From: a virus
IMG/VR virus record: IMGVR_UViG_3300043772_001300
Location: 1-37,200 of that record
Length of the DNA: 37,200 nucleotides
Strand: one strand, 5' to 3'
A model generated the notes under the pieces. It did no database searches. It saw only the letters and a program-made list of their open reading frames with translations, and was not told where the DNA came from. This document shows, one piece after another, positions 1 through 37,200 of the stretch. A program made the translations under genes and the position numbers. The stretch's first letter is position 1. Every line of letters starts with the position of its first letter.

Positions 1-178
1 TGGCGGCTGGTGACAACGGTGCAGTCAAGCTGTTCTACCCAACCTTCTTTGCAACTTGTGATGTGGCGATTGCGGCTGGTGGCCTAGTGGCTACTAGCAC
101 GGCTGGCCTCGTAACAACTGCGGCCGCCAATGTTGGCGTTGTCGGAGTTGCTCTCGAAGGTGGCGCGGCCGATGCAGT
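1..178. repeat. Terminal redundancy, left copy
   Basis: Bases 1-178 match 37023-37200 at 177 of 178 positions. The only difference is C at 128 against T at 37150, a silent change in an alanine codon. Joining the copies gives a 37,022-bp circle and restores an intact reading frame across the join, so this is most simply the overlap of a circular assembly. A biological direct terminal repeat is less likely, because the ends fall inside a gene. Confidence 0.9.
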
Positions 179-209
179 CATCGAAGTCGCAGTTCCCTTA
201 ACCCAGTAA
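1..209 (+). CDS. Head decoration-like protein, 3' part (continues from 36872)
   Basis: This is the C-terminal part of the small capsid-associated protein whose start is at 36872. Across the circular join the gene is 360 nt and encodes 119 residues. The segment is rich in Ala, Gly and Val with short beta-type stretches (VGVVGVALEGG). This fits the DUF2190-like or decoration proteins often encoded just before the major capsid gene. The stop TAA is at 207-209 and the capsid gene starts 29 nt later. A role in decorating or stabilising the head is inferred from position and composition. Confidence 0.8.
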   Translation, partial: AAGDNGAVKLFYPTFFATCDVAIAAGGLVATSTAGLVTTAAANVGVVGVALEGGAADAVIEVAVPLTQ

Positions 210-229
210 TTTAACCAACCAAGAAAGAA

Positions 230-241
230 TATAAATATATG
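230..241 (+). promoter_or_regulatory. AT-rich leader TATAAATATATG
   Basis: The 12-nt string TATAAATATATG ends with the capsid start codon (239-241). The same 12 nt end with the start codon of the gene at 15182. The purine-rich run AAGAAAG lies just upstream here. It may act as a translation-initiation leader or a -10-like element; the sequence does not decide between these. Confidence 0.35.
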
Positions 242-1210
242 GCATACGTAAGTGGCGGTTCAACAATTCGCGCCGACATCAACCAAGCGTTGATCGAAGC
301 CCCTCAAGCCGATGTGGGCTTGATCGGTTCGCAACTTCTCCCTTTGCAGAATGTAGATGCAAAGAGCGGAACTTATCTCAAGGTTCAACTTGGAGGTGCA
401 GACCTCTTGACCAACAATGCAACGGCTCGTGATTCTGGTTCTGCTTACAGCCGAGGGATTCGTTCCTTCAGCTCTGCGAACTATTCCACGGACGAATTTG
501 GCTTGGAAGAGCTTCTGGACGATGCAACCGCTTTGGACTTAAACCGGTTTTTTTCGTACGAGGCAGAAACTGCGAAGTTCTTGCTCCGTCAGTTAAAACT
601 CTCCCACGAGAAGCGAGTGTCCGATCTTCTCTGGGCTGGTTCGACTCCCTTCACCATCTCTGACCAGACTCGTGCAGTAGCCTACACGAACACGAACATC
701 GCCACGGTTGATGTGGCTCGTGACGTAGCGGCTGCCAAGCTCGCTCTTAACCAGTATGGTTATGAAGTGAATTGTATTGCGATGTCGGCCAATGTGTTTG
801 AGTTAATCAGACGCTCCACCCTCCTCCAGAATCAGTTCTTCGGAGTTATCTCCAATACTGGTGCTCGGTTGTTGAGCGAAGCTGAAATCGCGGCGGCTCT
901 AGGAGTTCAGAACCTCCTCGTTGGTCGTGCGGCGATCAACTCTGCCGGTAAGAACAAGGCCTACACCGGCTCGTTCGTTGTTCCAGACACCAAAATCATT
1001 GTTGGTCAGATTTCTGGTGGTGAGTTCACCGCTGGTGGAATCGGACGCACCTTGGTCTGGTCGGGTGACTCGGCTGGTGGTTTCGTCTCTGAAAGCTATC
1101 GTGACGAAGCTCGCCGTAGCCAAGTGCTCCGCGTTCGCATGAACACGGACGAAGTTGTGATTGACCCGAACGCCGCCGTTCGTATCACCACCAACTACTC
1201 CGCAAGCTAA
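239..1210 (+). CDS. Major capsid protein
   Basis: The 323-residue protein fits the usual size of lambda E-like or HK97-fold capsid proteins. It lies directly after the terminase, gpW, portal, protease and decoration genes, in the classical head-module order. It has an acidic helical region near residues 88-125 (EFGLEELLDD, then FFSYEAETAKFLLRQLK), like the spine helix of HK97-fold proteins. A later segment with VIDPNAAVRIT resembles the C-terminal strand of this family. A strong terminator follows 28 bases after the stop, as expected for an abundant late protein. Identity rests on order, size and general pattern. Confidence 0.88.
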   Translation: MAYVSGGSTIRADINQALIEAPQADVGLIGSQLLPLQNVDAKSGTYLKVQLGGADLLTNNATARDSGSAYSRGIRSFSSANYSTDEFGLEELLDDATALDLNRFFSYEAETAKFLLRQLKLSHEKRVSDLLWAGSTPFTISDQTRAVAYTNTNIATVDVARDVAAAKLALNQYGYEVNCIAMSANVFELIRRSTLLQNQFFGVISNTGARLLSEAEIAAALGVQNLLVGRAAINSAGKNKAYTGSFVVPDTKIIVGQISGGEFTAGGIGRTLVWSGDSAGGFVSESYRDEARRSQVLRVRMNTDEVVIDPNAAVRITTNYSAS

Positions 1211-1238
1211 AGATTGCTGTTGGTTGTTTCATAGGAAT

Positions 1239-1274
1239 GGGGGGAGGGCGAAAGCTCTCCCCCCTTTTCTTTTT
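1239..1274 (+). terminator. Rho-independent terminator after the capsid gene
   Basis: Bases 1239-1249 pair with 1254-1264 in an 11-bp GC-rich stem with one G-U pair, closed by a GAAA tetraloop. The T-rich run TTTTCTTTTT follows at 1265-1274. It should stop or attenuate head-gene transcription before the lectin-like and sugar-modification genes. It is the clearest terminator I found in the window. Confidence 0.92.
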
Positions 1275-1307
1275 GACATAAATAGTGAAACTATGGTAGG
1301 AAATCCT
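1273..1307 (+). promoter_or_regulatory. Possible promoter plus GAAATCCT leader
   Basis: A perfect -35-like TTGACA (1273-1278) overlaps the end of the terminator T-run. TATGGT lies at 1292-1297, but the 13-nt spacing is too short for a standard sigma70 promoter. TAGGAA at 1297-1302 gives 18-nt spacing but is a weak -10. GAAATCCT (1300-1307) abuts the ATG at 1309 and is one of five such leader elements. Restarting transcription after the terminator makes sense, but the exact promoter is unclear. Confidence 0.4.
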
Positions 1308-1308
1308 T

Positions 1309-2076
1309 ATGACAATTAACGGCGGTGTTCGGATTGGCGGGCTGGGCATCTTGCAAGCCTTCGACCCAGATGCGTCAGCTTATTTTGTTCGGGCGGGAGT
1401 GACAGATGCTACCGCTAAAATTCAAATAAATCTTTTTGTAAAAGGCACAAAAGATTTGGGGCTTTGGAACGATATGGTTTGCTGGCCCTTGCGCTCAACA
1501 CAGAACGCCGGAACTGATGCAACTGCGTATAGTCTTGGTGGATTAGGTACTTTCAATGGGACTCTTGTAAATAGCCCAACTTGGGGAACAGATGGAATTA
1601 CATTTACTTCTGGCTCTTCTCAAACAATCAATGTTCCCAACATTACAATATCACAAACGGATTTAATAGTGGCCACTTGCCAAGCCGCAACATCTGGAAA
1701 TTTAAGAACTATTCAATATCAAGCAGTTGGTGGTGTGGAGGTTGGAATTTGGGCGGGCTTTGGTTCTCAATATTATTGGGATTGCAGGGCAACAACAAAT
1801 GCCTTGAATCGGCAACTTGGTGGATCAGTGCCAACCAGTCGAATATTTACGCACGGAATTGCCTCCACAAGCGGAGCCTCATTCTTTGTTAACGGAACAT
1901 CAGTTTTAAGTAATGCGGTTTCATCTACAAATGCTAATGCTTCTAGTTTTCAAATAAACCAAAACGGCGGAAATGGTAACATTGCTTTTGCCATGTTCTC
2001 ACAATCAATAACTGGAAACGCATCGCTCTATAACCTTTACAAGACAACCCTTGGTGATGGCTTTGAATTGCCATAA
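1309..2076 (+). CDS. Lectin-like (LamG/concanavalin-type) virion protein, copy 1
   Basis: This 255-residue protein has an N-terminal module around residues 17-60 (DPDASAYFVRAGVTD, then INLFVKGTKDLGLW). It is followed by a beta-rich, Ser/Thr/Gly-rich region of the kind found in concanavalin-like domains. The same layout occurs in the product of 9283-10080, with similar spacing of the (D/N)A-A-Y-x-x-R-x-G-(V/I)-T-D signature and an SPTW motif, so the two are paralogs. No signal peptide is seen. The role is probably a virion surface or carbohydrate-binding protein; a receptor-binding role is inference. The gene is the first after the capsid terminator and starts 1 nt after a GAAATCCTT leader. 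Confidence 0.7.
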   Translation: MTINGGVRIGGLGILQAFDPDASAYFVRAGVTDATAKIQINLFVKGTKDLGLWNDMVCWPLRSTQNAGTDATAYSLGGLGTFNGTLVNSPTWGTDGITFTSGSSQTINVPNITISQTDLIVATCQAATSGNLRTIQYQAVGGVEVGIWAGFGSQYYWDCRATTNALNRQLGGSVPTSRIFTHGIASTSGASFFVNGTSVLSNAVSSTNANASSFQINQNGGNGNIAFAMFSQSITGNASLYNLYKTTLGDGFELP

Positions 2077-2097
2077 TTAAAAACAAGAAATCCCGCT

Positions 2098-2105
2098 GAA
2101 ATCCT
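2098..2105 (+). promoter_or_regulatory. GAAATCCT leader element
   Basis: GAAATCCT followed by AA sits directly before the ATG at 2108, and a related GAAATCCC lies at 2087-2094. The same 8-mer precedes the starts at 1309, 11046, 17167 and 20918. No Shine-Dalgarno is visible here, so the element occupies the position where one would be expected. Confidence 0.4.
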
Positions 2106-2107
2106 AA

Positions 2108-3760
2108 ATGAAACACAAAATCTCACTCTATCTCATCGCTGGTAATGAAGAAGAATACATTGAGCGTTGCCTCAAGTCGTTTGCCCCAATCGCAAAAGAA
2201 ATGGTTGTATGTATTTCTAGGGGGTCAGCTACATCCGACAAGACCGAGGAAATTGCAAGTGGCCTTGGGGCGAAGATCGTTCATTACCAGAATAAAAGAA
2301 CTGATTGGAATCACATAGACGATTTTGCCACGGCAAGGAACACGGCTCTTGAGGCTTGCTCAAACGAATGGTGCTTATGGGTAGATGCTGACGATGTGAT
2401 GGCCGAGGATGGGGCGAAGGTTGTCGAGGAGGCTATTGACCTTGCCGTTGAGAAAGACGCTCACCTCGTGGCGTTAAAGTACAATGTAGACAACGCTGGC
2501 CTCATCCCCCTCCGAGAAGAAATCTCTAAGAGGGGGACTTGTAGTTGGAAGAATCGAGTCCACGAAATGCTGGTTTGCAAAGAGTCAAACAAGACGATTG
2601 GCGTGGATAAGATTTTCCGTATTCACAAGCCTCACGGATATAAGCCGAGGAGTGCGGAGAGGAACTTAAACATCTTGGCCGATACGCTTGCACCAGCCGC
2701 TAACTCCCTTTACTACCAAGCCCAAGAGTATTTTCTGTCTGGGCAAATCGAAAAGTGCATTGATTCGAGTATGCGGGCGTTGGCCTTCCCAGAACTAGAG
2801 GATACGCTTCGCTACGATGTGCTTTGCAACTTGGGGAGAGTCGCACCAGAAAACGAAAGGCTTTCTTATCTTGGACAAGCCGTAGCCCTACAACCCGATA
2901 GGCGAGAGGCTTATTTTTATATAGCGAATCATTGGTCTGGTAAGGGCAACTGGGTAAAGGCTTATGGTGCGGCAAGGACTTGTCTGACTTTGCATCGCCC
3001 AAAAGCCCATTACTGGAATCTTGTTGAGGCAATCTACAACTGGCAAGCGATGGACTTGTACGAGACGGCTTCGGTGTGCGTGGGAGAGACTGCCGAGGCC
3101 GAAAAGATTAAGAAGATGCGACCAGCCCCCAAGATCAGCATTATCCACGCAACAAGAGGCAGGCCACAAGTCGCTTGGCAGAGGCGTTGGCAATGGCTTT
3201 CCCTAGCTCAAAACCCACTAGAAATTGAGTGGTTGTTTATGGTCGATCACGATGACCCCACCGACTACACCCCCCACCAAGCCATTAGGTGCAGTCCCGG
3301 AGGCATCGTCAACGCTTGGAACGCAGGGGCGAAAATAGCCAAAGGGGACATTATCGTTCAAATGAGCGATGATTGGACACCCCCCCGCCATTGGGATGCC
3401 CTAATTTCGAACGCTGTTGGGGATACAAAGGCAGAGAAAGTGCTGGCAGTATCAGATGGCCTTCGGCAAGACAAGCTCCTCTGTATGGCGATCTTGACGC
3501 AATCTAGGCTCAAGAAGCAGGGGCATCTATTCCATCCAGACTACCAAGAGTCGGATGGCATCTATTCGGATAATGAGCATACAGACAGAGCCTACGAAGA
3601 ACAAGTGGTGGTTGAGGCTAGACATATCCAATTTAAGCACGATAACCCTATGTTTAATGGTGGGCAACCAGATGAACAACTAAAAAACCACAACAAGCCG
3701 GAGTTCTACGAGAAAGGAAAAGCGATCTATGAAAAACGCAAAGCAAATAATTGGATGTAG
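2108..3760 (+). CDS. Double GT2 glycosyltransferase with TPR-like middle
   Basis: This 550-residue protein appears to hold two GT-A glycosyltransferase domains. The N-terminal domain (about 1-160) begins ISLYLIAGNEEEYIERCL, has a metal-binding DADD at 93-96 and an RVHE at 150-153, as in SunS-like GT2 enzymes. Residues 195-330 are helical repeats resembling TPRs. The second domain (about 341-550) begins PKISIIHATRGRP and carries DHDD at 380-383 and MSDDW at 419-423. It should transfer activated sugars to a protein or glycan acceptor in the host cytoplasm. It opens a cassette of glycosyl- and methyltransferases lying between head genes, so a virion acceptor is plausible but unproven. Confidence 0.85.
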   Translation: MKHKISLYLIAGNEEEYIERCLKSFAPIAKEMVVCISRGSATSDKTEEIASGLGAKIVHYQNKRTDWNHIDDFATARNTALEACSNEWCLWVDADDVMAEDGAKVVEEAIDLAVEKDAHLVALKYNVDNAGLIPLREEISKRGTCSWKNRVHEMLVCKESNKTIGVDKIFRIHKPHGYKPRSAERNLNILADTLAPAANSLYYQAQEYFLSGQIEKCIDSSMRALAFPELEDTLRYDVLCNLGRVAPENERLSYLGQAVALQPDRREAYFYIANHWSGKGNWVKAYGAARTCLTLHRPKAHYWNLVEAIYNWQAMDLYETASVCVGETAEAEKIKKMRPAPKISIIHATRGRPQVAWQRRWQWLSLAQNPLEIEWLFMVDHDDPTDYTPHQAIRCSPGGIVNAWNAGAKIAKGDIIVQMSDDWTPPRHWDALISNAVGDTKAEKVLAVSDGLRQDKLLCMAILTQSRLKKQGHLFHPDYQESDGIYSDNEHTDRAYEEQVVVEARHIQFKHDNPMFNGGQPDEQLKNHNKPEFYEKGKAIYEKRKANNWM

Positions 3761-3983
3761 GAAAGAAAAAAGCGGGGAGAATACCAAGGGGCTTGGTATA
3801 ATTAGATTTGGCAGGTCTCGCCCCGACCCCACCAAGTATGTGAAGGTTGATATTACCTATGACGAAAAAGCAGAGAAAGATTTGTATGAGTGCGGGATGA
3901 TTGCGTTGAAGCACGACAAGGAAGCAGTTATTCAATATGTGATTGTTAAGGCTCTTACTGGATACGCAAAGTGCAAGAAATAA
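3729..3983 (+). CDS. Hypothetical small protein in the sugar cassette
   Basis: The frame encodes 84 residues, overlaps the end of the glycosyltransferase gene by 32 nt and overlaps the next gene by 13 nt. The sequence is basic and Lys-rich, with a central VKVDITYDEKAEKDLYECG stretch that looks like a folded alpha/beta segment. I do not recognise a family. The tight overlaps with co-directional neighbours argue that it is translated as part of the cassette. Confidence 0.55.
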   Translation: MKNAKQIIGCRKEKSGENTKGLGIIRFGRSRPDPTKYVKVDITYDEKAEKDLYECGMIALKHDKEAVIQYVIVKALTGYAKCKK

Positions 3984-4579
3984 GCATCCACGACCCCTTC
4001 GGCCAAGCCCTTGCAAAGTATAGCGAGGGGCTAGATGTTGGCCTAGAGATCGGGGGAGGAACTGGGGACGGCTCAACTCAATGTATCAGAACCAAAAAAC
4101 TATTCAGCATTGAGAACCACCCAGACCGCATAGGCCGTCACTCGATGAACCTATCTGCAAGAGGCGGTGTTGCCATCAACGGCACGGCAACCCTATCAAA
4201 ACTCTGGATGAACAAGAATGATATCGAGGAATTTTATAGGACTATCAAAACAAATCTCAACCAATACCCGCTCGAAACAGTTCTTGGCTGGCACAATGTC
4301 TGCCTAGAAACCGCCTTTCCATATTCAACCAACGCAATCGAGGACATTCACTTTGAGCATAATGTGGACTTTAACTTTGTTCTAATCGATGGCTCGCCTT
4401 TTTCGGGCGAGGCAGAGTTGCGTTGTGTTCGTCCCTTCCTAGCGGAGAAGGCGATCATCGCATTGGACGATGTGAACGACATAAAGAACTACACCAATTA
4501 CCACAAGCTCAAGGGATTTGCCGAACTGCTCTGGGAAGATTTGTCGGCGCGTAATGGTGCGGCCATATTCCGACTATGA
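3971..4579 (+). CDS. Class I SAM-dependent methyltransferase-like protein
   Basis: The 202-residue protein starts at a GTG overlapping the preceding gene. A glycine-rich SAM-binding motif (LEIGGGTGDGS) is at residues 25-35. An acidic residue follows the next strand (SIEN, near 48), and FVLIDGSPFSG (136-146) looks like motif IV. These features indicate a Rossmann-fold methyltransferase of unknown substrate. The next gene overlaps by 4 nt and is also a methyltransferase, so the likely acceptor is a sugar or glycosylated product made by the neighbouring enzymes. Confidence 0.7.
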   Translation: MQEISIHDPFGQALAKYSEGLDVGLEIGGGTGDGSTQCIRTKKLFSIENHPDRIGRHSMNLSARGGVAINGTATLSKLWMNKNDIEEFYRTIKTNLNQYPLETVLGWHNVCLETAFPYSTNAIEDIHFEHNVDFNFVLIDGSPFSGEAELRCVRPFLAEKAIIALDDVNDIKNYTNYHKLKGFAELLWEDLSARNGAAIFRL

Positions 4580-5145
4580 CCATTGTTCAAATCGGATGCA
4601 ACGATGGGAAAGATCATATTCTAGATTTTTGCCAAAAGAACAAGGAGGGCATTGAAGCGATACATCTCATAGAGCCAAACCAAGAAGGACTTGAGGATTG
4701 CAAGCAGACATATTCAGATTTCAAGCAAGCCAGATTCCACAACCTTGCGATTGTTCCGAATGATGCTGGCTCTGTGGATTTGTATATTCCACGCTCAAGA
4801 GCACTCAACGCTCACGCCTCAACATTGAAAAATCACCTAATAGATCACGGCCATACAAGTTTTGATACAATCAATGTACCCGCCACAAGCCTTTCCGATT
4901 TCCTCGATTCAAACAAAATTGAGAAGTGCGACAGACTTTATATCGACGCGGAGGGCTTGGATTGCGAGATCATACTTAATTTTGATATTGAAAAACACAA
5001 TATCAAAAGAATCGAATTTGAGACTCTTCATTCTGACGGATTTCTAGCAAAGGGGAAAAACTACAACTCTTGTATTAAGAAACTAAAAACCCTCGGATAC
5101 AAGGCAACAGAAGCAGGCGAATATAACGAGGCTTACGAACTATGA
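4576..5145 (+). CDS. FkbM-family methyltransferase
   Basis: The 189-residue protein has the FkbM layout: SAM-binding IGCNDGKD at 6-13, an acidic strand end LIEPN at 31-35, and the signature IDAEGLDCEIL-like segment at 123-132. FkbM enzymes mostly O-methylate hydroxyls, often on sugars or polyketides. It overlaps the previous gene by 4 nt (ATGA) and the next by 4 nt, so it is probably translationally coupled. It most likely O-methylates a sugar built by this cassette; the acceptor is inferred. Confidence 0.85.
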   Translation: MTIVQIGCNDGKDHILDFCQKNKEGIEAIHLIEPNQEGLEDCKQTYSDFKQARFHNLAIVPNDAGSVDLYIPRSRALNAHASTLKNHLIDHGHTSFDTINVPATSLSDFLDSNKIEKCDRLYIDAEGLDCEIILNFDIEKHNIKRIEFETLHSDGFLAKGKNYNSCIKKLKTLGYKATEAGEYNEAYEL

Positions 5146-5681
5146 ACCATATTACCGCAGATTTTGGAGAGGATTGGTTCGACTCGCCCAATGTCTATAA
5201 AATGCTTGTGGAGAATTGCCGAGACGATGGCAAGATTGTTGAACTCGGGGCGTGGAAGGGAAGAAGCTCGGCGTTTCTTGTGGTTGAGGCATACAATAAA
5301 AGCCCAAAGATCGAGGTTCATATTGTCGATACTTGGGGAGGAAACCCCCTTGATGGCTCACAAGATCAATCTGATGAGCTATATCATAAATTCATTTCTA
5401 ATATGTCTCTCCTTGCCAGACCCTACCAAGCCCACAGAATGACAACAAACGAGGCGGCGGGGCTTTTTAAGGACGAATCTTTAGACGCAGTTTTTATAGA
5501 CGCAGATCATTCGTATGAGGCCGTGAAGCTAGACATTCAAAATTGGTTGCCGAAGGTTCGCAAGGGCGGGATATTGGCTGGACACGATTATAATTCTGCT
5601 TGGCCGGGAGTCATAAGGGCGGTTAATGAGATACTTCCAGAGGCAGAAAAAATAGATTATTGCTGGGTAAAAAAATGCTGA
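5142..5681 (+). CDS. Class I methyltransferase (Methyltransf_24-like)
   Basis: The 179-residue protein shows KIVELGAWKGRSS (31-43, SAM motif I), an acidic residue in IVDTWGG (D63), FIDADHSYEAV (118-128) and AGHDYN (146-151). This pattern is typical of Methyltransf_24 and CmcI-like enzymes that modify small molecules or sugars and often need a divalent metal. It is the third methyltransferase in a row and overlaps both neighbours. The end of the gene overlaps the ATG at 5675. Confidence 0.85.
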   Translation: MNHITADFGEDWFDSPNVYKMLVENCRDDGKIVELGAWKGRSSAFLVVEAYNKSPKIEVHIVDTWGGNPLDGSQDQSDELYHKFISNMSLLARPYQAHRMTTNEAAGLFKDESLDAVFIDADHSYEAVKLDIQNWLPKVRKGGILAGHDYNSAWPGVIRAVNEILPEAEKIDYCWVKKC

Positions 5682-6442
5682 CTATCTTTACCATCGTTCT
5701 AAATGGGATGCCCTATATTGAAAAGCATCTTGCCGAGTTCCGGAAGCTCAAGATTCCTTGGCAATGGAGGATTGTCGAGGGAGTGAGCGAGCCTCTGGGA
5801 TGCACCCGCTGGTGTAAGCAAGTTCCAGAGAAGTATCACAAGGACTTCAAGAGCATTGACGGAACGCACGAATATCTTGAGAGCATTAGGGACGAGAATG
5901 TTTCAGTCTGTTGGCAGGCCAAGCCTTTCCCCGGCAAGCTGGCGATGATTAACGAGGCGTTGCAGGGGGTGGAGAATGGCGTTGTTATGGAGATTGATTC
6001 TGATGAGATATGGAGAGCCGACCAACTAGAGGCAATCTTCGGGCATCTCAAGGGATGCGAGGAGGGGCGAGCCATGCAGTTCCATTGTAATTATTATGTG
6101 GGGCAGAATAAAAAAGTAGTGACTAGAGAGGGCTTTGGCTCGAACTGGTACGAATGGTTTAGGGCTTGGAAGTGGGGCAAGGATGTTCATTTTACCAGCC
6201 ACGAACCACCCAAACTTAATGTCCAATCGATGATGATTCCAAGAGGAGTGACTGAAACTTGGGGGCTAACCTTCGACCACTTTGCCTACGCCACAAAGGA
6301 GCAAGCCCAATTTAAGGAAGATTTCTATGGGTATAAAGGGTTAGTCGAGGGCTGGGAAAAGCTACAACAAACCACAAGCCCAGTTAGGTTAAGGGATTAC
6401 TTCCCATTCATAACAGACAAGAGCGTTGCCGATGAGTGTTAA
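5675..6442 (+). CDS. GT2-like glycosyltransferase
   Basis: The 255-residue protein begins LTIFTIVLNGMPYIEKHL, a GT-A type start, and has the metal/nucleotide-sugar motif EIDSDEIW at 106-113. The C-terminal half contains WYEWFRAWKWG and an HE pair (SHEPP) that could contribute to the acceptor site. I chose the ATG at 5675, which overlaps the previous stop, over an in-frame TTG at 5660. It should transfer a sugar in the cytoplasm as part of the same cassette as the double glycosyltransferase at 2108. Confidence 0.78.
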   Translation: MLTIFTIVLNGMPYIEKHLAEFRKLKIPWQWRIVEGVSEPLGCTRWCKQVPEKYHKDFKSIDGTHEYLESIRDENVSVCWQAKPFPGKLAMINEALQGVENGVVMEIDSDEIWRADQLEAIFGHLKGCEEGRAMQFHCNYYVGQNKKVVTREGFGSNWYEWFRAWKWGKDVHFTSHEPPKLNVQSMMIPRGVTETWGLTFDHFAYATKEQAQFKEDFYGYKGLVEGWEKLQQTTSPVRLRDYFPFITDKSVADEC

Positions 6443-7103
6443 AACTATTAAGTATTCGCAGAGGCTTGGGGATGTGCTTCGTTGCCTACCAGCCGCCAAG
6501 CATCTAGCCGACCAAGGCCACGAAGTTTTCTTTGATTGCTTCGATCAGTATCACGGAGTTTTTGATTTGGTTAGTTATGTGAAGTCTGGGAGCAAAGGGG
6601 ATGTTTTAGATTTGGAGATATGGCCGAACAGATACAACGACTTCATTAAAAGCAGAAAGAATTGGCACGACTTTGTTTATAGCCATCCAGAGATTAAGGA
6701 AGCAGACAAGACCAACATTGTATTAGATAAGTTGGACGATAAACCAGCCGAGGGACTCCCAGAGACTTATAACCTAGTTGCCCCTTTTGGCATATCTCAA
6801 ACATTCTACCGCAACCCACTAACCCTAATCCAAGACGCAGTTAAAGAGCTTGGCAAAGAAAGCGTATTTGTTTTATGTCCACCCGACATAAAGATTCAAG
6901 GATTGAACACATATACAGCCCAATCGGTTGAGCAAATGGTGAAGGCGATTAGGGGGGCGGGTAAGTTCTGGGCAGTCAATTCTAGCCCCATCATCATCGC
7001 CTCTGCGGTTAGGAGAGGCAAGGAAAGTAGGTTTTGGGGTGAGAAAAACGAGGCAGAAGTTCAGAATGTTTTTCACTTTGAGGGGCTAACAAGGATGGAT
7101 TGA
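6432..7103 (+). CDS. GT9-like (GT-B) sugar transferase-like protein
   Basis: The 223-residue protein opens with YSQRLGDVLRCLPAAKHLAD. This resembles the N-terminal Rossmann half of GT9 or heptosyltransferase-like GT-B enzymes, which often start with a G-D-x-(I/L)-x-x-(L/T)P pattern. It is much shorter than the roughly 320-350 residues usual for that family, so the nucleotide-sugar-binding half is reduced. Residues 105-220 (NLVAPFGIS, then WAVNSSPIIIASAV) resemble the late GT9 motif region. The ATG at 6432 is preferred over TTG at 6426. It is the last gene of the cassette, with head-tail genes resuming 16 nt later. Confidence 0.55.
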   Translation: MSVKTIKYSQRLGDVLRCLPAAKHLADQGHEVFFDCFDQYHGVFDLVSYVKSGSKGDVLDLEIWPNRYNDFIKSRKNWHDFVYSHPEIKEADKTNIVLDKLDDKPAEGLPETYNLVAPFGISQTFYRNPLTLIQDAVKELGKESVFVLCPPDIKIQGLNTYTAQSVEQMVKAIRGAGKFWAVNSSPIIIASAVRRGKESRFWGEKNEAEVQNVFHFEGLTRMD

Positions 7104-7119
7104 CATAGGAGGTGATTTT

Positions 7120-7437
7120 ATGGCGGGGACAATCGACACCTCTTACTTCTCAACTGACCTGCAATTTATGATTGCGGATATGTTCCAAACAGTCACCGGG
7201 CTTGCCTCCTCCGCAGTTTCCGCATCAGTCACAGACCTCATAACCGCTAGTGAGCTTGAGATAGGCGGGGAGGTGTTTAGAGTCACCCAGTCTGTCGTTG
7301 TCTTGGCTTCAGCAATCTCTGCCCCCACGATTGGTTCACTTTGCACCGTGAGTGGGGTGGAGCGTATGATCGGAGGATTTTCGCAAAGCACCGATGGCCT
7401 TTCCTTTACCATCGAACTTGCGGAGATTACGACCTAA
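7120..7437 (+). CDS. Head-tail joining or completion protein (small)
   Basis: The 105-residue protein has one of the strongest Shine-Dalgarno sites in the window (AGGAGGTGAT, 9 nt before the ATG). It combines an N-terminal helix (DLQFMIADMFQTVTG) with a beta-rich remainder. This matches the size and position of gpFII-like or similar connector proteins that lie between head and tail genes. No family was identified with certainty. Its stop shares one base with the next start. Confidence 0.6.
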   Translation: MAGTIDTSYFSTDLQFMIADMFQTVTGLASSAVSASVTDLITASELEIGGEVFRVTQSVVVLASAISAPTIGSLCTVSGVERMIGGFSQSTDGLSFTIELAEITT

Positions 7438-7853
7438 TGGCCTCGATAGAGAGGGAGGTTGAGAACGCCCTCCTTAATGTTGTTTCTGGCATTACTGGCG
7501 TGAACTTCTTTACCAGCGAGAGGGGGACGGCTCGCACGATGCCCAGCGTCACGGTTCAAGCCACCATAAGCGGGGAGGAGCTTGTGCCTTTCTCTGGTGT
7601 ATTCAAAACCCCAGTCACCATCACCTATGTTGCTAGGGCAGACACAACTGCACGAACTGCCTTCGATGCCAAGTTTTATGACATATTAGAGCAACTCTAT
7701 CGTGACCCAGACTTAGCTAGTTATCTAACCACCAATTCAAACATCACCTTCTATGTGGCGAAGGTGACTGGGGATAATCCAGCCGTGATTGGGCAGAATA
7801 GAACTTGGTCAAGGGCTATGACCCTAGACATCACCGCAACGGCAAAGAAATGA
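7437..7853 (+). CDS. Head-tail or tail completion protein, paralog A
   Basis: The 138-residue protein starts at the ATG overlapping the preceding stop (TAATG). A helical N-terminus (EREVENALLNVVSG) leads into a beta-rich core. Residues 36-85 (SVTVQATISGEEL, then TYVARADTTARTAFDAKFYDILEQLY) align clearly with the following gene product, so the two are tandem duplicates. Position and size fit a gpZ/gpU-like tail completion or terminator protein. Translational coupling to both neighbours is likely. Confidence 0.68.
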   Translation: MASIEREVENALLNVVSGITGVNFFTSERGTARTMPSVTVQATISGEELVPFSGVFKTPVTITYVARADTTARTAFDAKFYDILEQLYRDPDLASYLTTNSNITFYVAKVTGDNPAVIGQNRTWSRAMTLDITATAKK

Positions 7854-8341
7854 ACAACAGCGTTCAGATAAATGTGGAGGATGCTTTAGAAAATCTCCTA
7901 GCCAACATTCCCAACCTCAATGTCTATAAGACAAATAGGATTGGGGCAAAGCTATTTCCATCAGCCACAATCTCGGCATCGGTTGGTGGGCAATTGCTTG
8001 GTAATTACACCGGAGTGTATGAAGTCTCTGTTTCCGTGGACTACTCCGACACAGCGGCCAAGATTAGCCAAGAGAATTTTGACGCCGAATACTGCTCAAT
8101 ATTTGAGGCGTTCTATTCTGAAACCACGCCCCTCTTTACCAAGATTCAAAACAACATAGTCGATACAAAGGTCTATACGGCACGGATTACTGGTCAAACC
8201 CCGACGATTAGGACAGCTAAAAGAGCTTGGCAGAGGGGCTTGAAGATGAGCCTTATTTGCACCCCATCGGAGACGGACGACGGCTTGAGGTATTTGAACT
8301 TCTACCAAAAGGAAAACTCAATGTATGTGGCAGTCATTTAA
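7850..8341 (+). CDS. Head-tail or tail completion protein, paralog B
   Basis: The 163-residue protein starts at an ATGA overlap. It shares its layout with the preceding protein: an N-terminal helix (NVEDALENLLANI), then a beta-strand pair with YTGVYEVSVSVDY, a helix FDAEYCSIFEAFY, and a C-terminal strand with R-T-A-K-R-A-W. It has an extra C-terminal tail of about 25 residues. Two divergent copies may have split tail-terminator and tail-completion roles; this is inferred from order. Confidence 0.68.
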   Translation: MNNSVQINVEDALENLLANIPNLNVYKTNRIGAKLFPSATISASVGGQLLGNYTGVYEVSVSVDYSDTAAKISQENFDAEYCSIFEAFYSETTPLFTKIQNNIVDTKVYTARITGQTPTIRTAKRAWQRGLKMSLICTPSETDDGLRYLNFYQKENSMYVAVI

Positions 8342-8357
8342 CAAGGTATAAGGCTAT

Positions 8358-9272
8358 ATGGCACTTTCCATTTTAGACGGCAATCAATCAGCAACTACGC
8401 TTTCAACCATCCTTTCGAGTGGGCAACATATCACCGCCCACACGGTTATTAGCCTTGGCACTCAAGCCATTACGGACATCACAAGTGCAGTCAGCGGGAC
8501 GAGCGTATGTGTAGGCTCAATCTCTATCTCTGGCACGCCTAGCGTTACTGGGTCGGTATCAGTTCTCAACTTCCCAGCATCGCAATCAACCACCTTCGGG
8601 GCAGTTACAGGAAGCGTGTCAGTTCTAAATTTCCCTGCCTCTCAATCAGTAACCTTTGGGGCTACAACTGGAAGCGTATCTGTTCTTAATTTTCCAGCAT
8701 CGCAAGCCGTCACATTTTCCGCAGTCACCATCTCTAATTTCCCCGCCACTCAGCCGGTCTCCTTGACTACGCTTCCCGCATTAGTTGCGGGCACGGCACA
8801 GATTGGTTCAGTAACGGCATCTATCAGCGGGACAGTCCCGATATCCATTTCATCGGTCACAATCGGCAACAGTCTGACCATCGCCTCACTCCCCGCACTA
8901 GCCGCTGGCACAGCCCAGATCGGCTCTGTTACGGCATCCATATCGAACAGCGTTACGATTGTGTCGCTCCCTGCGATTAGTGGGACGGTCACGGCGAATC
9001 TTGCAATCTCATCCACAGTCATCACCTCTGGCAGTTTTACATCACTAACTTCAGCCACGCTCGTTCCCGCAAACCCCGCCCGCAAAATGGCGACTGTCTT
9101 TAATCTTGGGGCAGGGCAGTTGTTTATTAACGCAGGGGTAACCGCCACCACCCTAGGCGGGGGATTTATGGTTGCCTTGTCCAGCGGAGATTTATTTGAA
9201 TGTAATTACACGACTACCACACTTTCGGCTATCTTTGCAACAGCAGGAACGGCTAGTTGGATGAGTCACTAG
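8358..9272 (+). CDS. Repeat-rich beta-structured fibre or decoration protein
   Basis: The 304-residue protein consists largely of Ser/Thr/Val/Ile-rich strands. Residues 65-124 are three 20-residue repeats starting GSVSVLNFPASQ, followed by a fourth degenerate copy (ISNFPATQPV). A second repeat pair (LPAL.AGTAQIGSVTASIS) is at about 139-157 and 178-196. The NFPA(S/T)Q motif is common in repetitive phage surface proteins. The last 80 residues look like a compact beta domain. It is probably a trimeric or elongated fibre-like virion protein next to the lectin-like protein at 9283. No chaperone or cleavage site is visible. Confidence 0.75.
   Translation: MALSILDGNQSATTLSTILSSGQHITAHTVISLGTQAITDITSAVSGTSVCVGSISISGTPSVTGSVSVLNFPASQSTTFGAVTGSVSVLNFPASQSVTFGATTGSVSVLNFPASQAVTFSAVTISNFPATQPVSLTTLPALVAGTAQIGSVTASISGTVPISISSVTIGNSLTIASLPALAAGTAQIGSVTASISNSVTIVSLPAISGTVTANLAISSTVITSGSFTSLTSATLVPANPARKMATVFNLGAGQLFINAGVTATTLGGGFMVALSSGDLFECNYTTTTLSAIFATAGTASWMSH
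8550..8729 (+). repeat. Three tandem 60-bp coding repeats
   Basis: Three in-frame 60-nt units (8550-8609, 8610-8669, 8670-8729) encode GSVSVLNFPASQ plus eight variable residues each. Codons differ between units while the protein stays the same, indicating old repeats under protein-level selection. Copy number could vary between relatives. Confidence 0.9.
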
Positions 9273-9282
9273 GAGCTGGGCG

Positions 9283-10080
9283 ATGCCTCTTTTTAGATCC
9301 ACTTTTAGCGTTTTCATTCCTACTGCCGATGCCAATGCCGCCTCATACATATCGAGGGTTGGCATCACAGATTTACAGGGGCAGATAGACATTCACAACT
9401 TTGTAAAAGAATTAAAAAACGCAGGCTTGTATTCTCTGCTCACCTCAATTTATCTGTGCCGCTCTCGCCACAACAAGGGAAGCGGGACAACTTTATTTGA
9501 TCTAAAAAACGCTTACGATCTTACCGCTGTAGGTTCGCCCACTTGGTCTGATCTTGGCACTTTTTATGGAACTGCTGGAAGCGATTACCACGGCTCTGCT
9601 TCAATCACGCAAGCTGTAGCGGCATCTATTCTTCAAATTGGCTGTTGTGCAAGGACAAGGCTGGCTGCCACAGATAATCAAGCCATAATGTCCTATGATG
9701 GTGGTGCAGGTGACAGCAACTATTTCAAAGTAATTTACAATAGTTCTTCCTCACAATACTACATGTTTTATACAAGAAATTCTGTTGCTTATTTTCCAAC
9801 AGCAGGAAGCACAACCAATAGAAATTCAGCATATCAAACAGTACAAGCCTCGATGGGAGCTACTGTTCATAGGCAAATGATAAATGGTCAGCTAGTTACT
9901 GCAACTCTTGCTACTTCAAAAAATCCTATTAATACGCAAACATTTAAACTTGGTTCAACGGCAACATTCCAAGGCTACATAGGTTACGCAAATTTCGGAA
10001 CTCAAGAACTTACTCTTCAACAATTATCCGATTTAGAGATGTGCTACAATAACTACATTATGACTGGTCTAATGCGCTAA
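9283..10080 (+). CDS. Lectin-like (LamG/concanavalin-type) virion protein, copy 2
   Basis: The 265-residue protein is a paralog of 1309-2076. It has the same N-terminal module (ADANAASYISRVGITD, then IHNFVKELKNAGLYS), an SPTW motif, and a beta-rich concanavalin-like remainder ending ELTLQQLSDLE, typical of LamG-type domains. It follows the repeat fibre gene by 10 nt. A surface-exposed or carbohydrate-binding virion role is likely; direct receptor binding is inference. Having two copies suggests two host-attachment or capsid-surface proteins with different specificities. Confidence 0.72.
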   Translation: MPLFRSTFSVFIPTADANAASYISRVGITDLQGQIDIHNFVKELKNAGLYSLLTSIYLCRSRHNKGSGTTLFDLKNAYDLTAVGSPTWSDLGTFYGTAGSDYHGSASITQAVAASILQIGCCARTRLAATDNQAIMSYDGGAGDSNYFKVIYNSSSSQYYMFYTRNSVAYFPTAGSTTNRNSAYQTVQASMGATVHRQMINGQLVTATLATSKNPINTQTFKLGSTATFQGYIGYANFGTQELTLQQLSDLEMCYNNYIMTGLMR

Positions 10081-10205
10081 TGCCCTTCCTTTTCCTAACC
10101 CTATTGCTCTCCTCCTGCTCGCCACGGACAGTAGATAATACAGGGCTTCCAAGGTATTCAGAAATGCAAGCGGCCAAAGACCTAGGGCAAACGCCAAGCA
10201 AGTAG
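10080..10205 (+). CDS. Small lipoprotein
   Basis: A 41-codon frame starts at the ATG overlapping the previous stop (TAATG). The product is a short hydrophobic signal (PFLFLTLLL) followed by a lipobox LSSC, with Cys at residue 13, then 28 polar residues ending GQTPSK. It should be lipidated at the bacterial membrane. The GQTP string also occurs in the lipoprotein at 18109. It could be an outer-membrane spanin-like component or a superinfection-exclusion lipoprotein; the sequence cannot tell. Confidence 0.65.
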   Translation: MPFLFLTLLLSSCSPRTVDNTGLPRYSEMQAAKDLGQTPSK

Positions 10206-10212
10206 AGCCGAT

Positions 10213-10353
10213 ATGATGCACCAATATACTTATGAGGATTTCATGTCCTCTCTCAAATGGCTTGAGGCCGAGGGCTACATAGAGAAGTTCTACGACTCCA
10301 ATAACGAGTTATGCGTCCGAATCTGCGAAGGAGCAGAGGATTGTGAAGTATGA
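10213..10353 (+). CDS. Hypothetical 46-residue acidic protein
   Basis: A 46-codon frame starts at ATGATG (10213), seven nt after the lipoprotein stop, and overlaps the next gene by 4 nt (ATGA). It is acidic with helices (FMSSLKWLEAEGYIEKFYD) and three Cys near the end. The family is not recognised. The tight spacing on both sides supports translation. Confidence 0.5.
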   Translation: MMHQYTYEDFMSSLKWLEAEGYIEKFYDSNNELCVRICEGAEDCEV

Positions 10354-10604
10354 GTGCCGATCAAGTAGCGGATTTGAGGGAGAGGCTCGCAAGAATCGAG
10401 GAGAGGCAAGTTGGGTTGATTTCAATTTTAGAGCGTCACACCAGCGAAATAGCTCAATGGACAGCCAAGATTAACGGCAAGGTGGACACCCTAGAGAGGG
10501 AGTCGCACACCATCAAAACTAAGCTATGGTTGGTAGCCCTTGTGTCGGGGGCGGTCTTTTCTACAATCTGGGAGCTGATTAAGGTGCGGGTGTTCCCACG
10601 ATAA
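10350..10604 (+). CDS. XhlA-like coiled-coil membrane protein
   Basis: The 84-residue protein starts with a coiled coil (ADLRERLARIEERQ, then further heptads to about residue 57), followed by a single hydrophobic segment near 59-76 (LWLVALVSGAVFSTIW) and a short basic tail. This layout matches XhlA and similar phage proteins that assist holin or lysin function at the inner membrane. It is encoded with the small lipoprotein among the tail genes, apart from the main lysis cassette at 17809. An exact role in lysis is inferred. Confidence 0.65.
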   Translation: MSADQVADLRERLARIEERQVGLISILERHTSEIAQWTAKINGKVDTLERESHTIKTKLWLVALVSGAVFSTIWELIKVRVFPR

Positions 10605-10605
10605 T

Positions 10606-10632
10606 TTGACACCCTTAAAGTAGAACTATGAT
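10606..10632 (+). promoter_or_regulatory. Possible promoter before the tube-like gene
   Basis: TTGACA (10606-10611) and TATGAT (10627-10632) form good -35 and -10 hexamers, but the 15-nt spacing is short. An ATG inside the -10-like box starts a 10-codon mini-frame ending TAA at 10658-10660, which overlaps the ATG of the next gene. This is either a weak promoter or a leader-peptide arrangement. Confidence 0.35.
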
Positions 10633-10659
10633 TAACAATTTTTCTGAGGTTTCAATCTA

Positions 10660-11007
10660 ATGCCAGCGGTCACGGTGGGAAATGCTGGTCTTGTATTCGG
10701 GTTAAGCACAGAGACGATTGGTCTTGTGCAGAGCTTCTCTGAGACTCGTAATATCGAGAAGAACGAAATTAGGAATGCGAGCGGGGATATTTCTGGAATC
10801 GGATACTATAACCCAACGACAGCCTACTCCTTGAGCGTTGCAATTACTGGTGCCAACACAAGCCTAACGGTTGGCGGTGCTTTTGCCTCTCTTGCAAACG
10901 CCACTACGGTTGGTACTTGTCGAATCGACTCAATCGCCCTCAACAAGACGAATACTGGCTTCGTCACTATCGACATCTCGGCTACTGGATACCCTAACGT
11001 AAGTTAA
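10660..11007 (+). CDS. Candidate tail tube or small tail protein
   Basis: The 115-residue, beta-rich protein lies just before the G/GT-type chaperone genes and the tape measure, where lambda-like phages encode the tail tube. A stretch SFSETRNIEKNEIRNASGDISGIGYY followed by alternating hydrophobic strands fits tube-like folds. It is smaller than most tube proteins, so the assignment is tentative. GAGGT about 10 nt before the ATG is a usable Shine-Dalgarno. Confidence 0.5.
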   Translation: MPAVTVGNAGLVFGLSTETIGLVQSFSETRNIEKNEIRNASGDISGIGYYNPTTAYSLSVAITGANTSLTVGGAFASLANATTVGTCRIDSIALNKTNTGFVTIDISATGYPNVS

Positions 11008-11036
11008 TAGAGGTTCTAATCCTCTAATGAAATCCT
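11008..11036 (+). promoter_or_regulatory. Hairpin plus GAAATCCT leader
   Basis: TAGAGG (11008-11013) pairs with CCTCTA (11021-11026) around a 7-nt loop. Two nt later comes GAAATCCT (11029-11036). The leader at 17139-17165 has the same arrangement with a different stem sequence. The hairpin lacks a T-run, so it is not a classical terminator; RNA processing or translation control is possible. Confidence 0.45.
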
Positions 11037-11045
11037 AAAGCTTAT

Positions 11046-11426
11046 ATGGAAGGCAGTAGTTACTGGGGAACGACAAATATCAAAGTGGCAAGTGCTGTGG
11101 CCGCTTTCGGTGGGACACTTCGACAAACAGACCCAGTTACCCACATAGTCCGTGAGGATGGCTCAAAGCAGATTACCTTTTGGTTTAACTCTGGCGGGTC
11201 TGGAAGCACCGCAAAGAAAGAAATGGAAGCCAAGTGGTCAGATATGACTAGCGACCAAGAAGCTCCAATTCGTTATGTCCGAGCCGCACTAGAGAATCGA
11301 GAAACGCTCCTAGGATTGGTTAAAAGAGCCGAGCCAATCCAGATTATAAAGAGAGGGGGGCAGACGCTCCTCGTCCCTACAAACGCCAAACCAGAGCTAA
11401 AAAGGGCTATCCTAAAGGCAATATAA
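11046..11426 (+). CDS. Hypothetical tail-module protein
   Basis: The 126-residue protein has an N-terminal part with aromatic and Gly residues (SYWGTTNIKVASA) and a basic helical C-terminus (AKPELKRAILKAI). I do not recognise the family. It lies between the candidate tube gene and the G-type chaperone, 1 nt upstream of the latter. A minor tail or assembly role is inferred from position. Its leader carries the hairpin plus GAAATCCT element. Confidence 0.6.
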   Translation: MEGSSYWGTTNIKVASAVAAFGGTLRQTDPVTHIVREDGSKQITFWFNSGGSGSTAKKEMEAKWSDMTSDQEAPIRYVRAALENRETLLGLVKRAEPIQIIKRGGQTLLVPTNAKPELKRAILKAI

Positions 11427-11427
11427 T

Positions 11428-11811
11428 ATGAGTGACATCCTAGACGAAGAATTAAGTGCATCATTTGTTCAACCCCATAAATCGTTTAAGGGCGAACAGA
11501 TTGCAGAATATACAGAAGGCTCACGCCTTTTAATGCTACAATGCAAAGATAAGAACGATTCCTCGGTATATTTTATATGGTCTTTCCTGTACTTGCACTT
11601 GTTGATTCATAAGAATAAGCGAGAGGCAATCAAGCTGGCTTGGGATAAGGATGCTTTTAGGGAGAGGGTGCTGGATTGGGTTGTTGATAAGACTGATGAG
11701 GATAGGGATATTGCTACAAATATAGTCTCTAAAATCATTGAAGACGCAAGTAAGGCCAAAGTTTCAATCGTTCAATCTGGACTTGAGGGACAATCCTCGG
11801 GAAACGAATAA
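11428..11811 (+). CDS. Tail assembly chaperone (lambda G-like)
   Basis: The 127-residue, helix-rich, acidic protein sits two genes upstream of the tape measure, the standard position of gpG-like chaperones. Its last codons contain a slippery heptamer GGGAAAC (11799-11805) in the correct phase (TCG GGA AAC). A -1 slip opens a 71-codon extension to 12020, copying the lambda G/GT strategy. The chaperone would bind the tape measure during tail assembly and is normally absent from the finished virion. Confidence 0.8.
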   Translation: MSDILDEELSASFVQPHKSFKGEQIAEYTEGSRLLMLQCKDKNDSSVYFIWSFLYLHLLIHKNKREAIKLAWDKDAFRERVLDWVVDKTDEDRDIATNIVSKIIEDASKAKVSIVQSGLEGQSSGNE

Positions 11812-12020
11812 CGCCGGCGTGGACAGCCTACACGCTCTTTACGCTGGCAGAACGAACCGGGTGGAGTATGGAATACATCTTGTGGAGCGTGCCAATACGC
11901 ATTCTTAACCAAGGCATCCATACATACCTATTTGGTAGCGGGGTTAAGGTTGTGAGAGATTCCTCTGTAAGTTCGGAAGAAAAAACCGAGATGGCAAGAC
12001 TGATGGGGATTCAAATTTAA
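11428..12020 (+). CDS. Frameshifted G-T fusion chaperone (lambda GT-like)
   Basis: This product is made by reading 11428-11805 and then slipping back one base to continue from 11805 to 12020. The result is about 197 residues: 126 from the G-like frame plus 71. The extension has WTAYTLFTLAERTGWSMEYI, a pattern seen in the T part of GT-type tail chaperones (aromatic residues followed by an AE-x-TGW helix). No separate start codon and ribosome site fits this extension as well as frameshifting does. The ratio of short to long form usually sets tail assembly. Confidence 0.72.
11799..11805 (+). other. Programmed -1 frameshift site GGGAAAC
   Basis: The heptamer G GGA AAC is in the X XXY YYZ phase relative to the chaperone frame, two codons before its stop. 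Lambda uses GGGAAAG at the equivalent place. The downstream frame is open for 71 codons with chaperone-like content. Confidence 0.78.
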
Positions 12021-12035
12021 CATACGGCGTTTTAT

Positions 12036-12824
12036 ATGTTGCAGATTGATCTTCTAAACCAAACCAAGTTTGTTCACAAATTGCAACAATATCAACAAGT
12101 CTCAAAAAAGAATATGGCCGATGTGATTAACAGTAAGCTTGGAGATGTTGCGGTTACTGCGATTGGAACAACCTATCACACAACAGCCGCACAAATCGCA
12201 AGCGAACTACAGAGAGTCGAGGGGCAAGTTGTTACTAAAAAAGTATTTAAGCCATTTGGACTCACAAAGTCTGGTAAGATTAAGAAGCGTAAGATTGGTG
12301 AATATGCGGTTGGATATAAAGCCAAATCAGTAAGCTATGCTGGAACATACAAGTTAGTTAATTGGCTTTTGAAGAATAGAGGGCTTCCCACATTGGGAAA
12401 AACAAAACTTGGAATCGGAGGACTAGGGATGGGAACAAAACTAGGAACGATTGGTGCTTTATCCAGAAGGCTAGTAGCTGGAAGAAAGCGTTCCGTGAAT
12501 TATATTCGCAACGGCTGGTCAGCGGCCGCCGCAGTCTTTGGCAAAAGGGCAAGCCTAACACGAGGAGATTATAGCCCAGAAGCAATTAAAAGGCTTGGAG
12601 GAGGGACAAAAGCAGACAGCCAAAAGGCTCAAATGGAGGGAATCATATTTAATCGTGCTGGCGACCTTGACACAAGGTATTACCCAGTAAGGAAAAGAGC
12701 CATTTCTGGTGCGGTCAAGGTTGGTATGCCGGGGTTACAAATGGCTATTGATAAAGTTATGAAAGATATGAATGTATATCTCGCAAGAAAGAATAAAGAG
12801 GAAAGTGACAAGTTAGGATTGTAA
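12036..12824 (+). CDS. Basic minor tail or assembly protein, unknown family
   Basis: The 262-residue protein is strongly basic, with helices at the start (NQTKFVHKLQQYQQVSKKN), a Gly/Lys-rich centre (LGIGGLGMGTKLG) and a basic helical end. It lies between the chaperone pair and the tape measure. Phage proteins of similar position can be tail completion or HK97 gp10-like, but no clear match is visible. The gene ends 1 nt before the tape measure start. Confidence 0.6.
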   Translation: MLQIDLLNQTKFVHKLQQYQQVSKKNMADVINSKLGDVAVTAIGTTYHTTAAQIASELQRVEGQVVTKKVFKPFGLTKSGKIKKRKIGEYAVGYKAKSVSYAGTYKLVNWLLKNRGLPTLGKTKLGIGGLGMGTKLGTIGALSRRLVAGRKRSVNYIRNGWSAAAAVFGKRASLTRGDYSPEAIKRLGGGTKADSQKAQMEGIIFNRAGDLDTRYYPVRKRAISGAVKVGMPGLQMAIDKVMKDMNVYLARKNKEESDKLGL

Positions 12825-12825
12825 T

Positions 12826-14406
12826 ATGGCAGACGCAACACAAGAGCTGATGCTTCGAGTTAGGGGCGATAACTCTGGGGCAGACAAGGCGATAGCAAAC
12901 ACAAAAACCTCTATTGAGGGACTTCGGGTAAGCGGAGAGAAGGCTAGTGGTGCATTTAAGAACTTCAGCCGTAGCTTGGCAGAGGCTAGGGATGCTTCAG
13001 ATGTTGCGGCCTCTGCGGCCAATAGCCTTTCAAACATTGTTGGCAAGTCTCTTATGGGGGCATTTGCCGTTGGAGGCGTTAAGCTATTTACAGATCAAAT
13101 CAACAGAATGGGCGAAAGCGTAAAGGCAACGGCAACCGAAGCCCAACAAGCCTTTGATAGTATCGAAAAGGCTGGTCAAGCGATGAGCTTGTCTGAAGCC
13201 ACAAGCCAAGTCGCACAGCTAGACGCACTATTGGCATCTACTGCAAAAAAGTTAAGTGAATTAGATCGAAGCCCATTCCAAAACTTTATTGCTGGGGCTA
13301 CTGGTGCTAGGAGTGCAATAGAAGATCTTGCTCAATCATCTCAAAGACTTCGAGATGTAAAATTGGCAGAAGGCCTAGCAAGCGAAAATGCAAATGCTGA
13401 ATTTACCTCTGGCCTTGACCAGCAATCCATTCAAATTTTAAAAGTAAATGCGGAATATGAAAAACGAAGCAAACTTGCTCAAACATTTACAGATAAAGAG
13501 GCATATCGAATATATCAAGAGGTAAGTGCCGCTCAAAAGGCTAGAGAGACAAACGCGATTATCGACAAGGGAATAGAGGAAAGATCGGCAAAAGAAAGGG
13601 GGGCATCAGACGCAAGAAGAAAAAATACGATGGAGGAATTTCAGCTTGATATCGACTCTCAAAACAGAAAGACGGAAGCTGAAAGCAAGGCTTTTTTTGA
13701 AAAATTAGAATACCAAAAACAATTACTAGAACAAGCCAAGAAGATAGAAGAATCAGAATTAAAGTTAAATGAATTATTAAATAAAAGAATTGAAATACAA
13801 GATCAGCTAAAACAAGCACAACAAGGCGAAACAATAAGGCAGGGGGAGTTAGCGACTATGTCCGCAGGAGCTGGCGGGTCGTTGCGTGGGGCTGGGCAAA
13901 GAAAAACATCATTTGAAATTGGACTAGAGAAATCTGCGAATAGGGCATATCAGAATGAGATAAACAGACAAGCGGCAAGAGTAGATGAAGAAGTTGCGTT
14001 TGATTTGTATTTGCAAAAGGGGGCTGGGTCACGCATAGGTAAAAATGAAGTTCAAAATGAGAAGGTTAGAAGGGCAGAGCAATCAAAGACAGAACAAGCA
14101 AAAAGACAATTTGAAGACCCATATCAAAAGCAGATAGATAAAACCACGAAAGCACTCAAAGACAATGAACAACAAATTAGCAGACAGAAGAAATCATTTG
14201 ATGATGCAATAAGCAGTGCTGGCAAATTTACCGAAACAATGCTTGATGCCTCTACAAATATGGTGGACAATTTTCTGAAGCCGGGGGCCGCCCCCGGAGG
14301 TGCAGAGGCTGGGGCGGGCGGTAAAGAAACTGGTTCGCTTTCTTCGATACAAGAGCTACTACAAAAGAATTTTGACGAACTAAAGGCGTATGCACACGCT
14401 ACCTAA
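12826..14406 (+). CDS. Tape measure protein
   Basis: The 526-residue protein is mostly alpha-helical and coiled-coil, with an N-terminal DKAIANTKTSIEGLR pattern typical of tape measures. A hydrophobic stretch (SLMGAFAVGGVKLF) lies near 64-77 and a long Glu/Lys/Gln-rich coiled coil spans 240-340. A Gly/Pro/Ala-rich region near 485-507 precedes a short helical end. It lies directly downstream of the chaperone genes. With the usual 1.5 angstrom per residue, the tail would be about 80 nm, consistent with a siphovirus. Length is at the short end for tape measures. Confidence 0.8.
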   Translation: MADATQELMLRVRGDNSGADKAIANTKTSIEGLRVSGEKASGAFKNFSRSLAEARDASDVAASAANSLSNIVGKSLMGAFAVGGVKLFTDQINRMGESVKATATEAQQAFDSIEKAGQAMSLSEATSQVAQLDALLASTAKKLSELDRSPFQNFIAGATGARSAIEDLAQSSQRLRDVKLAEGLASENANAEFTSGLDQQSIQILKVNAEYEKRSKLAQTFTDKEAYRIYQEVSAAQKARETNAIIDKGIEERSAKERGASDARRKNTMEEFQLDIDSQNRKTEAESKAFFEKLEYQKQLLEQAKKIEESELKLNELLNKRIEIQDQLKQAQQGETIRQGELATMSAGAGGSLRGAGQRKTSFEIGLEKSANRAYQNEINRQAARVDEEVAFDLYLQKGAGSRIGKNEVQNEKVRRAEQSKTEQAKRQFEDPYQKQIDKTTKALKDNEQQISRQKKSFDDAISSAGKFTETMLDASTNMVDNFLKPGAAPGGAEAGAGGKETGSLSSIQELLQKNFDELKAYAHAT

Positions 14407-14409
14407 TTT

Positions 14410-15171
14410 ATGCCAACCATTATAGGAATACCCGCAGGGAAAATGATTCGGACTTCGGTTAATTCCGACACCGATAATCTTGGGCTAACGCGCCTTACAG
14501 AATCCTATGCCTTTGCAACTAGCGAGTTTCAGACATTTCGCACAAGGCTAATAAATCTAACTCCATATAATACTGTGATGAATTATGTTTATCCAGCACC
14601 AGCCACAACTTATCCCTATGTAGTTATTGATTCTGTAAGCATATCAGAGGAGGTTGGTGGAATCAGCACGGCAACCGTGCAATATATTGGAATCTTAAAA
14701 GCAACAAGGGCAAGCACCGGAGACTATTCTTGGTTACCACCAGCAAAACAGAAACTTCAGCCTAGTGCTGGCATAGAAAATCCAGTTTCTGTTGTTGTTG
14801 ATTTCATTTATTATGGCGATTCAGAATACCCAGAATTGGATTTATATAAAAGGTATGGGGTTGGGACTATCTTGCCAATTTCCATCAATGGATTTAAGCT
14901 GTATAGAAGCATAAAAGAACCATACTACATTGAAAGAGATCAAGTTGGTCAGAGGATTGGTTCTCTTGCTCCCGGTGCTGTTGCTTTTAATGATTTAACT
15001 GGAACTGGGGCACGAGGCTCGTATTATTATGGAATGTTATGTGTCTCCTCCTTTTCAGAGCGAATGGGATTATTTTTAAGGGTAACAAACACATATGAAG
15101 ATTGTGGTCGATTTAGTGAGTCTAGTGGGACTGTTATTATCGGAGTAAGCCCGCGACAAGCATCATTTTAA
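14410..15171 (+). CDS. Minor tail protein, unknown family
   Basis: The 253-residue, beta-rich protein follows the tape measure, the usual place for distal-tail or tail-tip components. It has strand-rich segments (YPYVVIDSVSISEEVGG, then STATVQYIGILKA) and many Tyr residues. No family signature is visible. A role in the tail tip or baseplate is inferred from order. Confidence 0.6.
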   Translation: MPTIIGIPAGKMIRTSVNSDTDNLGLTRLTESYAFATSEFQTFRTRLINLTPYNTVMNYVYPAPATTYPYVVIDSVSISEEVGGISTATVQYIGILKATRASTGDYSWLPPAKQKLQPSAGIENPVSVVVDFIYYGDSEYPELDLYKRYGVGTILPISINGFKLYRSIKEPYYIERDQVGQRIGSLAPGAVAFNDLTGTGARGSYYYGMLCVSSFSERMGLFLRVTNTYEDCGRFSESSGTVIIGVSPRQASF

Positions 15172-15172
15172 G

Positions 15173-15184
15173 TATAAATATATG
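15173..15184 (+). promoter_or_regulatory. AT-rich leader TATAAATATATG, second copy
   Basis: These 12 nt are identical to 230-241 before the capsid gene and also end with the start codon (15182-15184). No strong Shine-Dalgarno is seen. A shared initiation leader for virion genes is possible. Confidence 0.35.
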
Positions 15185-15436
15185 CCAAGAAACGACAAAG
15201 AACTAGACGAAATCCCGTCTGGAAAGATTAAGATGGGTAAGAGTTTTTTTGAGAATATGCGGAATAGGATTGAAACCATACGGCCAAAGGCGGGAGATTA
15301 TATCAAGGTGGAGGAGGAAAGGGGATATGGGCTAAAGATTTCTGGTAATTTCAATGTTGTAACGCTCAATGTTTGTAGTAATGGAGCGCCAGCGGAGCTT
15401 GTAGTATTCTCAGCACTGCCACCAACAAGCACTTAA
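15182..15436 (+). CDS. Hypothetical small tail-module protein
   Basis: The 84-residue protein has a charged N-terminal half (DKELDEIPSGKIKMGKSFF) and a beta-rich C-terminal half ending in a Pro/Thr tail. The family is not recognised. It lies between the putative tail-tip gene and the large fibre-like gene. It uses the same 12-nt AT-rich leader as the capsid gene, so high expression is possible. Confidence 0.55.
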   Translation: MPRNDKELDEIPSGKIKMGKSFFENMRNRIETIRPKAGDYIKVEEERGYGLKISGNFNVVTLNVCSNGAPAELVVFSALPPTST

Positions 15437-15451
15437 CAAGGGAGTTAGGTA

Positions 15452-17137
15452 ATGGCATCGAATATCGACATCTATTTAGACGCACAAGGTAGTGGCATTT
15501 TGGTTGGGGGCTCGGCGGCTGGTGGCGTTTTGCCGCAATTCACTAGGAATGATGTTTATACATTTAGGCTTCGCATCCAAGATGCCCCAACTGGGCAAAT
15601 ACCAGCCGATATTGACACAACCGGGACAAGCCTAAAGCTAGGCATCGGAAACATAGACGATGTTCCTACTGATGGTCAGTTCAAGCTAACTTGTAACGGA
15701 ACTACATCTTCGGCCATCACATTCAATTCGACAGCACTTCAAGTCTATAACGCAATTTCAAACAATGTTTCTACTGTTGCCACATTTGGGAATGAAGAAT
15801 ATAGCTATGTTTTAACCGCTACTCAGCCAAACACGGCTATGTCTTTTGGAGGGGATAGCTTTACACTTTTCCCGCTAAGCTCAATCTTTATTAGTACAAG
15901 GAGATTCCCCGCTTCGGGCATTAGGGCACAGCAAATTGTTAAGCTACGCAGAAACCCGGCGGTTTATGCCAATAGCTTTGTTTCTTCTTCAACTGCTGGT
16001 CAAGCAGTATTGAGCAAAACTCAAGACGGCTCTTCTACATCAAATGAATCCTATCGACTCGCATTCGGGAATGATGTCGCCGGAGGGTCATTTGTTCTTA
16101 ACTATGGAAGCAACTCAACTACGGCTATCGCAATCGGGGCAACTGCGGTATGTGCGACAGAGGCTCTAACCGCAGTTACTGGGATTGGGGCTGGCAATAT
16201 ATCGGTTGTTCGTTTATCTGGTGAAAATGGATACTCAATTTCTTTTGTTCGCAATCTTGGCTCACAGAATGTAACCACAAATCTATTGCTCGACACAAGC
16301 GGGATTTACTTTGCCCCATGGAGAGAGGCCACAGTTACATTCGCAACTGCAGAGCTTGATGAGTTATTTGCCGAGGCTGGCACGGATACCATAACACCAA
16401 CCATTGAAATTGAGATAACCGATGGCGGCAATCCAAAGACCCTGCATCAAGGAAGCGTAACGATCAGAAAAGATTTGATTAGTAGCGGGTCTGCAATCCC
16501 AGCCACTCAAGAAAGCTACTATACCAAGGCAGAGGCCAACGCCCTTTTTGTAGAGGACAGCAATACCAATGTTGATGCAACAAACCGCAAGCTGTATAAT
16601 TCTAGTGGTTCAGTATTCCTAGATTGGCAGAACAATACCATCGGAACTGGCGCAACTATTCTCGATCTATCCGGAACAGCCGTCACGATCACAGACGGAT
16701 ACAACCTTGGCGTTGGCACAACTACCGGAACAAAGATTGGCGTTAGCACAAGTTCAAAGCTCGCCTTCTTTGGCTCTACTGCGATCACTCAACCCGCCAA
16801 TATAAACGCAGTTTCTGGATTGATTTCACTTGGGCTTTTGGCAAGCGGGGTTAGCTACGGAGTTCTTCCGCAATCTTCCTATTCCGTCACAACGCTTGCC
16901 TCAGTCACCTTTGGAACGGTAGCTGGTAACGATCAGCATTATCGAGATGTTGTTGTTACTGGTGCAACCGTGAATGGAATTGTTTTGATTGGCCTACCCT
17001 CGGCAGTATCGTCTGGAATCGTGATTCAAGGTGTAGCCTATAAAGCCAACACGGTTTGTCTTTCAGCCATACATGCAGACACAGGAAGCGTTGACCTTAA
17101 CACCGCAACCTACCGAATCACCGTCATCGGCTACTAA
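15452..17137 (+). CDS. Tail fibre or baseplate protein
   Basis: The 561-residue protein is beta-rich throughout. Its N-terminal domain (about 1-110) starts with a VYTFRLRIQD segment. The C-terminal 200 residues carry a tail-fibre pattern: YYTKAEANALFVE (near 352-365) and GTTTGTKIGVSTSSKLAFFG (near 425-444), both widely seen in phage fibres. A shorter beta domain closes the protein (YRDVVVTGATVNG). It is probably attached at the tail tip and may contact the host surface. A Shine-Dalgarno GGGAG lies upstream of the ATG. Confidence 0.72.
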   Translation: MASNIDIYLDAQGSGILVGGSAAGGVLPQFTRNDVYTFRLRIQDAPTGQIPADIDTTGTSLKLGIGNIDDVPTDGQFKLTCNGTTSSAITFNSTALQVYNAISNNVSTVATFGNEEYSYVLTATQPNTAMSFGGDSFTLFPLSSIFISTRRFPASGIRAQQIVKLRRNPAVYANSFVSSSTAGQAVLSKTQDGSSTSNESYRLAFGNDVAGGSFVLNYGSNSTTAIAIGATAVCATEALTAVTGIGAGNISVVRLSGENGYSISFVRNLGSQNVTTNLLLDTSGIYFAPWREATVTFATAELDELFAEAGTDTITPTIEIEITDGGNPKTLHQGSVTIRKDLISSGSAIPATQESYYTKAEANALFVEDSNTNVDATNRKLYNSSGSVFLDWQNNTIGTGATILDLSGTAVTITDGYNLGVGTTTGTKIGVSTSSKLAFFGSTAITQPANINAVSGLISLGLLASGVSYGVLPQSSYSVTTLASVTFGTVAGNDQHYRDVVVTGATVNGIVLIGLPSAVSSGIVIQGVAYKANTVCLSAIHADTGSVDLNTATYRITVIGY

Positions 17138-17138
17138 C

Positions 17139-17165
17139 TAGGGGCAGTTGCCCTAACGAAATCCT
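17139..17165 (+). promoter_or_regulatory. Hairpin plus GAAATCCT leader, second example
   Basis: TAGGG (17139-17143) pairs with CCCTA (17151-17155), with an inner C-G pair and a bulged G. GAAATCCT (17158-17165) follows after two nt, and the ATG is at 17167. The same order and spacing appear at 11008-11036, while the stem bases differ. This points to a conserved structure rather than a copied sequence. Confidence 0.45.
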
Positions 17166-17166
17166 T

Positions 17167-17793
17167 ATGGGCAAAGTTCTTCACGCTAGTGGGAGCGGGT
17201 ATTTTCCAAGTTGCATACAAGAAGGAGTTGGGTTTTGGAGTTTAGAAAAAGCCATGGAGGTGTTTTGGCGCATAAGAAGTTGGGAGCTAAATACAAGCAT
17301 AACATATTCTATTCTTATAGACGGCGTACCTACTGAATTTACTGTCGGCCCTTCATCACCCTACCAGTTCACTTGGCGATATGATAACGGGGGCGACTTT
17401 TCCCCGCCAATTACCAGTGAAGAAGAGTTGGTGTGCTCAAGTGAGGTCAGCCTAATTGTGGGTATGGAACAATACATTATTAACGAGCCTTACGGCTTTC
17501 TTCAATTTACTTCTCCGCAAAAAAATGGCTCACTTTATAGCCCGGGATTCAGCTTATATTTTGAATTTGAGGCGGATGTTCTTGGTACTGGAGAATATCT
17601 TTTTTCAAATGGCGCAAATGGCCAGCCCGGGGGGCAAAAATCATTTTCGATATATGGGTCTGAACCAATCTCGATTGGGTTTCAAACATTTCAAGAGGAT
17701 TTTACTTTTGTAGATGCCACATTTTCCCTAGAACCGACCGAATGGTGGTCTTACGGAGGAACATACAACACCTCTACTGGGGCTCGCCTTTGA
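17167..17793 (+). CDS. Hypothetical virion-module protein
   Basis: The 208-residue protein is beta-rich and aromatic, with many Phe, Tyr and Trp residues (EFTVGPSSPYQFTWRYDNGG, then YGFLQF, PGFSLYFEFEAD). No signal peptide is seen. The family is not recognised. It lies between the fibre gene and the lysis cassette, where phages often encode an accessory tail or host-recognition protein. Confidence 0.6.
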   Translation: MGKVLHASGSGYFPSCIQEGVGFWSLEKAMEVFWRIRSWELNTSITYSILIDGVPTEFTVGPSSPYQFTWRYDNGGDFSPPITSEEELVCSSEVSLIVGMEQYIINEPYGFLQFTSPQKNGSLYSPGFSLYFEFEADVLGTGEYLFSNGANGQPGGQKSFSIYGSEPISIGFQTFQEDFTFVDATFSLEPTEWWSYGGTYNTSTGARL

Positions 17794-17808
17794 CACCCCC
17801 CCCTTCTT

Positions 17809-17979
17809 ATGAACCAAATCTTAACCTTCATTCAGTCACAAGATGTGTTTGCTTGGGTAGGTGCTTTGGTTGCCCTCCTCTCTGCCGTGATCGCAGTTGC
17901 CTCTTTAATACCCGGTGACGAGCCAGAGAACACCCTCCAAAAGATTGTCGATTTCCTCTCGAAGTTCTCACGGAAATAA
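17809..17979 (+). CDS. Holin-like small membrane protein
   Basis: The 56-residue protein has one long hydrophobic segment (AWVGALVALLSAVIAVASLI, about 15-34) and a polar, helical tail PGDEPENTLQKIVDFLSKFSRK. It is the first gene of a compact group leading to the endopeptidase. The next gene starts 2 nt after its stop. The layout fits a small one-TM holin or pinholin, but experimental class cannot be assigned. Confidence 0.65.
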   Translation: MNQILTFIQSQDVFAWVGALVALLSAVIAVASLIPGDEPENTLQKIVDFLSKFSRK

Positions 17980-17981
17980 CA

Positions 17982-18143
17982 ATGTGGGAGGCCATTCTCG
18001 CCTCGCTTGCTGGTGTAATTGGAATCATCGCTTGGTGGACAAAGAACCGAGCCAAGACAAGAAAAGAACGAGACGATGAAGAGATTGCTTACAACCGCCG
18101 TCTGCGGGATGCAGAAGTGGATTCTTGGATTCATCGTCGCTAG
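17982..18143 (+). CDS. Inner-membrane spanin-like peptide
   Basis: The 53-residue product has an N-terminal hydrophobic segment (AILASLAGVIGIIAWW, about 4-19) and a highly charged Arg/Asp/Glu tail with helical character. The lipoprotein gene at 18109 begins inside this gene in another frame, an arrangement known from nested Rz/Rz1 spanin pairs. It is shorter than typical i-spanins, so the assignment is tentative. Confidence 0.5.
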   Translation: MWEAILASLAGVIGIIAWWTKNRAKTRKERDDEEIAYNRRLRDAEVDSWIHRR

Positions 18144-18357
18144 TTTGCTTTGTGGGTGCGTAACAACCCGCCCTTACGACATTGGGCAAACGCCACACCA
18201 AGACTCGATCTCGGACTTCATCATGCGATGGGACAAACTCGACCGAGCAAAAGCCAGCCCCCAAGAATACCGAGAGTTGTATGCCCAAACGCTCAAGGCG
18301 TTATCTAGATCAATGGAAGAAACAGAACGATGCAAGTCGAGGCTTGACCAGCAATGA
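18109..18357 (+). CDS. Lipoprotein, possible outer-membrane spanin
   Basis: The 82-residue protein begins with a clear lipoprotein signal (QKWILGFIVASLLCGC), with Cys17 as the likely lipidated residue. I chose the ATG at 18109 because it places this signal at the N-terminus; an ATG at 18076 would add 11 residues. The mature part is polar and helical (SPQEYRELYAQTLKALS). It overlaps the previous membrane peptide by 35 nt in another frame and the endopeptidase by 4 nt. An outer-membrane spanin role is inferred. Confidence 0.6.
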   Translation: MQKWILGFIVASLLCGCVTTRPYDIGQTPHQDSISDFIMRWDKLDRAKASPQEYRELYAQTLKALSRSMEETERCKSRLDQQ

Positions 18358-18860
18358 CGATTCGGGAGGCGGTGGAAAGGTCAAGAGGCCACATCGAAAA
18401 GTGTGAGCCTAGTTTCGGCAAGCGGGTGGGGGCTTGGTATAGCGAGTTAATGTCTAAAAAGATTCCAGTTTTGATCTACTGCTCGGTGCGTACCCCCCAA
18501 GAGCAGGAGGAACTATACAGCCGTGGACGCACGAAAGCTGGGGTCAAAGTCACAAACGCTCGCGGAATACCCCCACAATCGCTCCACATTGACCAAGGTA
18601 AAGGGAGTCACGCCATTGACTATGTTCCCCTTGCTCGCACTCCCAGCGGTGATCTAGTGGCTTCTTGGGATGACGACCAAGGCTATTCAATCACACGCAA
18701 GATCGCCGAGAAGCACGGCCTTCGAGGATTGGATTGGGAACAGCCCCACCTAGAAGATGCAAACATTTCTGGATGGCGGGAACTTGTCTCGCCACAAAAA
18801 GAACAAGTGAACAAGCAGAAGATTTCCCTAGTCAACAAGCGTCCGTGGTCTAGTCGTTAA
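18354..18860 (+). CDS. Endolysin, M15-type L-alanyl-D-glutamate endopeptidase
   Basis: The 168-residue protein has the family signatures of M15/VanY-like peptidases: SVRTPQEQEELYSRGRT (44-60), SLH (76-78) and SHAIDYVP (85-92), and PHLED (131-135). His78, Asp89 and His132 are the likely zinc ligands. A nine-residue insertion separates SLH from the AxD part compared with compact family members. It should cleave the peptide stem of peptidoglycan. No signal peptide is present, so release depends on a holin. Overlap with the lipoprotein gene places it in the lysis operon. Confidence 0.88.
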   Translation: MTIREAVERSRGHIEKCEPSFGKRVGAWYSELMSKKIPVLIYCSVRTPQEQEELYSRGRTKAGVKVTNARGIPPQSLHIDQGKGSHAIDYVPLARTPSGDLVASWDDDQGYSITRKIAEKHGLRGLDWEQPHLEDANISGWRELVSPQKEQVNKQKISLVNKRPWSSR

Positions 18861-18863
18861 TGG

Positions 18864-19223
18864 ATGACATCAGAGCAGGGCGTGGAGAAAACCGAAGAGA
18901 AAGTTTTTACAAAGAAACACGACCTCCATCTGACCACCCTGCAAATGGCGGCGGTCGAATCGATGGAGAGAAAATATAAAAAAGGGGTAGTAGAACACGG
19001 CGGGACAAAATTGTGGGAGATGCCCACCGCCCGACTCGTGGAGAACGCAATCGAGGAGGCGACCGACCAACTGACCTATCTCCTCACCCTTCGTCAGCAA
19101 ATGCACATTGTGATGGAACTTGCTAGGGATGGATGCACGGACGAAACATTGACAAATCCGCGTGCAAGAGAGTGTTGCAATCTTATTTACACAACTCTTA
19201 CAGGTCAATCTAAACCCTTATGA
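18864..19223 (+). CDS. MazG-like nucleotide pyrophosphohydrolase-like protein
   Basis: The 119-residue helical protein has a segment KYKKGVVEHGG (37-47) followed by the acidic helix ENAIEEATDQLTYLLTLRQQ (about 60-79). This resembles the EExxD-type metal-binding helix of MazG-like and DUF5664-like phage proteins. Those enzymes hydrolyse (d)NTPs to monophosphates. Substrate is unknown here. It opens the early region and overlaps the metallophosphoesterase gene by 4 nt. Confidence 0.62.
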   Translation: MTSEQGVEKTEEKVFTKKHDLHLTTLQMAAVESMERKYKKGVVEHGGTKLWEMPTARLVENAIEEATDQLTYLLTLRQQMHIVMELARDGCTDETLTNPRARECCNLIYTTLTGQSKPL

Positions 19224-19960
19224 AGCCAATAAAGTTTGTCGCTTGTGGAGACATCCACGGCGATGAACAAGACGCTCCTTCGGTGAAAGCCCTGCTCGCT
19301 TTCACGAAAGAATACAAACCCGACCTCGTAGTTTGCATCGGCGATCTCTGGGACTTTCGAGCTATCCGCAAGGGTGCAGGCGATGAGGAACAAGCATCTA
19401 GTCTGCAAAAGGATTGGGACTGCGGGGAGGAGTTCTTGCGGGAGTTCTTTAAGTTTGGGGATGAGAGGGTGTTCCTCCGGGGCAATCACGATGAACGGAT
19501 TTTCGATATGGCGAGGAACAGCCGAAGCGGTCTGGCAAGGGACTATGCCAACGACGGAATAGAAAACATCGAAGCGATAATGAAGGAGACCAAAGCAAGA
19601 ATGTTCCCATACGATTCAGTCGGGGGGATATACAAGTGCGGCTCTCTCTCATTTGTCCACGGCTACGGCCACGCCATGCACTCCGGCAAGCAACACGCAG
19701 ACGCATACGGAGATGTTATCTTCGGCCACACCCACGCCATCGACTATTTCCGTAGCGTCTCCATCGACCCCCGAACTGGCTACAATATCGGATGCCTCTG
19801 CAACAAGACCCCGGAATATAATCGAGGCCAACTCCGCAGACTCCGCTGGCAACACGGCTGGGCGTTCGGAGCGATCTACCCAGACAAGACACACGAGGTA
19901 TTCCAAGCACGGCAGAGGGGCAACAAGTTTTATTTACCTACCGACATAAAAGCATTTTGA
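19220..19960 (+). CDS. Calcineurin-like metallophosphoesterase
   Basis: The 246-residue protein carries all standard motifs: GDIHGD (10-15), GDLWDF (41-46), GNHDER (88-93), FVHGYG (145-150) and GHTH (169-172). These bind two metal ions and hydrolyse phosphomono- or diesters. Phage members are thought to act on nucleotides or nucleic acid ends, but the substrate cannot be read from sequence. It is coupled by overlap with the MazG-like gene, suggesting a joint role in nucleotide metabolism. Confidence 0.9.
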   Translation: MKPIKFVACGDIHGDEQDAPSVKALLAFTKEYKPDLVVCIGDLWDFRAIRKGAGDEEQASSLQKDWDCGEEFLREFFKFGDERVFLRGNHDERIFDMARNSRSGLARDYANDGIENIEAIMKETKARMFPYDSVGGIYKCGSLSFVHGYGHAMHSGKQHADAYGDVIFGHTHAIDYFRSVSIDPRTGYNIGCLCNKTPEYNRGQLRRLRWQHGWAFGAIYPDKTHEVFQARQRGNKFYLPTDIKAF

Positions 19961-19961
19961 T

Positions 19962-20234
19962 ATGAAACCACGAAATCCTTGGCAGAAATTATTACAGCAA
20001 CACATCCACAATAAATATGCACCGCCAAGGCCAGAGGGCTTTTACACTCGGCCAGAGATTGCAAAACTCTGGGGCTTGAAAATAAACACGGCAACAAGAC
20101 TCATCAAAGACATGGTGAAAGATAAAAAACTTGAGGAGCGAAAGCACCTATTTGTTATTCAAACAAAATCAAAACCAGCCCTTCGCCAGCTAAAAGTATT
20201 CAAAATACTACCCCTAAAGCACCACCATAAGTAG
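19962..20234 (+). CDS. Small winged-helix-like DNA-binding protein
   Basis: The 90-residue basic protein has a helix-turn-helix-like segment (TRPEIAKLWGLKINTATRLI, near 28-47) followed by a helix and a short beta-wing-like part. It begins 1 nt after the phosphoesterase stop. A GAAATCCT string lies inside its first codons (19972-19979). A transcriptional or replication role is possible; no regulator family is recognised. Confidence 0.6.
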   Translation: MKPRNPWQKLLQQHIHNKYAPPRPEGFYTRPEIAKLWGLKINTATRLIKDMVKDKKLEERKHLFVIQTKSKPALRQLKVFKILPLKHHHK

Positions 20235-20273
20235 CGTGTTTATAGGGACTTACAAACAATCGTTAAATAACCC

Positions 20274-20301
20274 TTGACAAGTTGTGGGGGTGTGATAGAG
20301 T
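20274..20301 (+). promoter_or_regulatory. Sigma70-type promoter with extended -10
   Basis: A perfect -35 TTGACA (20274-20279) is followed by a 16-nt spacer and TAGAGT (20296-20301), with TGA directly before it as in extended -10 promoters. Transcription should start near 20308, which is the A of the downstream ATG, so the mRNA may be leaderless or nearly so. This is the best promoter I see in the window, and it drives the early genes from 20308. Confidence 0.7.
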
Positions 20302-20307
20302 GTGGGC

Positions 20308-20766
20308 ATGCAAGAAACAACAACGACAACCGAACAAACCACGGTTCAAGATGGTTTCAAATATAATGATGGTGGGCGTGCTTTGGCAGGATATAAGGGT
20401 TTGGCTGGTGATTGCGTTGCGAGGGCTGTGGCAATCGCTTGTGAGATTCCCTACAAAGACGCATACGAGACGCTTGCCAATATAAACAAGAAAACTTCTG
20501 GCACTTGCTCGGCAAGAGAGGGCATCCAAACAAAGTCAAATGCCTTCAAGCTCTTTATGCTAAACCTTGGCTGGAGGTGGACACCTACAATGTTCATCGG
20601 GCAGGGATGCAAGGTGCATCTTCGCAAGAATGAATTGCCAATGGGTAAAATTATTTGTGCGGTGTCTCGCCACTATGTAGCAGTAATTGATGGAGTAGTA
20701 AATGATGCCTATGACTCCACACGCAACGGCAACCGATGTGTGTATGGGTATTGGAGCAAGGCTTAA
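20308..20766 (+). CDS. Putative thiol-hydrolase-fold phage protein
   Basis: The 152-residue protein has an N-terminal GDCVARAVAIA (residues 32-42) that resembles the nucleophilic Cys region of papain/C39-like folds. A later SRHYVAVIDGVVNDAYDS segment could supply the His and Asp or Asn. Similar proteins are widespread in phages and mostly called hypothetical. I chose ATG 20308 over GTG 20302 because the predicted transcript starts there. Being the first gene behind the best promoter suggests early action on the host; enzymatic activity is inferred. Confidence 0.65.
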   Translation: MQETTTTTEQTTVQDGFKYNDGGRALAGYKGLAGDCVARAVAIACEIPYKDAYETLANINKKTSGTCSAREGIQTKSNAFKLFMLNLGWRWTPTMFIGQGCKVHLRKNELPMGKIICAVSRHYVAVIDGVVNDAYDSTRNGNRCVYGYWSKA

Positions 20767-20791
20767 CCCCCAACCAAGAAAGAAAAACCAA

Positions 20792-20878
20792 ATGAACAAA
20801 CTCCTCATATCCTATATCGCTGGCCTCGTGATCGGGGCTGGCTCGGTGCTGGTAATAGTTGAACATCTACTTAAATAA
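20792..20878 (+). CDS. 28-residue membrane peptide
   Basis: A short frame encodes one hydrophobic helix (LLISYIAGLVIGAGSVLVIV) with few flanking residues. An A-rich leader CCAAGAAAGAA precedes the ATG, as it does before the capsid gene. It lies alone between two clear genes. It may be a membrane micro-protein; no function is assigned. Confidence 0.45.
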   Translation: MNKLLISYIAGLVIGAGSVLVIVEHLLK

Positions 20879-20897
20879 ACCTTTACAACTCCAAATC

Positions 20898-20905
20898 GAA
20901 ATCCT
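20898..20905 (+). promoter_or_regulatory. GAAATCCT leader element
   Basis: GAAATCCT followed by AG lies 12 nt before the ATG at 20918, in a 39-nt gap. No hairpin is seen before this copy. It is the only early-region leader copy among five. Confidence 0.35.
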
Positions 20906-20917
20906 AGAACAAATCAA

Positions 20918-21487
20918 ATGACATCCTTCCCCCTCCCCGCCAGACCTCAAGCCTCCGCAGTTCCGGCATCTCACATTGAGTTCGCAAAAGATACAGCCAT
21001 CGAGGGCAAGCTCAACGGATGGAGGGGCTGGTTCGATCAAGAAACCAAGCAGGGCTACAACCGCCACGGCAAGTTCGCCTCGAATCACAACTTAATGGCC
21101 GAGAGGATTCTTGGTGCTGGAATCAAATCTCGGTTTGTAGATTGCGAGATTATGGGGCAACGCACAAAGACTGGGAAGGGAACAATCGTAGTGATGGATG
21201 CGTTCGACCCCACCAACCCCAAGCCCTACGCCGAGAGGATGAAGGAGATCGAACACTTGGAAGCCGTCACCTTTGATCTTCAACCCAACAAACTCCTTCG
21301 ATTTGTTCGCCTTGCCCACCACAAGATCAATGCAATCTGGGAGGAGATGAACTTCCAGAACAACAAGGCGGGGGAAGTTATCTGGGAGGGCTTCGTGATG
21401 AAAGCCCTTGATGATGGCAAGTACCCTTACATTACCAACCCAAATTACTGCTCGCCCTCGTGGCAGAAACAGAGGATTCGCTGGTGA
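20918..21487 (+). CDS. ATP-dependent DNA ligase-like adenylation domain
   Basis: The 189-residue protein shows nucleotidyltransferase motifs: EGKLNGWRG (29-37; Lys31 as the candidate AMP-accepting lysine, motif I), FVDCEIMG (73-80; motif III-like), WEGFVMK (156-162; motif IV) and WQKQR (182-186; motif V-like). It lacks room for the C-terminal OB-fold domain of full ligases. It may be a minimal ligase, or an adenylation protein used in repair or end-modification. Asn replaces the usual Asp in motif I (KLNG instead of KxDG). Confidence 0.72.
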   Translation: MTSFPLPARPQASAVPASHIEFAKDTAIEGKLNGWRGWFDQETKQGYNRHGKFASNHNLMAERILGAGIKSRFVDCEIMGQRTKTGKGTIVVMDAFDPTNPKPYAERMKEIEHLEAVTFDLQPNKLLRFVRLAHHKINAIWEEMNFQNNKAGEVIWEGFVMKALDDGKYPYITNPNYCSPSWQKQRIRW

Positions 21488-21708
21488 TTATTTTCTTTGT
21501 CGCTTTCTTTGGGCTTTTGATTCTGCAAGGCGTGAGGATATTCGCAAAGCACATCGACCAGCAGAACTATGATCGAAGGCAGTTCTATCTTTATGTTGCC
21601 GCCGAACTCGATAAGATGGACAAGATCGTTGCCGAGGGCAACCAACCTAAAGAACCAAAAGAACCAGAGCTATTGTTGCCCACAAAGAACTGGGTGGGGC
21701 GTAACTAA
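21484..21708 (+). CDS. Membrane-anchored small protein
   Basis: The 74-residue protein starts at GTG 21484 in a GTGA overlap with the ligase-like gene. An N-terminal hydrophobic segment (IIFFVAFFGLLILQGV) is followed by a charged helical part and a Pro/Glu-rich tail. A longer start at 21460 would add eight polar residues. No family is recognised. Confidence 0.55.
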   Translation: MIIFFVAFFGLLILQGVRIFAKHIDQQNYDRRQFYLYVAAELDKMDKIVAEGNQPKEPKEPELLLPTKNWVGRN

Positions 21709-21709
21709 A

Positions 21710-22039
21710 ATGAAGCTTACACCATCTGCCAAGTTCGAACTTCTATGGAGAAGCCTTGGTGGTGGGGAGTTGAAGAAGGAGCATAAGTTCTCCGAGGGCA
21801 GAAGGTTTAGGTTTGATTACTATGTGGACTTATTAACCTCTGGCATCGCTATCGAGCTAGAGGGCGGGGTGTGGACGAGGGGCAGGCATACAAGACCCTC
21901 CGGGTTCCTCAATGATATGGAAAAGTATAACCTCGCCGCATCGATGGGCATCCTAGTTTTTCGCATACCCTCCCACGACATATCAGCCAAGTGGCTTTCC
22001 CCGATAATAAAAACCATAAACGAAAGGACAAATAAATGA
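21710..22039 (+). CDS. PD-(D/E)XK (VSR/DUF559-like) nuclease
   Basis: The 109-residue protein has the core expected for this superfamily: RFRFDYYVD (32-40), AIELEGG (47-53) and WTRGRHTRPSGFLNDMEKYNLA (55-76). Asp36, Glu49 and Glu51 are the likely metal ligands. Similar small phage proteins are encoded near replication and recombination genes. It may cut branched or mismatched DNA, or serve another DNA-processing role; this is inferred. It overlaps the next gene by 4 nt. Confidence 0.72.
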   Translation: MKLTPSAKFELLWRSLGGGELKKEHKFSEGRRFRFDYYVDLLTSGIAIELEGGVWTRGRHTRPSGFLNDMEKYNLAASMGILVFRIPSHDISAKWLSPIIKTINERTNK

Positions 22040-22236
22040 CCGCACAATTCCAAGTAGATCAGATCGTGACTATGCACAGCCCATTCACGGATGAAGATGT
22101 TCTTGTTAATTTCCGTGGGCTTATGGGCGGGGGAAAGGCGATGGTAATTCGCCACCCCAAAGGATTACAAATGGCCGTACCAGTCGAATGGCTTTCCCCG
22201 ACACCAGAAACAACAACCAAAGGAACAACTAAATGA
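22036..22236 (+). CDS. Hypothetical 66-residue protein
   Basis: The protein is a short beta-rich domain (VDQIVTMHSPFTDEDVLVNF) with an SH3-like strand pattern and a Thr-rich tail. It is coupled by 4-nt overlaps to the nuclease upstream and to the Lys-rich gene downstream. The family is not recognised. Confidence 0.5.
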   Translation: MTAQFQVDQIVTMHSPFTDEDVLVNFRGLMGGGKAMVIRHPKGLQMAVPVEWLSPTPETTTKGTTK

Positions 22237-22400
22237 AAAAACCAACAAAAAAAGAAACAGCAAAAGCAGAAGAACCCAAGTCCGTAAAGTTCACCGACCG
22301 AGAACACGATGAGAAGAAAGACCTTTCTTTCTTTAGATTCCCAAGTTCAGTTAGAAAAGAGCGTGAAGAGTACGGCCACTACGAACAACCAAACTACTAA
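22233..22400 (+). CDS. Hypothetical 55-residue Lys/Glu-rich protein
   Basis: The frame starts at an ATGA overlap and ends 17 nt before the recombination gene. The product is highly charged: a Lys/Glu-rich N-terminus followed by a short aromatic segment (LSFFRFPSS) and EEYGHYEQPNY. It may bind DNA or a partner protein. No family is recognised. Confidence 0.5.
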   Translation: MKKPTKKETAKAEEPKSVKFTDREHDEKKDLSFFRFPSSVRKEREEYGHYEQPNY

Positions 22401-22417
22401 CCAGAAAGAACCAACAA

Positions 22418-23224
22418 ATGAATAATGAAATAGCAGTACACAACGGCAACGGAGTCTCTAACCATATCCGACAAGCAACGGATGTGGCGGGGGCTTGTCG
22501 TGCCATCGTTAAGGAAACTTGCCAACGCATCGGCCAGAAAGATTATGTTCGGGTTGAGGGCTGGCAAGCCATCGCAGTCGCCCACGGATGCGTTGCCTCC
22601 GCAAGAGATGTAGAGAGACTCGAAGATGGCTATCGTTGCATCGGTGAAGTAAAGCGAATGGACAACGGCCAAGTAATATCAAGTGCCGAGGGGTTCTTGG
22701 GTGACGATGAGCCGATGTGGGCAAGCCGCCCGACCTATGCCAAGCGAGCGATGTGCCAGACCAGAGCAATCAGTAGGGCTTGTCGCTCTGCCTTTGCACA
22801 CATCGTGGTATTGATCGACAAGAGCCTATCCACCACACCAGCCGAGGAAGTTCCTTATGGGGGATTCCAAGATATCAACACGGAGAAGTTTGAGGAAGCA
22901 CCGAAGGCCGAACCCGCGAAGATAAGCAAGGCAGACTTAGCAGATATCACGGCCAAGCTCAACTCCCCCAACAAAACCAACGGCACAGAGCCGAGGGATA
23001 TGGAGTTGAAGTTCGGCAAGCATAAGGGTTCAACGATTCGGCAGATTGCTATGCTGGGAGATAAGGGATTGGACTACCTAGAGTGGTTGTCTAGGCAAGA
23101 CCTCAAGCCCGGAGCAGATGGCAAGCCATACAAGAATGACATTATCCGCAACGAGATAATCGCAGAGATTCTCCTCGAGGCCGAGTCGTTAAGAAAAGGA
23201 ACACCCGATGAAATCCCATTCTGA
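22418..23224 (+). CDS. Recombination/ssDNA-associated protein with ExoX-C-like domain and SSB-like tip
   Basis: The 268-residue protein has an N-terminal domain (about 1-145; DYVRVEGWQAIAVAHG, then YAKRAMCQTRAISRACR) of a type common in phage recombination loci. A segment near 196-226 (LKFGKHKGSTIRQIA, then LDYLEWLSRQ) resembles the C-terminal domain of exodeoxyribonuclease X. The last residues are TPDEIPF, nearly the acidic tip of bacterial SSB (DDDIPF), which docks replication and repair proteins. Together these suggest an ssDNA-handling factor that recruits host SSB-interacting enzymes. Confidence 0.68.
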   Translation: MNNEIAVHNGNGVSNHIRQATDVAGACRAIVKETCQRIGQKDYVRVEGWQAIAVAHGCVASARDVERLEDGYRCIGEVKRMDNGQVISSAEGFLGDDEPMWASRPTYAKRAMCQTRAISRACRSAFAHIVVLIDKSLSTTPAEEVPYGGFQDINTEKFEEAPKAEPAKISKADLADITAKLNSPNKTNGTEPRDMELKFGKHKGSTIRQIAMLGDKGLDYLEWLSRQDLKPGADGKPYKNDIIRNEIIAEILLEAESLRKGTPDEIPF

Positions 23225-23396
23225 ACTTATCGCAGACATTCTTAATGATGCGAGGAGTAAGGCCGCCGACCTCGAAAGAGAACGATGCGCCGATCTAGTT
23301 CAACAACTGGCAGACGGAACAGAGGACGCAGTCATCACCGGAATCTTGAATGAGGTGGTGGTTGCAATAAGGAGGCTCGCAGATGTCAGCCGTTGA
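23208..23396 (+). CDS. Hypothetical 62-residue helical protein
   Basis: The protein is almost wholly helical and charged (ELIADILNDARSKAADLERERCADLVQQ). It overlaps the recombination gene by 17 nt and the next gene by 14 nt. The family is not recognised; a small adaptor is possible. Confidence 0.5.
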   Translation: MKSHSELIADILNDARSKAADLERERCADLVQQLADGTEDAVITGILNEVVVAIRRLADVSR

Positions 23397-23601
23397 TGTT
23401 CGGATACCAGAAACCAAGTGGTCAATGTTAGAGTGGAAAACAACCAAGGAGAAACCAAATGAAAATAGCAGGGTTCTTGTCTATAATGGAAAAGAAGTTA
23501 TCGGCGGGAGATACTTACAAGGGGACTATGTCGCCCACAACTGGGGTCAACAAACCGAAGTCGTACTTTGGGCAAAGTGGCCGACCGCACCCAAATGGTG
23601 A
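23383..23601 (+). CDS. DUF551-like small protein
   Basis: The 72-residue protein has the pattern W-x-x-x-x-E-K-P near its start, RVLVYNG in the middle, and LWAKWPTAPKW at the end. This matches DUF551-like phage proteins with conserved Trp and Pro residues. Function of that family is unknown. It overlaps both neighbours, the downstream one by GTGA. Confidence 0.6.
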   Translation: MSAVDVRIPETKWSMLEWKTTKEKPNENSRVLVYNGKEVIGGRYLQGDYVAHNWGQQTEVVLWAKWPTAPKW

Positions 23602-23744
23602 TTTTCCTTTCATACATCGTGAATCATTTAGCGGTGTGGTTCGTAGTTGCGGTCATTTCATACAGCGTATTCATTCTGGGGCTATATCTGCTAGGCCGAT
23701 TGTTGGGCTGGTTAAAAGATTGGTGGCAAAAATATGAGCGTTAA
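23598..23744 (+). CDS. 48-residue membrane peptide
   Basis: A GTG start overlaps the previous stop and the frame overlaps the next gene by 11 nt. The product has a long hydrophobic stretch (VWFVVAVISYSVFILGLYLL) and an amphipathic, Trp-rich basic end (WLKDWWQKYER). A longer frame in another phase spans this region, but the overlap signature and composition favour this one. Confidence 0.5.
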   Translation: MIFLSYIVNHLAVWFVVAVISYSVFILGLYLLGRLLGWLKDWWQKYER

Positions 23745-23940
23745 GAGATTAAAACTACTTGAGCAGTTCCACGCAATCGCATCTAAAAGATTAAGGGATT
23801 TGTTCCGAGACTTCGACCACGCCAAGCGTGAAAACTATAAAGACATCATCAACCACCTCGACTACTCGCATCGCATAACCAAAGAGCTATTGGAGAGGGC
23901 GAAGAAATACCAGAAGCGGGATGTGGAGAAGAAAAAGTGA
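23734..23940 (+). CDS. Hypothetical 68-residue basic helical protein
   Basis: The product is basic and helical (LEQFHAIASKRLRDLFRDFDHAKR), ending in a Lys-rich tail. It sits directly upstream of the replication organiser with a GTGA overlap. It may bind DNA or a replication partner. No family is recognised. Confidence 0.5.
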   Translation: MSVKRLKLLEQFHAIASKRLRDLFRDFDHAKRENYKDIINHLDYSHRITKELLERAKKYQKRDVEKKK

Positions 23941-24683
23941 AGCGAGATTCCTTCTGGTTTCCCTTTGAGCCGAACCGCTGGCTCTCCAACGAGAAGCTAT
24001 CGTTAGTGAGTCTCGAGGCCAAGGGGCTATGGATTCACCTAGTATGCCTCATCTATAAGGCCAACGCCGGCGGGAGATTGGTCATCAACGGCAATCCACC
24101 CACCCCGGAACAGATAAGCAGAATGGTTGGTCAAGACGCCAGCCCACTCATTAAAGAGCTTGAGGTTGCAGGGGTTTATGAGATTAAAGATGGGGCAATC
24201 TACCACGGCGGCACGGCGGCAACCCTAGCAGATATGAACAAAAGATCGGCTGGTTATGCGTCAAGAATAACCCATAGATGCCCCAAAGATGAGCCATCTA
24301 TGCACCATCTATCGTCCATAGATGATCAAAAGATGGGACACAATAACAATAACAATAACAATAACAACAAGAAAGAGAGAGAGGGCTTGCGCCCCACGCA
24401 CGCCGAATGGATTGCCTTTGCAAATGAGATCGGATGGAGATTGACGGATGCGGAGTCGGCTTTTGATTACTACCAATCGAACGGATGGAAGGTCGGGGGG
24501 AAGGCATCGGTAAAGGATTGGAAAGCGTGTGCCAGAAATTGTCAGAGACGGAGCAACCAACAACCAACCAAAGGAAACCAACCAATGAAGAAACCAATCA
24601 AATCGGGGTGCGAATCCCCACCAACCTACAAAATTATGGGCTTTCAGACGCTTGAAGCGTGGGAAAAGGCGGGGTGTCCGTGA
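23937..24683 (+). CDS. Replication organiser (DnaD/DUF1376-like)
   Basis: The 248-residue protein starts at a GTG overlapping the previous stop. Its N-terminal domain (about 1-110) has a winged-helix pattern (FWFPFEPNRWLSNEKLSLVS, then GLWIHLVCLIYKA) as in phage replisome organisers. A nine-Asn linker (136-144) joins it to a C-terminal domain with WKVGGKASVKDWKACARN (about 180-197), typical of phage replication proteins. It probably opens the origin and loads the host helicase. No polymerase or helicase gene is present, so host enzymes must complete replication. Confidence 0.72.
   Translation: MKRDSFWFPFEPNRWLSNEKLSLVSLEAKGLWIHLVCLIYKANAGGRLVINGNPPTPEQISRMVGQDASPLIKELEVAGVYEIKDGAIYHGGTAATLADMNKRSAGYASRITHRCPKDEPSMHHLSSIDDQKMGHNNNNNNNNNKKEREGLRPTHAEWIAFANEIGWRLTDAESAFDYYQSNGWKVGGKASVKDWKACARNCQRRSNQQPTKGNQPMKKPIKSGCESPPTYKIMGFQTLEAWEKAGCP
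24342..24368 (+). repeat. AAT/AAC microsatellite coding nine Asn
   Basis: Nine Asn codons (four AATAAC pairs plus AAC) encode the linker of the replication organiser. The repetition is prone to slippage in 3-nt or 6-nt steps, which would change linker length without breaking the frame. Confidence 0.9.
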
Positions 24684-25075
24684 ACGACCTTGTTTTAGCG
24701 GCCACAATCCACCGGGTGAAGTCGTGCGAGGACAAAATTGCCCAATTCGAGCAACTCATAAGCACACTCACCGCCCAGATGGCTCATAATCGCTCAGAAT
24801 TGGCCTCCAAAGGGCTTGCAAACCTAGTTATGGGTACAACCACCCCCCTAGACATCCCAAGGGAGTTACGGCCAACCTTCGGCAAGTATAGGGCAAGGGG
24901 AAATCGTTCCCACAACACAGTTCAGAAGCGATGGGGCATTTGGAAGGCTCAATATGAGTCTGGGCTAACAGTAAAGGAGATTGCACACGCTTGGGGATGC
25001 CATCACTCCTCAATCGTGAACGCAAAAAGCAAAAACTTCACGGCTCGGAAGTCAACTGGGAGGGCAATCAAATGA
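24680..25075 (+). CDS. Coiled-coil plus HTH DNA-binding protein
   Basis: The 131-residue protein starts at GTG 24680 in a GTGA overlap. An N-terminal coiled coil (EDKIAQFEQLISTLTAQM) is followed by a Pro-containing hinge and a C-terminal HTH (GLTVKEIAHAWGCHHSSIVN). The latter resembles the DNA-binding helix of DnaA domain IV (xHSTVxxA). It could help the replication organiser recognise DNA. Function is inferred from the motif and from its place after the organiser. Confidence 0.62.
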   Translation: MNDLVLAATIHRVKSCEDKIAQFEQLISTLTAQMAHNRSELASKGLANLVMGTTTPLDIPRELRPTFGKYRARGNRSHNTVQKRWGIWKAQYESGLTVKEIAHAWGCHHSSIVNAKSKNFTARKSTGRAIK

Positions 25076-25338
25076 TCGCAATGTTAGAGGCCGAGCAGTT
25101 TGAGTTGCCCTTTATGCGAACCACGCACCCAGTCAAGACGGAAGGCCACGACCAGAACGCTCGAATCCTAGCTCACCTTCAAACTGGGCGAACACTCACG
25201 GCTCTGGAAGCCCTAGAATGGTTCAAGTGTTTCCGGTTGGCGAGTCGGATCTGCGATTTGAAAAAGGCGGGGCATCAGATCGAGAAGCGAACGGTTCAAA
25301 CCAACAGCGGCAAGCGAGTGGCGGAGTATTATTTGTGA
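25072..25338 (+). CDS. HTH_39-like winged-helix protein
   Basis: The 88-residue protein starts at an ATGA overlap. The core NARILAHLQTGRTLTALEALEWF, with RLASRICDLKKAGHQIEKR after it, matches the small helix-turn-helix family found in many phages (HTH_39). The last residues form a beta hairpin (KRVAEYYL). It overlaps the methyltransferase gene by GTGA. A regulatory or DNA-structural role is likely. Confidence 0.7.
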   Translation: MIAMLEAEQFELPFMRTTHPVKTEGHDQNARILAHLQTGRTLTALEALEWFKCFRLASRICDLKKAGHQIEKRTVQTNSGKRVAEYYL

Positions 25339-26411
25339 AGTTTATTGAGCTATTCGCCGGTATTGGAGGTTTTAGGCTTGGCCTAGAACGAACCGGACAC
25401 CAATGTGTCTGGGCTAACGAATGGCTCGAAAAACCAAGGAGAATATATGCAAAACAATTCGGAGACAAACCAGATGGCAGAGACATCAGAACTATTCGAG
25501 CCGAGGACATACCAGAGGCAGATTTCATTTGTGGAGGATTTCCTTGTGCCACTTTTTCGATTGCAGGGAAAAGATCGGGGTTCTCTTTGGAGGACACAAG
25601 AGGGACTCTTGCTTTTGAAATGTTTAGATTGGCTAGGGATAAGGGAATACCATATATACTTTTTGAAAATGTTAAAGGACTCCTCAACCACGACAACGGA
25701 AGAACCTTTGGAGTCATACTCGAAGTCTTGGATGGGATGGGGTATGACTCTCAATGGGAACTTCTTGACAGCAAAAATTTCGGAGTCCCGCAACACAGAG
25801 AAAGGATTTTCCTTGTCGCAAATTTTAGAGGAAAACCCAGACCCAAAGTATTTCCTATCACAAACCCAGATGGAAAGGATGATGGCAAGAACAGAGGAAA
25901 ACAAGAGACAAGGGCGGGGCTTTTCTCCAACATTTCTCCAACCCTTGATGCCCATTACTACAAAGGAGGAGCTTCAAGACAGTATGTTAACGAAGAAGCC
26001 GTTGCCCAATGGCGAAGGACGCACTTCCGAGAATACAGATCAGATGGAGTTCCAACTTTAACCGCAAACATGGGAACAGGCGGGAACAATGTTCCATTCA
26101 TTCACGCAAGAAGCCACACACAATCCAATATGATACAGAGGAATAGGCAGAGTGAATATGCTTGGACTTTAGATTCAAAACCACAAAACAAGATGGGCGT
26201 TTCAAATGATGGCAAGAGCATAAGGAAGTTTACGCCCAAAGAATGCGAGAGACTTCAAGGCTTCCCGGACGATTTTACTAGGTGGATGCTTATGGATGAT
26301 GGAAGCCTAAAAGAATCTGCCGATGCAGAACGCTACGAACGATGCGGGAGAACCGTCACAGTTCCGGTGATCGAAGCAATAGGAAGGAAATTTGGCTATG
26401 AGTGGTATTAA
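25335..26411 (+). CDS. DNA (cytosine-5) methyltransferase
   Basis: The 358-residue protein has the full set of motifs: FAGIGGFRLGLE (7-18, SAM binding), GGFPC with catalytic Cys71, ENVKGLL (111-117), QHRERIFLV (153-161), a variable target-recognition region (about 195-295), FTPKECERLQGFPDDF (299-314) and GRTVTVPVIEAIG (338-350). It starts at GTG 25335 with a GTGA overlap. It should methylate phage DNA and block host restriction. No partner nuclease gene is seen next to it. A second frame is open across much of this gene (see 25447-26061). Confidence 0.92.
   Translation: MKFIELFAGIGGFRLGLERTGHQCVWANEWLEKPRRIYAKQFGDKPDGRDIRTIRAEDIPEADFICGGFPCATFSIAGKRSGFSLEDTRGTLAFEMFRLARDKGIPYILFENVKGLLNHDNGRTFGVILEVLDGMGYDSQWELLDSKNFGVPQHRERIFLVANFRGKPRPKVFPITNPDGKDDGKNRGKQETRAGLFSNISPTLDAHYYKGGASRQYVNEEAVAQWRRTHFREYRSDGVPTLTANMGTGGNNVPFIHARSHTQSNMIQRNRQSEYAWTLDSKPQNKMGVSNDGKSIRKFTPKECERLQGFPDDFTRWMLMDDGSLKESADAERYERCGRTVTVPVIEAIGRKFGYEWY
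25447..26061 (+). CDS. Candidate overlapping gene inside the methyltransferase gene
   Basis: A 204-codon frame in the +1 phase starts at an ATG with a strong Shine-Dalgarno, AAGGAG (25436-25441), five nt upstream. The product is not low-complexity. It contains GWGMTLNGNFLTAKISES and then SLSQILEENPDPKYFLS, which from memory resembles a phage protein family seen next to cytosine methyltransferases. The segment lies opposite the QHRERIFLV and following residues of the methyltransferase. The region is also stop-poor on the minus strand, which lowers the weight of openness alone. I consider it a plausible true overlapping gene. Confidence 0.45.
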   Translation: MQNNSETNQMAETSELFEPRTYQRQISFVEDFLVPLFRLQGKDRGSLWRTQEGLLLLKCLDWLGIREYHIYFLKMLKDSSTTTTEEPLESYSKSWMGWGMTLNGNFLTAKISESRNTEKGFSLSQILEENPDPKYFLSQTQMERMMARTEENKRQGRGFSPTFLQPLMPITTKEELQDSMLTKKPLPNGEGRTSENTDQMEFQL

Positions 26412-27042
26412 ATCTTGGTCTTTCAAAAACAAGAAGATAGCAAAGGGCTTTGATTCCCACATAAGGGAGCAACTTCCTTGGTATGAATTAGCAACCAAGG
26501 CAGTTGAGTTTATAGCCAGAAACTATCTTTCAGAAGGCGGTACGGTTTATGACATAGGGGCATCAACTGGGAACATATCGCTGGCATTAGATTCTTTAAT
26601 AAGAGAAAGAAAGGCAAGACTCCTAGCAGTAGAGGAAAGCTGGGAGATGATTGCTAAATATAGAGGCCACGGCACTATGATTCCGTCCAATGCCCTAGAT
26701 GTGTCATACGAGGGGTTTGATGTGGCCATATTCTTTCTGACTTTTATGTTCCTCCCAGTAGCCAAAAGACAGGCATTTTTAGGACAACTCATTCAACGGA
26801 TGAACAAGGGCGGGGCAATTATAATGGTCGAAAAGGTAAATCCTAAAGACGGCTATGCCGGCTCTGTAATTAGGAGACTTACGATGAATTGGAAAATGCT
26901 TGCGGGAGCAAAGCCAGACGAGATTATTAAAAAGGACTTGAGCCTTTGCGGGGTTCAAAGACCAGTATGCGAAAGCGAGATCGGACAATGCACAGAGTTC
27001 TTTAGGATGGGTGAGTTTGTGGGATGGATAATTGAAAAATGA
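26398..27042 (+). CDS. CmoA-like class I SAM methyltransferase
   Basis: The 214-residue protein has FDSHIREQLPWYELATKAV (18-36), then VYDIGASTGNIS (SAM motif I, about 50-61) and an acidic residue in AVEES. This resembles CmoA, the enzyme that makes carboxy-SAM for tRNA wobble modification. The C-terminal half includes FDVAIFFLTFMFLP and a helical end. The ATG at 26398 is preferred over TTG 26392 and overlaps the cytosine methyltransferase by 14 nt. A tRNA or small-molecule substrate is possible. Confidence 0.68.
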   Translation: MSGIKSWSFKNKKIAKGFDSHIREQLPWYELATKAVEFIARNYLSEGGTVYDIGASTGNISLALDSLIRERKARLLAVEESWEMIAKYRGHGTMIPSNALDVSYEGFDVAIFFLTFMFLPVAKRQAFLGQLIQRMNKGGAIIMVEKVNPKDGYAGSVIRRLTMNWKMLAGAKPDEIIKKDLSLCGVQRPVCESEIGQCTEFFRMGEFVGWIIEK

Positions 27043-27097
27043 ACAACTTAAAATCATCCCTTGCCTCAAACCAGACTCAAAGTAGCTTGCACATTCA

Positions 27098-27391
27098 ATG
27101 AATGAACCCTTCACATCCTCAGAGGCAAAGGCCAAGGGCATACTTTCCGACCGCTACCCCGGCAAGGAGATGTCGAAACTCTATGCCGAGAACCGCAATC
27201 AAGCGACCATCGATATGTTGAGGGATGCCGTGTTCACTTTGATTACTAACGAGATTCCCACTTGCACCATCGCCCAAGTTCTACGCAAAACCCACGGAGC
27301 AATTCAGTACCACCTACGATGTCTTGAGGGGGACGGAAAACTAAAGAGACGGAACAAGCGATGCCATTGGCGGGAGGCCGTTGAAGCGTGA
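27098..27391 (+). CDS. Winged-helix-like DNA-binding protein
   Basis: The 97-residue protein has a C-terminal HTH with a wing-like end (CTIAQVLRKTHGAIQYHLRCL, then DGKLKRRNKRCHW). The N-terminal part is polar and helical. It follows a 55-nt gap in which I see no supported gene. A transcription-regulator role is possible. It overlaps the next frame by GTGA. Confidence 0.62.
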   Translation: MNEPFTSSEAKAKGILSDRYPGKEMSKLYAENRNQATIDMLRDAVFTLITNEIPTCTIAQVLRKTHGAIQYHLRCLEGDGKLKRRNKRCHWREAVEA

Positions 27392-27948
27392 ACAAGAAAA
27401 TCAATAAGATGGAGGCCAAGGCAATCGAGGCACAGATCGATAAGCTCAAGGCCACGATTGACAACGCAGAAGGCAAAAGAACTAAAGGGGACGAATCCCC
27501 CTCAAGACGCTACCGCCACTTGTGCGAGCAACTCCACTTTCTAACGATGAAAAAAGCCATCCTCATCCTAGCCATCGCCCTACTTGGTTCGGTGCAGGGG
27601 GCAAACATAATGATCGACCCGCCGAAGCCTCCACCCAAGAAAACCATCAAGGCTCGCATCACGGCCTACTGGTTGGGTGAGGATGAGTTTGGGTGGAAAA
27701 GCTCAACAGGAAAACGGTTAGTTTCTGGCAAATCTTGTGCGGTTGACCCCAGACTTATCCCCTACGGCACAAAGCTAGTCATTGAAGGCAAGACCTACCA
27801 CGCACACGATACCGGAACGGCAGTCATATCCCGAAAGGCATCGGGCAAATCTAGGTTGCCAGTCGTTGACCTTTTTTACGCTAGCGAACGGCAGGCAAGG
27901 CGGGAATTGGCTAGGGTGGGACGGACGGCAGTTGTGGAAATCCAATGA
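27388..27948 (+). CDS. 3D-domain peptidoglycan-active protein with alternative starts
   Basis: The full frame encodes 186 residues from GTG 27388. An internal ATG at 27547 yields 133 residues with a clean signal peptide (MKKAILILAIALLGSVQG). This is followed by a Pro-rich linker and a 3D domain: AVDPRLIPYGTKLVIEG, then HAHDTGTAVI and VVDLFYAS, with the Asp residues expected for MltA/RlpA/YabE-like folds. The secreted form probably acts on the cell wall. The 53 residues upstream are charged and helical and look like a separate small gene joined in frame. Both starts may be used. Confidence 0.75.
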   Translation: MNKKINKMEAKAIEAQIDKLKATIDNAEGKRTKGDESPSRRYRHLCEQLHFLTMKKAILILAIALLGSVQGANIMIDPPKPPPKKTIKARITAYWLGEDEFGWKSSTGKRLVSGKSCAVDPRLIPYGTKLVIEGKTYHAHDTGTAVISRKASGKSRLPVVDLFYASERQARRELARVGRTAVVEIQ

Positions 27949-28478
27949 ACCACCTCGGCCAAGACCCAGCGGATTCAATCTTGGCTAGTTACACGCCCGA
28001 TATGGCAGAGCATATCGACACGCTCCAAGATCGGGTCAAGGAACGGCTGGCAAAGATGAAGGCGATGAACCCCAGCCTCGACCTCGACCAGCTAGCCAAG
28101 CTCACGGCAGAGGTTGTGGAGCAGACCATAAAGCACGAAGGGGACAGCCAAATGTTGAGGCATAGGCGGGACGACACCTTGGACGAATCCTTGCTAGCCC
28201 TAGCCACGAACCGAAGCCCCGACTCGCTGACCTCCATCGCAAAGCGTTACATCAACCCAAGCACCGGAAAGCCGTACACAAGAGCGGCCATCTCGGCACG
28301 ACTTACGGAGTTGAGCCAGCGCACCGGCCTAGTTTTACGCATCCAACGGAGCGAAAGGGTGAGGCAGATTTACAAGGAGCGAGCCTTGCGAGTCCACAAA
28401 AAGAGGCGGGAAGAATGCCCCAAATGGAACTCGGAAGCGTGGGCAAAAGGCATAAAACCACGAGGAAAAAAACGGTGA
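27945..28478 (+). CDS. HTH-containing DNA-binding protein
   Basis: The 177-residue protein has an N-terminal helical acidic half (HIDTLQDRVKERLAKMKAM) and a C-terminal HTH segment SLTSIAKRY, then TRAAISARLTELSQRTG, followed by a basic helix and a Lys/Arg-rich end. It overlaps the 3D-domain gene by ATGA and the next gene by GTGA. It resembles phage regulators or small-terminase-like HTH proteins, but the Nu1-like protein at 29884 is the better terminase candidate. Confidence 0.6.
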   Translation: MNHLGQDPADSILASYTPDMAEHIDTLQDRVKERLAKMKAMNPSLDLDQLAKLTAEVVEQTIKHEGDSQMLRHRRDDTLDESLLALATNRSPDSLTSIAKRYINPSTGKPYTRAAISARLTELSQRTGLVLRIQRSERVRQIYKERALRVHKKRREECPKWNSEAWAKGIKPRGKKR

Positions 28479-28765
28479 GGGCAGGCTCGAAAGTGATATG
28501 TGTGGACGACCGCTTCCCTACCGAGATCATCCTTTTTTATAACCACCTACCGATCAAAGACAAGGTGTATGTGGTGAGGGGACTAGGGGTAGGGGTAGGG
28601 TTGAACGGCCAAGAGGGGGAGGTTGTGGTCTACCTTGAGGGGCTAAAGAACCCATGCTCGACCACCCCACCCCACCCGGAGCGAGGCTTTCACGCCGACA
28701 GATTTCGAGAGATCGAACCACCCGCAGAAGTCGAGGCCGAGGAGTTGGCCGAGGCTCACGCATAA
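28475..28765 (+). CDS. Hypothetical phage protein with SH3-like core
   Basis: The 96-residue protein starts at a GTG overlapping the previous stop. It has KVICVDDRFP near the start, LPIKDKVYVVRGL in the middle and HADRFREIE near the end. This layout is common in a family of phage proteins of unknown function. The DNA encoding RGLGVGVG is G-rich and could form a G-quadruplex (28578-28600). The Glu-rich tail follows. Confidence 0.65.
   Translation: MRAGSKVICVDDRFPTEIILFYNHLPIKDKVYVVRGLGVGVGLNGQEGEVVVYLEGLKNPCSTTPPHPERGFHADRFREIEPPAEVEAEELAEAHA
28578..28600 (+). other. Potential G-quadruplex
   Basis: Four G-runs (GGGG, GGGG, GGGG, GGG) are separated by ACTA, TA and TA. This fits G3+N1-7 rules on the coding strand, so it could form in the mRNA or the non-template DNA strand within the gene at 28475. 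Confidence 0.55.
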
Positions 28766-28785
28766 CCCAAAAAGGACATCCCAAA

Positions 28786-29259
28786 ATGAGCGAAAAGCAA
28801 ATAGGCATGGAGCTACAACGCACGGTCAAGGCACTAGAAAAAGCCAAGGAAACAGCCATCGAACAGATGGGGCAGGCCATCGGACTAGCCGCAGACGCAG
28901 GCGACATCCTCCTATCGGCACGGACAGAGGGGCTAGACCTCGAGGCCATCCAAGACATAGCACAAATAAACGGTGAGCAAGCAAGGAGATATGAGCGTGT
29001 GGCAAAGGCAAGGCCAAGCCTCCAAGCCCCTACCCCCGGTGGCCTCAAGCAGTTAGCCCTATGGACTGGGCTACTACCCGACCCGATCGAAACCTCGAAC
29101 CCCAAGGCCGAGCAGGCTTGGCATAGCTACATAATCAAGGCTAGGCAATGGCTCGCACGCAAGAGCATAACCCAATGGACACCAGCCCAGCGCACTCAGT
29201 TTGTTGAGGAGGCGAAGCCAATCGTCGAGGCGTTCGTCGAGGCGGGAGGAAAAATTTGA
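28786..29259 (+). CDS. Hypothetical helical protein (DUF3102-like)
   Basis: The 157-residue protein is helical, with AIGLAADAGDILLSARTEGL near 31-50, similar to the N-terminal region of DUF3102-like phage proteins. Then comes a segment QINGEQARRYERVAKA typical of an HTH-like helix pair. It precedes the longest non-coding gap. It may be a DNA-binding or regulatory factor; family is uncertain. Confidence 0.55.
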   Translation: MSEKQIGMELQRTVKALEKAKETAIEQMGQAIGLAADAGDILLSARTEGLDLEAIQDIAQINGEQARRYERVAKARPSLQAPTPGGLKQLALWTGLLPDPIETSNPKAEQAWHSYIIKARQWLARKSITQWTPAQRTQFVEEAKPIVEAFVEAGGKI

Positions 29260-29415
29260 AGGCGAAAAATTTTGTCGGCCAAAAAAAATTAGGAGGCTCC
29301 CAAACGCAAAAATCCCTCCAAACAGGTTCCGAGGCGCGATCATTTTGTGCGAGTTAACCTAAGAATCTTTTAGTTAACAACTTACAAGTAAAAATCTGCG
29401 TAACTTTTTAGATCA
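29260..29415. promoter_or_regulatory. Largest non-coding stretch; candidate cos or regulatory region
   Basis: This 156-bp gap precedes the packaging block, the place where lambda-like phages carry cos. It has A/T tracts (one just before at 29250, then 29265-29273 and 29281-29290) and an imperfect dyad GTTAACCTAA...TTAGTTAAC (29353-29378). The GpA-type terminase and HNH nuclease downstream fit cos packaging. The dyad could be a terminase or regulator site. No clear promoter hexamers were found. Confidence 0.45.
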
Positions 29416-29880
29416 ATGAAATATCCTTGCCTAATTTCCAAGAAAATCTCTGAGCTTTCACCAGCAAAGTATAATCCTCGGACAATCTCTTCCGACTCAT
29501 TGGGCAGGCTTACAAAATCCTTGAGCGAGCTTGGAAATCTTCAGCCGATCACTTGGAACGCCAAGACTGGCAACATCGTGGGAGGCCACCAAAGGCTAAA
29601 GTGCTATTCGGCACTTGGGAAAGATGAGGTCGAGGTGTGGGCGGTGTGGTTGGATGAGGCGCAAGAGAAGGCGGCTAACATCGCTCTGAACAAGTTAAGC
29701 GGGGAGTTCGATATGCCCAAGCTGAAGGACATCTTGGAAGAGATCGATGTGGGGGAGATCGATGTGGATATTACCGGATTCAGCTTAGAGGAGATTAGCA
29801 AGATGATGGAGGCGAGTATGCCAGAGGAAACAGAGAGTGGAGGGGGCGAGAAGTGTTTGGCGTGTGGGAAGCCCTTGTGA
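29416..29880 (+). CDS. ParB-like N-terminal domain protein
   Basis: The 154-residue protein starts with a ParB/sulfiredoxin-like domain: LSPAKYNPRTISSDSLGRL (14-32), LQPITWN and GNIVGGHQRLK (52-62). An acidic helical part follows, then CLACGKPL at the end, which looks like half of a zinc site. Phage relatives sit next to packaging and methylase genes and may be nucleases or DNA-organising factors. No partitioning partner (ParA) exists here. It is the first gene after the long non-coding region. Confidence 0.82.
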   Translation: MKYPCLISKKISELSPAKYNPRTISSDSLGRLTKSLSELGNLQPITWNAKTGNIVGGHQRLKCYSALGKDEVEVWAVWLDEAQEKAANIALNKLSGEFDMPKLKDILEEIDVGEIDVDITGFSLEEISKMMEASMPEETESGGGEKCLACGKPL

Positions 29881-29883
29881 AGA

Positions 29884-30483
29884 ATGATAAGGCAAACCGA
29901 CCTAGCTCAAAAGTGGAATGTCTCAAGGGCGGCAATCTCCAAGTTCGTAAAGGCTGGGATGCCCCTAACAAGCGTCAACGATGCCGAGCGTTGGAAGTTG
30001 AGCAATCAAAAGCGGGTGAGCAAGACCGAGATCAGTTTGATACCATCCCCGAACTCCTTCGAGCCATCGAAGGACTCGGATGCCGAGTTGTCTGTATCGA
30101 AAACCTCGCTTGGCAGATTGAATCGAGCCAAGAACGCCGAGGTAGTTGCTTACTCATTGGTAGCTACGGCGGCAACAAACAAAAACCCAGTCGCAATGAG
30201 GGCGGCGGTGCAAGGATGGGGCGAAGCAAAAAAGCGAGTCGCAGAAGCCGAAATGGAACACGCTCGATGGGAAGAGGTGAGCCGAGTCACAGTTCGGATG
30301 GGGGAAGTGCAGGAATGGATAACGAAGTGGCACGGAGCAATCAGATCGCTTCTGGATGCCCTTCCTTCAAGCCTAGCGGCCAGAGCAAACCCATCAGACC
30401 CAGAATGTGCAAAGCAAGCCATCCAAGACGGAATCAATCAAATCTTCGTTACCATCCAGAAAGCAGAGGGGGCGTTTAAGTGA
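29884..30483 (+). CDS. Small terminase subunit (Nu1-like)
   Basis: The 199-residue protein begins with a Nu1-like HTH (TDLAQKWNVSRAAISKFVKAG, residues 5-25). It is followed by a charged linker and a long helix (EAKKRVAEAEMEHARWEEVSR) suited to oligomerisation. The position, upstream of HNH and the large terminase, is standard. It would bind the cos region and guide packaging. The start lies 3 nt after the ParB-like gene stop. A long frame in another phase is a shadow. Confidence 0.78.
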   Translation: MIRQTDLAQKWNVSRAAISKFVKAGMPLTSVNDAERWKLSNQKRVSKTEISLIPSPNSFEPSKDSDAELSVSKTSLGRLNRAKNAEVVAYSLVATAATNKNPVAMRAAVQGWGEAKKRVAEAEMEHARWEEVSRVTVRMGEVQEWITKWHGAIRSLLDALPSSLAARANPSDPECAKQAIQDGINQIFVTIQKAEGAFK

Positions 30484-30617
30484 TGCTAGCATTAAAAATA
30501 GCCGTGGGGATAGTGCTTGCAGTCGTGATTCTCAATGTGGCGTTCTGGGCTTGCATTATTCTCGCCTATCTACTCGCCACTTTATTTGAGTGCATCGGGA
30601 AGTGGATTAAAAAGTGA
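30483..30617 (+). CDS. 44-residue membrane peptide in the packaging block
   Basis: The frame starts at an ATG overlapping the terminase stop (TGATG) and overlaps the next frame by 4 nt. The product has a long hydrophobic region (IAVGIVLAVVILNVAFWACI, then ILAYLLATLF) that may span the membrane once or twice, and a Lys-rich end. Its place between terminase genes is unusual. No function is assigned. Confidence 0.55.
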   Translation: MLALKIAVGIVLAVVILNVAFWACIILAYLLATLFECIGKWIKK

Positions 30618-30688
30618 ATGAATGTTTCCTCATCATCCTTGCTACCCTTGGTTTGCTAGGATTGATTCTGCCGTTCTTTGACGAATGA
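30614..30688 (+). CDS. 24-residue membrane peptide
   Basis: A GTG start overlaps the previous stop (GTGA), and the frame ends in an ATGA overlap with the HNH gene. The product is a single hydrophobic helix (FLIILATLGLLGLILPFF) with a DE end. Two junction overlaps support translation, although the length is very small. Confidence 0.42.
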   Translation: MNECFLIILATLGLLGLILPFFDE

Positions 30689-30990
30689 AACGCTCACCCC
30701 TCAAACGCAAAACGCCACTCAAACGAGGCGGGAAACTACGCCGGGTGTCTGCCAAGAGACGAAAGCAGAACGAGGTTTATTCTGATGTGCGAGAGAAGTT
30801 TCTAGGCAACACCCCAGTCTGCCAAGTTTGCCAGAGCAAGATGGCGAGCCAAGTTCACCATAGGCGAGGGAGGTTTGGGGATAGGCTAAATGAGGTAGAG
30901 TTTTTCTTGGCGGTTTGCTTTGAGTGCCATCACAAGATTCACATGAACCCAGCGTGGGCGTATGCAAAAGATTATCTGGTTAAGAGATGA
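30685..30990 (+). CDS. HNH endonuclease
   Basis: The 101-residue protein has a basic N-terminus (SPLKRKTPLKRGGKLRR) and the HNH pattern: Cys46 and Cys49, HHRR (58-61), Cys78 and Cys81, HH (82-83) and His86. The cysteines should bind a structural zinc. HNH proteins next to the large terminase assist DNA cleavage during packaging in many cos phages. It overlaps the terminase gene by 4 nt. Confidence 0.85.
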   Translation: MKRSPLKRKTPLKRGGKLRRVSAKRRKQNEVYSDVREKFLGNTPVCQVCQSKMASQVHHRRGRFGDRLNEVEFFLAVCFECHHKIHMNPAWAYAKDYLVKR

Positions 30991-32762
30991 ACATCGGGGC
31001 GTTCAGCCGAAGTTTCTTTGAGCCAAGAGAACAACTATCAATACCAGAATGGGCAGAGAAAAACCTTACGCTCTCGGCAAGGGTAACGAACATACCCGGA
31101 GCATATTCAACAACACTCACGCCCTATGTCCGTGAACCCCTTGAGGCTTTTGGCGATGATTCGATTCGGAGGGTGGTGTTGGTCTGGGGAGCGCAGACCT
31201 CAAAGACTACAACGATTCTCGCTGGCCTAGCCTACCGAGTAGCAGAGCGGCCTTGCCCGGTCTTGTGGGTGATGCCCTCGGAACATCTAGCCCGATCATT
31301 TACAGAAACCCGCTGGCTTCCAATGGTGGATGACTGCCCAGCCCTAGCCAAAGAACGGCCAGAAAATACAGACCGAATCAAAATCCTAGAGCAACATTTT
31401 AAGCGATGCTCGGTCTGGTGGGCGGGAACAAGTGCCTCGGCTCTTTCTAGTCGCTCGATTGCTTTGCTCTGTATGGATGAGGTGGACAAGTTTCCAGAGC
31501 AAGCAGGGTCGGGGAGAGAGGCCAATCCGGTGCAGTTAGCAGAAGCACGAGTTAGCACCTACCCCAATCATTTAATCATAGCAACCAGCACCCCAACAAC
31601 TGCCGACTCAATAATTTGGGCTGAATGGCAGAAGGGCGATATGCGTTTCTACTTTGTGCCTTGTCCCCATTGTGGATTAAAACAAAAACTAATTTGGGGA
31701 CAAGTGAAGTGGGACGAGGCCGCCAAGATAGAAGATGGCGTTTATGATTATGCCCTAGTGAAATCCTCGACCTACTACGAGTGCGAGGGATGCAAGGGCA
31801 AGATTCAAGACGGCCAAAAAACCAAGATGCTCCGAGAGGGGGAGTGGAGGGCAACCAATCCCAAGGGCGAACCAGCCAGACGCTCCTATCACCTCAACGG
31901 CCTATACGCTCCGTGGGTTAGCTTCGGGAGCTTGGCGGTTAAGTTCCTGCAAGATAAACACAGCGGGATTATCGGCCTGCAAGATTTCGTGAACCGAGTT
32001 CTTGCCGAGCCTTGGATGGAACACGAATCAGAAAAGATGCAGATCGTTCCCGGTGCTTACAAGATGGGCGAAGTAAGGATGGGCGATAAGCTGATTATGA
32101 GTTGCGACATCCAAGAGGCGGGGGGCTTCCACGCTTGGTGTGTGGTTAGGGCTTGGGATTTAGAGGGCAAACCAAGGCTTGTGTGGGCGGGTAGGCTAGA
32201 AACTTGGGGCGACATAAAGGCAAAACAAGACGAGTTTGGTGTTGAGGATAAGTGCGTCTTAATTGATTCGGGCGATCAAACCCGAGATGTGTATTTGAAT
32301 TGTTGCAAGAACGGCTGGGTTGCGTTGGTCGGCTCGGACAAGACCAGCTTCTCCGAGATCGTGAACGAGCAGAAGGTGCAAAGGCCATACGCTCGAATCG
32401 CAAATGGCGACCCTTTCTCTGGTAAGGCAGTTCAATCAAAGGCAGGATGGAAGTGGAAGCTCTGCCCGATTTGGCGATGGTCGAACCCATCCATCAAAGA
32501 CATCCTCTCCCAGCTTCTCAAAGAGGAGGGCTTTATCGCCCTAGATACGCCCGATGTCTGGAAGGTGCATATTGAGGCAGAGGTGAAGGTAAGGGTTAAG
32601 AATCCTATGACTGGCAGGGAAAGACTTGTGTGGAAGCAAGTCGGGAAGCATAATCATTTAATGGATTGCGAATGTATGAACATTGTGGGTGCGGCACTCC
32701 ACGGACGGCTCAAGGTTTCACCCGCAAGTTTGACAGAGGAGGTTGAGAATGGCGAAGGGTGA
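30987..32762 (+). CDS. Large terminase subunit (GpA family)
   Basis: The 591-residue protein has the GpA-like start (LSIPEWAEKNLTLSARV), an ATPase Walker A variant GAQTSKT (68-74) and Walker B LLCMDEVD (160-167). A zinc-finger-like segment follows (PCPHC, then CEGC). The C-terminal nuclease domain includes SCDIQE and LIDSGDQ as acidic clusters. It drives DNA translocation into the prohead and cuts the concatemer. GpA-family enzymes usually package from cos sites. Confidence 0.92.
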   Translation: MNIGAFSRSFFEPREQLSIPEWAEKNLTLSARVTNIPGAYSTTLTPYVREPLEAFGDDSIRRVVLVWGAQTSKTTTILAGLAYRVAERPCPVLWVMPSEHLARSFTETRWLPMVDDCPALAKERPENTDRIKILEQHFKRCSVWWAGTSASALSSRSIALLCMDEVDKFPEQAGSGREANPVQLAEARVSTYPNHLIIATSTPTTADSIIWAEWQKGDMRFYFVPCPHCGLKQKLIWGQVKWDEAAKIEDGVYDYALVKSSTYYECEGCKGKIQDGQKTKMLREGEWRATNPKGEPARRSYHLNGLYAPWVSFGSLAVKFLQDKHSGIIGLQDFVNRVLAEPWMEHESEKMQIVPGAYKMGEVRMGDKLIMSCDIQEAGGFHAWCVVRAWDLEGKPRLVWAGRLETWGDIKAKQDEFGVEDKCVLIDSGDQTRDVYLNCCKNGWVALVGSDKTSFSEIVNEQKVQRPYARIANGDPFSGKAVQSKAGWKWKLCPIWRWSNPSIKDILSQLLKEEGFIALDTPDVWKVHIEAEVKVRVKNPMTGRERLVWKQVGKHNHLMDCECMNIVGAALHGRLKVSPASLTEEVENGEG

Positions 32763-32982
32763 TTTTATTGGGCTACCCCTTGCCACCCTAACTTCTCTGC
32801 GTGATAAGTATGTGACTTGTCTTGAGGCGATTGCGGTGGCTGGGTCTAGCTATTCGATAGCGGGACGCTCTTTTTCTAGGGCGAATCTTGGGGAAGTTCG
32901 TGATACTATCGCAGAGCTAACCCTTGCCATCCAGTCTGCCAACGGCACTCGTATCCGCACGACCTACGCCAACTTCTCGTGA
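32749..32982 (+). CDS. gpW-like head-tail connector
   Basis: The 77-residue protein starts at ATG 32749, with AGGAGG (32736-32741) upstream. It overlaps the terminase end by 14 nt and the portal start by 4 nt. It is helical with a small beta part, as in lambda gpW, whose gene also follows the large terminase. Such proteins close the portal after packaging and allow tail attachment. Confidence 0.75.
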   Translation: MAKGDFIGLPLATLTSLRDKYVTCLEAIAVAGSSYSIAGRSFSRANLGEVRDTIAELTLAIQSANGTRIRTTYANFS

Positions 32983-35762
32983 AAAAAGCCCAGCTAAACT
33001 TAATCGATAAAGCTGTTGCCTTTCTGAACCCGCAGGGGGCAGTTAATCGTATGATTGCACGGCAAAAGCTCGTCAACTTCTCTTACGATGCGGTCAAATA
33101 TACAAGGGAACGCAAAGGGCCGAGTTCGCTTTCTGGTGCGGAAGATTATCGTTCTAACTATGACCGAGTGGAGCTGATGAAAAGGGCGAGGGACTTGGCA
33201 GAGAATGTTGGCCTTGTTCGCTCCATCCTTATGAAGTTCGCCAGCCATACGGCCGCAAACATTTCTTACCAAGCCCGAACCGAGAACCCCGAAGTCAATA
33301 CCGAGGTAGAGGCATATTGGGCTGATTGGTGGGACAAGTGCGATATCTCGACTCGGCATACTGGTTCGACTCTGATGCAAGTGGCGATGATGAGTATGCT
33401 CCGAGATGGTGATTTTCTTTTCGTTTTAGTCCGAGACAAGGACGGCAACCTAAAGATTCAAGGCATCGAGGCAGATAGAGTAGGCGACCCATTTAAGGTT
33501 TATACAAGCCTAGATTTGATCGGTGGAATCCATATTGATCGAGATACTGGTGCGCCGAGTGCCTACGATATTTACAACCGAAGCATCGGGGACTTCTACA
33601 CCTACCAAGCAACCATTCCTGCAAGCCAAGCCTTTCACCTATTCGACCCACTCCGCATCGATCAATATCGTGGAGTAAGTGCTTTCCATACCGCCATAAA
33701 TGATTGCACAGACATTTACGATATCGTTAATTTCGAGAAGATGGCGGCACGAGTAGCCTCCTCCCAATCCGCAGTTGTTCGCAGGAACAACAACAATGCC
33801 TCTGATCTCTCCACGCTCACAAACGATGAAAATGTTAATGGTGATACTATCAAGCTAGAAGCGATTGAGTCGGGCAAAATCTCTTATCTAGAACCGGGCG
33901 AAGATATTGTGTTCCCCGATGGCCCGAGCCGTCCCTCCGGTGCGTTTGCAGAGTTCCACAAGATTCTTTTGCGGAACATTTGCCTTGGCCTTGGCATCCC
34001 TTATTCATTCGCCGTTGACCCTTCCGCTATGTCTGGCCCGACCGCACGCCTTGAGATGCAACAAGCAGGGCGCACCTTCCGCAGATACCAGAAGCTCCTA
34101 GATGATAAAGTGCTTCGACCGATTAAGAACATCGTAATTGCCGATGGAGTGGCAAGAGGATTGATTGAGAACAATGTTGGGAGCAGAACGACTAGGGGTA
34201 TTTTTAATTTCGGGGCAAATGTCTCTATTGATTTAGGCAGAGAATCCGCTTCCGCAATCTCCGAGTTCAAGACTGGCCTCAGAACTGCCGCCGACATCTA
34301 CGCCGAGCGAGGGCAAGATTTTGAAAGTGCTATGCGACAAAGGGCTATTGAGGCGAAGCTGATTAAGGATTTAGCACAGAAGTATGGCGTAGCCCCAGAG
34401 ACGATTTCCGATATTGTTACGCCTACACCCCCGCAACCCCAACTACCTCCCGCCCCCGCACCTAAACCAGTAGCACCCATAGAGGATAAACCAGAGGAGG
34501 ACAAGGATGAGGGAGGCGACCAGAAGCCAATTCCAGAAGACCCCATCGAACCATCCTCCGAAGAATTAGAAGTTAAAAAAAAAGATACTGAAGAGGCACT
34601 AGCAAAACTCGACCCAGCATCCATCAAGATGCTGATTGAGGGAATGATGGGCGGGATTGAGTTGGCGAAGTATGATGGGATTGATTTTACCCCACCAGAA
34701 GGAGCTAGGGAGGCCGCCAAAAGAGCCCTGGATGTGCGGGAGACGAAACCACCCAGCCAAAGGGGAATGACCCCAGTGGGCATCGCCAGAGCTAGGGATT
34801 TGCAAAATGGCGTGAAGCTATCGCCCGATACAGTAAGGCGAATGTTGAATTTCCTAACTCGCCACGAAGTCGACAAGAAGGGCGCAACTTGGGGCGAGCA
34901 AGGAAAGGGCTGGCAAGCGTGGCACGGATGGGGCGGGGATGCGGGCTTTTCTTGGGCAAAGAAAGTAGTCGGACAAATGGAGGCAAGGGACAAGAAAGAA
35001 CTAGCCGAACCGGCCTCTTGCCCAATCGCAACCCAAGACATCAAAACCAACCTAGCCAATAGGCAGACAGCGGTTGATGATGCAAACTACGGCCCAGCCA
35101 ATCCAAACGAACCCAACGAGGACTACTGGAAAGCCAAGGCAGACGAGTTCCAAGGCGATGTAGTAACGGCAAAGAAAATGCTTTGTGGTAATTGTGCGGC
35201 CTTCGATCAGAGAAGCAAAGTTTTGGGGTGCATTAAGAAGGGCATTGGAGAGGACGCAAACGAGGTGGCTATTGGTGGCGATCTGGGTTACTGCGAGATT
35301 TTTGATTTTAAGTGTGCGGCCAAAAGGACTTGTGACGCTTGGATTGTGGGCGGGCCGATTACAGATAAGAAAGAAGAACTTGCCCGACCAGTCTCCCAAA
35401 CCCCAGCCCCTCCCAAAGAACGGATCAAAGGCTCAAGGGAGAACCCCAAAGGCACGGCATCCACAAGGAGCAAAGCTGGTGACATTGAGATTTCAGAACA
35501 GAACGAAGAAGCTCTCAAGAACAAGGTTGCCGAGTTCAAGGACAAGCACCCCTCAAGGAAAGCCCCCACGCTTGGGGCATTGAAGAAAGTGTTTCGCAGG
35601 GGTGCGGGTGCGTTCTCGACCAGCTTCCGACCTACCATCAGCGGGGGCAAACCCAACTCTAGGAACGCTTGGGCGATGGCAAGGGTGAACAAGTTTCTAA
35701 AGATGGCTGGTGGCGGTGAAGTCAAGAAATCATATCGAGCGGCAGACGGCGATCTTCTTTGA
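32979..35762 (+). CDS. Portal protein with three added C-terminal domains
   Basis: The 927-residue protein starts at a GTGA overlap. Residues 1-475 are a lambda-type portal (RDLAENVGLVRSILMKF, then MLRDGDFLFVLVRD, LGIPYSFAVDPSAMSGPTAR). A Pro/Glu-rich linker spans 481-530. Next comes a domain at 569-662 (FTPPEGAREAAKRAL, then VGIARARDLQNG, RHEVDKKG, WGGDAGFSWAKK), seen elsewhere fused to phage head proteins. A six-Cys domain follows (C736, C739, C751, C772, C779, C785), then a DUF5824-like end (815-927; ERIKGSRENPKG, RRGAGAFSTS). Lambda-family portals are usually about 500-550 residues, so this one is extended. Confidence 0.88.
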   Translation: MKKAQLNLIDKAVAFLNPQGAVNRMIARQKLVNFSYDAVKYTRERKGPSSLSGAEDYRSNYDRVELMKRARDLAENVGLVRSILMKFASHTAANISYQARTENPEVNTEVEAYWADWWDKCDISTRHTGSTLMQVAMMSMLRDGDFLFVLVRDKDGNLKIQGIEADRVGDPFKVYTSLDLIGGIHIDRDTGAPSAYDIYNRSIGDFYTYQATIPASQAFHLFDPLRIDQYRGVSAFHTAINDCTDIYDIVNFEKMAARVASSQSAVVRRNNNNASDLSTLTNDENVNGDTIKLEAIESGKISYLEPGEDIVFPDGPSRPSGAFAEFHKILLRNICLGLGIPYSFAVDPSAMSGPTARLEMQQAGRTFRRYQKLLDDKVLRPIKNIVIADGVARGLIENNVGSRTTRGIFNFGANVSIDLGRESASAISEFKTGLRTAADIYAERGQDFESAMRQRAIEAKLIKDLAQKYGVAPETISDIVTPTPPQPQLPPAPAPKPVAPIEDKPEEDKDEGGDQKPIPEDPIEPSSEELEVKKKDTEEALAKLDPASIKMLIEGMMGGIELAKYDGIDFTPPEGAREAAKRALDVRETKPPSQRGMTPVGIARARDLQNGVKLSPDTVRRMLNFLTRHEVDKKGATWGEQGKGWQAWHGWGGDAGFSWAKKVVGQMEARDKKELAEPASCPIATQDIKTNLANRQTAVDDANYGPANPNEPNEDYWKAKADEFQGDVVTAKKMLCGNCAAFDQRSKVLGCIKKGIGEDANEVAIGGDLGYCEIFDFKCAAKRTCDAWIVGGPITDKKEELARPVSQTPAPPKERIKGSRENPKGTASTRSKAGDIEISEQNEEALKNKVAEFKDKHPSRKAPTLGALKKVFRRGAGAFSTSFRPTISGGKPNSRNAWAMARVNKFLKMAGGGEVKKSYRAADGDLL

Positions 35763-35779
35763 CACAACCTCGATGCTTT

Positions 35780-36853
35780 ATGCCCCTGCCCATTCCCTCC
35801 GCTGACGAATCAGAGCAAGACTTTGTATCCCGCTTTATGGGTGACGAGCAAGCTGTAAGCGACTTCCCGGACGAAAGCCAGCGTTCAGCCGTAGCCTATT
35901 CGACCTATCGGGACGAGGAGATGGATGAAATGGAGCTAGGCGGGGTGAGCATTTTGGAGGTGGGAGAGGCCAAAGGACACGACCTTTTCGTGGATAAAAC
36001 AAGCCTAGAGACTGCCCTCAAACTTATGGGAAGTGCCAAGAATGGCGTGAAGGTTAAGATGAACCACGGAAGCGGATTGGACGCAGTTGTCGGCTTTGCC
36101 CGCAACCCCCGCATTGAAGGGGATAAGCTAGTGGCAGACCTTCGCCTTCTCCGCAACTCTCCCCACTATGGTCTTATCAAAGAGATGGCCTCCGAAGCCC
36201 CCGACCAGTTCGGAGTTTCCCTAGCCTTCGTAAATGAGTCCGAGACCATCAACGGCAAGGATTACATTCGACCCCAGAGCATCGCCTCTGCTGATTTAGT
36301 TTCCTCCCCTGCGGCCACGAATGGGCTGTTTGAAGAAATGGTAAAGTTTATGGAAAAGCTGGGATATGTAAGCGGAGGAAAGACAATCCCAGCCGTAGTT
36401 AAACAATCCGTGGAGGAAGCTCCACTTGACAAAAAGGACAAAACCAATATGGAAAACACAGATTACAAAAAAGATATGGACGAAATTAAGGTTCGTCTCT
36501 CTGCCTTGGAAGAGGCAATGAAACCCAAGGAAGAAATGAAGAAAGAGGAGATGGCCGAGGAAGCTACCAAGATCGTCATCGAAAAAGAAGATGAAGATGA
36601 GAAAGAGGAGAAGACCGAGGAAATGAGCGAGGTCGTGAAAAAAGTTCTAACCGAGTTCGGCATTAAGCCCATCCCCGCCTCCCCTTCAATCGAAGTTCCT
36701 TCCGAGAAAAAGGAAGAACCCAAAACTTTTGAAGCTCTCGTGGCCGCCCATAGCGACTACGGAACAAGCAAGCTCAAGGCCATGAAAGCCGTGATGCTCT
36801 CCAACCCCAAAGAATACTCCGAGGCTCTGACTCGTGGTATTACTAAACTCTAA
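35780..36853 (+). CDS. Prohead protease fused to a scaffold
   Basis: The 357-residue protein starts with PLPIPSADESEQDFVSRFM, a pattern seen in many phage protease or head proteins. The protease region (about 55-185) has VKVKMNHGSG with His96 and FGVSLAF with Ser147, plus ADLVSSPAATNGLF, consistent with S78-like or XkdF-like prohead proteases. From about 220 on it is an acidic, Lys/Glu-rich coiled coil that looks like a scaffold, with a short folded end. ATG 35780 is chosen over TTG 35759. The protease should cut itself and head proteins during maturation. Confidence 0.85.
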   Translation: MPLPIPSADESEQDFVSRFMGDEQAVSDFPDESQRSAVAYSTYRDEEMDEMELGGVSILEVGEAKGHDLFVDKTSLETALKLMGSAKNGVKVKMNHGSGLDAVVGFARNPRIEGDKLVADLRLLRNSPHYGLIKEMASEAPDQFGVSLAFVNESETINGKDYIRPQSIASADLVSSPAATNGLFEEMVKFMEKLGYVSGGKTIPAVVKQSVEEAPLDKKDKTNMENTDYKKDMDEIKVRLSALEEAMKPKEEMKKEEMAEEATKIVIEKEDEDEKEEKTEEMSEVVKKVLTEFGIKPIPASPSIEVPSEKKEEPKTFEALVAAHSDYGTSKLKAMKAVMLSNPKEYSEALTRGITKL

Positions 36854-36871
36854 TAAAAGGATAATACTAAA

Positions 36872-37200
36872 ATGGCAACAAATATTGACGGTGGTGCAGT
36901 TCGCACCTTTAACTTCGCTTCGGCGATTTCGGCTTACCGATTCGTCCAAATCGGAACAGATGGATTGGCAGTAGCGGCAGTCTCCGGCACGGCTCGTGCG
37001 GTTGGCTCTACTATTTCCGATGTGGCGGCTGGTGACAACGGTGCAGTCAAGCTGTTCTACCCAACCTTCTTTGCAACTTGTGATGTGGCGATTGCGGCTG
37101 GTGGCCTAGTGGCTACTAGCACGGCTGGCCTCGTAACAACTGCGGCCGCTAATGTTGGCGTTGTCGGAGTTGCTCTCGAAGGTGGCGCGGCCGATGCAGT
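36872..37200 (+). CDS. Head decoration-like protein, 5' part (continues at 1)
   Basis: The frame begins ATNIDGGAVRTFNFA and runs to the end of the window. It continues at base 179 of the left end to a stop at 209, encoding 119 residues in total. AAGGA upstream is a moderate Shine-Dalgarno. The protein is small, neutral and beta-rich. It lies between the protease-scaffold and the capsid genes, the usual place of gpD-like decoration or DUF2190-like proteins. Confidence 0.8.
   Translation, partial: MATNIDGGAVRTFNFASAISAYRFVQIGTDGLAVAAVSGTARAVGSTISDVAAGDNGAVKLFYPTFFATCDVAIAAGGLVATSTAGLVTTAAANVGVVGVALEGGAADA
37023..37200. repeat. Terminal redundancy, right copy
   Basis: This matches bases 1-178 except T at 37150 instead of C at 128. 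Both codons (GCT, GCC) encode alanine. The copy indicates that the window is a circular or circularly permuted molecule opened inside the decoration gene. Confidence 0.9.

Follow-up and report, generated by a model that had tools for sequence, protein, structure and literature searches.

The window, meaning the whole 37,200-nt stretch of DNA analysed, carries an island of seven genes embedded among structural genes; all features given here are on the plus strand. An ORF check finds the seven open reading frames within positions 2108–7103, in the order GT2a, orf84, MTa, FkbM, MT24, GT2b and GT9. The left border is the gene for the major capsid protein (MCP, 239..1210), which matches the phrog_1005 major head protein (E 9.8e-26). 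The right border is the first gene after the island (7120..7437), syntenic in all spanning relatives and presumed to encode a head–tail connector. Farther on, a presumed tail protein (10660..11007) serves as a marker for the tail module, its role likewise assigned from position. A preliminary description had placed six enzymes and one small protein between capsid and head–tail genes. The open reading frames and their families agree with this, except that a LamG-like gene and a terminator also follow the MCP gene, and that the head–tail role of the downstream genes, which have no PHROG match, is positional.

The genes overlap at all six junctions by 4–32 nt, as that description had largely said. 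The overlaps are 32 nt for GT2a/orf84, 13 nt for orf84/MTa, 4 nt for MTa/FkbM and 4 nt for FkbM/MT24. MT24 and GT2b overlap by 7 nt if GT2b starts at ATG 5675 and not at TTG 5660, and GT2b and GT9 by 11 nt with the latter starting at ATG 6432. Since all seven genes are under purifying selection (median dN/dS 0.07–0.18) and the commoner ones are encoded in 71–125 relatives, the frames are not chance. No protein of the island has a membrane segment, judged by 19-residue hydrophobic stretches above KD 1.04.

Positions 1–8000 of the window have no match to known phages by DNA similarity, and neither has the MCP; hence, no cultured relative was found. A TerL search of genome contigs gave no match. 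Among genome-bin contigs, GT2a relatives occur on just two: L147, which is a phage contig binned with a Betaproteobacteria MAG, and L148, a short contig in a Chthoniobacteraceae MAG. Both are too weak a basis for a host assignment.

Enzyme families of the island

GT2a (2108..3760), the constant 5′ member, consists of a GT-A domain, TPR helices and a second glycosyltransferase domain. The double GT2 architecture with TPR-like helices proposed earlier is thus borne out. Pfam finds two Glycos_transf_2 stretches (PF00535, 1.1e-15) and weak TPR-type matches; both halves match PHROG glycosyltransferases (9.7e-30 and 2.6e-8), with residues 342–529 matching the glycosyltransferase family phrog_14945. 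As a profile, positions 199–311 match engineered TPR proteins (best 5.9e-15). Residues D93, D95 and D96 of the DxD motif in the N-terminal domain are invariant, and the W-x-D-x-D-D and VHE motifs are conserved in a second lineage whose GT2a is ~38% identical. The solved structures matched by the profile are GmaR (3e-11), SunS (3.7e-9), 7msk and TPR designs. GmaR is the Listeria flagellin O-GlcNAc transferase, and SunS is the sublancin S-glycosyltransferase. Both resemble GT2a in having an N-terminal GT2 domain with DxD, followed by TPR helices, but the C-terminus of GmaR is an antirepressor, whereas that of GT2a is the second glycosyltransferase domain. In the glycosylation of flagellin by GmaR, the TPR domain has been proposed to bind the substrate (PMC9638930). 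The next gene, orf84 (3729..3983), encodes a small conserved protein in 71 of the 86 non-redundant slots (dN/dS 0.175). It has no convincing family or PDB match, and its predicted model is of low confidence (pLDDT 54).

Three SAM methyltransferases, one of them FkbM-type, had been named from the sequence, and all three hold. MTa (3971..4579) is a class I enzyme that by itself falls below the Methyltransf_24 cut-off (14.6 bits, E 0.064; cut-off 26.3). It is assigned by its family, in which 21 of 26 members match Methyltransf_24 (best 5.5e-6) and the EIGGGTGDGSTQ motif is nearly invariant; its profile has no significant PDB match. The FkbM-type enzyme (4576..5145) matches PF05050 (1.9e-12; 48.1 bits against a cut-off of 22.7), and the enzyme at 5142..5681 matches Methyltransf_24, PF13578 (9.3e-19; 68.7 bits against 26.3). 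The last two are accessory, being present in 15/86 and 17/86 slots with at least 10 and at least 14 changes on the tree, respectively. A DNA methyltransferase function for the 5142 gene was rejected: it comes from a PHROG label, whereas the Methyltransf_24 match is clear.

GT2b (5675..6442) is a GT2-type glycosyltransferase which alone scores 22.0 bits against PF00535, just under the cut-off of 23.3 (E 1.7e-4), and its DxD (D108, D110) is invariant. The protein at 6432..7103, the usual 3′ member, matches nothing by sequence in the libraries searched, and the Pfam GT9 profile matches none of 22 members of its family. Against the PDB, neither its profile nor that of GT2b gave anything useful. 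AlphaFold predicts a GT-B fold for it (pLDDT 92.6), most like those of TibC, WaaC and GT9; the Foldseek match to TibC is 6.8e-7. Fold comparison places WaaC and heptosyltransferase II (VIA Z 14–15) above TibC (12.7), the match to heptosyltransferase II having VIA Z 15.2 and rmsd 3.2 over 217 residues. Plant NDH-complex chains score level with the GT9 enzymes (Z 14.5–15.2), which we take to indicate a common fold only. The protein shares with TibC and the GT9 heptosyltransferases the predicted GT-B fold and an invariant Asp in an N-terminal RLGD motif, but it has 223 aa against their 320–390 and no sequence-level match. We label it, from the model, as having a GT9-like fold and not as a GT9 member. 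It had been described as truncated; this was rejected in view of a length of 222–227 aa in the relatives checked and of a complete, compact GT-B fold in the model. TibC itself is an iron-containing dodecamer with ADP-heptose as donor. It heptosylates the autotransporters TibA and AIDA-I (PMC4358343).

A fixed slot with exchangeable content

A search for the cassette in related phages, as had been recommended, places GT2a in the same slot at 85/85 metagenomic loci that span from MCP to the next structural gene. MCP is upstream at 39/39 loci with sufficient upstream DNA, and the connector gene is downstream at 31/31. The second lineage has the same layout, with proteins 45–50% (MCP), ~38% (GT2a) and 42–45% (GT9-like) identical to those here.

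Between these fixed ends the content varies, with 22 arrangements among 86 loci, an interchangeability missed in the preliminary description. The extra genes in relatives include a sulfotransferase, an NAD-dependent epimerase, an NTP_transferase with a HAD phosphatase, GT7 and a GT47 exostosin, and some slots hold further FkbM and methyltransferase genes. Radical-SAM and transketolase-like genes are also found in some slots; these would be unusual for simple O-methyl glycans and count against the explanation favored below. The overlap of the GT2b start with the upstream stop is 7 nt at 90/90 junctions and is preserved through gene swaps. Some slot enzymes are swapped almost freely and others are kept, which suggests that each phage may cover part of its particle with a sugar tag of its own.

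Terminator, LamG-like gene and co-inheritance

Two points about the stretch between MCP and the island had also been overlooked. The first is an intrinsic terminator (1239..1275, or 1239–1264 in a narrower delimitation) with an 11-bp stem, a 4-nt loop and a T-run (fold −25.9 kcal/mol). A terminator-like hairpin, differing in stem sequence, occurs in the corresponding gap of 102/102 unique relatives by a lenient test that is also positive in 21/104 intragenic controls. The second is that the gene for a LamG-like, lectin-fold protein (1309..2076) is optional. It is missing from most relatives, in which the gap from MCP to GT2a is ~110 nt. The protein itself has no Pfam match, and its counterpart in L215 matches Laminin_G_3 (2.1e-8).

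The distances among GT2a sequences follow those of the connector and tail genes (Mantel 0.82–0.88) and not those of MCP (0.30), and partial Mantel values are similar (0.85 versus 0.23). The types of the 10660..11007 gene agree with GT2a types in 48/48. By these sequence comparisons, the glycosyltransferases share their inheritance with the connector and tail genes downstream and not with the capsid gene next to them. This favors a tail or connector protein over the capsid as acceptor. Linkage alone, following a recombination event at the terminator, may also explain the pattern.

Possible function of the island

The homologies strongly support sugar modification by a phage-encoded set of enzymes within the structural-gene block. 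We consider it probable that this is a position-fixed, glycan-writing island by which the phage puts glycans on the proteins of its own virion and O-methylates the sugar, with the acceptor likelier in the tail or connector than in the capsid. The preliminary description had likewise proposed O-methylated glycans on the virion. The families, relatives and solved structures make that the best explanation, and co-inheritance disfavors the capsid, which it had named first. In this scheme, the TPR helices of GT2a would recognize a virion protein and the enzyme would start the glycan in the cytoplasm by adding one or more sugars. GT2b and the GT9/TibC-like enzyme would extend or branch the glycan, and MTa, FkbM and Methyltransf_24 would cap it or vary it through O-methyl groups. 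The island would be read after the capsid gene, past the conserved terminator, so that the enzymes are made at a lower level than the capsid protein, and its overlapping genes would be translated as a chain. Exchange of accessory genes at exact stop/start overlaps would give different glycans on similar particles. The benefit might be, for example, resistance to surface-directed defenses or altered adsorption.

Virion glycosylation is favored because the slot is conserved, the second lineage shares its layout and most of the remaining genes found in slots encode sugar enzymes. The nearest solved relatives (GmaR, SunS and TibC) include protein or peptide glycosyltransferases, the cassette lacks membrane segments and there is a precedent in mycobacteriophages. 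It is weakened in that TPR-GT2 enzymes elsewhere are also annotated as lipooligosaccharide transferases, and the commonest function of the GT9 fold is LPS heptosyl transfer. The enzymes could instead act on glycans of the host surface, LPS or capsule, in the course of infection and so block superinfection or re-adsorption of progeny. WaaC and heptosyltransferase II among the fold neighbors of the GT9-like protein would suit this, variable slot content fits surface-antigen dynamics, and glycosyltransferase clusters of jumbo cyanophages have been interpreted as host polysaccharide modification (PMC7824862). However, gtrABC-type seroconversion loci have a membrane flippase and a polyprenol-phosphate transferase, and the cassette encodes neither, nor any other membrane protein. 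The island also sits inside the structural block, is kept there in two lineages and is co-inherited with tail genes, and the solved structures nearest GT2a act on proteins or peptides. We therefore regard host-surface modification as unlikely.

Much less probable still is that the sugar goes not to the virion but to a small molecule or a peptide, secreted or cytoplasmic, in which case orf84 would be the peptide that the SunS-like enzyme modifies. The substrate of SunS is indeed a peptide, and orf84 is small, overlaps the genes on both sides (GT2a and MTa) and, in most relatives, has a conserved Cys-Lys tail at its end; but 15/86 GT2a-bearing slots lack it, no leader or export gene adjoins it, and the conservation of its C-terminal half resembles that of a folded helical protein. 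Modification of phage DNA by base glycosylation and methylation against restriction is the least credible: glycosylated phage DNA is a known phenomenon and a PHROG label of DNA methyltransferase is attached to the family of the 5142 protein, but the cassette methyltransferases belong to Pfam families of small-molecule or sugar O-methyltransferase types, a C5-cytosine DNA methylase is encoded separately in this phage (25218–26411, 1.4e-73), no base-hydroxymethylating enzyme was seen among the part of the ORFs scanned, and the sulfotransferase, GT7 and GT47 genes in relatives' slots fit DNA poorly.

Within virion glycosylation, a more specific idea, put forward tentatively and with somewhat less than even confidence, is that the slot is a glycan "serotype" locus. 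The tail-linked glycosyltransferases would put a core glycan on a protein of the tail or connector. Freely exchanged methyl-, sulfo- and glycosyltransferase modules, inserted precisely at stop/start overlaps, would make the glycan differ from phage to phage. If so, phage particles can bear strain-specific sugar tags, akin to bacterial surface-antigen variation. The locus, with its constant enzymes and swappable modules, is now available for testing the acceptor, the glycan and the benefit.

Glycosylated particles are known from few phages, and the best documented of these infect mycobacteria. What is new here is the lineage, together with its fixed slot and the exchange of modules within it. 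One article describes mycobacteriophages with three tandem glycosyltransferases and an O-methyltransferase that are said to modify capsid and tail tube (PMC11600133). Virion glycosylation is attributed to Che8 and cluster O mycobacteriophages by Freeman et al. 2023, as cited in PMC11600133, PMC11256854 and PMC13313380. The likeness lies in phage-encoded glycosyltransferases together with an O-methyltransferase. In Maravista (cluster F1, like Che8), by contrast, the glycosyltransferases are near the 3′ end of the genome and there is no post-MCP slot. The 18 phage records matched by GT2a, the one protein compared, include no mycobacteriophage, and we found no description of interchangeable slot content or a 7-nt junction in the articles consulted. 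A similar layout is seen in Caudoviricetes sp. ctKR88 (MW202524.1, Manatee Spring), where a single small gene stands between MCP and the gene for a GT2-TPR enzyme (27.5% over 270 aa). It differs in being a podovirus per its record, in an undetectable MCP match and in a glycosyltransferase of 761 aa whose C-terminal half is unaligned. After that gene come two transferase-type genes, a methyltransferase, a "has synthase" and another methyltransferase, all on one strand.

The seven genes of the island and their genomic setting

The window comprises the entire IMG/VR record of 37,200 bases, the ends of which overlap directly (1-178 recurs at 37023-37200 with 1 mismatch), which makes the genome essentially complete. 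Almost all of its long genes lie on the + strand. Upstream of the major capsid protein (MCP) gene (239-1210, +; phrog_1005, 9.8e-26) are TerL (30987), a portal-type gene (32979), a protease-type gene (35759) and a decoration gene that spans the join of the record ends. Neither the DNA of window 1-8000 nor the MCP matched known phages; the relatives of TerL are weak ones, at ~25-35% identity among the matches listed. Elsewhere, an ORF at 23937-24683 has nine Asn codons in a run, and a C5-cytosine DNA methylase (25218-26411, 1.4e-73) is followed by a SAM methyltransferase at 26392 (Methyltransf_25).

The preliminary description of an overlapping seven-gene cassette at 2108-7103, with FkbM-type and further methyltransferases, is borne out. 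Seven ORFs fill the interval with successive overlaps of 32, 13, 4, 4, 7 and 11 nt, assuming ATG starts at 5675 and 6432, and their median dN/dS of 0.07-0.18 marks all of them, including the small orf84 (3729-3983), as real, constrained genes. By Pfam, PHROG and profile comparison, GT2a (2108-3760) is a fusion of a GT-A domain, TPR helices and a second glycosyltransferase domain. MTa (3971-4579) is Methyltransf_24-like; a single-sequence search missed it, but most family members match. The FkbM (4576-5145) and Methyltransf_24 (5142-5681) proteins that follow both score over the cut-off, and GT2b (5675-6442) has a conserved DxD. The GT9-like protein (6432-7103) had no match in sequence searches. 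Its AlphaFold model (pLDDT 92.6, pTM 0.90) matches TibC best in Foldseek (6.8e-7), with WaaC and a GT9 enzyme also matched, and aligns to heptosyltransferase II (VIA Z 15.2, 217 residues). The Asp of its RLGD motif is invariant and corresponds in position to the WaaC catalytic Asp.

A fixed slot with variable content

Searching IMG/VR with MCP and with GT2a gave >230 relatives each, of which the best 80 per search were kept. Related phages, in which the preliminary description had suggested looking for the same cassette, carry GT2a in one slot with variable content: among the relatives kept, it lies between MCP and the 7120 gene (a presumed connector, by position) in 85/85 loci spanning both. 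MCP was present in 39/39 GT2a loci with 4 kb upstream, and a 7120 homologue in 31/31 with 7 kb downstream. Among the best 80 of >230 MCP loci, all but 4 carry GT2a, and those 4 end <500 nt from MCP. The MCP-GT2a spacing, ~110 nt in most relatives, increases only through insertion of small genes, LamG-type or other, and this is the case in the window. The LamG-like protein at 1309-2076, found there in some relatives only, resembles at its N-terminus the one at 9283-10080, after the 8358 gene. A ~98-aa protein ('PYYDQ.SHAARP'; L105:1987-2283 and 38 other loci) also occurs between MCP and the island, often with the LamG gene, and is absent from the window.

The same layout recurs in a second lineage, represented by L211-L219 and by L147, a genome-bin contig, at identities of 45-50% (MCP), ~38% (GT2a) and 42-45% (GT9): MCP comes first, followed by an optional LamG gene, GT2a, variable genes, GT9 and the homologues of 7120, 7437, 7850 and 8358. 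In L211 and L147 a different gene occupies the GT9 position. The neighbouring genes 7437-7853 and 7850-8341, kept in both lineages, encode products that look like paralogues (cross-matches ~25%) and had no PHROG match. The association of MCP with sugar enzymes extends past this lineage, since podovirus ctKR88 (MW202524.1), for which there is no detectable MCP match, has a GT2-TPR gene, more glycosyltransferase-type genes and methyltransferases directly after its MCP.

The 86 non-redundant slots show 22 arrangements, requiring at least 40 changes of arrangement on the GT2a tree. Counted by family, there are at least 10 changes for FkbM, 14 for Methyltransf_24 and 18 for the L136-type accessory family, compared with 8-9 for GT2b, GT9, MTa and orf84. 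Content differs even between phages with GT2a 98-99% identical. Other slots hold a sulfotransferase (L090), GT7 (L017), an NAD-dependent epimerase with B12-radical-SAM (L060/L071/L080), Methyltransf_23 (L127), a fusion of GT47 exostosin with a radical-SAM-like part (L215), or NTP_transferase and HAD phosphatase (L147). In L117:2821-5865 (same contig as L053), the place of MTa, GT2b and GT9 is taken by a radical SAM protein, a pair of transketolase/E1-type halves and a product of unknown family. Most of these genes are of types that activate, transfer or decorate sugars.

The start of GT2b overlaps the upstream stop by exactly 7 nt (e.g., ATGCTGA) in 90/90 non-redundant junctions, whether MTa, FkbM, Methyltransf_24, an L136-type protein, GT7, the epimerase or a DUF7796 protein precedes it. 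GT2b/GT9 overlaps are 11 nt in 74/74 and MTa/FkbM overlaps 4 nt in 19/19. Because the overlaps stay constant whatever gene precedes, the sequences show directly that the exchange is gene-exact with stop/start coupling retained; this coupling may be what selection preserves.

In some mycobacteriophages, glycosyltransferase and O-methyltransferase genes are already established as the basis of virion glycosylation (cited in PMC11600133, PMC11256854, PMC13313380). What is new by comparison is an unrelated, uncultured lineage with a fixed slot, constant end enzymes and interchangeable middle genes. No description of such a slot was found in the open-licence papers searched.

Borders, expression and co-inheritance

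A hairpin with a perfectly paired 11-bp stem lies directly 3' of MCP, together with a T-run (1239-1275). All 102 unique MCP-island gaps contain a terminator-like hairpin, the stems differing in sequence and still pairing. As the same lenient test was positive in 21/104 intragenic controls, what is informative is that no gap lacks the hairpin. The analysis showed no promoter excess. Given the hairpins, the island is probably transcribed by read-through below the capsid level, which suits enzymes.

Although ~0.1 kb apart in most relatives, GT2a and MCP distances correlate poorly (Mantel 0.30). GT2a tracks 7120 (0.82), 7437 (0.88) and, ~7 kb away, 10660, a presumed tail gene by position only (0.85); the partial correlations are 0.85 for tail given MCP and 0.23 for MCP given tail, and the Mantel p values are not independent tests as the sequences are related. 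GT2a type predicted 10660 type in 48/48. MTa, though within the block, is coupled far more weakly (0.37). The main recombination border therefore lies between MCP and GT2a, at the terminator, and the glycosyltransferases travel with the connector and tail genes. This points to a connector or tail protein as the likelier acceptor, although linkage alone could account for it.

Proposed function

Among solved proteins, GT2a comes nearest to GmaR and SunS, along with a related GT2 enzyme, in profile comparison. GmaR, SunS and TibC act on proteins or peptides, which favours glycosylation of a virion protein in the cytoplasm. GT2b and the GT9-like enzyme would then extend the glycan, and O-methylation would cap it. 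The TPR domain of GmaR has been proposed to bind flagellin (PMC9638930).

Since GT9 folds mostly serve LPS, the island might instead modify the host envelope, but the cassette encodes no membrane component and we consider this unlikely. A peptide product with orf84 as substrate is a weak proposal and quite improbable; modification of DNA by the island is the least probable of all, the phage having a separate C5 DNA methylase. Downstream of the island, 8358-9272 encodes a repetitive Ser/Thr-rich (33%) protein with SVSVLNFPASQ-type repeats that varies among relatives and is a possible glycan acceptor.
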